Source: Cladocopium goreaui (Eukaryota; Sar; Dinophyceae; Suessiales; Symbiodiniaceae). From it: 64,000 nt of DNA. Numbering within the stretch: position 1 is the stretch's first letter; each line of letters opens with the position of its first letter. Positions 1-64,000 of this stretch are shown here, one piece after another. The position numbers and the translations under genes are program-made. The stretch covers positions 39,834 through 103,833 of the forward strand of contig CAMXCT020002338.1 in the NCBI GenBank assembly GCA_947184155.2, given 5' to 3'. Under the pieces are notes generated by a model that did no database searches, had not been told where the DNA came from, and saw nothing but the letters and a program-made list of their open reading frames with translations.

Positions 1-855
1 CAAACCACCAAACAGAGTGCAGCAACAACAACAACAACAACAACAACAACAAGGGAAGCGCTACAGGGATTGCTTACACTGGTCTCTCTCCGCGGTGAAT
101 TCGCATGAATGTCGCAAACTCGTAGTCGTAGACACATCAAACACGGTCAATGTAGGATTCAGACACAAAATCACCAATTTCTTCGAGTGTTTCAAGAATC
201 CCGCCAGTCCAAGAATGCACGTTTCTTTTGCTCTCTGGTCTTCCTGTGGTATGGTCAGCTTGTCGAGAAACGCCAACCTTGGCCTGAGGAACAGATCTCG
301 AATGTCTTGCCAGAAAACCAGGAAAATCACAAAGACATACAAAGACTAGGTAGCCAATGGATACCGCCCAACCAGTCTGAGGCAACACCTTGTACTGGAT
401 AAGGAAGCCTCCCGCTGTGCTAAACAGCAATATTGCAACCGCAGCAGCTTTCACATTGAAGAGCAGAAGCAGAGAGCCATACTTCAACCAATGAGATGTC
501 TGCCAGTCATGACTGATGAAAGCATCAAAATCTAAACATTGCCTTAAGTTCCTGCGACCCACAGAGAAATCTTCCGCTTTGAAAGGTCTTCCAGCCCTGG
601 CCAAAAGGTAGCGGAAAGGGATGCCTTGGAGAGACTCTGATGGCACCTGGTGAGACAAGCTCCTGCTGGAATCTTGCTGAAATCTTGGTGACACTGGCAG
701 CCGGCTGTTGTGAGAATCAAGATCCTGATCCTGATCCATCACGGAAACGCGGCACCGAACCAAGGTAAGCAAGGCATATCTCTGTTTCTCAATTAGAGTT
801 TTAAAAAATATGTATAATTCCAAAAAAGGTGGTACCAATGGACCCAAAAGATTGA
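1..855 (-). pseudogene. Broken inverted copy of the TIR-like membrane protein gene at 34.9 kb
   Basis: Read on the minus strand, this is a near-identical copy of the first ~230 codons of the intact gene at 34882-36620, plus ~100 bp upstream of its start. It keeps the acidic N-terminus, the DAFISHDW motif and the first membrane segments. It is broken in several ways. A ~10-bp insertion near 340 duplicates a short stretch (TGTCTTTG) and shifts the frame. A 1-base loss near 170 puts the frame back. Just after the DRV residues a TGG codon has become TGA, and next to it the bases CTACGA are duplicated. The (TTG)3 tract of the intact gene has grown to about ten units at 20-50. The copy runs off the left edge, so its 3' part is unseen. 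I infer a decayed duplicate rather than a working gene. The two copies are in opposite orientation about 34 kb apart. Confidence 0.8.
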
Positions 856-1407
856 ATATTTTCAGCAAACTGCAATATCTATGTTGAGTCCTTCATGTTT
901 GAGTCACAAACAATTTAAGATGGGAGACTTTTGGTGACTGAGATCCAAGTACATGTCGTCCCTCATCAAATCCTTGGTGTCCACTATGCTCACGCCAATC
1001 TGCACCTTCGGAACAGCTACAAGATGCTACAAGCACTTGAGCCTGGGGCAAGGTTGCTATAAAATGAAACGAAGAAACCTACCCTCTGATAATCAAACGT
1101 GGCAATTGGAAAATAATCTACAGTTACGGCCCTTAACATCTATAAATTGGATTATAACTCCTGCGACTAAGGCTATACATATCATTATAAGGCAGTCATA
1201 ACTCATAACTGGAGGGGCTATAACTACAACTGTGTAAATGATTGTAAATGGATGTTTTTAACGGGAAAATCATCGACAAATGGATCATGTTCCAATTTGT
1301 CCATTGCCATCATTGCCGGAAGGTACTGGAGCTCGTTTCGGCGATGTTCAAACCCTGGAAGAACCATCCCATCCCCCTAGTATCATATATCCAAGAACCA
1401 AAATGAT

Positions 1408-1512
1408 TACCATCTGGTTATTTAACATAGCCATGGAAAATCACCATTTTTAATCGGTAAACCATCTGTAAATGGGCCATTGTCCATGGCTATGTTAAAT
1501 AACCAGATGGTA
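1408..1512. repeat. TA-flanked foldback element, family 1
   Basis: Imperfect palindrome of about 105 bp with ends TACCATCTGGTTATTTAAC and its complement GTTAAATAACCAGATGGTA. Inner arms carry CATAGCCATGGAAAATC and the complement. It belongs to the family with ends TACCCTCTGGTAA. Confidence 0.8.
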
Positions 1513-3612
1513 CATTCCAATATATTCCAATACTAAACCAGGGTTTTCAGAAAGGCATTTAATATTAGGGAGGAGTGATTCAAGAATTATTAAACCACGT
1601 CTGACTTGGGCACACTTTTTTCCCACTGACCTCTTTGTGGCCATGATAGATATACAGTATATACATATACAAATACGTGTAAACACCCCATATCTTATTG
1701 TGTATATATATATCATTATACTATATAATATGTAATATATACGTACATACACATATATATATATATATACATATGGTCATGCATGTAACCCTGTGGTATA
1801 GCTGAGAACTCGCCCATCAATCAAATATTCACCAAGGCTCACCCCAGTCTTTTCGATCAATTGCTGCATTTCAGGTGCGGGGAAATCACCGGCGAAGGGT
1901 TCGTCTGAGTTCCACGGCCACCCGACATTTCACCTGGAAAAAACATAAAAAATAAATAAAATTCTTCTGCTGGGACTGGGAATGACCATGTCTTTGGGTT
2001 TCATGATCAACTTGGGGCTTGTGCAAGTTGAAGACTCAGTGGCAACCAAAAGCTGTGGAAATTCCCTCGCCAAGATGGTACTTTGAAGACAAGGTACAAT
2101 GATGGGCTGCTACTACTTGCAAATGGATTATTGCTTCCCAATCAACTTCTAGTCATCCGCAGTCACTCCCAACATTTTCCAGTTAAAGGATAGTAGTCAC
2201 GCGACAAGCGTGCATAATATCAACCCATGATTAAACACAACAGTTTGTGAATAGGGGGTACCAGTCTGAAGTGTAAGTTATCACAACTTTTGGGGAACCT
2301 CAATTAATAGTCAGGTTTCATTGCTCCAGGATTATACAACATTATCTGGGTCTCACGGCCCGTGCTGCACGCAACGTGTCAATGCGAACCATTCGTGGAG
2401 TCTCCGCGGACAGTGATACATATCATGCTGCGCGCGACCAAATAAGACCTAGATTGACAAGCAGCTTCAAAACCCTCATCTGATGAGCTTCATCTGTGAA
2501 AGCTGTTCTTCACAGTTCTTGAGATGGACATATATAAAATACTTCAAAACGTCTTCCTCACTTTCATCCCCAACCACAACACTTTGCTCACTTGCACACC
2601 CGCTGACAATGCAAATACAATACAAAGTACCATCCAAAAATATCCATAACATCCAGGGTACCGTCCTACCTGCGGCATGGGAGGGGATGGGAAGTGCTCT
2701 TCCCCTGGTGAACACCAAAATAGCTGGCTGGGAATTGATCGAAGTTCATGACCTGTCCCATATATTTTCATACGACCTTTTGGCTGGTGAATTTCGATTT
2801 TCGCCGTATAGTTGCTGGATAGATATGGGTATGGGTCAGTTTTGAAGGGTACCCTGTTGCTCACACAAAAATATCTGACAAAATGATGTTCATCCTCCAA
2901 AAAATATGGTTCATCAATGAAAATCATGGTCACTTGATCCATGGCTCTGTCCATCCCCGTTGAATGATGGCTCCTGCGCAGCATTGGACTTCTCATGGCT
3001 CCGGTCATGGTCTCAGAAGTTCTTCTTCCAGAAGCAGGCCTGGAAGAGCCAGGGGCTGTTAGTGGATCTTAAAAAGATTTAAAAAGTCTATACTAATGTT
3101 GGTTAAGCAATAATAAACCATCCATACGTAGTTTGATGGTTCATACCATCCATTTATGGTAAAACTGGGGATGGTGGATCCTATTGCTTTACTAACATAC
3201 TAACATTATAGGGGTATGACCATGCCAGAAAAGGAACAAAAGAGGTGCGTAGGTGTGCATTATACACATAATATCCAGTGCGACAAGAAGAAGAAAACCA
3301 CCAAGAAGAACAACGAGCAGAACAACAAGACCAACACGACGAGAAACAATAACACAAATATGACCAAGAAAGGAACAAGAACAAGAACAACCCTGATAGA
3401 CCATAGTCAACATTGAATGTATAACGGTTTGTTATCCGAACATGGACAAACCTGACAAACAATGATGACTTCTTGAACTTGACGCAGCATGTTTAGATGA
3501 TTTTCCCATCCAATTGCCCATTTGAAGAGGATTTCCGAACCAGCCGTTGTAGCAAGAGTCGAACAATGCCAATGATTTAGCGCCTATCCAGGCTGATGAG
3601 GATGAATTTCTA

Positions 3613-3717
3613 TACCCTCTGGTAAACTAACATAACTATTGAAAATGGTCATAGAAATAGTTTATTTACCCATTAAAATGGTGATTTTCAATAGTTATGT
3701 TAAATTACCAGAGGGTA
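3613..3717. repeat. TA-flanked foldback element, family 1
   Basis: Palindrome with ends TACCCTCTGGTAAACTAAC and TTACCAGAGGGTA; arms also share ATAACTATTGAAAAT and ATTTTCAATAGTTAT. The right end runs straight into a (TA)n tract, consistent with insertion at a TA site. Confidence 0.85.
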
Positions 3718-4586
3718 TATATATATATATATTATATATATATATATATATGCGGGGGCGTTCCTGAAGTAGGGGTACCCCTAAATCATCCATTGATGGA
3801 TTTTCCCATATAAACAATCCATTAACAGGGGTACCCCAATGACTATAGAAACCACCATATTTTGTTGTTGGGCTTCCTTGAGCAGTTTTTAACCTCGATG
3901 GCTAGTCCACACATCTCCCAGCCATAGTTGATGACCGAAGATTATATCAATAGCATAAAATCGTTCTATGGCTTATAACATCGTCCCAATAAATACAATA
4001 GCTTCAGAATTGCCATAAAACAACTTGCTGGTGCGTTTTACGCAGGGAATTTTCCGGAATGATCCCAATCATCACTAATTCGTAATGTCATCATCCCAGC
4101 AACCCATCCAGCAACCCTACGTAAAACGCACGCACCAGTCGGCCGAGATCTCAGGATCCCGACCGCTGAGAGTTCCCGCTCGTAGTTGTCATCCTTTTTT
4201 GCGGCCGAAACATGAAAAATGGGTCTCAAGAGTTGCAAGAAAAATGGGTCGTGACTTAGTAACACTAAGAACTCATGAGGACAGAAACACAACCAAGAAA
4301 AGTAAGTGAAAATAAGTAAAGGCAAAGGGTGTTTCTGATGAATCATTCGGCCTGGGTTGCATGTCTCACCCTGGTACACTCCTGAACATCCATGCAAAGC
4401 ATAGGTGGCCGCACTGGCAATGACCAATGCTGGTTTCTTCGTGTTTGGGAATTGCCGACCATCCCAAGATAATTACATTAGATACCACACCGTCCTTGAT
4501 TGATTGGTATCAGGGTCGTTACTTGCCAAACAAGGATTGAACATCACATGGGTTTGACATTAAGCAGTTCAAAACTCTCAGGTTCA

Positions 4587-5021
4587 ATGTATCAATGTAT
4601 CAATGTATCAATGTATCTATGTATCTATATCTATCATATCTATCTTATCTATCTAATCTATCTAATCTATCTAATCTATCTATTCTATCTATTCTATCTA
4701 ATCCATCTAATCTATCTATTCTATCTATTCTATCTAATCCATCTAATCTATCTAATATATCTAATCTATCTAATCTATCTAATCTATCTAATCTAACTAA
4801 TCTATCTAATCTATGTAATCTATCTAATCTATCTAATCTATCTAATCTGTAAAATCTATCTAATCTATCTAATCTATCTCATCTATCTAATCTACCTAAT
4901 CTACCTAATCTACCTAATCTACCTAATCTACCTAACCTACCTAATCTACCTATCTACCTATCTATCTATCTACCTATCTATCTATCTGACAATCCATCCA
5001 TCCATCCATCCATCCATCTAT
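4587..5021. repeat. Tetranucleotide microsatellite (CTAT/ATCTAATCT type)
   Basis: About 430 bp of CTAT-derived units, starting as ATCAATGT repeats, then ATCTATCTA / ATCTAATCT mixtures, then CTACCTAAT and finally CATC repeats. Open frames here (Leu/Ile/Tyr or Ser/Asn/Leu runs) are products of the repeat. Confidence 0.95.
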
Positions 5022-5051
5022 ATGTCTTTTCCCTGTGTTTGTGGTGTAAAC

Positions 5052-5122
5052 CTGAGTTCCCAGGCCAGCAGCAAGGCGAACAAGCTGCCGAGGACGCCAA
5101 AGATCAGCAGCAGAAAGAGGCC
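5052..5122 (-). CDS. Possible single exon encoding a membrane segment
   Basis: On the minus strand a 71-bp stretch lies between an acceptor (GCCAG|GG) and a donor (CTCAG|GTTTAC). It encodes a 23-residue hydrophobic segment (GLFLLLIFGVLGSLFALLL followed by AWELR) with mostly G or C in third positions, typical of a transmembrane helix. The plus strand of the same bases also has a splice-like AG and reads as a Gln/Glu/Ala-rich peptide (QQQGEQAAEDAKDQQQ). Only one reading can be right. I favour the membrane segment because its borders are clean on both sides. No neighbouring exon of the same protein was recognised. Confidence 0.35.
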
Positions 5123-5452
5123 CTGGCTGTTTTTGACTATGGATTCCATGACTATAAGGGAACCAACAAAAAAGATGGATATATATATATATGTATTATA
5201 TACATATATATTATATATGAGATCTATATCAATTGTATATAATGGAATATATATCATATATGTTTGTTGATCAAAATTCCTTTGCCCGGGAACGGCCATT
5301 CTTCGCGAATAAAAATGTTACTTTGGCGAAACTTTCGCAAAAAAAATGTTACTTTCACGAACTCAAAAAAAACTTTCGCGAGGGTTTCCCACAGAACATT
5401 CATGGCTTTCGCAATTAAAACTCCTTACAAGGACCTTTAGATCGATTACCAA

Positions 5453-5590
5453 ATGTATATAATACTATATAAATAATATACTATATGTTATATATTATAT
5501 CACATGTATTATATGTTATATATAATATATATATATCATAAATATTATATATATATATAATATATAATATAATATAATAATCTAAAAATA

Positions 5591-5621
<31 letters not shown>

Positions 5622-5740
5622 ATCTATAATATAATATATAACATATAGTATATATTATATATACAATATATATAATATAAAATAAATATAATATAATAAA
5701 TATAATATAATAATTATATATATGATTCTATATGCATATA
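5453..5740. repeat. AT-rich TATA-type low-complexity tract
   Basis: Nearly 290 bp composed almost only of A and T, dominated by TATA and TAATATA runs. No coding potential. Confidence 0.9.
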
Positions 5741-7600
5741 TAAGATTCTTTCTGAGCCGGGCACTTGGAGGATCATCCCACGAGCCGGGACCCGGTCCCG
5801 GTCTAACCAGAATGGTTTGTTTCTTTACCTATCAACAATGGAGATTTTCTCGTAGGATATAGCGGAGATCATGGATAATCTGGGAAAACAACCATGGATT
5901 TTCAAGGATAATCTGGGATATAACATAACCATGGATTTTCTCGTATTTCATGGGTCATTAAATGTCCCCATTGAACATCACCCAACCATTAGGTATATGG
6001 TCTATAATGGCTACTATAAGGTGATGTCCAATATACCCAAAATGTGACAGTTACCAACCCCTGTATTTCATGGATTTTCATGGCAATCTGGAAAAACAGC
6101 CATGGTGAAGGTCGCAACATGATCTACCTTCGGATGTTTCCAGATTGGTTCTTTTTCTATACTATGCCGGAGGGTATGTTTCACCTGTTCCATGTGTTTC
6201 TTACTTTAGAAACCAGCAAAGATGATCAAACTAATTATGCAGCGGTTTTGACATGTAACCAATGTAGAACTGCTGTCAGAAGAGCCGAGCAGAGGAATCA
6301 TTTGGGCTGTATACCATACAGATATAGCTGATTCATGTGTGCAATTTTGAACATCACTATATATATATGTATTATCATATATCATATACATATATATATA
6401 TATATACATATACATAGGACATCCATCAACAAAATCATATGAACAAATGACCCAGGGCTGATGCCCAAGATTTGCCTCGATCCGATTTTTTTTTGGAGCC
6501 GTGGAGCCAGTTTCGGGACCGTGCGCCATCGCCATGAAAGTTATACCTCTGGTAAACTAACAGTTTGCCATTGAAAATGGCCAATAGAAATAGTGGATCT
6601 ACATGGATTTACCCATAACAAAAATGCTGGATCTTTCCAGTTCGTTCTGTAAACGTTTACCAGGCCGGGTATACCCCGGAGTGCCATCCAATGAAATACT
6701 GAGTAAGCTCGGTATACCAAAAGACAATGATGGATTCGTTTAAAAAAAACGCGCATTCTATTGTTTTAACACGTTTACATTAATATAGTATCATATAATA
6801 TATATATATATTATAGTATCATATAATTAATCACCCCCGCAACAGAGATATAACTTCAACGGCAGATTAATTAGTGCTGGTTGTATCATAGTCATATATT
6901 ATCATATATTCATATACATTCAAAATCAGTTCTTACTCCATGATATTCCCAAAAGAATGATGAAAGCTTTTGGTGCATCCGAGTTACCCTTTGGTAATTT
7001 ATGGTAATTTCACACAGCTATGGAAAAACCAATGAAGATCCACCATTTACATCCATTTACTGTATACTAGGCCAATCATCTACATAGACAAACGGCTGTT
7101 TTTCTACCGTTTTTCAGGACCAGAGGATCCATTTTTATTGTCCTGGGATCCCACGCCAAACGAAGGGCAATGGACTGCTGGACACGTTCCAACAAGTGCA
7201 ACCTCTGCGGGCAAAGGACTGCTGCTCATGGGACAGATCGGTGCGGCATAGAAATGGACGCACCCAAGGGGTCACGCTTCAAATGAGCCAATTCTTGGGA
7301 ATTATGTTCGTTGAAGAGCAACAAAGGAACCACTGGCCTTGAAAGTCCTGGAAGTTTCTTTTTTGCTTTCTGTAATCTTGGTGCTTGGCAAACCCACCGA
7401 TTCGAATGTGTATAAACGACATTAAACAACTCTGTTTTTGGACTTGGGCAGCCCATGTTTCACAAGACGTCGTTGTCACGTCAACTCCTTCTGAGTCACG
7501 GTCACGGTCTCCAACCTGGGCCTTGGGGCCTTGATGGTTCAATCGTTTTCTTCATCACATCCCCATGAATCTGCTGCATCATTATGCAATGATACAATCA
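5741..7600. other. Spacer; no gene recognised
   Basis: Contains short GGATTTTC/CATGG-rich stretches repeated loosely (5820-6110), a (TA)n tract near 6360-6410 and one foldback. Open frames here lack splice-bounded, recognisable protein. Confidence 0.4.
6543..6673. repeat. TA-flanked foldback element, family 1, diverged subtype
   Basis: Begins TACCTCTGGTAAACTAACAG and ends GTAAACGTTTACCAGGCCGGGTA. Inner arms differ from the main type (CAGTTTGCCATTGAAAAT versus TTTCCAGTTCG). The same variant ends recur at 25316-25436, so this is a subfamily. Confidence 0.65.
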
Positions 7601-7611
7601 CCAGATGCTCC

Positions 7612-7684
7612 ATGGTGCTGGGATATTTACCTACATTTACCCCAAAAATCACCCAGTTTTGTAGGTAAATATATGTAAATATAC
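7612..7684. repeat. Foldback element, family 3 (CCATGGTGCTGG type)
   Basis: Starts with CATGGTGCTGGGATATTTAC and contains ACCTACATTTACC with its complement GGTAAATATATGTAAATAT. Related copies are at 13186, 15191 and 19227. The right end is less complete than in those copies. Confidence 0.55.
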
Positions 7685-8083
7685 AATCACCACTAACCCC
7701 AAAAAATTGATGGCTACCCCTAATCCCTCGGTTTCATCAATGTTCATCATTTCCTTCACAAATTGCTTCTTTTTTGGTGTGTTTTCCCATGTTTCCCCAA
7801 AAAATAACCTTTCTCACCTGAAAAACAGCATGGGCCACGTTTCCCTGGCTGGACGTCCCTGACCCCACCATGAAGGGCACCACCGCAACGAAAACACCTG
7901 GTGCGAAGGAGTTTTTTTTTTTTCGGCGCAACAGGTCCCATATTTGATCGGATCTTACAGGTCATATCCCATTTATATTCCATTTGTTTGGCTAAATCCG
8001 ACAATTTTTGGCGATCTCCTCACGTTTCTTCGTTGACGTGCCATATTTTCGCCGCATGGATTTTCGATGTTTTCACCATGAAG

Positions 8084-8154
8084 GCACCTGTGGACACTGC
8101 TCCATTGACGATGTTCAACTTGCCAAGGTCGCTGAGGCACAAAGATGTCAGAAG
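8084..8154 (+). CDS. Candidate exon, Cys-containing peptide of unknown gene
   Basis: Seventy-one bases lie between CATGAAG|GC and CAGAAG|GA. Read in the frame TCGHCSIDDVQLAKVAEAQ they give a well-formed soluble peptide with codon choice like the confirmed exons nearby. The AG|G borders on both sides match the splice pattern of the aminotransferase gene. The same bases are also open in another plus frame and on the minus strand, so the call is tentative. No protein family was recognised. Confidence 0.3.
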
Positions 8155-8682
8155 GACCTCGGAGCGACGAAGAGTCACTGAGTCTTTGGAGAACTGCGGA
8201 GGGATCATGTTCGCCAAGATTAACCAAGAATAATGAAAACTTTCCAAAATGTTGGTTTCATGTTGCCAGAGAGTCAACATAGTCAACTGGTGATGGGAAA
8301 GCCTTCTCATTTGGACATGGGTTAGGAACCATTAGGAACCATCCCCAGATCCCATACGGCTAGCTGTAGATGCTTTGAATTAACAAACCATGGATCATCA
8401 CTGGGATAACGGGTGTGGGTTGAGATCTACTAATATGAGCCAAGTCAAGAACGAATAACTGATTATTACAAAGTAATCAATTAAAGTTAATAAGTTATAA
8501 ACCTGTATGAGCATGGCCATCTTAGACCCCCTGCAACGCTGCAACATTTTCACTGGGGTACTTGCCTTAAGATATAAACAAGGCTACGGCGCCCGTCTGC
8601 AGGCCTTCATGACATACCGTGGTATAAATGTGGCCCTTGTGAGGTGGGCATTTTGTCTGAACATGAAACTGTTCATAGTATA

Positions 8683-8790
8683 TACCCTCTGGTAAGCTAG
8701 CAGTTTGCTATTGAAAATGACCCTAGTTCGTTGATTTACCCATTAAACATTGTGATTTTCCAGTTCGTTATGTTAGTTTACCAGAGGGTA
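8683..8790. repeat. TA-flanked foldback element, family 1
   Basis: Ends TACCCTCTGGTAAGCTAGC and GTTAGTTTACCAGAGGGTA; inner part of the CAGTTTGCTATTGAAAAT / TTTTCCAGTTCG subtype. Confidence 0.8.
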
Positions 8791-9162
8791 CAACGTCGAA
8801 TCAAGTCGGTGAGAAGTTCTTACAATGTAGCATCAAGTCGGTGCGCAAGTTCTCAGCCAATTGACCCGGCAGCGGTTCCTTGAGCAGGTTTTGCTTTCAT
8901 CTCCTACAAAGACCCTGCATCGCCAGAAGCTTAGAGAACTGGTGCCTGGATCGTTTGCCTGATCTCATATGACTTTTGACCTTCCAAAAGGTTCATCATC
9001 AGTTTCCCTATGATGCAACATTACCATTTTGCCGTATCCCGCATTTTGCGCCGTATCCACCTTATTTTCACACAAAGACGAATCATGATATTATTGTTTA
9101 TATATCCCCGTTTGCCTCCATGAAATTGTTGGTTTCATACATGTATATATATATATATATTC

Positions 9163-9220
9163 AAAACAACGGGTATACGCTATGTATATATATCTATACA
9201 TAGCGTATACCCGTTGTTTT
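9163..9220. repeat. Perfect hairpin with 26-bp arms
   Basis: Left arm 9163-9188 (AAAACAACGGGTATACGCTA and six more bases) and right arm 9195-9220 are exact reverse complements around a 6-base AT loop. It sits next to a (TA)n tract. It lacks the ends of the other foldback families. Confidence 0.9.
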
Positions 9221-9981
9221 ACCATGTTTTACCTATTTCTTTGCTGAAATCAAAGCTGGTGACATGTTTTACCGTATCCATCCCGGCTGATCCTCAGGGC
9301 GAAGGCTGCAACGCGGGAGCTTCATCAGGAGGTCGCCGGGAGAATTTGGTCGATTTAGCTATGAAAACTATGGTGATCTTAATCTCTATGTTAAACTACC
9401 AGAGGGTGAAGTTTAAGCATAGTGTGAATGGATTCTCTCAGACCCATCTATATGTTTGGCAATATATGGTAGCCTCAGGCGTTTGGCTTGTTTGGTAGAT
9501 AAAAACATGTTGCACAAAAACTTAAACTTTGAGCGAGGGATCAATGAACAACCAAGTAACTGGGATGTGTGACCCCCAAAAAAGGATGCAGCAAAGTAGT
9601 TGTCCAACCCTGAAATAGGGGCACTGTAAATGACTTCTCTATTTTTTTGGGGGTCTGCTATAATAGGATACATGAGTACACATATGAGGATTTGTTTTTG
9701 TTGGATGTACAAATTGATTGAACTGGTAGTCTAAATTTAATTAGTGAGGATGCAAGAGTTTAAGCATCAATATGGGGATGGCTGTGTCTGAAGCTGAGGA
9801 TACCAAAAATGATAAGTTGATAGTTATTCCCATGTGATTTTGGGTTAGATGATCGAAACTCCAAAAGTGAATCTCAATGCCACCTCTGAATAAGTACTCG
9901 CAAACAAAAAGAGCTCTGTCATGAATTTTGCCTCAAAGGGAAAACACTATTCGGTGCACTTGTTTGGCTCTGGGAATCAAA

Positions 9982-10085
9982 CACATCTGGTAAACTAACA
10001 TAACTATGGAAAATCACCATTTTCAATGGGTAAATCCACTATAAATGGGACATTTTCAATAGCTACTTTAAATTACCAGAGGGTA
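9982..10085. repeat. TA-flanked foldback element, family 1
   Basis: Left end CATCTGGTAAACTAACATAA, right end TTAAATTACCAGAGGGTA; the middle holds AATCACCATTTTCAATGGG and ATCCACTATAAATGG as in other members. Confidence 0.8.
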
Positions 10086-10352
10086 TATTTGTTCCAAGTG
10101 TCCGGAACAAAGAAAGCACATGTTTCAAGACCAGGTTTCCCAAATTGTTTCCCTAGATATAATGATATACTGATATACTGTAGTCAGTACTCCATTTGAC
10201 ATTCAACAAACCAATCAGCCTTAGCCAATTCTCCCGAAATTTCAACTCATCAAACCATCTATAATTATTTCATCTACTGTAACTCAAACCAATTGAGTAA
10301 TCAAGCACCCTGAGAATTGCAAAACATGTTCAACAAAAGAAATTATCTATAT

Positions 10353-10460
10353 CTGGTTGGTGGTTTGGAACACTTTTTATTTTTCCCATCATATTGGGAA
10401 TTTCATAATCCCAATTGACTAATTAATATGTTTCAGATGGGTAGGTCAACCACCAACCAG
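10353..10460. repeat. Foldback element, family 2 (CTGGTTGGTGGTT type)
   Basis: Palindrome bounded by CTGGTTGGTGGTTTGGAACA and GGTCAACCACCAACCAG, with inner TATTGGGAATTTC / AATCCCAATT. Two further copies lie at 17393 and 27672. Confidence 0.8.
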
Positions 10461-10471
10461 TATATTATATG

Positions 10472-10586
10472 TACCCTCTGCTTATTTAACATAGCCATGG
10501 AAAATGGCCCATGTATAGATGATTTTCCCATTAAAACCTCCATTTATGAGGGATTTTCCATGGCTATGTTAAATAACCAGATGGTA
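10472..10586. repeat. TA-flanked foldback element, family 1
   Basis: Ends TACCCTCTGCTTATTTAACA and TGTTAAATAACCAGATGGTA, with CATAGCCATGGAAAAT arms. Resembles the copy at 1408 most closely. Confidence 0.8.
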
Positions 10587-11076
10587 TAATATCATCATAA
10601 TCGTAATATACATCATAATCCATCATACCCTCTGGTAATTTGTTACAGTTTGCTACTGAAAATTGCCATAGAAATAGATATTTATAGTTGATTTCCCTAT
10701 TAAAATATACATATCCAACATCCAAGTCCAGAAACGAATGGTGGCTTAAACGCAGATCAATGGGACGATGGTCGTGGTGGATGCAGCCATGGCGTTGGGC
10801 AGCCCAGAGGACTGCAGAGGGTTCAAGTTATGTGGAAAACCATAGGAAAAGCATAGGAAAACCATAGGAAAATGGTGATTTAATGAGAATGGAATTTAAT
10901 GGGATTTACCTTCTGATATACTGGTATCATGACGGGATTTCAACCCATTGGCCCATCAATGACCACGACTAACAAATATTAACAATTATTAACTATCATT
11001 AATTGTTATAGGGGATAATAATAAGGATAATAATGGGATATCTAACTAATGTGGGAAAAAACAATGTCATAAACCT

Positions 11077-11213
11077 ACCATGACTGGGAATGGTAACCAT
11101 ACCACCTATGATTGGGAATAAGTAGTCATGGCAGTAGAACCAGTAGGAAAAATGAACCTCCCATGACTGGTTTATTCCCAATCATAGGTGGTATAAACTT
11201 ACCATTCCCAGTT
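11077..11213. repeat. Long foldback, about 45-bp arms
   Basis: The left arm at 11077-11122 (CATGACTGGGAATGGTAACC ... ATGATTGGGAATAA) pairs imperfectly with 11172-11213 (TTATTCCCAATCATAGGTGG ... CATTCCCAGTT). The motif TACCATGACTGG recurs several times up to 11345. Confidence 0.7.
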
Positions 11214-12280
11214 AGAAACCTACCATGACTGGTTAGAAAAGTCAGGTAGAAAGAGATGAATGGTTATAACCCCAATAACTATAGTTATAAGTACCATGAA
11301 CTATAGTTATAAGTACCATGACTTATGAAAAGTCAGTTAGTCCCATGACTGGTTTCTACCCCCATCCGCTGGTGACTTGGGAATGGGAAAGCAAGGCGTT
11401 CCGGTGCGGCAGCAATGCAGGCGCTGGTGCCATGAATTTTGGGGTCCTTTGATCAAGAAAAACTGGGATGTTAGAAAGCAAAATGGGATATCTATGGATA
11501 TCTAATCTAGCATGAAACTGCGATTGAACTCATTTCATCAACTCAATTACAGATAGTGCCAACCAAAATGGGAGATGCCAGGAGCTTGGGATTCCTGCAA
11601 GACTGCAAGATAGGGATTTGCCACACAAATGGCAATCCGATTGACATCAAGTGTGGTAACAATAATTTGGTATAGAATACGGTATAGATAGGGTAGAATC
11701 AGCCAACTAGTTTGGAATGATACGGCTAGCTCGAAATAGGTGGAGTCGAAAGGTTCTTCAACCGGCTGGTGTTTTTTATATATTTCAAGCTGGGACCCCT
11801 GGACCGATAAGTTGGTCTATAATGTAGGCTAACCATGACTTATGGTCGCTACGTCTATAGATGTCTATCTATAATATTATATAATATTATATATATAATA
11901 AACTAAATTATCCATCCGGGGGGTCTGCGTTGTTTGCTTTTCCACCCTGAAATGGTTCGGAGCTTGAAAAAAAACAGCACCACTTTTGTATCAAGTGGTC
12001 CCTTGTGCCGAAGCCGTGCTTTGAAACTACGGGTTTGCTTCGAAATTGTTTTTGTATACCCCCGATAAAAATAGCACTTGAATGGGGAAAATGAGTTTTT
12101 TTAAACCGAAATGGACATCGGTTTGCCCATAATTTTGAGAGCGGAAGAGATCATAGCTTGGTCTCAAGCTGCTGGGTAGTACCTCACAGCCACAGATTCT
12201 CCTCTGTGCCACCTGCCCAGCTTCTATGATGGACCCCGAGTGTTTCTTGGATATCTTGGATTTGACCGAAATAACAAACA

Positions 12281-12414
12281 TACTGTGGATGGCAACGCGA
12301 AATCCTGCACCACCAACCGGATGGTTGAAACATGTTGAAACCCTATACATAGTGAGATGTTTACCACCGGACCTATCAACTGGTGATTCCGATTTCGCGT
12401 TGCCATCCACCGTA
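12281..12414. repeat. Foldback with 24-bp arms
   Basis: Left arm TACTGTGGATGGCAACGCGA(AATC) at 12281-12304 and right arm 12391-12414 are complementary apart from one base. Unlike the AT-rich families, its arms are balanced in base composition, and it opens misleading reading frames on both strands. Confidence 0.75.
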
Positions 12415-13185
12415 TGTCTTGGATGATCTTGGCTGTTTAGATCCTGTCCAGGTAGCTGGAGGCCGGAACCGGGGAACCGGGCCGATTTGAGCATAAAACC
12501 CATGGTAAAACCAAGCATTTGATGTTGATATCATGGGATATGTAACATGTATATGATATAGTATGGATACATATATGGATATCATGTGCCATATATAATC
12601 ATATATAACCACAATGTAACGAGCAATATGATGATTTAAGTCTTTGTCTGACAATTGGATGCACCCCAACTGATGGTAGTTTTCATTGGGAAAAGGATAA
12701 ACATTCGTGGATTCAGGAAGCTCTTGACACGCCCAGGAGGCCATCAGGACCTCCCGGAAATCACTCATTTTTAGGAGGACTTCCCCCCGCATGCGTTTGA
12801 GGTCGGGTTTCTTCTCACTGAATGTAGTTGAGCCATGTTGAGCCATTTTGAGGCAGATTCGCCATGTACATAGCGGTCTTTGACCCCCTTGTGCGCCTAA
12901 TGATCCGTCGTCAGGCATCTGAATCGTTATCATTTGCCTTCCGTGATACAATTACTGTAGCCACTAGCCAAAAGAAACATTGACTTTGAACAAACCACAG
13001 CTCTGGGTTTTCTTTTTTACAGTTCGTCGGGTTCCGATGGGTTCGAACAAATGCCACGGTTCGGTTCGGTTTTCTGAGTAACTTGATGCAATCGTTGCGT
13101 ATCAACCCAGGTGTAGTGGATCAAACTTCGGTCCACTCCATAGATATTGTTTTTTTTACACATGGCACTACATCCCATATGCGAA

Positions 13186-13269
13186 CCATGGCGCTGGTAT
13201 ATAAAAACCTACAATTGACTGGGGGATTTTGGACAAGGGCAAATGTTGGTAAATATTCCAGCACCATGG
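13186..13269. repeat. Foldback element, family 3 (CCATGGTGCTGG type)
   Basis: Starts CCATGGCGCTGGTATATAAA and ends AATATTCCAGCACCATGG, with CCTACAATTGACTGG and GGGCAAATGTTGG inside. Confidence 0.7.
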
Positions 13270-13628
13270 AGCATATACTTACTACATGTTGTGCCAATGA
13301 AGCCCCGCAAGTAGTGGGTCCATACGGGAATCTACTGGGTGAACCTGTGCCTTTCGCGATCACTAGAAGGAATACCAAAAAAACGGGGAGCTTTATTTGC
13401 CCATATGTTTTTCTACACCACAGTGTCTGACACTGGAGAGTAAATTGAAATAGCCTACGCAATTGCCATTTTATATCAACAAAGTGATTTGATTTAGCCG
13501 CCCTGGTACAGGTTAGAGCTCTTTTTGGTTAGCAATGGAGATATCACCTCAAGGTGGGCTTATTTCTAACCCAGAAAATCTAGGAATGGCTTATTTCATA
13601 ACATGAAAAATCCCAGAAAAACGAGGAC

Positions 13629-13732
13629 TACCCTCTGGTAATTTAACGTAGCTATTGAAAATCACCATTTTTAATGGGTAAATCCACTATAAATGGCCAT
13701 TTTCAATAGCTATGTTAAATTACCAGAGGGTA
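13629..13732. repeat. TA-flanked foldback element, family 1 (best-preserved copy)
   Basis: 104 bp with ends TACCCTCTGGTAATTTAAC and TTAAATTACCAGAGGGTA. Arms include GTAGCTATTGAAAAT and ATTTTCAATAGCTATG, and the centre ACCATTTTTAATGGG and CCACTATAAATGG. Useful as the reference member. Confidence 0.9.
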
Positions 13733-13906
13733 AATATAGAAGGTGAGCCAATTGTGCTCCATTGTTCCCCGATTTCTGGTCGCCAGGCATGTCCCAGCCG
13801 GAAGTGGCACCAAAGAGCCTCGTCATTTTCTCCCTGCACTGATTTTTCGTGGGGGTGATCTGTTGGTTGATGATTTTTGGGGGCTAATACACTGGTGATG
13901 TATATA

Positions 13907-13978
13907 TACCACCTGGTTATTTGACAGTTTGCCATGGAAAATCAATTTCCCATGGCTATGTTAAATAACCAGAGGGTA
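13907..13978. repeat. Short foldback, family 1
   Basis: 72-bp member lacking the middle: ends TACCACCTGGTTATTTGACA and GTTAAATAACCAGAGGGTA with arms GCCATGGAAAATC / ATTTCCCATGGC. Confidence 0.75.
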
Positions 13979-14467
13979 TATATACATGGTGACATGGTGG
14001 ATTATCATAATCCATTAAAACTGGTTGAACCCCGTAAAAAACCCATCAGGATTTTTCAATTTTTCACGTTAAATGACCGAGGGCTCAGCCACTGCTCATG
14101 TTTTTGTTTATCCAAACATGGGAAAACGACACCCTGGTGGTTTATTGCTGTTGGAATGGTGAAAACGATGATCAACATGAGATTTAAAAAAAAAAAACAT
14201 GTCTCCAATCATCTCATCCATCTACTGAGTCTACTGGAAATTCATTGAACTCACAGATTTTAGGGCAGATTTATGATGATTTATGCATTTGTTCAGAAGC
14301 CTGGTCTCTATCCGAGAAACCTGTTTCAGGCCTTCCACATCCAGCCGTTTAGGATCTTCTTGTAGGTGAGATCCAATCCATGCAGAGTTCTTCGGGGATG
14401 GATCCACAGCTATGATATCCGATTATAGCCCACCAGATTGCTAAGTTGGTTGTAAACTGCAATCACT

Positions 14468-14602
14468 ACAATGTGAGGCCCCCCAGTTATAAGTTGGTTT
14501 ATAAGCCCCAGTAACTATAGTTATTTGCGTACCATAAACATCCATAAACCATAGTTATTGGAGTTATAAACCAACTTAGCTATCTTGGGGTTCTCACATT
14601 GT
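14468..14602. repeat. Foldback element, family 4 (AGTTATAAACCAACTT type)
   Basis: Ends ACAATGTGAG and CTCACATTGT enclose AGTTATAAGTTGGTTTATAA and its counterpart GGAGTTATAAACCAACTTAG around AACTATAGTTAT. Partial relatives occur at 11270-11345 and 17030-17100. Confidence 0.7.
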
Positions 14603-14959
14603 AGGCTTTATGGGAAATATAATATAATATATCTATAGATATAGATAGCTGTGGTTAAGGGCCAGCTATGTAGATATTCGGATACCTTTTTCAGCGAGGG
14701 GATACCAAGGGATAAACATCAGCCTGTGGGGCCTTATGATTTGCTGCTGGTATTTTTTGGCCCAAAAAAGGCTGATGTTTCTTGGTGTTTTTGTTAGCTC
14801 ATGGAACATAGTTATGATATGTTATGATATACCCTAGTTATAAATCCTAAAAAGTTAGATAGCCAACTGTTATGATGGTCGAAAAAAAAAAGAACAAAGA
14901 CCGGACCGAAAAATCCACCGCGTTCGCCACCCCAGTGGCCCCCTAAAACCCAGCGTTAG

Positions 14960-16931
14960 GACTGTGCCCGGGCGACTCTTCGTGACCAAAATCCATCCCG
15001 AGATCACCAAGGTGAGATCCGGTCCTTTTTCGGGTGCACATCTCACCGGGGGCCCATGGGGCAGGGGTTTTTGTGCATCTTTGACATTATAGGTGTATAA
15101 AGAAGAATACCGTAATAGCCATATACTCCATGTATGGTATATTGACCTACATTATTTTTTTTTGTATAAAGAGTAATAGCCATATGCGAACCATGGTGCT
15201 GGAATATTGACCTACATTTGCCCAAACAAAATCACCCAGTTTTTTGTAGGTTTTTATATACCAGCACCATGCTTGATATCCTTTAATCTTACAGATAAGG
15301 GGATATCAAGCAGAACTGCAGCAGAACATTATGGTTGGTATTTTATGCTGTATTTCCAGTGGGATGGTTCTTCGAGTTACTGTAGCTTAAACTGGCTTAG
15401 GACTTAGATACATGTTATTATATGTATGTCTGTATATGTATATGGATACCTCAGTTTCCAAAAAATATTCCTTTTAGTTTGACAAAAATTGCAATTATAC
15501 GATATTATACGTACATTACATATCTATATAATTATATATACATATTCACATACCTAACAGCACTACCATGCAATACCCAATACCTAGAGCATGGATTGAC
15601 AGTGGGAGGTATAGCCCACAGGTGGCCACGGAAAAAAACTTGGTTAGCACTGTTCATAAATGTGAACTCCCCATGGAGTCTGTCTGTTGAAGGATATGGT
15701 ATTGCAATTCATGTTTTCTTACACACGTTTGTCATTTTATATCACTTTACATACCCTAGGGTAAACTAACATAGATGTGGAACATGGCCCGTTTTTGGAT
15801 GTATTACCTATCAAAAATGATGGTTTACCATTCCGCTTCGATGTTAGTTTACCCATTTTACCCTAGGTTCATGTTCCATGTATATCAGCAAGGAATCTGA
15901 AAAAACATATCCCCGATGTCCTCGCGAGGTCGAATTGGAAGGTTATTTTGGGCAGTACGGCGAACTGGATGACGTCTATGTGCCGGGCAAGGCACATTTG
16001 TAGCGGTTGCAAGCTGGGGTGATCCAGCTGTTCAGAAATGGCTGTTGTAAAATATATAACTCATGAATGGGACTATGGGATAGAGAAAAATGTATATAAG
16101 CTAGTAACAACATCTAATGGCTCTAATGGGATATATTAACTCTTGTTTATTTACTCAATGGGTCATATCAGCTACCTCTGGTAAATAAACAGTTCAACCC
16201 TGAAAATCAGCAAAATGTGCAACGGAAACTAATCTTCCAACCCCCATCTGGCAGGGTCTATGTGCATTTACTGGAGGGTATATATAGTACATTATAGTAC
16301 CAATGGGTTAAATTCCCATAGGATATTGGTATCAATCCCATGCCCCTGTTAGTGGCGCACAGTTCATGGGTTTGTTGGGTCCTGATAGGTCCCAAAGGTG
16401 TGGTAAATCTCACGGAAAATACGGCTTCTGGGGAGGTGTTTTTTTTCTTTTGGAGGGCAAGGGATTAGCATTTTGGGGTTTCTGTATTCTGATTTGTTTT
16501 GCGATGCAAAAACAGACGAAGCAGCCAACGGTTTTTTGTCTATGCCAGCATGTGTTATTGGATAGCCATAACTGGGGTACACCCCCAGTTATGGACAAAT
16601 CTCTGGCTGCCCAGGTGCCCAGGTGCTTTAGTTTTTCTAATTGCTTTGCCCGGTTCTTCTTCATGCGTGTGAAGGCATAGTATGACTGCAATATACGTAT
16701 CGACGTATATTATGATATCATATGTGTATACACATTAATCTCAGTATATACACTGATGTACACGTATACACCAGGATACCATGGATATTGAGCTATAGAT
16801 CCCTCAGCTTTTTACCACGATCTCAGGGAGCTCACCGCACAGCTCAACGCATCGCTTTCGTGCAGTTCAAAGTTCCTGGGGTGTCGGGGCCCTCTGATCT
16901 CGCGCGGGCATTCAATGGGAAGAACTGGGGC
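14960..16931 (+). CDS. RNA-recognition-motif (RRM) protein, three consecutive exons
   Basis: Three exons join in frame into most of an RRM fold, the single-stranded-RNA-binding domain. Exon 14960-15011 gives TVPGRLFVTKIHPEITK, the first beta strand (RNP2-like RLFVTKI). Exon 15929-15991 gives VELEGYFGQYGELDDVYVPG, the first helix and second strand with the typical YFGQYGEL. The third exon from 16827 gives GAHRTAQRIAFVQFK, the third strand with RNP1-like RIAFVQF. It seems to read on to about 16931 with SDLARAFNGKNWG, which resembles the second helix. The first two introns join phase 0 with donors AAG|GTGAG and AAG|GCACA and acceptors GAG|GT and CAG|GG. The usual basic or aromatic RNP1 start (RGFAF) is changed to QRIAF. 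The first exon is not the start of the protein. Sites are read by eye; the domain call is firm, the outer borders are not. Confidence 0.7.
15191..15271. repeat. Foldback element, family 3, inside an RRM gene intron
   Basis: Begins CCATGGTGCTGGAATATTG and ends TATATACCAGCACCATG, with ACCTACATTTGCCC and TTGTAGG arms. It lies within the 15012-15928 intron. Confidence 0.7.
15751..15868. repeat. Foldback, family 1 variant (TACCCTAGGGTAAAC ends)
   Basis: Ends TACCCTAGGGTAAACTAACA and TTACCCATTTTACCCTAGG. The end sequence CTCTGG is replaced by CTAGGG, and the inside is diverged. Lies in the same RRM gene intron as the family 3 copy at 15191. Confidence 0.65.
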
Positions 16932-17392
16932 CCCCTGGATAGATAGTTTGATAGTTGAGTTGGTTTTGTTTACGTTGTCTGTTGGATTTAAGGTGGATAT
17001 AATTCATGATGATTATACTGTAAATAATGTAACTATAGTTATCTATAGTTATATCAGGGGGGTTATAAACCAACTACTGTAACTGTGGGGTTCACCTTGC
17101 AATGGGAATATATTGGGATGTCGACAGGTCATGAGAAGCGGTGAGTTCTTCGGAATCCGATTTTTATGGGCTGTGGGATGACCTATCCCCATCCCATCTA
17201 CCTATCTATCTATATTTACATGTAGGATTTCTGTAATTTTCTGTATGATGCAGGCATACTCTTACCTCATCCACTCACATCCCAGTCACATCGGGATTCA
17301 ATTCGACAGCGATTTTCCCAGATCAAAAAATACAACGAGCTCCACAAAAACTGAGGCAAGTTAGGCGATGATACATTTTGCATCATTTTGCA

Positions 17393-17495
17393 CTGGTTGG
17401 TGGTTTGGAACATGACTTTTATTTTCCATATATTGGGAATAATGATCCCAACTGACTTTCATATTTTTCAGAGGGGTAGGTCAACCACCAAGCAG
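17393..17495. repeat. Foldback element, family 2
   Basis: CTGGTTGGTGGTTTGGAACA at the left and GGTCAACCACCAAGCAG at the right, with TATTGGGAATAATGATCCC inside. Confidence 0.75.
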
Positions 17496-17992
17496 TGCAT
17501 GTCTGGATTCGATGGCATTTTCTTTGTCAGGTTCATCTCCCCCCAGCTACAGGGGCCGTGCGGGATAAGTTTGGTGCGGGTTAACTATAGTTTGTACATG
17601 TTTATACTAGATATAACTATGCGCTATACTATGCTTATACTGGGAATCATGGGGTTTAGAAGCCAACTTTTTTGATTCGCACGATTTTCCCCACTCAATG
17701 AAGCCAACTTTCTCAGAAATTGACCGCATGTTCCGATGCTTTTCCTAGCCATCGCCATATGTGGGTCTAAACTGCGATGGTTTTCTGGTGATGAAATCAG
17801 TAAATTATCCATAAATTATCCATGCTCACGGGTTCAAATTTATGGATAATTTATGGATCATTTACTGATAATGGCTAATTTATGGATTATCCATGTTCCC
17901 AGGTTCAATCCCACTTGGTGTTGCTGAAAAAATTCCCATGGATTTTCCTGTTTTTTGCCGGTGAAATCCACCCTTTTGGCGCGGTAGCCCAG

Positions 17993-18062
17993 GGCTCAGC
18001 GTGTTACTCAGCAGGGCTGGGAGCACTTCGTGAAACCTGGCGCCTCGGTCACGGTGGACCAG
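17993..18062 (+). CDS. Candidate exon downstream of the RRM exons
   Basis: Seventy bases bounded by CCCAG|G and GACCAG|GC. The only plus frame that fits the borders reads AQRVTQQGWEHFVKPGASV followed by TVDQ. Border bases match the AG|G, GC-donor pattern of the confirmed exons and the orientation agrees with the RRM gene. I recognise no family. The minus strand is also open here, so it may be chance. Confidence 0.3.
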
Positions 18063-18699
18063 GCGTGGCAATTCCATGGGTATTCCATAGTGAAAAACCT
18101 GTGGCCATGTGGGTTCTAACTTATAAATCTTATAACATCTTATAACCAATTGATGGCCATTGAAATATGAAAAATATGAACCATTATCTGGAATGATTAT
18201 CGGTTATATGATACTGTATCCATTTATAGTGGCTATTAAATGATATTATTCGATGATTTCCATGGGTAATTTATAGTTTTCCGATGACAAGACAAGTCGC
18301 GACCTCACGTCGGAATGATGATATACCCAGATTGATGGCCAGCCAGTGGAAAATCCATGGGACATATCCATGGGATCCATGATGGCCATGGAGGTTTCGT
18401 TTGCGCCCAATGATTGTTGAGATTTTCCGGCCATGGCTGTTCTCCCGAAGCCGAACGGAATGATGGGTAGGATGAAACAAAACCGGGAAATCCATCATGT
18501 TTATCCTCAGGCCCGTTGCATTGATTTTTATCATCCTCAAATGGCCCGTTACATTTCAGGTGAGTGAAAGATCATAACTTACCCAGAAAAATCAATGCTG
18601 TCAATGGGAGAACATCGGTGGATCTTCCATGGCCATAGCTGGATGGATTTATGGATGGATTTATGGATGTTCATCTTGCCATATGGGCCATTTATACGG

Positions 18700-18805
18700 T
18701 ACCCTCTGGTAAACGTTTACATAACTGTGGAAAATCACCATTTTTAATGGATAAATCAACTATAAATGGCAATTTTCAATAGCAAACTGTTAAATTACCA
18801 GGGTA
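18700..18805. repeat. TA-flanked foldback element, family 1
   Basis: Ends TACCCTCTGGTAAACGTTTA and TTAAATTACCAGGGTA, with AATCACCATTTTTAATGG and ATCAACTATAAATGG inside. The right end has lost the GAG of CCAGAGGG. Confidence 0.8.
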
Positions 18806-19226
18806 TTTTAAAAGTTTTTCACCCATCCTCCCCACTATGAACCACGGGAATGGCATCAATGAGCAGGGATTTGTTGTTTTATAGATGGTCATGATTGTCA
18901 AATGGATGTCATTTGTCAGCAACTGAAAATCGGTTTTTCATGGATTGCTTGAATCCGCACAAAAATGTGTTGACATCGGTGTTTTTTATGCTTGCCATTG
19001 GGTGAATTAGGAAATTTCTGTCGGCTCTGTTGACCAAAATTTGGCGCATCAAATCGCAGGCGCAAAAGTATACATAGCGATTGAAGAGTTGGCTGTCTAA
19101 GATGAGCGAAAATCATCATGAAACCTTTGAATATTGGAAACATGTTGATGAATACATGTCGTGGTTCTTTTTCATCTCCACGTGAATTATATGGAAAATA
19201 TGATGAAATATGTGTATCCCAACATT

Positions 19227-19332
19227 CCCATATTAGCTCACCATGGTGCTGGTATACCTTCAAAACTAGGTGATTTTGAACTTTTGGGCAAATATTAGTA
19301 ACTATTCCAGCACCATGGTGAGCTAATATGGG
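19227..19332. repeat. Foldback element, family 3, with perfect 26-bp arms
   Basis: CCCATATTAGCTCACCATGG(TGCTGG) at 19227-19252 is the exact complement of 19307-19332. The arms extend beyond the CCATGGTGCTGG core shared with the other copies, suggesting that this is the youngest or most complete member. Confidence 0.85.
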
Positions 19333-20060
19333 ATTCAATGTATCCATCCACGACAGGCAATGGCACGAAAAAGCGACTCGGCGACAGGCAATGGCACGAG
19401 AAACCGAAGGGTGAATGGTCGGTTTTAACTGGTCAGTAATGGTTGATAATACTTCATACTGGTTGATGATGGTTAATAATGCTTGAGAATGCTTAATAAT
19501 GCTTAATAGTGGTATGAGTTTCCCATTGAAAAACATGGAACATGACCCTGTTCAGTTCGGGTGTCAATGGATTTCATGTTGAATTCCGAACAGGTGATCT
19601 TGTCCAACATGAACCGTTCAGGGGCGTTCATGTGACATCGTAGTGCAGGTAAATGTACTTGCAACAGGTTGAAACATGGATGATATGGATATAGAATGAT
19701 GTTGTATTATTATAATATATATATATAGAGAGAGAGAGAGATACATCTTGAAAACATATTGGATGCTTATATCCCAATCTTGAGAACCCTGTTGTGTAGC
19801 TGAAATATGCAGCGGAATTCGAAAGTTCTTGGCATTAGATAATTTGACGCTTAAAAATACAGAACAGGGGATCAGGGGAGTGTGCTACATGCGCTACTTT
19901 GGGACTTTGGGCAAAGCATTCTCTTTATTGGCAAAACCATTAAACACAATTAATTTCTTCAATGCTGTCTGCACATTGCTCTTCTGCTTTGGCATCGCAC
20001 TATAAAAAAAAACAACAAAAACGACAAAACAAAACAAAAACAATAACCAAAAAAAACAAG
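19333..20060. other. Spacer before the reverse transcriptase fragment; no gene seen
   Basis: Contains TTAATAATGG/TTGATAATGC short repeats (19430-19510), a (TA)n(GA)n microsatellite (19713-19741) and an A-rich AAAACAAAAACAA tract (20008-20060) just before the retroelement frame. Confidence 0.5.
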
Positions 20061-20097
20061 TCAATGGAGGTCCAGGATTGGTTGAGACATAGGGTTA

Positions 20098-22036
20098 GTG
20101 ATCTTAGAAAAAGCTGACAGCATTCCAGTTTGTCTCACTGGTAGAGCCTATGCTGATGACATCAGCGGTGTTGGGTCATCCAAGAGCAAAGAGGACCTCC
20201 TCCTTCGCACTCAGAATTTTCACCAGATTGTCAATACATATCAGTCTTGCGGACTAGGCGATATCAGCGTCAAAAAGACATTCACCTTTGGTGATTCTTG
20301 TCTCCAAAGTCAAGTGGCACCTGACTTCCAGCATTTAAATGATTTTCGCTTAGTCGGTGTTTCAGTTGTCTCGCATCTTTTAACTGGTTCTTTCACCAAG
20401 CTAGAGACTAAAAGGCTGCAGACCTGGAAAGCCACGGTCATAAAAGCTCGTCGTCTTTCCTTGTCGTGGCCTGCTAAAGCCAAGACTCTCATTGCGACCC
20501 AGGCACAAGCAACATGGGGGCAAGGAGCTCACCAGCTGCCCAACGATCAGAGAGCGCTGAATCTCGTGAGATCTGCGCTTATGCGAACATTTTGGAATGA
20601 AGACTTTTATTCAATGTCACCGCTTTTACCGTTCGCACTTCTCGAACCAGTTCAGCTTGAGCCCACTTTCGCTAGGCTTTATACAGGTTTGCTAGCCTTC
20701 CAGCGATGCATTGCCAATTGTACACAGAGTGCTCAAACAGTGCAGAGAATTTTCAACTCCGAAGTAAATTCCCAAGTGGGACCGTGTGCTAGAATCCATG
20801 AAATCCTTGAAGGTCCATTAAGCCAACCTACGCGTCAGTTAGTACAAAACCAGATCGAAAACCTTGCTCTATGGAAGCATGACTTGAGAGAATGTTGGAG
20901 AATGTATCTCCTTCGTCAACTCGAACATGAAAGATCGCATGCCAGAGCCTCCCAAATTGATCGAGTACGTACTATGAAATTCCATGACCAACTCCAAGTT
21001 TTGGCTGACGGTCGTGATGTGCCAGATTTGTCGCTCACACAGGAAGAGGCATGGATGAAGATAGCAGTGTTGCGCCGTCTCCTCGCCGGGGGCTTGCTCA
21101 CAGAAGCTAGAATTCGCCATCACAAACGTCGTCAAGATATTCGGCTCTGTTCTTGTAATTCAGGAGAAGCAGCTACTGTGGAACATGTCAGTTGGAGATG
21201 CTTGCATTTTCAAGACATACGTCAGCCCATGATGAATGAATTGGCCGATCAGATTCAACAATTTCCCATTATAACCCAGTATGCCGGTATCTTTTTGAAT
21301 GACAGTCCCCTCAGTCAAAATCAAATCATTTTAGTGCAGTCAACACTCGTGAAAATATGGCAGACAAACATCCAGAGATTTCATGCTGTTGATTTGCAAA
21401 ATGAGCCACCAGATGACCCAGATCACTCTTCGAATAGACGTCACCCACGTGATGCAAATGGCCATTCCATTGTTTTCAAAGAAGGTGGAGGTGTATTTTG
21501 TCAAAAGTGCGGTAAGCACGTGCAAGATTTGGGTCACATCAAGTTAAAAATCACCAAGAAACCTTGTGAATTTGAACACGTCCAACCATCAGATTACATT
21601 GCAGAGCCAGGAAAGTCCAATAATAACCACAGGCTCGAACGAGTTTTTTCAAGAACTCAATCAGAAGTACAACCGTGGCAACCATGATCTTGAATGGAAT
21701 TACAAAATAGGCAAGAAACCTGGGCCTGAGGAAGGTCTTTTCAAGTGCAAAGCATGTGGTAGATCTTGGAAATGGAAAGACAGATGCAACAATTTGCCAC
21801 GCACAATTTGCAACAGAAGTCTCGCCATTGACAGTGAAAGCAGTCACTCGAGATCTTCTGTGACAATCGAAAGGCCTAGAACCAAAACTCCAAAATTCAG
21901 AATCATCGGAAAGCAAACAAGTCGTGAACTTGATGATGAAGACATCGAATCCCATCCATTTTCTGCATTCCCCAATGCATCAGATTCTGCTTCGAGCTCT
22001 GCCAGATACACCCGTTTTCCAACGGGAATTGGTTGA
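20098..22036 (+). mobile_element. 5'-truncated non-LTR retrotransposon: C-terminal part of the reverse transcriptase
   Basis: The frame 20098-21687 opens without an ATG, so the element is cut at its 5' end. It begins at the catalytic motif: GRAYADDISG carries the YADD of LINE-type reverse transcriptases, whose two Asp bind the metal ions. The earlier finger and palm motifs are missing. The thumb and C-terminal region follow. Then comes CSCNSGEAATVEHVSWRC, a C-x-C-x8-H-x4-C zinc-knuckle-like motif usual near the end of LINE polyproteins. After that are two similar Cys clusters. The first (CQKCGKHV with a Cys 17 residues later) is in this frame. The second (CKACGRSWKWKDRC, then LPRTIC) lies in the next frame (21566-22036), so a frameshift near 21640 splits the product. 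The element cannot be autonomous. The long open frame suggests fairly recent insertion. No poly-A tail or target duplication was pinned down. Confidence 0.8.
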
Positions 22037-24130
22037 ATTTCCTCTGCTTGGAGTTGTGCAGCTTGCGCTGCGCTACTCCTACAAGTCCAAGTTTTTTTTC
22101 TCGAGGTGTTCATCAATTTCACTTCCGGCCTTTCCCTGAGATCAAATCCGGATTTCGTTGTGTTTGTTTCCACATGTCGGCATGCAGAAACCAATCGTCA
22201 AAAAGAAAATTAGACTCTTAAGAGGGACCTCTCTGAACTAAAATGTCTATCTTTTTCATTTTTGTTGGTGTTTTCTGGGGGGGAAACCTGATTTTTATTT
22301 TCTAGAAGACGAAGGCCTTATTTCCTATTTTCTGGAGGTGGTGGCGCTGTTTGTGTAGTTTTCTTCTGAGCAAGGAACACCACCCTCTTTTCAAAGGAAT
22401 GAACAAATATGTTGCATCCTTTTCAAGGAAACTTGCATAAAGGCATGCTGCACTGTCCTCAAGAAATACCATGGTCTCTTGAAGCGCAACTGCTTATTGA
22501 AGAATACCCTTTCAAAATAATGCTATACTTTCTGCAAGGAATACTATATTTGTTCAAATGGCAATTCCATGCATTGCGCTTTCTTACAGAAACATCACCC
22601 TTTCTCAAAGGAATTGTTGTATATAATTGTATACATATATATATATATATATATGAAAGGGTTCCCTTTTGCACGCGAACTTAAATCATTATGCCATACT
22701 CAGCCATACTCTTTCACAAGGACGGCTGTGTGTCTTTCACAAGGGATGCTACACACTTTTGAAAGGAATAGTGTGTATAAATGTGTATATATATTTTTTT
22801 CATATAATACAGTGAATTATGTTATTTGAAAATGATATTGTATTGTCCAAATGATTTTTTTCGATGGAATATTCCATAACACCATTGTTTAAATCAATAT
22901 TTCATGAAGCCATCAAGTACTGTTTGAAAGGAATGCCGTTTTTTGAAAAACACTAATGTATATGCTGTATATGCAAATTATATCTCAAAAAATGCCACCC
23001 TTCTCTAAAAGGACTACTACCTCTATGGAAGGAATGATATATTTTTATTAAAATATATGGAAGACAAAATGCACTTGTTCTAAAGGAATGCTATGCACAT
23101 CTCAGGATCTTGCGTTACACTTTCTCAAAGGAATGGTGCCCCCTCTGTTGAAGAATGTTGCATAGAGGTATGCCACAACTTCCTCAAGGAATGCCACATT
23201 CTTTTACATAGATTGTCGACGATGACTTATGAGAAGCATGCTATTGCCCTTAAAATCTGAGTTGATACTGTACTAGGGTTTAAAAACGCAGCATTTTTCA
23301 AGGGAACAGTATGCTTACCCTTGCAAAACATTCCATATCTCTTCATGATGCAGGGAGCTCTGTCAGGAAGATGCAGTACTGCTTGGGGATAAAATGAAAT
23401 CTTCTGTCAATCAAAAGTGCTATTTCCTCTTGTTCACGCTTGCTATAAAGACATGCAACATAGAAGCAAACACAACCCTATCATTTGAGCATTGCGCAAC
23501 CGGTCATTTTTTTTTCTCTGATATTCATTGGCTCAATACAATACAATATTTCATACCAAAACTGATCGTATTTTGGCATTTTTCTACCAAATTAAATTGT
23601 GTCAGCTGTTTGGCGGGTTTGCTTTCAGGTCCTCGTAGTTTCTTGTTGCCTGATGTGTAAACTTGGATATGTACCGTATACACACAAGACTTGAAGCCAA
23701 CAGTTCTTCCACAATACATGCCTATATATAGATAAGTATCTATATATGTAATATGTGTATGGATGTATCAGTGCCATTCTTATAGGGTGTGATCTTGTTC
23801 ATCCACAGGGGTAGCCAGTAGCAATGACATAGAATTGATAGTTTTATTTAGTTTCTCGTTGCGCATGTGCATTATGTTTTGTTTCTTGTGACCCCAGCTG
23901 GAGGAAATTTTGATGTATGCATATAGATGAGATCTTGCAGCAACATCGCTGCCGATCCCAAAATTGGATGGCCTACTTGTGGCGGACCATCCCAGTAACC
24001 GGTAACCGGTTAGTATCCCTGGTCCTTTATAAATAAGTGGTTATCCACCGTTATCCCTTATGTAAAAATGCTTACATAATGCTTACTATTCCTAACCACT
24101 TAGTAAGTGGGATGATCCTCCAAAGTAGTC
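22037..24130. other. Spacer with degenerate AAAGGAATG repeats
   Basis: From about 22390 to 23320 the phrase TTTCAAAGGAATGCT and close variants recurs roughly every 30-60 bp on the plus strand, with diverged bases between. The rest (23320-24130) is unremarkable; no gene recognised. Confidence 0.45.
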
Positions 24131-24143
24131 CGTCGCTTCCAAG

Positions 24144-24262
24144 GCGACGGCAAAGCAATGGGCAAGGGCTGGCAGGGCATGAACTCGGCTGGCGGATATC
24201 AGCAGTCTATGGGAAACATGGTCCGGCAGGCCCAGTGGAGCAGTGCCCCAACCCGTCGTGCA
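24144..24262 (+). CDS. Gly/Gln-rich exon, probably of the RRM protein
   Basis: Bounded by CCAAG|GC and CGTGCA|GTG. It reads GDGKAMGKGWQGMNSAGGYQ, then a QSMGNMVRQAQWSS stretch: rich in Gly, Gln, Met and Trp, the composition of the low-complexity tails of RNA-binding proteins. A second plus frame is also open over these bases. I place it with the RRM exons at 15-17 kb because of strand, splice style and composition. That link is inference. Confidence 0.45.
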
Positions 24263-24615
24263 GTGTTACTATTGGAAACATATATATATTATAATATAAT
24301 ATAATATAATACAATATAGTATAATATGATATAACATAATATATTATAATATTTATTGTATCTATATATATATATAAACTATATATATATATACCGGTAT
24401 GTTCTATGCTTACTATGTACCATATTGTTATGTTGTTTTACTATCAGAATTATCACTAACTATTGTGGTGGGCTCGACTGGGTCATGATTAGTCAAGATT
24501 GCATGGTTAAGATTAGTCAAAACCATAGGAAAACCATAGGAAAACCATGGGAAAACCATAGGAACATGGTGATTTAATGAGGGTTTATGGTGGTTTAATG
24601 GAATTTAATGGGATT

Positions 24616-24722
24616 TACCCTCTGGTAAACTAACATAGCGAACTGGAAAATCACCATTTTTTAATGGCTAAAGCAACTATAAATTGTCATTTTCAATAGC
24701 TATGTTAAATTACCAGAGGGTA
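24616..24722. repeat. TA-flanked foldback element, family 1
   Basis: Ends TACCCTCTGGTAAACTAACA and TTAAATTACCAGAGGGTA. The left end directly follows the ATAGGAAAACC / TTTAATGGGATT repeat, a combination also seen near 10850-10915. Confidence 0.85.
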
Positions 24723-25315
24723 CTTTCTACTTTTAGGCGGATAATCTTTATCCTAATTGCCATCATGGTGGCTAATTTGTTGTGAACTGACAGGAAAACC
24801 GATTCTGAATCGAGACATGTTCTGCAAACGCGGTGGTTTCCATGTGCTACCCACTGACTTTCCTGGTTGGATATAGAGTCGAATGATACCAAGATGAAGC
24901 TCGCAGTCCTTCCAACCTTCAGCAAATTGGGATTGGGATTGATTGTGACTTTTCAATACTGTTCATAAGTTTGCCATATTTTCTTCCCATGGACATATTT
25001 TTAGATGGATGTGGGTCAAAATGGAAGACCTTAATTTTACCACAGATGTTAGTCTAGTTTAGTATTAACCATCCAATTATATCCAATTATTGTTATTAAC
25101 CACTATAAATTTAGTATTAATCATCAATTATTGGGGTAATTAACCATCATTAGTCGACATGTTATTGGGGTACCTAATGACCCATACCCATATATGTTTC
25201 ACAATCCTTAGATGTGAACCCTGCTTTTCCGCTGAGGTGCAATCCGGCGTTTATGGAGGAGGAAAGTTGCATTGACCACTCCGCGTTTGGCGCGTTTTTG
25301 AAGGGTGTAGCCTCC

Positions 25316-25436
25316 AGGAAACGTTTACAGTTTGCTATTGAAAATAGATAACATAGTTTGTTTGTAGTCGATGTACCTACTATTTTAGGTGATTTTCCAG
25401 TTCGTTTTCTGTAAACGTTTACCAGGCCGGGTAACA
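25316..25436. repeat. Foldback, family 1, diverged subtype
   Basis: GGAAACGTTTACAGTTTGCT at the left pairs with GTAAACGTTTACCAGGCCGG at the right. Same right end as the copy at 6543. Confidence 0.65.
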
Positions 25437-26081
25437 TGGTGATATCCGCATGAATCCCCACTATTCAGAAAAGCCTAAAACAAATTCGATGGCGGAGATC
25501 AGATATCAATTGGATGATCACAATCGCACAAACAAAACGATTGGCGGGTATCAATAATGGTTAATAGTGGTTAATAATGGTTCTTAATGGTTAATAATGG
25601 CTAATAATGGTTAATATTGATGATCAGTTGGGTGATTGCGAACCATAGTTTTTGATGACCAGTCAATCATAATATATGCATAATATGTTTAAATATGTTT
25701 AATCTCCGAACGTAAGTAAAAATTGGCAGGAGACCCTTCTGTTTGGGGGTTACAATCAATGGCTTTCCGAATAATTTGAAGGAACAAATTGCAGCACACC
25801 CGCTATTTGAATCTTTTAGTTTGGGCTAGGTTTCCCATGGTTTTCCCTTGCGTTAATTGACCCAGGGAGACACAGAATTCAATAAACGACCATCCAGTAG
25901 ATTTACCAACACCAATCCATTGAATCAATTGAGCTCTTGCTATTGCCCCATAACACGGCAAAAGATCGTGGCAAAATCCTCTCTGGTATAGCCTGCTGAT
26001 TTTTTGTTGGCGGTGACCTGACGTGTTGGTGAGTAAGTTGGGTTATGCTTTTTTGTTTCAAAAGCATCCTTCTCATGCCAG

Positions 26082-26171
26082 GAGGATATACACCCTACGG
26101 CATGATGGATCCCAGCTATCAAGTCTATCAACAGCAACAGGCAGTGTGGGGATACCAGCTACCGGCAGCAG
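26082..26171 (+). CDS. Tyr/Gln/Pro-rich exon, probably of the RRM protein
   Basis: Ninety bases between GCCAG|GA and GCAG|GC. The frame reads GYTPYGMMDPSYQVYQQQQA, then VWGYQLPAA: a low-complexity prion-like composition common in the tails of RNA-binding proteins. The codons match an expressed exon and the borders fit the local splice pattern. Together with the Gly/Gln exon at 24144 it suggests an RRM protein with a disordered tail spread over more than 11 kb. A possible last exon is 27200-27265 (MLPGLKSQGTDVIAPMPGIF, then Gly and stop), which is weaker. Confidence 0.55.
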
Positions 26172-28030
26172 GCCATATGGAGGTTTCCTAAGTCATGGGA
26201 GTACCCCACAATCATCCATTTTAGTGGGATTTTCTATTTTTAACCATTCATTTGGGGGATCCCCGATTTATGGAAACCCCCATATAAAAGATAGGACGTT
26301 GCAGTCACCGCAACAATATGTCGGGAGCTGAAATTGCATGTTTTTTTTCCACCTGGAAAAGCGCCGGGCAAAACAATTGTTCAACAGCCAGAGTGATTCA
26401 GTATGATCGAACAATATCATGACCAGCAAAGTTTAGGCTACAATTGGCAAGGTTTAATCGTTAAAACTTGCTGAAAGTGAAGCTTTGAAACCTCATCTGG
26501 ATGTTCTCGATCGTAATTAATTTGTGGGACTTGGTAACCAGCCAATCATCAAGTAAAAGTGGTGGTATAACAAAGGGGGCAATTGTGCACAAGTCGGCAA
26601 GTAAATGACAGTTGGATCATTTACATCCAATATCATACATGATCACATACATACATGCATCTATCCATACATACTGTACATACATATTAATATCAATACA
26701 GTATTGTTATCCATATTGTAGTTGCCTCATATGAGCAGTCTTCAAAACCCCTGTTGGTTGATGATTAGTTTAGGGATCATACTACCCTTTCTATATTGGG
26801 GATGATAATAATCCAAGAACAGGGAATCCCTATAAACCAACCAGTATATATGGAATGATACAATCTACTGCCGCACCTCGATGGCCCCGCAGGCAGCCCA
26901 AGGGCCCCTTGGCACTCATGGTGGCCGTGGCGTAACATATGAGCTAAGGGATGAATTGAGACTTGTCACGTATACATACATTACATTAACATTACATTAA
27001 CATTACATTACATTACATTACATTACATTACATACATACATACATAATATATATATATATAGGTAATATGAATATTATAGTATATATACATATATATATA
27101 TACGGTATATCTTATATATACAGTATATTAATTAATATGTATATTTTCTTGATATATTAATATTACACAGACGTATTTTTTCTTCCTATGGGCCCGCAGA
27201 TGTTGCCAGGGCTGAAATCCCAAGGCACAGATGTCATAGCTCCAATGCCTGGAATATTCGGATAATGATCATGATAATATCATAGGTAAACCATAGGAAA
27301 ACCATAGGAAAATGGTGATTTAATGAGGGTTTATGGTGGTTTAATGGAATATAATAACATAATGATATGATATGATAGTGATATAATGATCAACCATGGG
27401 TAGGCTTGGGGTAGGCTGCTCATCCGGCTATGTTGTGTCGGAGTTTTGGGAGTATCATATCTTGTAAGGTGTAGTTAGGCTGTACCCTCGATAATGATCA
27501 TGGTATAATGAATACCCTCTGGTAAACGTTTACATAGCTATGGAAAATCACCATTTTTAATGGGTAAATCCACTATAAATCACCATGATATAATGAATAA
27601 TGCCTAATATCATGATATATTAATGAATATAATGAATATAATGATAGTGATATAATGATAGTGATATAGTCGGGTTGGTGGTTTGGAACATTGTTTTCCA
27701 CATATATTGGGAATAATGATCCTTACTGGCTAATATTGTTCAGAGGGCTTGAAACCACCAACCAGATAATGATAATGATATAATGAATAATGCCTCATAT
27801 CATGATATTATAATGAATATAATGAATGTAATGATAATGATATATATATAACATGAATATCCACATATTATAATGAACATGATAATGCTAATGATCACGA
27901 ATTTCATTGCTCCATAAGCGCAAGTGTAAGTGAATATAATCCAAATTTAATGCCTGAATATCACCATATTATCAATAACTCGCAATTTTCTTGGTGATCA
28001 GGTCTGGGGGACTCAGGATGATCAACTTAA
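26172..28030. other. Intron or spacer with microsatellites and foldbacks
   Basis: Includes CATACATA runs (26640-26690), an ATTAC/ATAC microsatellite (26973-27045), (TA)n, repeats of AATGATATAATGAATAATGC (27480-27890), a half family 1 element (27513-27590) and a family 2 foldback. Two short splice-bounded peptides (26893 and 27200) are possible exons. Confidence 0.4.
27672..27765. repeat. Foldback element, family 2
   Basis: GGGTTGGTGGTTTGGAACA at the left, GAAACCACCAACCAG at the right, TATTGGGAATAATGATCC inside. Differs from the copies at 10353 and 17393 mainly by loss of GTAGGTC. Confidence 0.7.
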
Positions 28031-28034
28031 GTAA

Positions 28035-29605
28035 GGGTTTCAATTGAAATCCATCTACATTCAATTGATTTTCCTTTTGAACCTCAAAGAAATCTATTGA
28101 TAAGAAAGGATTTCGATTGAAATCAATTTACTTTCAATTAAATTGAATCTACTTTCACTTGAATTTCCTTTTGAACCTCAAAGAAATCTATTGATAAGAA
28201 AGGATTTCAATTGAAATCAATTGTCAATTTACTTTCAATTAAATTGAATCTACTTTTACTTGATTGTCCTTTTAAAGATCAAAGAAATCCAGTGATAAGA
28301 AAGGATTTCAATTGAACTCAATTTACTTTCAACTTTCAATTTATTTGAATCTACTTTCATTTGTTTTTCCTTTTAAACATCAAAGCAATCTATTGATAAG
28401 AAAGGATTTCAATTGAAATCAATTTACTTTCAATTAAATTGAATCTACTTTCACTTGTTTTCCTTTTGAACCTCAAAGAAATCTATTGATAAGAAAGGAT
28501 TTCAATTGAAATCAACTTACTTTCAATTAAATTGAATCTACTTTCACTTGAATTTCCTTTTGAACCTCAAAGAAATCTATTGATAAGAAAGGATTTCAAT
28601 TGAAATCAATTTACTTTCAATTAAATTGAATCTACTTTCACTTGAATTTCCTTTTGAACCTCAAAGAAATCTATTGATAAGAAAGGATCTCAGTTGAAAT
28701 CAACTTACTTTCAATTCATTTGAATCTAGTTTCAATTGATTTACCTTTTAAACATCAAAGAAATCTATTGATAAGAAAGGATTTCAATTGAAATCAATTG
28801 TCAATTTACTTTCAATTAAATTGAATCTACTTTTACTTGATTGTCCTTTTAAAGATCAAAGAAATCCAGTGATAAGAAAGGATTTCAATTGAAATCAATT
28901 TACTTTCAACTTTCAATTTATTTGAATCTACTTTCATTTGTTTTTCCTTTTAAACATCAAAGCAATCTATTGATAAGAAAGGATTTCAATTGAAATCAAT
29001 TTACTTTCAATTAAATTGAATCTACTTTCACTTGTTTTCCTTTTGAACCTCAAAGAAATCTATTGATAAGAAAGGTTTTCAATTGAAATCAACTTACTTT
29101 CATTTTTTGAATCTACTTTCAGTTGATCTTCCTTTTAAACATCAAAGCAATCTATTGATAAGAAAGGATTTCAATTGAAATCAACTTACTTTCAATTCAT
29201 TTGAATCTAGTTTCAATTGATTTTCCTTTTAAACATCAAAGAAATCTATTGATAAGAAAGGATTTCAATTGAAATCAATTTACTTTCAATTAAATTGAAT
29301 CTACTTTCACTTGATTTTCCTTTTGAACCTCAAAGAAATCTATTGATAAGAAAGGATTTCAATTGAAATCAACTTACTTTCAATTTATTTGAATCTACTT
29401 TCAATTGATCTTCCTTTTAAACATCAAAGCAATCTATTGATAAGAAAGGATTTCAATTGAAATCAATTTACTTTCAATTAAATTGAATCTACTTTCACTT
29501 GATTTTCCTTTTAAACATCAAAGAAATCCATTGATAAGAAAGGATTTCAATTGAAATCAATTTACTTTCAATTCATTTGAATCTACTTTCAATTGGTTTT
29601 CCTTC
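28035..29605. repeat. Satellite array, ~94-bp unit, about 16 copies
   Basis: The anchor GATAAGAAAGG recurs at 28099, 28193, 28294, 28395, 28488, 28582, 28676, 28770, 28871, 28972, 29065, 29157, 29251, 29345, 29439 and 29533. Each unit contains the palindromes ATTTCAATTGAAAT and CAATTAAATTG, then CTACTTTCACTTG, TTTTCCTTTTGAACC and TCAAAGAAATCTATT. Units of 101 bp carry an extra TCAATTT-type 7-mer. The spacing pattern 101-101-93 appears twice, 577 bp apart. AT-rich and without coding potential. Confidence 0.97.
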
Positions 29606-30300
29606 AAATCTAAAAACAATCACGCTGAAAGTTTTTGTGCAGAATAGGGTACCATCCAAACAATTACATTATTGAGGGTCTCCGTCATGGGGTACCCCCT
29701 TGAAAAAAATTGGGTGCTGTTCTTTAAAAAGGGTTTAATAAGGCATCTAAAAAATTGGGGAACCTTGCATTTTCAAGGCTTTAACATGGATATGGTTTTC
29801 TAAAGTAAATGGACCTGCTTTACCCAAAGAAAGGTGGATAAAGCTCCTCCTGAAAAAACATGGATCCGAGAAAAAACTTCTGACAACAGGGCACCACCCC
29901 CGACAAACGGCAAGATACTCAATTGGTCCGGGAAAAAAAACTCACAAAATCGGAGCCAGGACAAAAAAAAAGGAGCCGAGCACTACACCATTTGACATTA
30001 TATTTTTAGATACCCTAATTAGATGCTATATTGGGATATTATAGTAGATACCGATGTCTCACGCAAATATCAAAGCATATATCGAGCTTACTTGTTTTGG
30101 GAACCCTCCTAAATCTATCTGAACTGATGCCGCGTGAGATCCCTTTTTTTTTCCAGGAAGAGGTCTTCGAGTTGCTCGTTTCAATCCTGAATGAAACATG
30201 GCCGTGGGACAGCCCCCTCTTTAGTAGGAAAATGCCAACCTAAAAAAGAAATACTTTCTTTGAGTGATCCCCACCCTGAAACACTATTCTGACATAGTTT
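29606..30300. other. Spacer; no gene recognised
   Basis: Low-complexity A-rich DNA (runs of AAAAAA near 29700-29970) following the satellite. No splice-bounded coding stretch seen. Confidence 0.5.
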
Positions 30301-30965
30301 CTGACATACAGTACCATCTGGAAGTATATATATATAAGGCATAATAAGGCATATTTATTCTGACATTCCATCTGACACTATCTGACATTCTTTCTGGCAT
30401 ATACTTTTACGTTCTGTCTGGCGTTGTATCTGACATTCTATCTGACATCTATGCTGATATACTTTCTGGCACATATTCTGATATTCTTTCTGGCATTTTA
30501 TCTGGCATCTATTCTGACATTCTATTTGGCATTTTTTTCAGGCATTCTTTCTAGCATATGTTCTGACATTTTCTTTGGCATTCTTTCTGGCATATGTATC
30601 TGGCATATCTTCGGACATTTCTTTCTGGCATTCTATCTGCTATATCTTCGGAGATTCTTTGTGGTTGAGGTCCGGCGGGGAACGCTGCGATCTAGCGCTT
30701 GCAGCTGAGGTCCGGCTGGGATCACTTTCATCCAGCGGTTGATGTTCGGGTCCGGCGGGGACCACTCGCCGGGGACCACTCTGATCCGGGGCTTGCTGTT
30801 CGGGTCCGGCGGCGACCACTGTGATCTATCCCTTGCAGTTGAGCTCCGGCGGGGACCACTCTGATCCGGGGCTTTGGGAGGGAATACTGCGAGAGGTCCG
30901 GCAGGCACCACTCTGATCCTGGGCTTGCTATTCGGGTCCGGCGGGACAGCTGACATAAAATCCAA
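30300..30965. repeat. Two adjoining degenerate repeats: TCTGACATTCT and GGTCCGGCGGGGACCACT
   Basis: From about 30290 to 30660 the phrase TCTGGCATTCTTTCTGACAT recurs in loose form every 20-25 bp. From 30664 to 30950 a GC-rich phrase follows: GTCCGGCGGGGACCACT, CTGATCCGGGGCTTG and TGTTCGG, in units of roughly 50-65 bp. Base composition changes sharply at the junction. Frames open on both strands are repeat products. Confidence 0.8.
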
Positions 30966-31439
30966 CAACCCTCACCTGACAGGTGGGGAATAAAGAAGGT
31001 AACCAACCTAAAATTCACAACATTACCAAACAGCCCCATTCCAACCTAATGTCTTCTAATTCGATGGGCAACTGATGGATTTTGCGCATTGCCACGAAAG
31101 AATCTCAAAGGGTACCCTCCGGCAAATCATCGAGCGAAATGGGATGCGACACGACATGGCCTGCAAATCTCCATGCACAAAGAAATCAGGTGCATAATGT
31201 AACATGAACAAATATAGTTTTGTATGCCTGTATATATATATATAATCAATTTTATGTATGTATGTATGTATATATATATATATGCCTTCGCCTCTTTGTC
31301 TGTGGAGGCCAGAAGCTATTCCTTAAATAAACCCAATTTATAGAAACTATTTCCTAAATAAATCCAAGTTTGAGAAACTTTTTAAACAATATCTTGTAAA
31401 ATAAAAGGTTACTATCAAAAAACTAAAAAGTAATGTAAG

Positions 31440-32440
31440 TTAGGCCTTCTAGGGGATTGGTTTGAAACTGCTTGGAACGGTTTCGGACTACTACCTAGTA
31501 AGTAGTATGAAACGTTTGAAACGGTGTCGGACTCTTTGCTAATTAGCCATACTTAGAAACTATTTGAAACTTGAAACAATTTGAAACTGTTTGAAACAAT
31601 GTGGGTTTTTGCCACAGCGAAGTAGCAAGTAGCAGGAAACATATTGAAACGGTTTCGGACTATTACCTAGAAAGTAGTCGGAAACGGTTTGAAACGGTTT
31701 CTGTCATACCCTTTTTCTGCTCTAAATCATCAAAGATGAATATAACTCAAGTTGACAAATATAGACATTAGTATGGAAACTGACTGAAAAGTAAGAAAGT
31801 AACAGTTTCTGATTCTGAGATGAGGAGTCTACAAACATAGAACGAGAAAGAACAAAGAACACCTGCACTCACAGCCTGGCAGCCTTTCTCTCGTGGTGAG
31901 AACATGGTTCACTTGTGCGAGGCAATCTCTGGACTTCAAGTGATTGACTGCTATCCTTGTCCAATAGTTGGGATTGGTGAAAGCAGACCTGGTGTTGTGA
32001 ATAGTTTCTGGGCTCGGGACCCAGATTAAGAAACCGATTCTGGGATTTAAGAAATAGTTTCTAGGTTTTAAGAAATAGTTTCTAGGATTTAGGAAAGAGT
32101 TTCTTGGGTGGTGATCCCTGGCTGGTTGGAGTCAGGCGGTTCTGCTCGCGCCTCTTGCCAGCATCTTTTCCGCTCTATGACCAACATCGATTTTCAACTA
32201 CATTATTTGACTGGGCAGCTGGCTGATTATTTTCGATGGATACAATCGCAGCTGCAGAAGCTCGCAGATGGTGGTCACGAGTTGGCGCTCAGACTCACGC
32301 AGGTCGAGATACTGGTCTTCAACTTAGACGCTCTGATCGAGGGCTTGCAAGAACAGATCCGGTGGATGGTTTAAGAAAAATAGTTTCTAGGATTTAAGAC
32401 ATACGGTTAAGAAATAGTTTCCTTTATATTTACACTTTAG
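31440..32440. repeat. Degenerate GAAACGGTTTC / TAGTTTCTAGGATTTAAG repeats around a short open stretch
   Basis: GAAACGGTTTCGGACTA and GAAACTGTTTGAAAC variants recur from 31450 to 31700. AAGAAATAGTTTCTAGG recurs at 32030-32105 and again at 32372-32425, flanking an open stretch at 32108-32374. Confidence 0.7.
32108..32374 (+). CDS. Short open stretch of unknown nature
   Basis: 88 codons with an ATG inside a repeat-flanked island of more balanced base composition. Much of it reads as an amphipathic, Leu/Gln-rich peptide (LHYLTGQLADYFRWIQSQLQ then KLADGGHELALRL) that could form a coiled coil. It resembles a retroelement-derived or tandem-repeat protein piece, but I recognise no family and see no splice sites that decide it. 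Confidence 0.25.
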   Translation: MVIPGWLESGGSARASCQHLFRSMTNIDFQLHYLTGQLADYFRWIQSQLQKLADGGHELALRLTQVEILVFNLDALIEGLQEQIRWMV

Positions 32441-34770
32441 GAGGGTTAAGCTGGTAGGCTCCCGAAGAAACCGGGCTCTCCAGGCTCCCATGACAGACCT
32501 GGGCAGATAGAGAAAAAGTTCAAGCACACACCAGTTCCGACTTATGGGGGAAATCCCTGTATCCTCTGAAGTGTCAAAAATGCCATGTGGCAAAACCCGG
32601 TCAACAACATCCACCAACTCACCCACGCAAAGGCTATCGGCCACATGGATTTTGTTTGGGGAGCATTTTTTCGATCCCAAAACTTGTCGGTATCGCGCGC
32701 GGAAGTATTCGCAATGTTGTATGGCGCTTTTGGCACAAACTGCATCGGGCACAGAGTATGCCCTGCTTTTGTTGCTGTTTGATACACCCTTTCCATCCCT
32801 TTCCTGGATTGAAACAGCATTACTGATAGTACTCCCAACTGGATTCTAGATGGTTTCAAGTTTTAAGCGTCAACAGTTTCACTGTGGTGAACCATGAGTG
32901 AAGGAGGCGCTGGTACTATTGAACTGGCATGTGGGGTAAAGACATTGGTTCTTTCTCAGCACCAACTACTACTATTTGCAAATGACTGTTCCAAGGTTGA
33001 ATAGGTTTACCCTGAAAACATGGTCAATAAGTTATTGATGGTTATTGACAATAACAACCTTTACCTGCAAATATTACCCGTTGATTTAAGATGATTTAAG
33101 TAACGGTTCCTGGTGAATCAACATGATTTCGCACATGGTTTCTAGATGTTCTACTTTCCTTAGCAACTGGTTTTACATATTCTACTTATCTAGCAAATGG
33201 TTTCTAGCATTTAGCAAATGATTTCTAGCATTTAGCAAATGATTCCTAATATTTAGCAAATGGCTTCTGGTATTTAGTGAATGGTTTCTACCTGTGCAAG
33301 AAATGGTGTCTGGATTTGACAGAAATGGCAAATAAACAAGCCAACACAGTTCACAATATATATATATATACATACATGTTGTTTTTTAATGCATACATTC
33401 ATGTGTAACTGTACATAATTTTGTGTATGTGTTGAGAAATTTTGATAAGAACTTGTCTTCAAACACAGACAAGACATGAGTTTGGGTCAAAAAAACTACG
33501 GGTACCAATGGACCCAACAAATTGACCTTTATTAGGTTCTGAGACCACCTTTTTTTGGGGGAATCCAACAATCTTGACCAATGCCCAACAGGAGAACAAG
33601 GATTGTTATCAAGGTTTTCAGGCTGAGCATGCAAAGACATAAAACCATAACAATCACGAACAACCACCGGTTATTTCCATTGCAGATGCATCAATGATCC
33701 TTGCAACCAAAAACGTAAGTTAATGATCATAAATTAATTGGGAAATTGTTTTATAAACCTTACATATGATAGGTATCACCCATGTGTACATCCCCTGGAG
33801 TCACCTCACCCAATAACTATCGACGTGTTTTTTTTGCTCAGGTTTATGCGTTTCAGCCCCTACTGAAAGGACTCGCAACTGATGCGAAGCAGCTGAAAAA
33901 ATCGTCACGTACTGATGCAATGTATAAATAATGGATCGTATGTTGGGAATGATTATGATACATTGGGGCTCATGTTTCCGATTTTGGCAAACAAATGAAC
34001 CAGTTGAAAGGCAAAACGCAATCCTTTGAATCCTTTGGTTCAATACTTGAAGGTTATTATTATTATTGCTATTATTATGCATAATACATGCACGTTTATT
34101 AAAATGTATGTTGGGCTGTTATCTGTGAAACATTGATTGTGCACTTAAAAAAACATGTTCAAATATTTGAACATGGGTTTCAATGGATTCAGGGTTACCC
34201 AACATTAAGACAAACCCAAAGATTCCGAGTAATACATAGAGAGTTCATAGTTCACCAACAAAACAATATGGAATAACGGGCTCGGAGCCGAGCAATGGGG
34301 TTGATAGTTGGGATCTTTACGTGAGTTCCAGCATGTTCATTTGCGTGGGCATACGCTGGTATATCCATGTAGATACCTCTAGATTCTTTGTGTCTAATTG
34401 TTTGTGCCTAATTGTGTGTGTGTGTGTCACTTTGGGCCGGTGTATGAGTCTATCTCAGCAGTGATGCAACCCAAGCACGTGACCAGGATTTGACGCCGGA
34501 GAATCAGTAGGGATTCCATGATAGCAATGCAGGAGGATCATAGAAATTGGGAGAACATCTCCATTTATTTGGACATGTACAGTAGGTAATGTCTCACTAT
34601 GTAGATTCACTCTACATGGCTCACAGATATGCGGTTGTGTTTCTACGTGCCCAGGCCCCAGGCTCAAGTGGTTGACACCAGTATCTCACCAAAAGTCAAA
34701 TTCTTTGTGACTCAAAAATGAATGACCCCAACATACCCCCAACAAAAAATCTTGCAGTTTAATAAACATA
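32441..34770. other. Spacer with small repeats; no confident gene
   Basis: The island 32450-32860 is open in several frames on both strands with no way to choose between them. At 33185-33300 a ~22-bp unit TTTAGCAAATGGTTTCTAGC recurs five times. At 33497-33514 the motif GGTACCAATGGACCCA appears; it is also found upstream of both TIR-like copies. Confidence 0.4.
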
Positions 34771-34881
34771 TTCAATCTTGTGGGTCCATTGGTACCCCCT
34801 TTTTTTGGATCCCCACATTTTTTTACTATTGAGAAGCAGACATCTGCCTTGCTTACCTTGGTTCAGTGCCGCGTTTCCGTG

Positions 34882-36620
34882 ATGGATGAGGATCAGGATC
34901 TTGATTCTCACAACAGCCGGCTGCCAGTTTCACCAAGATTTCAGCAAGATTCCAGCAGGAGTTTGTCTCACCAGGTGCCGTCAGAGTTTCTCCAAGGCAT
35001 CCCTTTCCGCTACCTTTTGGCCAGGGCTGGAAGACCTTTCAAAGCGGAAGATTCCTCTGTGGGTCGCAGGAACTTAAGGCAATGTTTAGATTTTGATGCT
35101 TTCATCAGTCATGACTGGCAGACATCTCATTGGTTGAAGTATGGCTCTCTGCTTCTGCTCTTCAATGTGAAAGCTGCTGCGGTTGCAACATTACTATTTA
35201 GCACAGCGGCAGGCTTGCTTATCCAGTACAAGGTGTTGCCTCAGACTGGTTGGGCGATATCCATTGGCTACCTAGTCTTTGTGATTTTCCTGGTTTTTTG
35301 GCAAGACATTCGAGATCTGTTCCTCAGGCCAAGGTTGGCGTTTCTCGACAAGCTGACTATACCACAGGAAGACCAGAGAGCAAAAGAAACGTGCATTCTT
35401 GGACTGGCGGGATTCTTGAAACATTCGAAGAAATTGGTGATTTTGTGGTCTGAATCCTACATTGACCGTGTTTGGTGTGTCTACGAGTTTGCGACGTTCA
35501 TGCGAATTCACCGCGGAGAGAGGCCAGTGCAAGCAATCCCTGTGGCGCTTCCCTTGTTGTTGTTGGTGCACTTTGCTTGGTGGTTTGCCGTTCGGAATAT
35601 GATCTTGTTCATCGCGCTCGGGACTGGGGATGCCCAAAATTTCTTCCCAACGGTGTTGCTGTGCAGCATCAGTGTTTTCGTGATATTTCTCTTCACCTAC
35701 CCGTGTCAATCCCTCATTGGCATGCGCATGACCCAGAACTTGACGGAGCTCAACAGGAAGCTTCGCCGTTTCGAGGTTCAAGCAGCCAAATGTTCCTGCT
35801 GTTCCAAAGGTCACAGGACGCCTGATGGAGAGCTGATCCCGTGTGATCGGGAACTGATTTATCAGAGTTTCTCAGCGTGGTATGATACCAAGACCACAGA
35901 GAATCTGACTGGACTTGACATGTTCAATACAGCTGTTCGACATGAATATGGGACTCAGATTTTGCAGGCCTGTGACGGTTCACAGTTGATTCCATTGAAC
36001 CTGTTCGTCTACGTGGTCTTCAGTATCAATACGCCTTTCTTGATACGCCAAATCCCACAGGCCGGGTAAACCTCGAAGCAAGATGTTCATCACACTATAG
36101 TGGTTGGTTCTTGTTCAGGACCGAAGTGGTTTCATGTCATCCTGATTTTCATTGATTCTACAAACTCATGACGCGTCATGTCAAACCAGGGTTTCGCTTG
36201 GTGTCCTCCACGCAGGCCTTCATAGCAGCCGAGCAGGAAGCGTCGACATGGCAGTTCGCTCTGGCTTTCACCAACAATTTGGCTGCAGGTTGGGCATTTG
36301 TATTTCCGAGTATGCTCGTCTACCTTTGGGCAAACAAAATCGTCTGGTCCCAGACTGGCAGGGTGCCGATGTGCATTAGAATCATCTCGGCTGCTTTGGT
36401 GGTTTGCGTGACAATTGGAGTAGCCTTCTTGGGGCGTGTTTCTGGTATCTTTGCACCTAAATTGAGCTGCATTCCCTTGGCTGTATTCTTGTTCTTCCTG
36501 ATTCTTGGACTTTGTCTACTGCAGTGTAGATGTTGGTCCAAAGATGAAGTGCCAGAAGGACTACCCATGTCTGTTAAAGCAGCGGTTGCGGACGATGACT
36601 CGGACTCCTTTTCGATCTGA
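34882..36620 (+). CDS. TIR-like multi-pass membrane protein, two exons
   Basis: Exon 1 is 34882-36060 (393 codons) and exon 2 is 36216-36620 (134 codons and stop). The intron 36061-36215 starts GC, ends AG, and has CAGGCC at both splice sites; a TAA lies just inside it. I start at the ATG followed by DEDQDLDS because the in-frame ATG at 34780 lies in a repeated non-coding motif. Residues 72-79 are DAFISHDW, the first strand of a TIR-like domain. FLDKLTI (154-160) and LVILWSESYIDRVWCVYE (185-202) match its later parts, including WCxxE, where enzymatic TIR domains carry the catalytic Glu (E202). Two hydrophobic segments (about 96-117 and 123-140) sit between these halves. Further membrane segments lie near 223-244, 255-275 and 372-388, with three more in exon 2. 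A Cys cluster (CSCC, 304-307) lies in a loop. TIR domains cleave NAD+ or act as signalling adaptors; which applies here is unknown. A broken inverted copy lies at 1-855. Confidence 0.75.
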
Positions 36621-38920
36621 GTGCGGTGTCTGCACCAGAGTGAGACCCGAAGGCTAGAGCTCAATGAAGCAGTAGGTTGATCAATAGCTTGATGCTATAG
36701 ATTGATATATGTGGGACATGTTTCCAGTGCAGCCGTCACTGAGTTGCTTAATTACGCGAAACAACAGCTTTTGTTCATCAACAACCGAGGGCGCGTAGCA
36801 TTTTTTTCCGTTCAGCCAATTCAGAGAACGGAGTACGTGGGGCCGATGTAAAACATCTGCCCATCTTTCAATTCAGATGGTCAAGCCGCTGAGCATCACC
36901 AAAGATCACCGGAAAAAACGAGGAACATTCTTTGTATTTTCAAGATAATATAGGATGTCCATCAATTATAATCAACGTATACAGTTCATACCGGACTAAA
37001 TTCTTTAATTGTCAGGCGTCATGTTCCCTATTGAAATAAACCTTTTGGAAACACGTGTGTTTTTTTGTGGGTAAATGCAATCTCCCTGGCAAACAGCTGT
37101 GTAAAATCAAGGGGGTTGTGCTCCAAAACATATTTTTTAACACAGGGAGTATCCCCCTATGACTTTAAATAAGGTGGTGGTTTTGATATGTTTTGATTCT
37201 ATGCACCTTTCACGGCGTCAGACTCGAGGTTGTGGTGCCTGAGTAATTAGTTTAGGGTAGAGAGCCACTTCAGATTACTTTACGAACATTTGAAGTATGA
37301 AAGTGCTTATGGGGTCATGTATCATGTGTCCCACATTTGCTGAGATTTCTATTTTACACAAGATCCAACCCCATCATTGTGTTTTTTGTTACAGGGCTTG
37401 AATTCACCATTGCAAACCAACACAAATGTCCCAACCTTTCCAGTCTGAGCCTTTGGCGCCCTGGTTTTGTACATGGAAAGGCTTAGGCAAGGTTTGATAT
37501 AATATGATTATGTATGATATCTGGAGGGGGACATTTCACCTAAGTTCAAAGAATCCATGTTTAGAGTTTCTTTCACCCACAAAGCACAGATTCGATACGT
37601 GATGTCCTAGTTTCTGGATAATTTTTGTCATGCACTATATTTTGTAGTGACACACGCGTGCACAAGCTTTTGTAGAATCCACTGCGTCCCCCTCCAGATA
37701 AGCCCAAAAAGTTCGAAAAGCATGCCTTTTATCTAGAGATTTTAAGAAGGAAAAATGGGATAGATTTGGTTTCAAAATCGATCAATTGAATTTAAAATTA
37801 TGCGCTTAAATCCTTTTTGTTGCCCCATAGCTCTGACAATTGCAATTGAAAATCTCTGCGCCGTGCTTTTGTCACACATATTTTGGTGATTACATGCGAT
37901 TACCATCGATTACCAATCATAATCTAAATATATCCCATTCTATTAGGTTCCTGCTTTTTTTGACCAATAGCTAAATTTAACCTAAGTTCAAAGAATCCAT
38001 GTTTAGAATATCCTCCTGGGAATTTAGCCTAATGACTTGAGGACATGATGTCTTTAAAAAACTACATTTTTTAAAGGACAGTTTGGCCGGCAACAAATCC
38101 AATTTCATTTTTTAAGATGTATATTGTTGTTTTGACGGTTTCCTATTCTTTAAGAGGCCTTCCTGGGAAGATCCTAGGAACTTGTTTTTTGATATGTTTA
38201 TCAATGTTTTTGGGATTGTGTGTCAAATGAAAACCAGCTTGCCTGCCGCTTGAACAGATGCTCACAAGCAGAAGACGTGAAGGTGAGATGGAAAATGAAA
38301 ACGTGATGAGTGAATGCATGTAAATGATCCCCCTTGGAATTTCCACTAAAAAATGCAACAACCCGGGTTGTCACAAAAAATGTTTTTTTTAATGCAAAAA
38401 CAGATAATTTTTCCACATGGCTAACCCGGAGTCCCTATTTTTTGCAAAGGCTTCCTAGGTCATGATTTTTTAGAGAGAGCATTTTGAGGGGCAATAGACA
38501 AGCTCTTTGAATTTTTGCGATTTGCTAAAACTGCTGTTGTGCGCCGGCCATCGTTTGTATCGCAGATGAGCCAAACAAGTTTCAACATTGACAACACATT
38601 TCAATTGATTTTTCAACAAGGACATTCTTCAGGGACGCCGGACTATTGCACATTTATGAGCGTTTGAAAACAGAGCGTTTGAAAATCATATGGTGTTATT
38701 CCTCTTGGAATTTTCCCTGGCTAAAACAAAATTCAACCCGGGTTATTAGTTCCCCCTTGATTCTTTAGAGATTTAATTTGGAACCCTAAGTTGAGTTTGT
38801 CAATGTTTAAAGTACTGGCCAAAACATTGCTCAATAAACGCAACCAAACTGACACTAGATATGATAAAAGCAACAAATTGCATATATTGATTTATACAAA
38901 TAAATATGTTTATCGTTTTG
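36621..38920. other. Spacer; no gene recognised
   Basis: 3' flank of the TIR-like gene and intergenic DNA. The phrase CCTAAGTTCAAAGAATCCAT(GTTTAGA) occurs at about 37541 and 37981, a short direct repeat 440 bp apart. No splice-bounded exon found. Confidence 0.5.
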
Positions 38921-38921
38921 C

Positions 38922-39470
38922 AGGGTATAGCTCTAAAGAATCAGACACCAGCTCGAACCCAGTCCAGTTCTCATATCCAGACGTCCCCGGAAATCCCCAA
39001 GATCCACAGGCATAACACTAATTGTCTCTAGAAGATCCATCGAAACCCACTGTATCCGGAGGTATGACCTTATTTTTTAATGGCACCCTCCCAAAAAATA
39101 CCCCAAACTGTGAAAAATTGCCAGGTTTTGCAGGGTCGACACGCCCTGAGCCTCTAAAGAATCAAAACACCAGCTCAGAAAAAAAACAGTGTTTTGGCAG
39201 GACCTGATTCTTTAAGGACACCCTTCCCTGTGTCGGGAGGCAGGACCTGATTCTTTAGTGGCACCCTCCCCAAAATATCCCAAGTTGTAAGGTCGACAGG
39301 CTTGAGCCTTTAAAGAATCAAAACACCACCTCGAACCCAGTCCAGGTCTCATATCCAGACGTCCCCAGGAAATCCCCAAGATCCCCAGGCATAACACCAA
39401 TTGTCTCTAGAAAATCCATCGAAACCCACTGTGTCCGGAGGTATGACCTTATTTTTAATGGCACCCTCCA
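38922..39470. repeat. Direct repeat of ~170 bp, copies at 38922-39092 and 39298-39470
   Basis: Both copies contain CTCGAACCCAGTCCAG, CATATCCAGACGTCCCC, AAATCCCCAAGATCC, GGCATAACAC, CATCGAAACCCACTGT and ATGACCTTATTTTT in the same order, with a few per cent difference. The spacer holds smaller repeats of CAGGACCTGATTCTTTA. Confidence 0.85.
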
Positions 39471-39939
39471 CCAAAGAACCGGACACCCGGGTCAAAAACT
39501 GAATACAAAGGGGGATATGTTGTTTACAATCAATTTTGATCAAACCAGAAAAATGAAACAAGAGGAGGCAGCCAAAGACAACGCTTTGGCAGAAGCTTCT
39601 GCCATGACAAAAACACAAGCCGCTAATCTGGCAGGAATCGGGCATGGGCAAAAGAAGGGCAAATTTCATCTCCGGTGTGCAAAGGAATCATTTGGGTACG
39701 TTTGGTGTTTTTTTATGTTTGTTACGAAAGCCAGCTAGCTGGCTAGTTGCTGTTTGCGAACGAAGTGAGAATAGGGGGTGTGGGGGGGGGTGGTTGCCGA
39801 AAGGGAACGAAATCTCGCCGTGCCCCTGTGTTGAGCGCCAGAAAACGGAGCATTTTGCTGGATTAAGTACCACTAGGCAATTTGCTGACGGTGGGGTATC
39901 GATTCCCCCTAGGTCCGCCTTTTTGGTGGCCGGAAAGGC

Positions 39940-41420
39940 CATGAGGATGTATTGGAAAATACAATGAAACTGCAGGAGAACATGATAACGATCAGAGGAA
40001 ATCGTACAAAATCCCCTGGAAAACGGACGAAAACGGAGCGAATGCGAGGAACAAACCATGGAAAAGCCCTTGGAAAATGGAGGAAACCGGAGCGAATGCT
40101 AGGCGCAAACCATGACGATGCAGTAAACATGCTGGAAAAATACAGTGAAAGTGCAGGAAAATGTGATAACAACGAGAGGAAATGGTGCAAAAAGGATCGG
40201 AAAATGAAGGAGACAGGTAAAACTCTTGGATTAATATTCATATTGAAAAGGTATGAAAATGCAGGAAACCAGAGGAAATGGTGCAAAAACCTATGGAGGA
40301 AAGAGGTGAAAATGATAGGAAACATGTAGTAAAAAAATAATGGACAAAACATATTGAAAACCCACGAAGAGGATGTATTGGAAAATACAATGAAACTTGA
40401 GCAAAACATGATAACGATCAGAGGAAAATGCTAGGAACAAGCCATGCAAAATCTGTTGGAACATGGAGGAAACCGGAGTGACTGCTAGGAACAAACTATG
40501 ACGATGCAGTAAACATGTTGGAAAAAGACAGTGAAAGTGCAGGAAAATGCGATAACAACCAAAGGAAATGGTGCAAAAACGATCGGAAAAATCAAGGAGA
40601 TGGGTAAAACTCTTGGAAAAGTACATTGAAAATGCAGCAAACCAGAGGAAATGGTGTAAAAAGGAGACGGGTAAAAATCTTGGAAAAATAGATTAAAAAT
40701 GCATGAATAGATTGAAAACCCACGAAGAGGATATAGATGATATAGAAACTGCAGGAAAACATGATAACAATCAGAGGAAATCGTGCAAAATCCACTGGAA
40801 AATGCTGGAAACATACAGTGAAGGAAAATGTGATAACAACCTGGCAGGAAAATGTGATAACAACCAGAATAAAGGGTGCAAAATCTGTTGGAACATGGAG
40901 GAAACCCGGAGCGACTGCTAGGAACAAACTATGACGATGCAGTAAACATGCTGGAAAAATACAGTGAAAGTGCAGGAAAATGCGATAACAACCAGAGGAA
41001 ATGGTGCAAAAACGATCGGAAACTGAAGGAGACGGGTAAAACTCTTGGAAAAATATATTGAAAATGCATGAAATGCAGGAAACGAGAGGAAATGGTACAA
41101 AAAGCCATAGAGGAAAGCGGTGAAAATGGTAGGAAGCATGTAATAAAAAAAGCTGGACAAAACACAGTGAAAACCTACAAAAGAGAAGAAAATAACCACA
41201 GGAAACGGTAGAAAAAACAGTGGAAACTGGAAGAAAAGTTATGACAATATTCGGAAAACGGTGTACACGCTAGGAAATGCTTGTAACAACTAGAGGAAAT
41301 GATGTAGAAAACAGTACAACATGGAGGACACGCGTGAACATGCTAGGAGGCATGTAACATGTTAGAACAATACAGTGAAAACCTAGGAAAATGTTATATC
41401 TAAAAATGCTTTCAAAATAT
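39940..41420. repeat. Degenerate A-rich tandem repeat region
   Basis: Phrases such as GAAAATACAGTGAAAGTGCA, GGAAAATGTGATAACAACC, AGAGGAAATGGTGCAAAAAC, GAAGGAGACGGGTAAAACTC and CTAGGAACAAACCATGACGA recur in the same order several times with gaps and substitutions. A block of about 400 bp is recognisable at 40085-40260, 40480-40640 and 40905-41070. Plus- and minus-strand open frames reflect the repeat. Confidence 0.8.
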
Positions 41421-43015
41421 AGTGAAAACCAAGACAATGTTAACGAGCGGAAACGTTGAGCAGGAAATCCGATTTGGTTTCTGTAGATAATGTTAGATGA
41501 TGAGCAATGTAGTTTGGTGATAGGAAATAGTGGCTGACTCGCGTACAAGACATTGCCATGAAACCTTGGAGCAAGATGCGGATGGTATAGGAAAAAAGAT
41601 GTATGAGTTGTAAGATTTTAGGAGTTGCATGGGAAAATTGGTTTCATGGTAATCTGTGTGAAGTTAGAAAAGTGTGATTTCGTTCACAGAGTAAGAAAAA
41701 TAAATACAATCTGCAGATTAGAGTATTTATAATGCTTAAAGCTGTTTGACGTTTTTTGGTGCCTCCCTGATTCTGGTAGTTTTGTGATAAGAACTACAAA
41801 AACGATCTACTGGTAAACGGAAGGAATAGTCTTTCCGGTTTAGAACTGAGTCGACTGTCAAGTGATGCATAGGCTCCAGGCCTCTGGTTATTGTCACAAA
41901 GCATTGGAATGAAGATTGCGCCCAGGAGCCACCTAGGTTAGGAGACAAATGCTGTAATATCATTGTAAGAGGCCGTACTGAGAAGGCTGAAACAGAACTA
42001 AAAGTGAATCTTGTACTAAAACATCGAGAAAGAATTTGAATCTTCTAATGGCAATGACGGGAATGATATGCATCTGTACGTCCGTGATAGTATGTGTGCC
42101 TTTTAAAAGGGATGTTTGGCGAGTGTGATAGCTGAGAAGATTTTCCGGGATGCCAAACAATTATCTCTATCGATGTCAGGGATGATGCTATTCCGCGACA
42201 TTTCCTGTAAAATACCTATTTTCCAGACCCTTGGGGGGTGGGGGGGGGTACCCAGGTCTGTAAATGGCCTAAATATATATACTTTTGATTTGGACTGCAT
42301 GTTCGCCACTGTTCTATATTTCCCGTGGGTTTTGCATTGTTTTCCTCGATTTTCATTCGTTCTTATACCCTTTCTTACGTATGTTATAATATTGTCTTGG
42401 GTTTGCACTGCCCATTTTGCGAGTAGAGCTATGTTTTGATTTCTCACCGTACGGCCAAAATGTTGCGGAACTTCGCGGAGAAGCATGGACCACGATTCTG
42501 GGGAGAAAACAATTTAGACTTTGAGAGGTCACATGACCACTGTTCACACAAAAAAGCGGGTATTATTTATCTACAATAGGTGGGAGCAAACTTGCGCTGT
42601 TTTAAGATAAATGAGCAACCAAAGGCGGATTTACGGAACTTGAGATAGAACTTTTCACAATGCCGCAGTACATTGTAGGAAACATATTTGGATATAGAAG
42701 TTACAAAATCGTGGAGTTTACCCTAAAAAGGTCCATTTAATGATTGGAAAATTATGACCCGATAGCAATTGTTGATGTTGGGGCGCTTCATGTTTGAGCC
42801 ATGCCATATGGATGAGGTGGAGTTTCACGCGCCCCCGCGCGAGTCAAAAAGCAAGCGCTGGCTTTCGTTCCACCCCTTCTCAGGTTCTGTTTATATCATG
42901 TTTATATCATGTTTATATCACCATTTTTAATGGGAAAACCACCATTTTTAATGGGAAAACGACCATTTCGTGGTCATGTTTCCCTTTCTCTCTCCAATTC
43001 TCTCCATCTACCGAG
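41421..43015. other. Spacer; no gene recognised
   Basis: A frame on the minus strand at 42103-42486 overlaps another on the plus strand. Neither has splice support or a known domain. At 42918-42970 two copies of CACCATTTTTAATGGGAAAA, the core of the family 1 foldback, occur in tandem. Confidence 0.45.
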
Positions 43016-43113
43016 GCGGTTTCTTCAAAACCGTGGACCGCGTGAAGTGCGACCGCGAACTCCTGGAGAAGGCCCAAGGCTTCGCAGATGAGGGCAACAT
43101 CTCTGAGGAGCAG
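43016..43113 (+). CDS. Exon of an unrecognised soluble protein
   Basis: Ninety-eight bases between CCGAG|GC and GAGCAG|GC. The only sensible frame is GFFKTVDRVKCDRELLEKAQ, then GFADEGNISEEQ, with strong G/C preference at third positions. It is a charged, helix-forming sequence. It could be an upstream exon of the AT-hook coiled-coil gene that starts to be visible at 45257, or a separate gene; no connecting exon was found. No family recognised. Confidence 0.55.
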
Positions 43114-45256
43114 GCAGGTGGAATGGGAGATGCTGACTGTCGGTGATATTTGTTAAATGTCACCTAATACATATAGATATAGTACTATACATGTATTATA
43201 ATATATATATATATTATACGTACCGTATATATATATATATATGCACATGTATAATAATTGCTATTGTGTATATATATATATACACACACATGTAGGTTTC
43301 ACATCATAGGTTGATAATGGTGTTTTGCCGTTTTTGATGGTGTTGATATGTTCTAAGAGTGTTGGATTAGTAACTTAGCAACCACTCAAAGCCTGGGTTC
43401 AGAAACTCAGATGGCAAGAAGATGCACAGGCCGTCTCAAAAAGAGATGGACAGGTCAGTTGAGTCAAGGTTTCTTCAAATTTGGAACCTTCAAATCCCAT
43501 GGTTTATCAATTTTTTCCTCATTTTAAGTGCAAACAACTGGGGTATCACTATGTATCACGTGTTTTGAGACGAACCCCAAACATGGTAATCCTGTCAGCC
43601 CAAGACCCAAGATCAACTGAAAACCATTTTGCCCACAACGCTGTCGCATGCTGTATTCCAAGTATACCAATATAGATGAGTTGGCTGGGACTTTCTGCTA
43701 ACCAGTTGATTTCTAGTTCTGATACTCCAGAATGTTTCTATCACTATCATCACTTTGGATTTATTTACACTTTGGACAAAGGGTGTCCATTTGCTACTTT
43801 TGTCGACAGCTTGAACGTGCAGACAAATCAAACCGTTTCCAGCTATGTCTGCAGGTCATTTGCAAATCATTCTGCAATGTCCGGCAGAACTCCATGCAGA
43901 AACCAGGCGTTTTAATGAAAGAGACAGATATAACTGATAAAACTCAGAAATGATTTTCCATTTTTCCATGTTCCTACATTTCCAATACATTTCCAATACA
44001 TTTCCAATACATTTCCAATACATTTCCAATACATTTCCAATACATTTCCAATACATTTCCAATACATTTCCAATACATTTCCAATACATTTCCAATACAT
44101 TGGTTTTTTCTGCACATGGTTTATCCCAAAACTCGTTTTGTATGGATCACCGGGGAACAGGCCATGGAGTTGTGGGCTGATGCTACTGATGGCGGTCCCA
44201 TCATTGATTGTGAAGTGAGAAGTTTGCAGCAACTGGGAACGCATGAAACCTAGGGTTTATGGTAGGTTCATGGTGTGTAATATCATGCATAGTGGATCTA
44301 ATGGGGATATGCTGGGGATATAACATGATATAACCCCATTGATGTAGGCTGTACGCAGATGAGGACATAACTATGCAACACAGAAGTTGGAGGTTAGGAG
44401 GGAGACAAAGTTCGTGAGAAACACCAACTACGGTAGATCCACAGATTTGGGATAAAAGGCTTGTTTTGAAATGTAGATCTGTACGTTCCCTACTTGTTTG
44501 AGGCACAGACAAAAGTACACTTGGAGAGTCTTTCAATTCATCAAGCCAACATCATTGACTTTCGTGTTACCTCGTTGCGGAGTTTGATGTGTTTGCCGTC
44601 AATCTACGCTGCTTTCAATGATGTCATCCCATTGCTACAGACAGCACATGACTATTTGCATCCCCAAGCAATCACTTTCATATTGAGAACACAATTCTGC
44701 CCTTTGTGAGAGATGGCTTTGAAATCAGAGGTTGTGTTCGAAGTTGCCTAGCAACCATTTCCAACTGCTAGTCTCCTGGTCGGTAGATAGGCTCATCAAT
44801 GGCGCCCAGCGGTGAGGATCCAACAGCCGAGGTACATTTTGGAGAACCTGTCAGTCACGGTCGGCGCTGAGACGTATTTACGGTCAGAGTAGCTGAGCTA
44901 TGCAGAGCTGCAGCCAGTCAAGGGAGGGCAAATGGGTCAAAATGCATGATGATGGATGTTTTCTTGAAGGTTGTACTATAGGGATCAAAAGGGAAAAGGT
45001 TATACAATGGCTGGGGGTTATAGATTGGTATTAGATTGGTTGCTGTATTCCTGTCAACACCCTGAACCAACCAGAGCAACAGTGTTCAACAGTTCAGCCT
45101 CTCCAAAGATTCCAATGTTTGATTGTGCCGTTCGAAGAGTCTCAGAGCGATATCAACATTCGATCGACATGAGTCATTCCCAAAATTGGAGAAGTTTCTT
45201 GCTTTTGAGTGTCCATCTTGAAGTCCTTTTTGAAAGCCAAACGTCCAAAATGTCAG
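43114..45256. other. Intron or spacer
   Basis: Contains TA-rich tracts (43185-43285) and an 11-bp microsatellite listed separately. Several frames stay open near 43480-43950 and 44490-44710 but lack splice-bounded, recognisable protein. Confidence 0.45.
43975..44101. repeat. 11-bp tandem repeat (TTCCAATACAT), about 11 copies
   Basis: Near-perfect array of TTCCAATACAT. Since 11 is not a multiple of 3, it translates to the same 11-residue pattern in all frames of a strand, which makes open frames such as NVLEMYWKCIG. Confidence 0.95.
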
Positions 45257-48200
45257 GCTGAAGGCTGCAGCTGCAGATGAAGTGGCCGATGCCCCAGATG
45301 TGGTCTCGCCCAACTTCACCCCACCAGCTGCTTCCGGAGCCTCGCCCCGTGCCTCAGCCTCCCGGCGTTCCGCAGCCTCCACAGTGCCGGAGACGGCTTC
45401 AGAGCTGGCCACGCCCAAGGCCAAGGCGAAGGCCATGCCGCTGTCGCCCAAGGCCAGCCCCAAGGCCAGCCCCAAGGCCAGCCCCAAGGCAGCGAAGGCC
45501 GCAGCGAAGGCCGCAGCGAAGGCGGCAGTGAGTCCAAAGGTTTCGAGTCCAGCTCCTTCAGCTGCGGTTTCAGTTGCGTCCGTTGCTTCACCCAAGGCAA
45601 CACCAAAAGCAGCCACCCCAAAGGTAGCCACTCCCAAGGCAAAGCCCAAGTCACCAGCGCCCAAAGCAGCAACGCCCAAAGCACCAGAAACGGCTTCCTC
45701 ACCTACAGCACCTAAAACAATCGCTTCCCCAGCACCAAAAGCAACAGCCTCCCCTCCAGCCCCAACTCCAGCAGCATCTCCAGCTCCAACCCCAGCCCCG
45801 ACCCCCGCATCTTCAGCATCTCCAGCTGCATCTCCAGCAGCATCTCCAGCCCCAAAGGCTGCACCTGAACCCAGACCGGCAAGTCCTGAAGCTCCAAGGA
45901 CGAGAATCAGAGAAAAGTCGCCGCCTCCACCAGCACCAGCTGCGCCGCAGCCCTCACCACCCAGGGAGCCAACTCCCAAGGCTGCAAGTGCAAAGAAGGC
46001 GGAGCCACAAGCTGAGCCAGCACAGAAGGCACCTTGGGGATCCTTGGGGTGCAATTTATGTTTTATGAACATGGGGGTGTAGGTAGGCCTGCTCTTGAAT
46101 AGATCCATGTTGCTCTGGTCAGGCGCAAAGCCCTGCCAAAGAACAGGTGCGGCAGGGGGACAAGAAGGAAGAGCAAGGGCTGAGATGAATTTGGGGAAGA
46201 TGTAGCAAACGGAGCCAACTAAATTACCGTGACCAAGCAGCAACTATATCAAGACATTTGATCAAGTGCGAATGTAGTATGAATCCGTTTGTTATCCATT
46301 TTCATCATGCACCTACGGATATCATACCTCATAATTCCTAAATCTTTGTATACAGAAATGATTATCATCATAGAAAATCCACATCCCTGTTTTACATCTA
46401 TGGTCTATGGTAAGACTATCTGGAATTTACACGCCATCCACCCAGCCATGGCCAGGACCCGCTGGGTGCCTGCCTGCAACGCGAGCAGAGTGCCTCGATG
46501 GCGCTGGAGAAGGCGAAAGCGGCCGAGCAGCGGCTGCCAGCCTTGGAGCAGGATGGCAGTGTATGGGGCTTGGGGGTTGGATGGGGTGCTTCACCCACCA
46601 TTGATCCATTGGGGTTCACCGCTCCAAGCATTTTTGATCCATTTTTGTATGGGTGAACCCACCATAACCAAGCATTTTTATGGGATAGAATCGGACAATA
46701 TGGAGAATGTTGGATCATATGGAACATGAATGGAGCATGATACAAAATGGTGGCGGAAGGTTCAAGACGTATTTAGTGAGATTGGGCTTGGGCGGCTTGG
46801 GATTGGAAAAACAATTTTTTTGTGAAACATGATGGGATAAGAAGTCAATGTTGGAAGGTGGGAAACCACCCCAGACAATGCTCATAATTAGTCGAAATGC
46901 GTTGACCGTTGGCGTCTTTCTTTTTCCAGTTTTTTTTCCTGGGGGTTGTGGATGATTTTTGAACACTTGCCACATCTTGCCACCACATTGTTCCAAAACA
47001 ATTTTCGTTCATCTTCAGCTGGTTCCTGTCGGCCAGGAGATTGTGAAGCTTCAGAGTAGCTTCGATAGGGCCACCGCAGCAGCCGACAAGGCCAGGTTGA
47101 GGTGAGACACTTCTGGGGGGCAATACTGGGGGATCACCTTAATGTGTGGAGGTCTCACCAAAAGACACCACTGGTTCAGACATTGTAGTTCATTCACGGT
47201 GTTCGTTTTTCTAGGATGATCGTGGATGTTCACCATTTGATTGGTTTGTATTGGCCAGAACAATGGACCGCCGCACTGCATTGCTGTGCACATCCAAGGC
47301 AGAAGTCATCCAAGAGATTCTTTTGAAATGGGTCGAACATCCCCACCGTTGTTGAATAGTTGAATCCCCACTTTCTCGATCCATAGACGTGTCAGACCCA
47401 ATTCTATATGGAAACATCAATCGGAAAATGATCATAAACCACGGGATCACCTGGTTAAAGCGAGCGCACCCAAGGTTTACTGTTTACCCAATTTTTGGAA
47501 GCTTCATCATCCATGTTGCAAAGGCCCGTGCGGCCGCGCAGTCGGCGCAGACGGCGGCGGAGAGGGCCGGGAAGGAGCAGCACATTTTGGAACAAACGCT
47601 GCAGGCAGGGAATGGATGGCGGGCTTTGATGGGGAAATGGCAGAATTTTCATTATAATTCCATTGTTTTTGGCAGTTTTGATATCGTTGATTCTACATTT
47701 TGTTTGAAGATATAAGTCAGGAGATAATGATGGAACAAGAGGACCGTGAAACCACTGGAAACGGAGGAAGACACAAAATTACGAGAAAGAACTAGCAAAT
47801 CTGGGCTTTTTAAAAAGAACCTGCGGACGAAACCAATAAACAGAACAACAAGCGTGGGTGGAAGACCAAGCAAGAGAGAAAGAGGTTGGATTATCAATCC
47901 TTAATTGTTGTTTTACATGTAAAAAACATCATAAATCATTCTGCAAATTCTTCATGTTCAAAACCGATTCAAAAATCAAATCCATGGCGTCCCAGTCCCA
48001 GCCCAGGCCAAGAAGCAGGAAGCAGGAGAAGCGGCCAAAGAGGCAGGTCATATGACGGTCATAGGGCCATAGTTTGTTTCCGGCAGCCCGGCAGCCTTTC
48101 GATTTGCTACGTTTGGTCTCACATTCCATCCAGTGTCCTGATATGTCCTGATTCTTTCCAGATCGACAAAAAACTGACAGTTCTGGATGATTGGTGCATG

Positions 48201-49281
48201 ACCATATGCTGTAGAGATTTGCTCTTGCAGGTTCAGAGAAAGACCGAGCTTGAGAAAGCCCTGGCAGAGGCCCTTGCGGATGAAAGGGAACTTTTTAATC
48301 TTTAACCCAATCCGAACCCAAAATGCGTTTAGGACATATTAGCCTCACATAGAAGCTATCAGAAACCTGGTGATAAACGGTCCCAATGACAATGACTTCA
48401 GCATCAGCTCGAGGCCAAGCTGCAGAGGGAGAAAGCTGAGGCTCGGAGCCCAGAAGTTGGTGATAGAACCGGTGAAGTTTGGTGAATATGTTACGATATG
48501 TTACGATGTGCTTCAAACATCTTCAGACTTTAAACATCTTCAAACATCTTCAAACATCTTCAAACATCTTCAAACATCTTCAAACGGTTTTGGCATGTTC
48601 CTCAGGCTACAGATCCCAATTTACAAAGTTTTGGAGTGGGCCTCAGGCTGAAAAAGCAAAGACTGCGATGCCCAAAGCGGCCGCAAAGGACCCGGTACAC
48701 TGGAGGGGGGTAAGGCGAGGTGCTGTTGAGTGCTGAGTGTTGAGTTAAGATCAGCACTTATATACATAGTAGTAGTTGGCTGGGCGCACGTAGAAGGCCG
48801 CGTAACGAAACATTATTTTTGCTTTATCACGTGTTTGCCGTCACAGCGGGAGCGCTTTTTTGTAAATTTTGACCATCTCGACGCAACGAAACGCACATTT
48901 TCTTCTTTTTTTGGTGTTTTTTTTGGTTTGGGGTTTGGGGCGGGGTGGGGGGTAATAACGTTCCTTGGCACGCGCATACATGTTGCCACGTGAGACGTGT
49001 GGGGGGTTGGGGTGGGGTGGGGGGCAATAACGTTCCTTGGCGCTGGACGTCCATGTTTTTTCGACGGTGGTGGTACGACTTGGTATCAGCAATGTAAGCA
49101 AATCTTGCAGTGTGTTCACAGTGACAACTCTTTGCCAGTTCAGTTGTTGCCCCCAATAGACCTCATAGAATTTAGAATTTGCAGATCAAACATATGTCTT
49201 TCTGCTGATCTGAAGGCAGTGCCATGTCGCCAGGAGGCTTCTACACCAAAACGCCGTGGAAGACCTCCGAAGACGACATAG
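45257..49281 (+). CDS. Ala/Pro/Lys-rich coiled-coil protein with C-terminal AT-hook, multi-exon
   Basis: Exon 45257-46028 (257 codons) is a low-complexity region built from SPKA, ATPKA, PAPT and similar units, resembling linker-histone-like tails. After a GC-donor intron (CAGAAG|GC) it joins in phase 0 to 46456-~46558 (DPLGACLQREQSASMALEKA). Next are ~47019-47090, 47524-47603 (ARAAAQSAQTAAERAGKEQ), 48007-48042 (AKKQEAGEAAKE), 48231-~48285 (VQRKTELEKALAEALADER), 48402-48459 (HQLEAKLQREKAEARSPEV) and 48647-48694 (AEKAKTAMPKAAAKDP), all Ala/Glu/Lys/Gln-rich with heptad-like spacing. The last exon, 49234-49281, reads EASTPKRRGRPPKTT and stop; RRGRPPK is an AT-hook that binds the minor groove of AT-rich DNA. 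AAG|GCC is repeated at both sides of the 47091-47523 intron. I infer a chromatin-associated protein. Some middle junctions are unresolved (a piece near 48163-48195 may be another exon), and upstream exons probably exist. Confidence 0.6.
48520..48590. repeat. 10-bp tandem repeat (AAACATCTTC)
   Basis: About seven copies of AAACATCTTC inside an intron of the AT-hook gene. Confidence 0.9.
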
Positions 49282-49985
49282 GAAATAGGCAGGATCCAGC
49301 GCCAGTGTGATCTCAGTGTCCCTCAGATCCAACATCAGCACGACCGCAGGCTTTCCGAAAGCCACGGAAGCTGAGAGCAAAGCAGTGAGAGAACACTGCT
49401 GTTGCACAGGGGGGATATGAAGCATCAGGTGAGAGTTTTTGATTTTGATGAAAAAAAATACTTCTGGAGCTTGGAAGCTGTTCTTGCTGCAACCAAGACA
49501 CATGGCAGAACTCAGGACATGTCACAAAATCTGTTGCTGATGTCCTTGCTTTGCGCAATGTGTACATTACTTAGAGCCTCAAATTGGGTGCTTCGCAACG
49601 GGATCGTTGTGCATAGCTGCAGGGGGGTGCAGTCCAACGATGGCCAAAAAGTGGCTGTGCGACCATGATTCACCATAAGCTGGGGTCAATCATGACCTTG
49701 GCCCTCAAAATTAGGTTTGACAGATGATGTATTACGAGTGAAACCAGCATTGTCATTATCCGCACATAATAAATCCTCAACTGGGTAGTAAGCTGCCTTA
49801 GGTATTTATCACTGTCCCATGGTTGTGGTATGCCGGCGTCACACTGAGGCTATGACAGCCAGGTGAGACGATCCAACCTCGGAGATGATGTGAAGTATCT
49901 GGTGCGCTGGGGGCAATGGCGGGAGCAATGGCTGGCAATCCCAATAATGAACCATACCCTGTACATACGGTTGATATATATATAT
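49282..49985. other. 3' flank of the AT-hook gene; no further gene recognised
   Basis: Probably untranslated or intergenic. Upstream at 48905-49080 a T/G-rich stretch with two copies of ACGTTCCTTGGC next to GGGGTGGGG occurs in the preceding intron. In 49282-49985 I see no splice-bounded exon. Confidence 0.4.
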
Positions 49986-49986
49986 A

Positions 49987-50426
49987 CACACATACATACA
50001 TACATACATACATACATACATACATACATACATACATACATACATACATACATACATACATACATACATACATACATAATCATACATAATCATACATAAT
50101 CATACATAATCATACATAATCATACATAATCATACATAATCATACATAATCATACATAATCATACATAGTCATACATAATCATACATAATCATACATAAT
50201 CATACATAATCATACATAATCATACATAATCATACATAATCATACATAATCATACATAATCATACATAATCATACATAATCATACATAATCATACATAAT
50301 CATACATAATCATACATAATCATACATACATACATACATACATACATACATACATACATACATACATACATACATACATACATACATACATACATACATA
50401 CATACATACATACATACATACATACA

Positions 50427-50460
<34 letters not shown>

Positions 50461-52740
50461 CATAATCATACATAGTCATACATAATCTTACATGATCATA
50501 CATAATCATACATGATCATACATAACCATACATAATCATAGATAATCATACATAAGCATACATAATCACACACAATCATACACAATCATACACAATCGTC
50601 CATACTCAACCATGCTCATACATACTCATACTCATTCATACTCATACATACTCATGCATAATCATACATATTCATACATACTCATACATACTCATACATA
50701 CTCATACATACTCATACATACTCATACATACTCATACATACTCATACATACTCATACATACTCATACATACTCATACATACTCATACATACTCATACATA
50801 CTCATACATACTCATACATACTCATACATACATACATACATACATACATACATACATACATACATACATACATACATACATACATACATACATACATAAT
50901 CATACATAATCATACATAATCATACATAACCATACATAATCATACATAATCATACATAATCATACATATTCATACATAATCATACATAATCATACATAAT
51001 CATACATAATCATACATAATCATACATAATCATACATAATCATACATAATCATACATAATCATACATAATCATACAGAATCATACACAATCATACACAAT
51101 CATACACAATCATACATAATCATACATAATCATACATACTCATACATAATCATACATAATCATACATAATCATACATAATCATACATAATCATACACAAT
51201 CATACACAATCATACACAATCATACACAATCATACACAATCATACACAATCATACACAATCATACACAATCATACACAATCATACACAATCATACACAAT
51301 CATACACAATCATACACAATCATACACAATCATACATAATCATACATAATCATACATAATCATACATAATCATACACAATCATACACAATCATACACAAT
51401 CATACATAATCATACATAATCATCCATAATCATCCATAATCATACATAATCATGCATAATCATGCACAATCATGCATAATCATGCATAATCATACATAAT
51501 CATACATAATCATACATAATCATACATAATCATACATAATCATACATAATCATACATAATCATACATAATCATACATCCATACATCCATAATCATACATA
51601 ATCATACATAATCATACATAATCATACATAATCATACATAATCATACATAATCATACATAATCATACATAATCATACATAATCATACATAATCATACATA
51701 ATCATACATAATCATACATACTCATACATACTCATACATACTCATACATACTCATACATACTCATACATACACATACATACATACATACATACATAATCA
51801 TACATAATCATACATAATCATACATAACCATACATAATCATACATAATCATACATAATCATACATATTCATACATAATCATACATAATCATACATAATCA
51901 TACATAATCATACATAATCATACATAATCATACAGAATCATACAGAATCATACAGAATCATACAGAATCATACACAATCATACACAATCATACACAATCA
52001 TACACAATCATACATAATCATCCATAATCATACATAATCATGCATAATCATGCACAATCATGCACAATCATGCACAATCATACACAATCATACATAATCA
52101 TACATAATCATACATAATCATACATAATCATACATAATCATACGTAATCATACGTAATCATACCTAATCATACATAATCATACATAATCATACATAATCA
52201 TACATAATCATAGATAATCATAGATAATCATAGATAATCATAGATAATCATAGATAATCATAGACAATCATAGACAATCATAGATAATCATAGATAATCA
52301 TACACAATCATACATAATCATACATAATCATACATAATCATACATAAACATACATAAACATACATAAACATACATAAACATACATAAACATACATAAACA
52401 TACATAAGCATACATAAGCATACATAAGCATACATAAACATACATAAACATACATAAACATACATAAACATACATAAACATACATACATACATAAACATA
52501 CATACATACATAAACATACATAAACATACATACATACATACATACATACATAAACATACATACATACATACATACATACATAAACATACATACATACATA
52601 CATACATACATACATAAACATACATACATTACATTACATTACATTACATTACATTACATTACATTACATTACATTACATTACATACATACATACATACAT
52701 GTATACATGTATACATGTATACATATGTACATGTTACAGA
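49987..52740. repeat. 2.75-kb microsatellite complex: (CATA)n and (CATACATAAT)n with variants
   Basis: Pure (CATA)n at 49987-50080 and 50320-50450. (CATACATAAT)n covers most of the rest, with patches of CATACACAAT, CATACATACT, CATAGATAAT, CATACATAAA and CATACAGAAT, each in consecutive runs. An (ATTAC)11 tract (52627-52683) and CATGTATA repeats close it. Patchy homogenisation suggests repeated local expansion. All long open frames here are artefacts. Confidence 0.98.
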
Positions 52741-53499
52741 TTCACATATAATATATATACACATTAAATCTACTGTACGTAGATTAGAAATATGTATGCC
52801 CAAGAACAAAAACCAATCGTGGTCAGTAACAAAGATACGTCCAACAAGGGCTTGATGATGGGGTTGCAGGGACTATGGCACTCAATAACTCTATCATTTT
52901 TCAATATGAATGGGGGATGAACATCCACTTACCAACAATTTTGATCTTCTCCAGGGTGCGGTGTTTTCATCCACAGTTGTCATCAATTATCCACGGCCCA
53001 ATCGAGATGTGAAGCCCCACTTCTGGCATTGACATGCATTGACCACTGATAGGGTTTTCAACTGTCATATATATATATATATATATATATATCTGGGTAA
53101 ATTATAACGACCTCACTGCGACCTCACTGGAATCATAGTTAGTAAGGGGAATCATCCCAAAATGGCCCTAAAATTCAGGTTAGTGAAATATTAGAATTTA
53201 CCCAGATATATATAGTTTTTTTTTAATGTCCATTGAAACGAGGCGCCGGGCAAGCCTTCCTCTCATAATCTCTCAGTTGGTTTCAAAAAGATGCAATGAT
53301 GCCATCGATCCTGGCCAGGGCACACGGCAACAGTCCGAGTGGGGCCTGAAGCCTAGCTGTGATGGTGAACAAGATCAGGATGACCATGCTCACGATGATT
53401 CACAAATTCAAGCTGTTCTTGATCTATGAACTATAGTTATCTATAGTTGACTATAACATACTATAACTAAATCTATACCTATATTGGAGTGTTCCGCAG
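52741..53499. other. Spacer or intron upstream of the HAD-like exons
   Basis: Includes a (TA)n tract (53068-53090) and a possible exon near 53276-53368 between CTCAG|T and GATG|GTGAAC that I cannot assign. Confidence 0.4.
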
Positions 53500-54180
53500 G
53501 TTCCAAGCGCGATGTCATGGAAAAGTTGATCCTCTCGCGTGGTATTCGTCCCGATGAGGTCATAGAGGGCTGGTGGAGCTGGTGCTCTCCATTGGATTGT
53601 TCGTGGTTGTTCTGTTGTTCTCAGATTGTTCTTATCATATCATTTTTGATGTCCTGAAATCATCTGAGATCCTCGGTTGCTGTGGTGATGTCACGGTCTA
53701 CAACATCATCATTTCTGGTTGCACGCCCATTCTTGTTGGTTCCCTCGGTTGTTCACAGTTGCTGGATGTTGCTCCTTGAACATTTCCAACTATTTAGTCA
53801 AAAAATGTCAAAAATGTTCTCATCCATCTCGTAGGATCTCTTTTTGTTTTGTTCACTGAAGACGATAATTTTCTCAGGGAGTTTCGCCGTTCAGCTTAAG
53901 CAGCACAGCTGAAAGATCAAAAACAGAGGAAATGGCATCATATGGCCACACTTTGTCAATTAGCGCTTTTTCGTTGCTTGAGTATCATATATAATATTAT
54001 ATATAATGATACATAGTGACTTAGTGGTCAGTGGATATAATATGTAATATGTAACTCTTACAGAAATCCCTTAAATTTCCATTGGATTTCCTGCTGTTTC
54101 CTCAATCCCATGAGGCGATCTTCGTGGATGATCAGTCGCATGAGATCAAGGCCATGCACGGCGCATGTCGGACTTTGCAG
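53500..54180 (+). CDS. HAD-superfamily hydrolase, two adjacent exons (partial)
   Basis: Exon 53500-53558 gives SKRDVMEKLILSRGIRPDE and exon 54115-54180 gives AIFVDDQSHEIKAMHGACRT, then LQ. They join in phase 0 with donor GATGAG|GT and acceptor CATGAG|GC. The joined sequence matches HAD motifs III and IV: a conserved Lys (the K of SKRD) ahead of an amphipathic helix, then GI-PDE-AIFVDD, where the acidic pair binds Mg2+. HAD enzymes are mostly phosphatases using an Asp nucleophile in motif I. Motifs I and II must lie upstream and were not found, possibly beyond the microsatellite. The substrate cannot be told from these 41 residues. The next donor appears to be CAG|GCGGGA. Confidence 0.5.
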
Positions 54181-57100
54181 GCGGGAGGCACCAAGCTCGC
54201 CATGATTTTGTTATGGGTAGCTTAAAAAAATCAAACAATTTTTCAGCATATTGATAAAGAATGATAAAGATGGATCATGATGGATCTTAGGGGAAATGAT
54301 TTCAGAAATAGAAAGGGTGGCCTTTGTTCGGCCTTTGTTCGCTCGACAGGTCTATCCTCCTTGCGGGATCGAACAACCGCACATGAACGAGTTGTTGTGT
54401 GGACCTGAGCTTCATTTGGCCTGTGGCAAGAGTACAAACATGTTGGAAGTACGGATGGGTCATGATGGGTCATGATGGGTCCTAGTATTTCCGAATTCTT
54501 GGGATGAAACGGATGAAACATCATTCTTTGCCCAAAATGTCCTAAATACCTTCCATACTCTTTCATATCCTTTCATCAGAAATATTGGATACTTCATAAG
54601 ATATATCCTTCTGAAATAGATCCCCGACAGCATCCCCTACACTCTGCATGGTTTTCCAACGTTTAGCCGGTCCATCTAGCCATCTCCAACGTTTCACCTT
54701 GGAGGCGCCACGCTCCCCGACGGTCCATGGGAACCATGCCAGCAAGTCCTGGCCGGGGGTTTCAGATATCTTCAGATTGTATCAGATGGAGCAACTCGAA
54801 GTATTTCCAAAACATCCAGGGCATGACCTGTCCGAACTGCCTTCCGGAGTGATGCGGCACATCTGTCTAAGTGTCGGTGTATTTCAACTACATTTCAAAG
54901 TTCCGAACATGTCGCCACGATACGTTCCAAGGTGACTCTAGATTCGTGTGGATCACTGTCAGATTCAGTATCGAAGTTTGACTGCCAGTGGCAACTTTGC
55001 ATCTTCGGTGTTCCAAGGATTTGTATCGCCGACGGGTGTTGCACCAGCCCTTGAGAGACGACCTTCCAGGCAGGACTGGGTGGCGACTGGGTGGCTTGAC
55101 AGTTCAAGGCGCGCAAAGTTCCGACCAACAATGGTGGTTTTTGTTGGTGGGATATCAGCCGTTTGGCATACTTTAGTTACTTTAGTTGATTTTCACATAT
55201 TTTCACATACTTAATTTTGGGCCTAGGACCTAGGATATATTGGGGTAGGATTCCACATGATTCCAGAAAATCGATGGAGATTTCCCAACAAATGTCGGCC
55301 GCGCAGGGGCTCGGGACGTTGGCCACCTGGCTCCATGGCACCCGAGGTGCAGCTGAAAAACTTGGATGATTTTGGATAATTTTGAATGGAACCTGGTATA
55401 AATCAAGGCTAAATGGAAATGAGATTGAAATGAGATGATTCAATTCATTCTCAGGGATGGCATAAGATGGCATAAGGACCTTTTAAAAAAAAACATCTGG
55501 TGATGCCAACAACAGACTTCCACTTTCGATCAGGCGCAGCGGCCTCAGCAGGAGAGCTTCTTGGCATATGCCAAGCCCACCACTGCAGGCAGTGGCCCAG
55601 GCACAGCTGAAGGGATGACTTTCGTCTTTGATGTTTTAGGAACAAGAAATCGAAGAATGAAATTGAAATGAGAGTTGAACCACCTAGATTGCTAGTTTGG
55701 ATCCATCAGGCAAATTTTGGACATTTCATGAGGGATGCTGGGATGTTGTTTGTTTTTTACGTGGTGGAGATGGGCAAAAGGAGTAATCTGGTTTCGATGT
55801 TGTAGGGTGCTCTGTTTCAGGAGTGGCAGGGCTTCTAAAGGGTGATTGGCAAGATCTGGCGAAGAAATACTTCTTTCAACTGCAGATTATGTGACCTACA
55901 AGTTGCTTTGCTGTAAGTTTGTTGGTATTTGCTTCAAAGAGGGTGAGGCCAGATATTAGATGATATTAGAATATCATCAGAATATCATCAGAAGATCTAA
56001 TATCATCTAATATCTGGTGATATTTTAATATCATCAGAATATCAATATTTTGGGGCAGTTGGTCACATCCATCTCTCCTGCCCCCAGGGCGCAGAGATGC
56101 ATCCAAGGGCAAGTGGTCAGGGTGCCCAAGGGATCCCAAGGGATTGGTGAGTCGTTTGAGTTGGGCAAGTGGCTCTCAATGGGGCTTGTAGATTGAAGTG
56201 CCATTTGGGGATGGGTCAAAACCCTATACCCATGGTGAACACCAATTCATAGCTGGGATTTATGGATGTTCATCCCACTATAGTAATGTATCTATAGGTA
56301 TTGACCCATACCCATTTCTGTAGATTGAAGTGCCAATCATTTTTGCAGGTGAAGTAATTTTTGGGTATCTTTATGGCACTTGACAGCAATATTTAGCCAG
56401 TCGGCCATGGATAGAAATTGTTGACCACCAACACAGAATGGTTTTAGTTCCGAACCCGAATCAAACTTTGAGGCTTATTGGGTCCCCAAGTTTGAAGTCA
56501 TCATGGAGTGCCAAGCTGAATCCATGTCCAACCATGTCCAACCCAACATCTCCAGGTTGCCTTCCATTTCGAATGGTCGACAGGTGCACCTTTTTGTGGG
56601 TCCACAAAAGGCCCAGCAACACCAAAGGTTTTGGGGTAGCCTGACATCCCCCCCCAAACAGGAGGCAACCATGTACACTGTACACAAATGAATTCAAGTA
56701 CTGGTCCCCAGCAAGAAATGGGGTGCACTGTCCCCAGAATGATCTCCTTTGACTCGCAGGAGAAAACGAATCGTCTCCTTCGAAGCATTTGGTGTTGCCA
56801 GTCCTGAGCCAGTCCTCAGCGCCAGTATGGCGGACCGGATCGAATCATAGCATGGAGGCAGACAGGAATGCTTCCATTGGGAGGTGGTTTGTGGATTGCA
56901 GGGATATGCTGGGATGATGTTCAAAAGACACTTCACAATACATCATAGCACAAACATGCACAAACTATATTTCGTGATATGGGTCCTAATCACAGCTTTT
57001 GAATGTGAGCAACTAGTAGCTGCTTCAAGTTTTGGCGGATGCGCTGACCGTGCATTGTTGAATAGCATCCCATACTCCCACGCCTTGTTTGGCTCATACA

Positions 57101-57263
57101 GAGTTTCTGACTGTGCAATGTTAGCCATGCATCTAATTTCTTTAATTCAATTATGTCCAGTCCATAGACAGAGGATCCCTGTTTGGTCTTCTATCCTTTG
57201 TCCTTTCTTGTCCCCATGATGTTTCCATATTACCTCCACTTTCTACAACATCCATAGCTCAAG
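54181..57263. other. Intron or spacer with unassigned candidate exons
   Basis: Splice-bounded coding-like pieces on the plus strand: near 55297-55338 (after CGCAG), 55549-55588 (QESFLAYAKPTTA) and near 56087-56150 (after CCCCAG, before GTGAGT). They may continue the HAD-like gene or belong to another. The phrase AGAATATCATC recurs at 55960-56045. Confidence 0.35.
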
Positions 57264-57378
57264 GGCCGCCCAAAGGTCTTCAACTGGGCTTCCAGTGGAA
57301 TCCAACAAACTGCCATTTGTCAGCGCTTGTTTCGTTGAGACGAAGTCACAGCTGGACAGCGCTGCTGCTAACGGTTAG
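57264..57378 (+). CDS. Candidate terminal exon of an unrecognised gene
   Basis: After CTCAAG|G the frame AAQRSSTGLPVESNKLPFVS continues with ACFVETKSQLDSAAANG and stops at TAG. Composition and codons look coding and the acceptor fits the local AG|G rule. A second plus frame is also open. It could end the gene whose candidate exons lie at 53-56 kb. No family recognised. Confidence 0.35.
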
Positions 57379-58737
57379 AGCCGCCAGCCTCCTGGGAAAG
57401 CCCTGAGGCGGAAGGATGGGAGAAGTGAGCAATGTCCAGTTCAGCCCAGAAGTTGGTTGACGCGTTTTTCAATTGGGGGTTTAGCACCAAACCCTGGCGA
57501 TATCAACCAGAAAGCATGATAGAACGGAATGCCAGACTAAGTAGGTTGTAGATATCGCCTTTGGGCAAAAACTCACGGGGAACTGGCCATGCTTTTTTCG
57601 CCATCGCTGCCATGGCTGATTACAAAGTTCTTCAGTCATGGCTCTGCATCTTGGGCGGAGAGGCGAAGAACATGGTGCACTCCAATGGAAGCTGCTGCTG
57701 ATTTTTCATTTTGGAACCTTTCTGCAGTCCAGTAACTGGTCGAACATGGTCCGATGCAAAGCACCGAAGCACGGTTAAACATCAGCAGTTTCAGTTTCAG
57801 TGTTTCAAGAGCTGAATTCCAGGCCACCATGTCTTGGTCCATTGCAGGAAACCATTAATTTCAGTTTCGCCAAAGGATGGTTGAGTTCCTCCAGTGTGCC
57901 AGTCGCTGCTGTGTGGGCTGGTAGAATTCAGAAGTCCCATGCACCGCGCGCTCACAAGCAAGAGGCGACGTGGTGGAGGTGTTGAGACATGCCAGTCCAC
58001 TGATTATGGAAGTGGATTGTGATTTCAAATTTGTTTTCCTCTGGAATGGATTTTGGAACTTGTGGAACTTGTTTTTTTTTGAGATCTGGTTCGACCACCG
58101 AGCAAAGAAGTAATGATTTCATGTGTTTCTTTGAGGTGCGATGAGTCTCTAATTCAGCAACTTGAGGATTGGGCAAGTGCAGGTGTTTCAGAAGGTCTCT
58201 TCATGCAAGACATCTTCAACCTCCTCACGCTTGCTCTTTGACCTGCACAACTGGTCAGGGGAGCTGTTAATTCTTTGGCTTCCCTGGTGGTATTCAGCTC
58301 TTTCTGCAGGCAGGGACCTGAACAAATTGACCTGACAATCATTGACCAGGGTGCCCACGTGACATCTGGTGACAGGCAACAACAGACCAGTGGTCCTTAA
58401 ACAAACAGAAAGAGAAACAACGATGGACTGGTGAAGGGATCATGTGAGGCGCGGTTGCGAGATCAGGCCCTTCACTGCGATGTCTGAGGACTGCTACATT
58501 GTGCCTGGCGACATCTGTATAATCGGTGGTGGAAGGCATCTAAAATTGTATATATGCAATATGACATGTTCTATATACACAATTATACAATATTACATAA
58601 TAATTATATAATATTATATATAATCATATTCATTCACTATAAATTATACACATATATAAATATATATGTATATATATATACACATTATTACTATACGCAT
58701 TGTTGCGGATGCCAATGACAACCGCCGAGTCTTTCAG
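57379..58737. other. Spacer between genes; no confident exon
   Basis: Includes a TA-rich stretch (58540-58690). The N-terminal exon(s) of the aminotransferase may lie here but could not be found. Confidence 0.4.
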
Positions 58738-61700
58738 CCTGGATGCCCGGAGGAGCTGCGGCCCAGCAAACGGATACGTCTTACCGATGAGCCCTGCATT
58801 GTTGCCATGCGTCTTGGACTGACCATGGGGTTGAAAGATGTTGAAAGTAGAAACCCGATGTAGGGGATATACGGGTTCATGTCGGGGTCTCTTCTTGGAC
58901 GTATTCAAGCAAGGATGGGATTAAATATACTATACAAGTATACATGTGTTTGGATGACCATATAAGTTATCAACTCAATCGCACCTTTTATACGTAACAT
59001 TTCACTTTTTCCTTGGGCCATAAACATAATTCAACAGCTTAGCGCGTCTCGTTCTGTAACATTTGTCATATTCATTGAATATCATTTCTTGAAGAGTGGA
59101 TGAAAATGGTCTTCCAAATCTCATGGTTTATCATCATTTTCCCAATGAAATTGCAATTGTGGGCATTCCCCCATTGTAGTAGATCATATCATCCAATATA
59201 CCATCAACATTAGCATTAAATCATAGTATGGGGTACACACACATATATATATAGTGTTTATCTACATATGTAATCATATGTATATATATATATACACATA
59301 CACATCCATCCCCATTATACCAGCAATATCACCATTAGATACCAATTTTGACCCATCTCTTATGTATCCTCAAAAGACTGCCAGGCAGCGCATGCTACGT
59401 GGCAAGGAGGGCATCATGTCCCTGGCCCAGGGCATTGTGCACTGGGCACCACCTGCAGCAGCCCTGGAGGCGGGTCGCTCTAGTCTACTGGCAATTGATG
59501 CAAGAAGATCCTTTATTTCACCTTGTTGTGAATGGGTGGTGCCAATATGTGCCAATCATTGGCTGAGGAATTGACGACGTGCTCTCTCAAAAACTTGAAG
59601 TGATTGGACCTGCTCAAAATTTCAGGCAGCGCGGAAGGCAGCAGAAGAGCCTGATACCAACTCTTATGGCCTGGCCCTCAAGAAATTGAGCAGAGACAAA
59701 CTGAGAGACCACGGGCTTGAGATGACTTCTGAAAGTGAATCTGGGTGCTCCCAAGATATACTTGGATATACCTGGATACCTCAAACTCTTCGTTTTCATC
59801 CCCTGAAGATTTGAGAGTTCGTTGATTTTGGGCAGCGCCCAGAAATTGGTGAAATTGGTGAGATTCCCATGTTACATATTGTTATAATGGTTTTGCCTAC
59901 CGCGGCTGTTGGTGATATGTGTTTGTCTCAAAATGTCGGATACCCCCAAATCCTGGTAGACCATGGTATGGTGAGGTGGTTTCCACAGAATTTGTTGAGC
60001 CGAATAGGCGCAGATGATGGCTTGCCAAAGTTTCGCGAAGCCTTGAAGGCGGACCTGTTGGGGATCGGGCCAAAGTGGTTGAACCTTGTGGACAAACTGC
60101 AGGAAGATTTACCAATTTTTTGGTTCATTTTTTGGCTAAACAAATATTATTACTGTAATTTATGACGAAACCACAGTTTCAAGTTTGAACCATGAAGTTC
60201 CCTGAAATCAGCTCAGTGCCTATGACACCCTCCTGGGTGGATTTACTTTCAGGAGAAATTGAAGAAAGAGAACGGCCTGGAGGGTGTTGAGGCATGGCAT
60301 AGCGCGAGAGTTACCTGTTGTTTGGCGCCTTCAAATATTTTACTCGCATGCCTGGTGATATTTAACTACAACTATGTTTTTAGTAATCCCAAATATAGAG
60401 GAGCACAACTACATATCTTTTTGTAACCTACAAACTTGGGGATCTCACAATCATTTGACCGGGATATGATACATATTCTGCAACCACGTATATCAAGTAC
60501 ATATGTGGTTGATTTCCGGCCAGCAACTAATTACTGTCATGATCCAATTCCATCCAAATTCAGTTTCATGTCTTTCCGGGGCCGGCTGGGTTCAACCATG
60601 TTGAACCTATAAGCAGATGATCATACAGGTCATGGTGACGGCTGGAGCTAATCAAGCCTACACCAATTTGGTGTGCACCCTATTGGACGAGAAGGACAGG
60701 AACCGCTGAGCAACTGAGAATCATGGGTCGATGGGGACCAGAAGCAGCATGATTCCCGATCTTATGATCGCTTTGTGGTGCTAATATGCCAGTAATTAGC
60801 AGCAACCATGACATACACATCAACAGCACTACAGGAACACGTCCCCATGTCCCTGTCCGAGCCAGGATTCAGCAGTTCTGTTCAGACCATTCTACTTCAA
60901 CCACCGGTGGGCAGCTCAGCACTGCGAGACCAGTTTCCAGTGAAGTTGGGTTTCCAACACATATCCAGTGACGATGCAAGTTCTCAGGAGGTTTTAAAAA
61001 CCACAAGATAACTTGCAGGTAGTTGTTGTTTTAGTTGTTTTTGAATGATAGGACTTTCATCGAAACTTGGTCCTGACAGGATGGCGCTGCAGATGACAGG
61101 CGGCCATGCCAATGTGGTCCTGGCGCCGTCGACCAAGGATGGGCCCATGGGGTCAGTCCAATGACCAGCATTATGGGCCTGGAATGGCCTCGAAGTCTGT
61201 GAACGGCAGGATTATCTTCCAGATGTGGAGTGGCTGGAGAAGAGGCCATGTCGGCCATGTGTTATTTGGATCGACATGAACAGTCAAGCTGCCTTGGAAC
61301 CCCCCAACACATCCTTGAAATTTGGGGGATCTTCGCATGACCAGTTCGAGATAAGTAACATTGAGTGACCCACCTGATGGCCATCAACCTTGCCAACACC
61401 GTGGCGCTATGGCACCCGCAACCGGTGGAGGTTATCACAAGCCAATGGTGAGAGGATACGGATGGTCACAATCGCCAGGGGCTCAGCTTTGGTGATTTTG
61501 GTGGCTGGGAAGCCCCACAAGTTAGATTTTGATTTTATTCATCGCCAAGCTGTTGGCTTGCGGTTGGATTTGACCTGTGCCCGACCCAATTTTGATGCCA
61601 AGGCTTGCTTGAGATGTATCAAGTCCATGTGTGATTCCACGGCGCATGATCTATCTTGTAAAAGCGGAATGGTGGTGGTTGGTGGATGTGGGGCCTTGCC

Positions 61701-63987
61701 TTTGTCTAGTGTTGATGCCTTCCATTCCTGATTTGTACTCAGTACTCGTTATCTTTAAGCATGACTTCTGTCTGAAACATTGAAAGCTTGGAGGTGAACC
61801 CTGGCAATCCAACTGGCGTGATCCTTCCAAAAGACTTGCCCGGCAACACAGTGGTGGATTTGGTGGCAAAGCCAATAATCATAAGCCCCAATTGAGTATG
61901 ATTTACTCTGACATATGGTTGGAATTTATTGGATATGATCGGGTTTAACCACATTCACTGGAAGCCAAGTATTCTTTTGCTCACTAGTTTCCCTGATTTT
62001 CCCTGGTTCATGTGCCCGGAAGGCTTGAACGATTTTCTGCCGCATGCCAGCGGCACCAAGTATGGATGGTGGTTGACAACACCTATGAACACTTCACGTA
62101 TGAGGAGGTGGGATCCAGCTCTGAAGATATCCTTTTCTGGACCATCAAAACGACATCTTTCCTATGCAGGAAGGGCACGCTCCCCACTGTTGCGTCAGTG
62201 GTGACCACGTGGTGAACGTTTTCTCCTTCAGCAAAGCCTTCGGCATGATGGGCTGGAGAATAGGCACTTGGGCTAAAGTTGGCCAAAGGTTGGAGGGCCA
62301 GAAAGGGGCAGTGGGCTGTTTTCATTGAACACCCAGGTGTTTTTTTTCTGCATGTTTCCAACCATACCAATATTAGCATGAGTTTAGGGGCAACTCAGTA
62401 ATGAGCCGACTTTCTGTGGGATGAGCTGAGGCTACCTGGACTGAACCTCAGACTGTTGGGACGGGAATCAAAGATTGGAAAGAGTCAAAGATCAAGACAA
62501 GTCATAGCTGACCCATGGAAATGGACTGAGTATGACTGAGTTTACCATTTCTTCATATTCTTTGACTACTTTCATTTGGGGCCCTCGAGCTTTTGTGTTT
62601 GATTCGCAATGAACTTCGCAGTGATTGGCCAGTCAAATCCTGACCGTCCAAAACTACGCCTGGGAAAATTGGGAAGACGTCAGCCGTGTCCGAGGCGTTT
62701 CCCCCCAGCCTTGGTCCTGAGCTGATGAAGGCCCACAGACCGGTCATGGCGAAGCAAAAAAATACACGGACAAGATTTTTCCGATGGTGTTTCCGGACCT
62801 ATGTCCAAACTAATGAGTTTTTTTAAAACTACATTATCCCCATGATTTTCCCCATATGTTTCCATCGTTTTTTGAACTTGTCCTGTGAATTTATCCTAAC
62901 TCCGTGTTCTGACGAATCTGCCCAGGTGCAGGATACCATTGCCATTTGCCCAGCCGTGGCTTCGCAGAAAGTGGCCATGGCTGCGTTGGAAAGTGGACGC
63001 CAGTGGGTGTGGGGAAACTCAGCCGGGGTTGGTAAGTCCCAGGCTGTGGATGGAAATGTGGTGCCTTTTTTTGGGGGTTGGAATTTCGAAACATCACCCT
63101 GAAGAGACTGTAACTAGATATGATCCACTTGGATGTTGAGTGGTGTTCGAAAGGAAACGCGTCACTACACCTGATTCTGGTCTTACTTACGTCTAAAAGA
63201 ACGGACTTTTGTACTGATTTCTCTTGGCCGGTCCTGATCTTGTCTGGTTTACATCCACAAGATTCCACAAGGTTTAATTTTAGTTCTTCAAGATTTGATT
63301 TGAATCATTTCTTCCCAAGAATTTGCCGCAGATCTCCCACAGCCCGGATCATGCCCTTGCGCATCCTTTTCGGCCGAGGAAAGATCACGTCACAGGGCTG
63401 AAAGAGAACCGTCGCCTGGTCGTGGCCGCTGTAGAGGAGACCTTGGGGAAAGGTGCCGTGGCAGGCGCGGCCAAAAGCTCACAGCTTTCTGATTTGGGAG
63501 TTTTGACATTCATCATCTTCAGTCATAAAACGGTGAGTTTTCTACCTGAAAGAACACCGTGTAAGTCCATGGAAGTCATGTAACTAAGAAGAAACCATTC
63601 CAAGACATCAAAACCCAAAGTGGGCTGGAAGGTGGGTCTGGTGCCATCTATTTGATGGTGAAGTTGCCAGCTGGATTTGAAAATGTTTCCTGGCTCAAGG
63701 ATGTGTGGTGTCCTGCGTGTTTGTTTGGTCAATCAAGGCCTAAGGTACTGTTCGAGATTTGAGACGGGCTAAGTGAAGGTTTGGACAGCTACGAACTCTC
63801 GGAGACGAGGGATTAAAAACCGTTCATTTGAGGGATTCGCAACATAATGAGCAAGCTTCATTTCCCAATACTGATTCAGTGGTTAATGCTGGATCATGAT
63901 CCTGGACTTTGAATTCAGCGTGGGGCAATTTTTTGTGCCACGCACTTCCGAGGACACCCGTGTGGTGGAATGGTTGAGTGAGAAGCG
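58738..63987 (+). CDS. Class I/II PLP aminotransferase, ISS1/VAS1-like, at least 17 exons, 3' end beyond window
   Basis: Exons (bp): 58738-58808, 59385-59469, 59626-59668, 60008-60048, 60253-60291, 60629-60694, 60866-60906, 61080-61137, 61210-~61244, 61794-61837, 62023-62104, 62170-62263, 62684-62730, 62926-63031, 63396-63464, 63632-63699, 63953-63987. The joined product follows plant ISS1/VAS1 aromatic aminotransferases nearly throughout. Landmarks are MSLAQGIVHWAPP, VMVTAGANQAYTN, AVLFRPFYFNHRMALQMTGG, VNPGNPTG, VVDNTYEHF, HCCVSGDHVVNVFSFSKAFG (its Lys forms the PLP Schiff base), VQDTIAICPA, GSGAIYLMVKLP and DTRVVEWLSEK. The Asp and Tyr of VDNTYEHF contact PLP. In plants the enzyme moves amino groups between methionine or aromatic amino acids and their keto acids. 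Donors are GC at nine resolved junctions, GA at four and GT at three. One short piece between 61245 and 61793 is unresolved (a PQPVE peptide ending near 61433 is possible). The start codon was not found. No key residue seen is lost. Confidence 0.88.
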
Positions 63988-64000
63988 GTGGCCTTAGGAT
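63988..64000 (+). other. Start of an intron cut by the window edge
   Basis: GTGGCC follows the last visible aminotransferase exon after AAGCG. An in-frame TAG lies just inside, so the exon must end here. Confidence 0.5.

Follow-up and report, generated by a model that had tools for sequence, protein, structure and literature searches.

Why a gene should be cut at borders that begin mostly with GC or GA, and which part of the splicing machinery could accept them, are the questions raised by a locus at the end of the window, that is, the whole 64,000-nucleotide stretch of Cladocopium goreaui DNA that we analysed. There, an ISS1/VAS1-like PLP aminotransferase gene is divided into tiny exons, all of which join in phase. 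An earlier note on this DNA had described a gene of small exons whose donors are for the most part GC, with a number of GA, and spliced alignments bore this out. The source is a dinoflagellate, because its genome contains 172 exact copies of the dinoflagellate spliced leader (the DinoSL 21-mer) and the reversed control had none.

Gene structure and product

The window contig ends where the window ends, and contig C5826 supplied exons 19-21 together with the stop codon. This second contig has just four mismatches to the window contig in 9,714 bp, none of the four in the exons of our model, and so seems to be redundant or the other haplotype. The complete locus, assembled from the two contigs, comprises 21 exons, 20 introns and the stop codon (Table 1). 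The earlier count of at least 17 exons holds as a minimum, with 18 found in the window and 21 on the completed locus. The spliced frame is free of stop codons except at its end and encodes a product of 401 residues; all joined phases agree. A start codon or first coding exon was not found for this gene. The exons are 35-102 bp long (the last one in the window is 35 or 20 bp) and the introns 65-576 bp, with a mean of about 241 bp, so that the tiny sizes noticed earlier stand with slight corrections to the ranges of 35-106 bp and about 65-570 bp.

Table 1. Features of the aminotransferase gene in our model, in window coordinates (units are those of the aligner score)
Feature	Position	Strand	Borders and content
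Exon 1	58738..58808	+	...KRIRLTDEPCIVAM; 5' border proposed only; GC donor 58809
Exon 2	59385..59469	+	GC donor 59470
Exon 3	59626..59668	+	GC donor 59669
Exon 4	60008..60048	+	GC donor 60049
Exon 5	60253..60291	+	GC donor 60292; GT at 60310 4 units lower
Exon 6	60629..60694	+	VMVTAGANQ motif; GA donor 60695
Exon 7	60866..60906	+	GT donor 60907
Exon 8	61080..61137	+	GA donor 61138; GG at 61141 4 units higher, AC 1 unit higher
Exon 9	61210..61244	+	GC donor 61245, or GA at 61242 (4 units higher; aligner's pick)
Exon 10	61431..61473	+	GC donor 61474; 3 units over next (GC 583, TT 580)
Exon 11	61794..61837	+	NPGNPTG motif; GC donor 61838, 15 units over next dinucleotide
Exon 12	62023..62104	+	VDNTYEHF motif; donor GA 62105 or 62102, or GT 62108
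Exon 13	62170..62271	+	SFSKAFGMMGWRIG; GC donor 62272 (GC 583, next 578, GT 571)
Exon 14	62695..62730	+	GC donor 62731
Exon 15	62926..63008	+	GT donor 63009
Exon 16	63379..63464	+	GC donor 63465
Exon 17	63632..63684	+	GT donor 63685
Exon 18	63953..63987	+	GT donor 63988, or earlier GT 63973 (aligner's pick)
Intron 19	64278-64464	+	window-equivalent coordinates, read on C5826
Intron 20	64542-64709	+	window-equivalent coordinates, read on C5826

The product matched PDB chain 7vrx with 400 bits, and 390 of its 401 residues were aligned. That protein has 404 residues and is labelled only Aminotransferase; its residues 9-396 align to the product, and SFSKAFGMMGWRIG, NPGNPTG and VDNTYEHF are common to both. 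We take SFSKAFGMMGWRIG to be the PLP-binding lysine region, and the neighbouring motifs are likewise presumed to have their usual roles; in this region (exon 13) the loop of the product is three residues shorter than that of 7vrx. The PF00155 profile scored 180.5 bits on the product, against a curated cut-off of 19.7, and covered profile positions 3-361 of 361. The best NCBIfam model was the PRK05957 aminotransferase (NF004621), for which a 325-residue draft protein reached 253.2 bits, below the cut-off of 498. The assignment of the product to the ISS1/VAS1 family is tentative. ISS1/VAS1 enzymes are reported to act as aminotransferases between methionine and a precursor of tryptophan (PMC9957770). 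Judging from its sequence, the locus is very probably an ordinary nuclear dinoflagellate gene that encodes an ISS1/VAS1-type PLP-dependent aminotransferase of class I/II and whose introns are removed by the major spliceosome.

When the same genome was searched with PF00155, nine of the 36 candidates were scored and all nine were on one 7.4 Mb contig. Bacterial relatives (seven loci, 22-28% identity) were dropped as guides to the borders because they were too distant. An intron-free retrocopy, in effect a cDNA made by the cell, was not found in a DNA search of the genome that gave two scored candidates and 34 pieces, all of the pieces being located on contigs C2338 and C5826 with constant spacing.

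Splice donors and acceptors

All placement of borders relies on a single homologue, PDB 7vrx. The earlier note had proposed a protein-to-genome alignment in which GC and GA donors are allowed, and with 7vrx as the query and AG acceptors this alignment scored 594 in the window, compared to 459 with GT only and 568 with GT and GC. The same order was found on the completed locus (GT 527, GT and GC 661, GT, GC and GA 687), where GC and GA were the top pair of additions to GT among 105 dinucleotide pairs. A window run open to any donor reached 617. We read this free choice as overfitting, because just 9 of its 15 donors were GT, GC or GA. A run with free donors and free acceptors produced 21 scattered introns and was also taken as overfitted. 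Exon 3 was used solely by the GT and GC run among the five donor and acceptor runs of the window.

Our model has 12 GC, 3 GA and 5 GT donors in the 20 introns of the whole gene. The aligner's own model, which departs from ours at introns 9, 12 and 18, has 11 GC, 4 GA and 5 GT. Within the window we count 11 GC, 3 GA and 4 GT over 18 donors, so the pattern in the earlier count of 9, 4 and 3 over 16 is upheld and its exact numbers are not. We also compared the 16 donor dinucleotides at individual junctions, using acceptors of AG followed by G and keeping the rest of the model fixed. At 14 of these 16 junctions one of GC, GA and GT came first (9 GC, 2 GA and 3 GT), for which the chance probability at a background rate of 0.18 is 3.8e-9, an approximate value since the neighbouring borders were fixed. 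At 3 of the 16 junctions another donor outscored that of the model, and several margins were small.

The GA donor at 60695 was 9 units above the next dinucleotide and 16 above GT in this comparison, and it was also picked when any donor was allowed with AG acceptors. On the present alignments one GA donor (60695) is firm and up to four are possible. At intron 12 the donor scores were AG 592, GA 584 and GT 582, and the aligner's own model takes 62102. Exon 1 raised the match to 7vrx from 337.6 to 352 bits, and its donor margins in the aligner were narrow (GC 587, CG 586, GA 583 and GT 576); an alternative reading frame of the exon, which would end at a GA donor (58786), was rejected with 340.6 bits against 352 for the GC donor at 58809. 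With one homologue, the borders of introns 8, 9 and 12 are ambiguous and intron 18 has two candidate GT borders. The idea that every junction could be placed to the base was therefore overstated.

With any donor allowed and AG plus one fixed base required at the acceptor, the score was 608 for G, compared to 361 for C, 352 for A and 281 for T. Forcing AG then G cost 6 units (594 to 588 in the window and 687 to 681 on the completed locus), and one window run with GT, GC and GA took one AG-then-A acceptor on an alternative path between exons 2 and 4. A following G is strongly favoured, as the earlier note had suggested from 15 of 16 acceptors; the 20 of 20 found over the whole gene is a property of the model that we chose. 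A separate look for avoidance of AGG near acceptors gave a weak signal: the final 27 bases of 16 introns contain 12 AGs with A, C or T next to them and no AGG, the corresponding numbers elsewhere being 139 and 24.

Spliceosomal RNAs

At least 22 U1 genes were listed in the same genome, 14 of which pass the Rfam cut-off while 8 fall short of it. All 22 listed copies have adenine at nucleotide 7, which lies opposite donor position +2, and no U1 variant matching GC or GA donors was found among them. This list is a lower bound, because 23,189 first-look places yielded 42 scored candidates and a diverged variant could be missed. The ACAGAGA of U6, the GUAGUA of U2 and the U5 loop, the recognition segments of these RNAs, were standard in one array unit. 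For the donors of introns 2-17 (n=16), the pairing with U1 averaged 3.75 of 9 compared to 3.13 for decoys (permutation 0.007), in a set of borders partly picked by the model.

Alternative explanations and proposed mechanism

A reading in which only GT donors are used and the aligner mistakes other sites for GC or GA has two small margins in its favour: the GT at 62108 trails GA by no more than 2 units (intron 12), and the GT at 60310 trails GC by no more than 4 (intron 5). However, the GT-only alignments deleted or inserted residues, lost 67 units at intron 11, and fell well short in total (in the window 459, compared to 594 with GC and GA; on the completed locus 527, compared to 687), and we regard this explanation as hardly credible. 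A decayed pseudogene copy, with borders of little meaning, is also extremely unlikely. The presence of the gene on two contigs indicates that some redundancy exists, but the frame is open over 401 codons to the stop codon, the motifs are kept, and none of the four mismatches in 9,714 bp of the second contig affects an exon. Recent introner insertions, i.e. introns made by transposons, could produce odd borders from target duplications. Introners have been reported in dinoflagellates (PMC10666404, PMC11453091), and 3 to 5 letters were common to both intron ends around the border in 11 of 17 introns; the splice-site consensus, however, also yields a shared AG followed by G. Introners are defined by inverted repeats of 8-20 nt within 30 bases of both ends (PMC10666404). 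Our scan covered introns 1-17, with intron 1 taken from the earlier donor 58786. Exact 8-nt inverted repeats in those positions were present in none of the 17, and at E 1e-3 none of them matched another intron or any other part of the window. Such an origin is very improbable.

Special U1 snRNAs with another base at position 7 might pair with GC or GA donors, and the many U1 genes in the genome leave room for variants. The standard base in every copy of our lower-bound list argues against them, and we think them very unlikely; it points instead to proteins or to low-stringency pairing. In our preferred reading, the transcript contains 20 or more short introns, which the major spliceosome would remove. 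G would be required at donor position +1, C, T or A would be tolerated at +2, an AG at the exon end would help, and the acceptor would be AG then G. We infer that the transcripts use the modelled borders. Because the U1 snRNA is standard, GC and GA donors would presumably be taken despite the mismatch with U1 at +2, via relaxed proofreading by spliceosome proteins, and proteins, not RNA variants, would explain the tolerance. It is possible, and we put it forward tentatively, that +2 is read by no RNA, that the donor signal consists of the +1 G and the exon-end AG with most information in the AG-then-G acceptor, and that proofreading was loosened in the spliceosome proteins and not in the snRNA genes.

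Relation to known systems

This locus is a good example of biology that is already known, because GC and GA donors and acceptors of AG followed by G have been published for Symbiodiniaceae, with genome-wide frequencies (PMC7789003, PMC5177918, PMC4083563). The shares of GT-AG and GC/GA-AG introns reported for relatives are 48.23/51.77%, 0.26 (which we read as 26%)/73.95% and 65.38/25.30% (PMC7789003). In Symbiodinium URA3, in vivo support for a GA-AG(G) intron comes from a splice mutant (PMC5818653). As a test set for GC and GA splicing, which the earlier note saw in it, the locus is thus not new. Gene finders restricted to GT would mangle this gene, and it can serve as a worked example for the annotation of dinoflagellate genomes.

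The copepod Eurytemora affinis also uses GA donors at scale, GA and GG together accounting for about 12% of its introns, but it is an animal and the abstract of that report does not describe a GC majority (PMC5714493). The intron of Symbiodinium URA3 is of the same GA-AG(G) kind, and the mutant is reported to pass over an AG that precedes A and to use the next AG that precedes G, while an upstream AGG is present but unused; a mutant was examined there, whereas we worked with sequence alone (PMC5818653). Other Symbiodiniaceae (Breviolum minutum and Symbiodinium microadriaticum) differ to some extent in size, with reported mean exons of about 102-110 bp, compared to 35-102 bp in our gene, and introns of about 505-517 bp, compared to a mean of about 241 bp (PMC5177918). 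They are nevertheless alike in having GT, GC and GA donors, an AG that is often followed by G, and about 20 exons per gene.

Results

The exon model of the aminotransferase gene was drawn by hand from the region and then challenged with our own spliced protein aligner, with the PDB chain 7vrx as the query. Contig C2338 terminates at the end of the window (G000:C2338:39834-103833), and the joined protein from the window exons already matched Pfam PF00155 and 7vrx before completion. The joined exons, used as a DNA query, revealed a second copy of the gene, with constant spacing, on contig C5826, which differs from C2338 at 4 positions over 9,714 bp and adds three further exons and the stop codon. 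This region of C5826 (L057) is probably a haplotype or a redundant contig. The complete model comprises 21 exons and 20 introns and encodes 401 residues; the product scored 180.5 bits against PF00155 in a profile search and 400 bits against 7vrx. No start codon was found for the gene in the model completed with C5826, and 58738 is only a proposed upstream border for exon 1. On the 7.4-Mb contig C1 (L008-L015), the algal assembly also holds aminotransferase open frames that lack both stops and introns; this contig is probably a bacterial companion.

In the hand model, the acceptor AG was followed by an exon G in all 20 introns. The aligner, when limited to GT, GC and GA donors with this acceptor, also yielded 20 introns (GC 11, GA 4, GT 5). 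When a single donor dinucleotide was allowed with AG acceptors, GC scored 520, GA 491, GG 485, AG 479 and GT 459, and the other 11 were lower. As a third dinucleotide on top of GT and GC (568), GA was the best (594) and AC the second (586); an unrestricted donor scored 617 in the window, versus 594 for GT/GC/GA. At the complete locus, GT, GC and GA ranked first among the 105 sets of GT plus two donors (687), followed by GT with AC and GC (679), with a median of 598 and 527 for GT alone.

Each junction of introns 2-17 was also tested with the same acceptor and the remaining model held fixed, and the hand-model donor ranked top at 13 of 16. The GA donor predicted for intron 6 is firm (583, compared to 574 for the next dinucleotide and 567 for GT). 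The intron 1 donor was set to GC at 58809 from the protein match to 7vrx, and its margin in the aligner was narrow (GC 587, CG 586, GA 583).

Features of the gene, the window and the snRNA array
Feature	Position	Details
GC donors, hand model	introns 1-5, 9-11, 13, 14, 16, 19	n=12
GA donors, hand model	introns 6, 8, 12	n=3
GT donors, hand model	introns 7, 15, 17, 18, 20	n=5
Aligner donors differing from hand model	introns 9, 12, 18	GA 61242; GA 62102; GT 63973
Per-junction exception	intron 8	GG 587, AC 584, GA 583
Per-junction exception	intron 9	GA at 61242 587, GC 583
Per-junction exception	intron 12	AG 592, GA 584, GT 582
C2338/C5826 differences	window 54946, 56524, 60170, 63793	0/4 inside model exons
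Inverted pair	window 38-937 and 34686-35568	~900 bp, 90% identity
Open frame	window 20098-21687	529 codons, contains YADD
94-bp tandem unit	window 28038-29604	16.4 copies; also visible as 483-bp higher unit
11-bp repeat TACATTTCCAA	window 43975-44101	11.5 copies, 100% match
10-bp repeat CATACATAAT	window 49991-52626	~260 copies, 93% match
snRNA array unit (L017)	G000:C4692:18023-21181	one unit of tandem array

An Rfam search listed 22 U1 copies, 14 above the family cut-off and 8 below, of which 18 sit on contigs C4692 (7), C5084 (7) and C4795 (4). Those of C4692 repeat at ~2.8 kb intervals, and one array unit carries U6, U4, U5, U2, U1 and SRP RNA on the same strand; its U6, U2 and U5 recognition segments are standard. 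The U1 5' end reads AAACUUACCUGG in 19 copies and has a single change at nt 1, 2 or 8 in the other three; nt 7, opposite donor position +2, is A in all 22 listed.

The 21-mer of the dinoflagellate spliced leader had 172 exact sites in the 1.17-Gb genome (reversed control, 0). In our judgement, the size of the genome and its splicing pattern are consistent with Symbiodiniaceae. The copies are scattered over many contigs (L039-L046 are the first eight), and part of them may be relics within retroposed genes.

Elsewhere in the window, the inverted pair is perhaps a repeated gene or a mobile copy. The ORF at 34780-36069 scored 21.2 bits for TIR, just below the Pfam cut-off of 21.3, and looked membrane-like by eye. 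The YADD stretch is of the kind present in reverse transcriptases; its frame had zero Pfam matches at E 0.01. The block around the CATACATAAT array is low in GC (~22-27%). At ~46200-48600 on the + strand, short A/E/K/R-rich open stretches look, by eye, like coiled-coil exons belonging to a further gene on that strand.

Discussion

From the donor-set controls, GC donors are strongly supported in this gene; GA donors as a class also have support, by a narrower margin. The earlier note was right in observing an aminotransferase gene with GC and GA introns. Its interpretation was sound and needs only small corrections; at introns 8, 9 and 12 the hand-model donors were outscored by alternatives.

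The standard U1 is by itself unsurprising, because a cluster of all five snRNAs was already reported in S. minutum (PMC4083563, in part) and reviews, as excerpted, describe dinoflagellate snRNAs as well conserved. According to an excerpt of PMC7789003, two Amoebophrya strains yielded no U1. Among the matches listed in the literature on dinoflagellate snRNAs and donor recognition, no title concerned U1 variants. The useful addition here is a standard U1 in the same genome, which does not supply an explanation at the RNA level for the +2 tolerance. An excerpt of PMC5818653, on a splice mutant affecting a GA-AG(G) intron, states that the recognition mechanism is still unknown.

The locus illustrates well, in an ordinary gene, a splicing mode that is already known. 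The available part of PMC4083563 reports GC and GA donors alongside GT, with G after the acceptor AG, and that of PMC5177918 lists the predominant donors. In three columns of a table in PMC7789003, as excerpted, GT-AG and GC/GA-AG introns make up 48.23% and 51.77%, 0.26 (taken as 26%) and 73.95%, and 65.38% and 25.30%, respectively.
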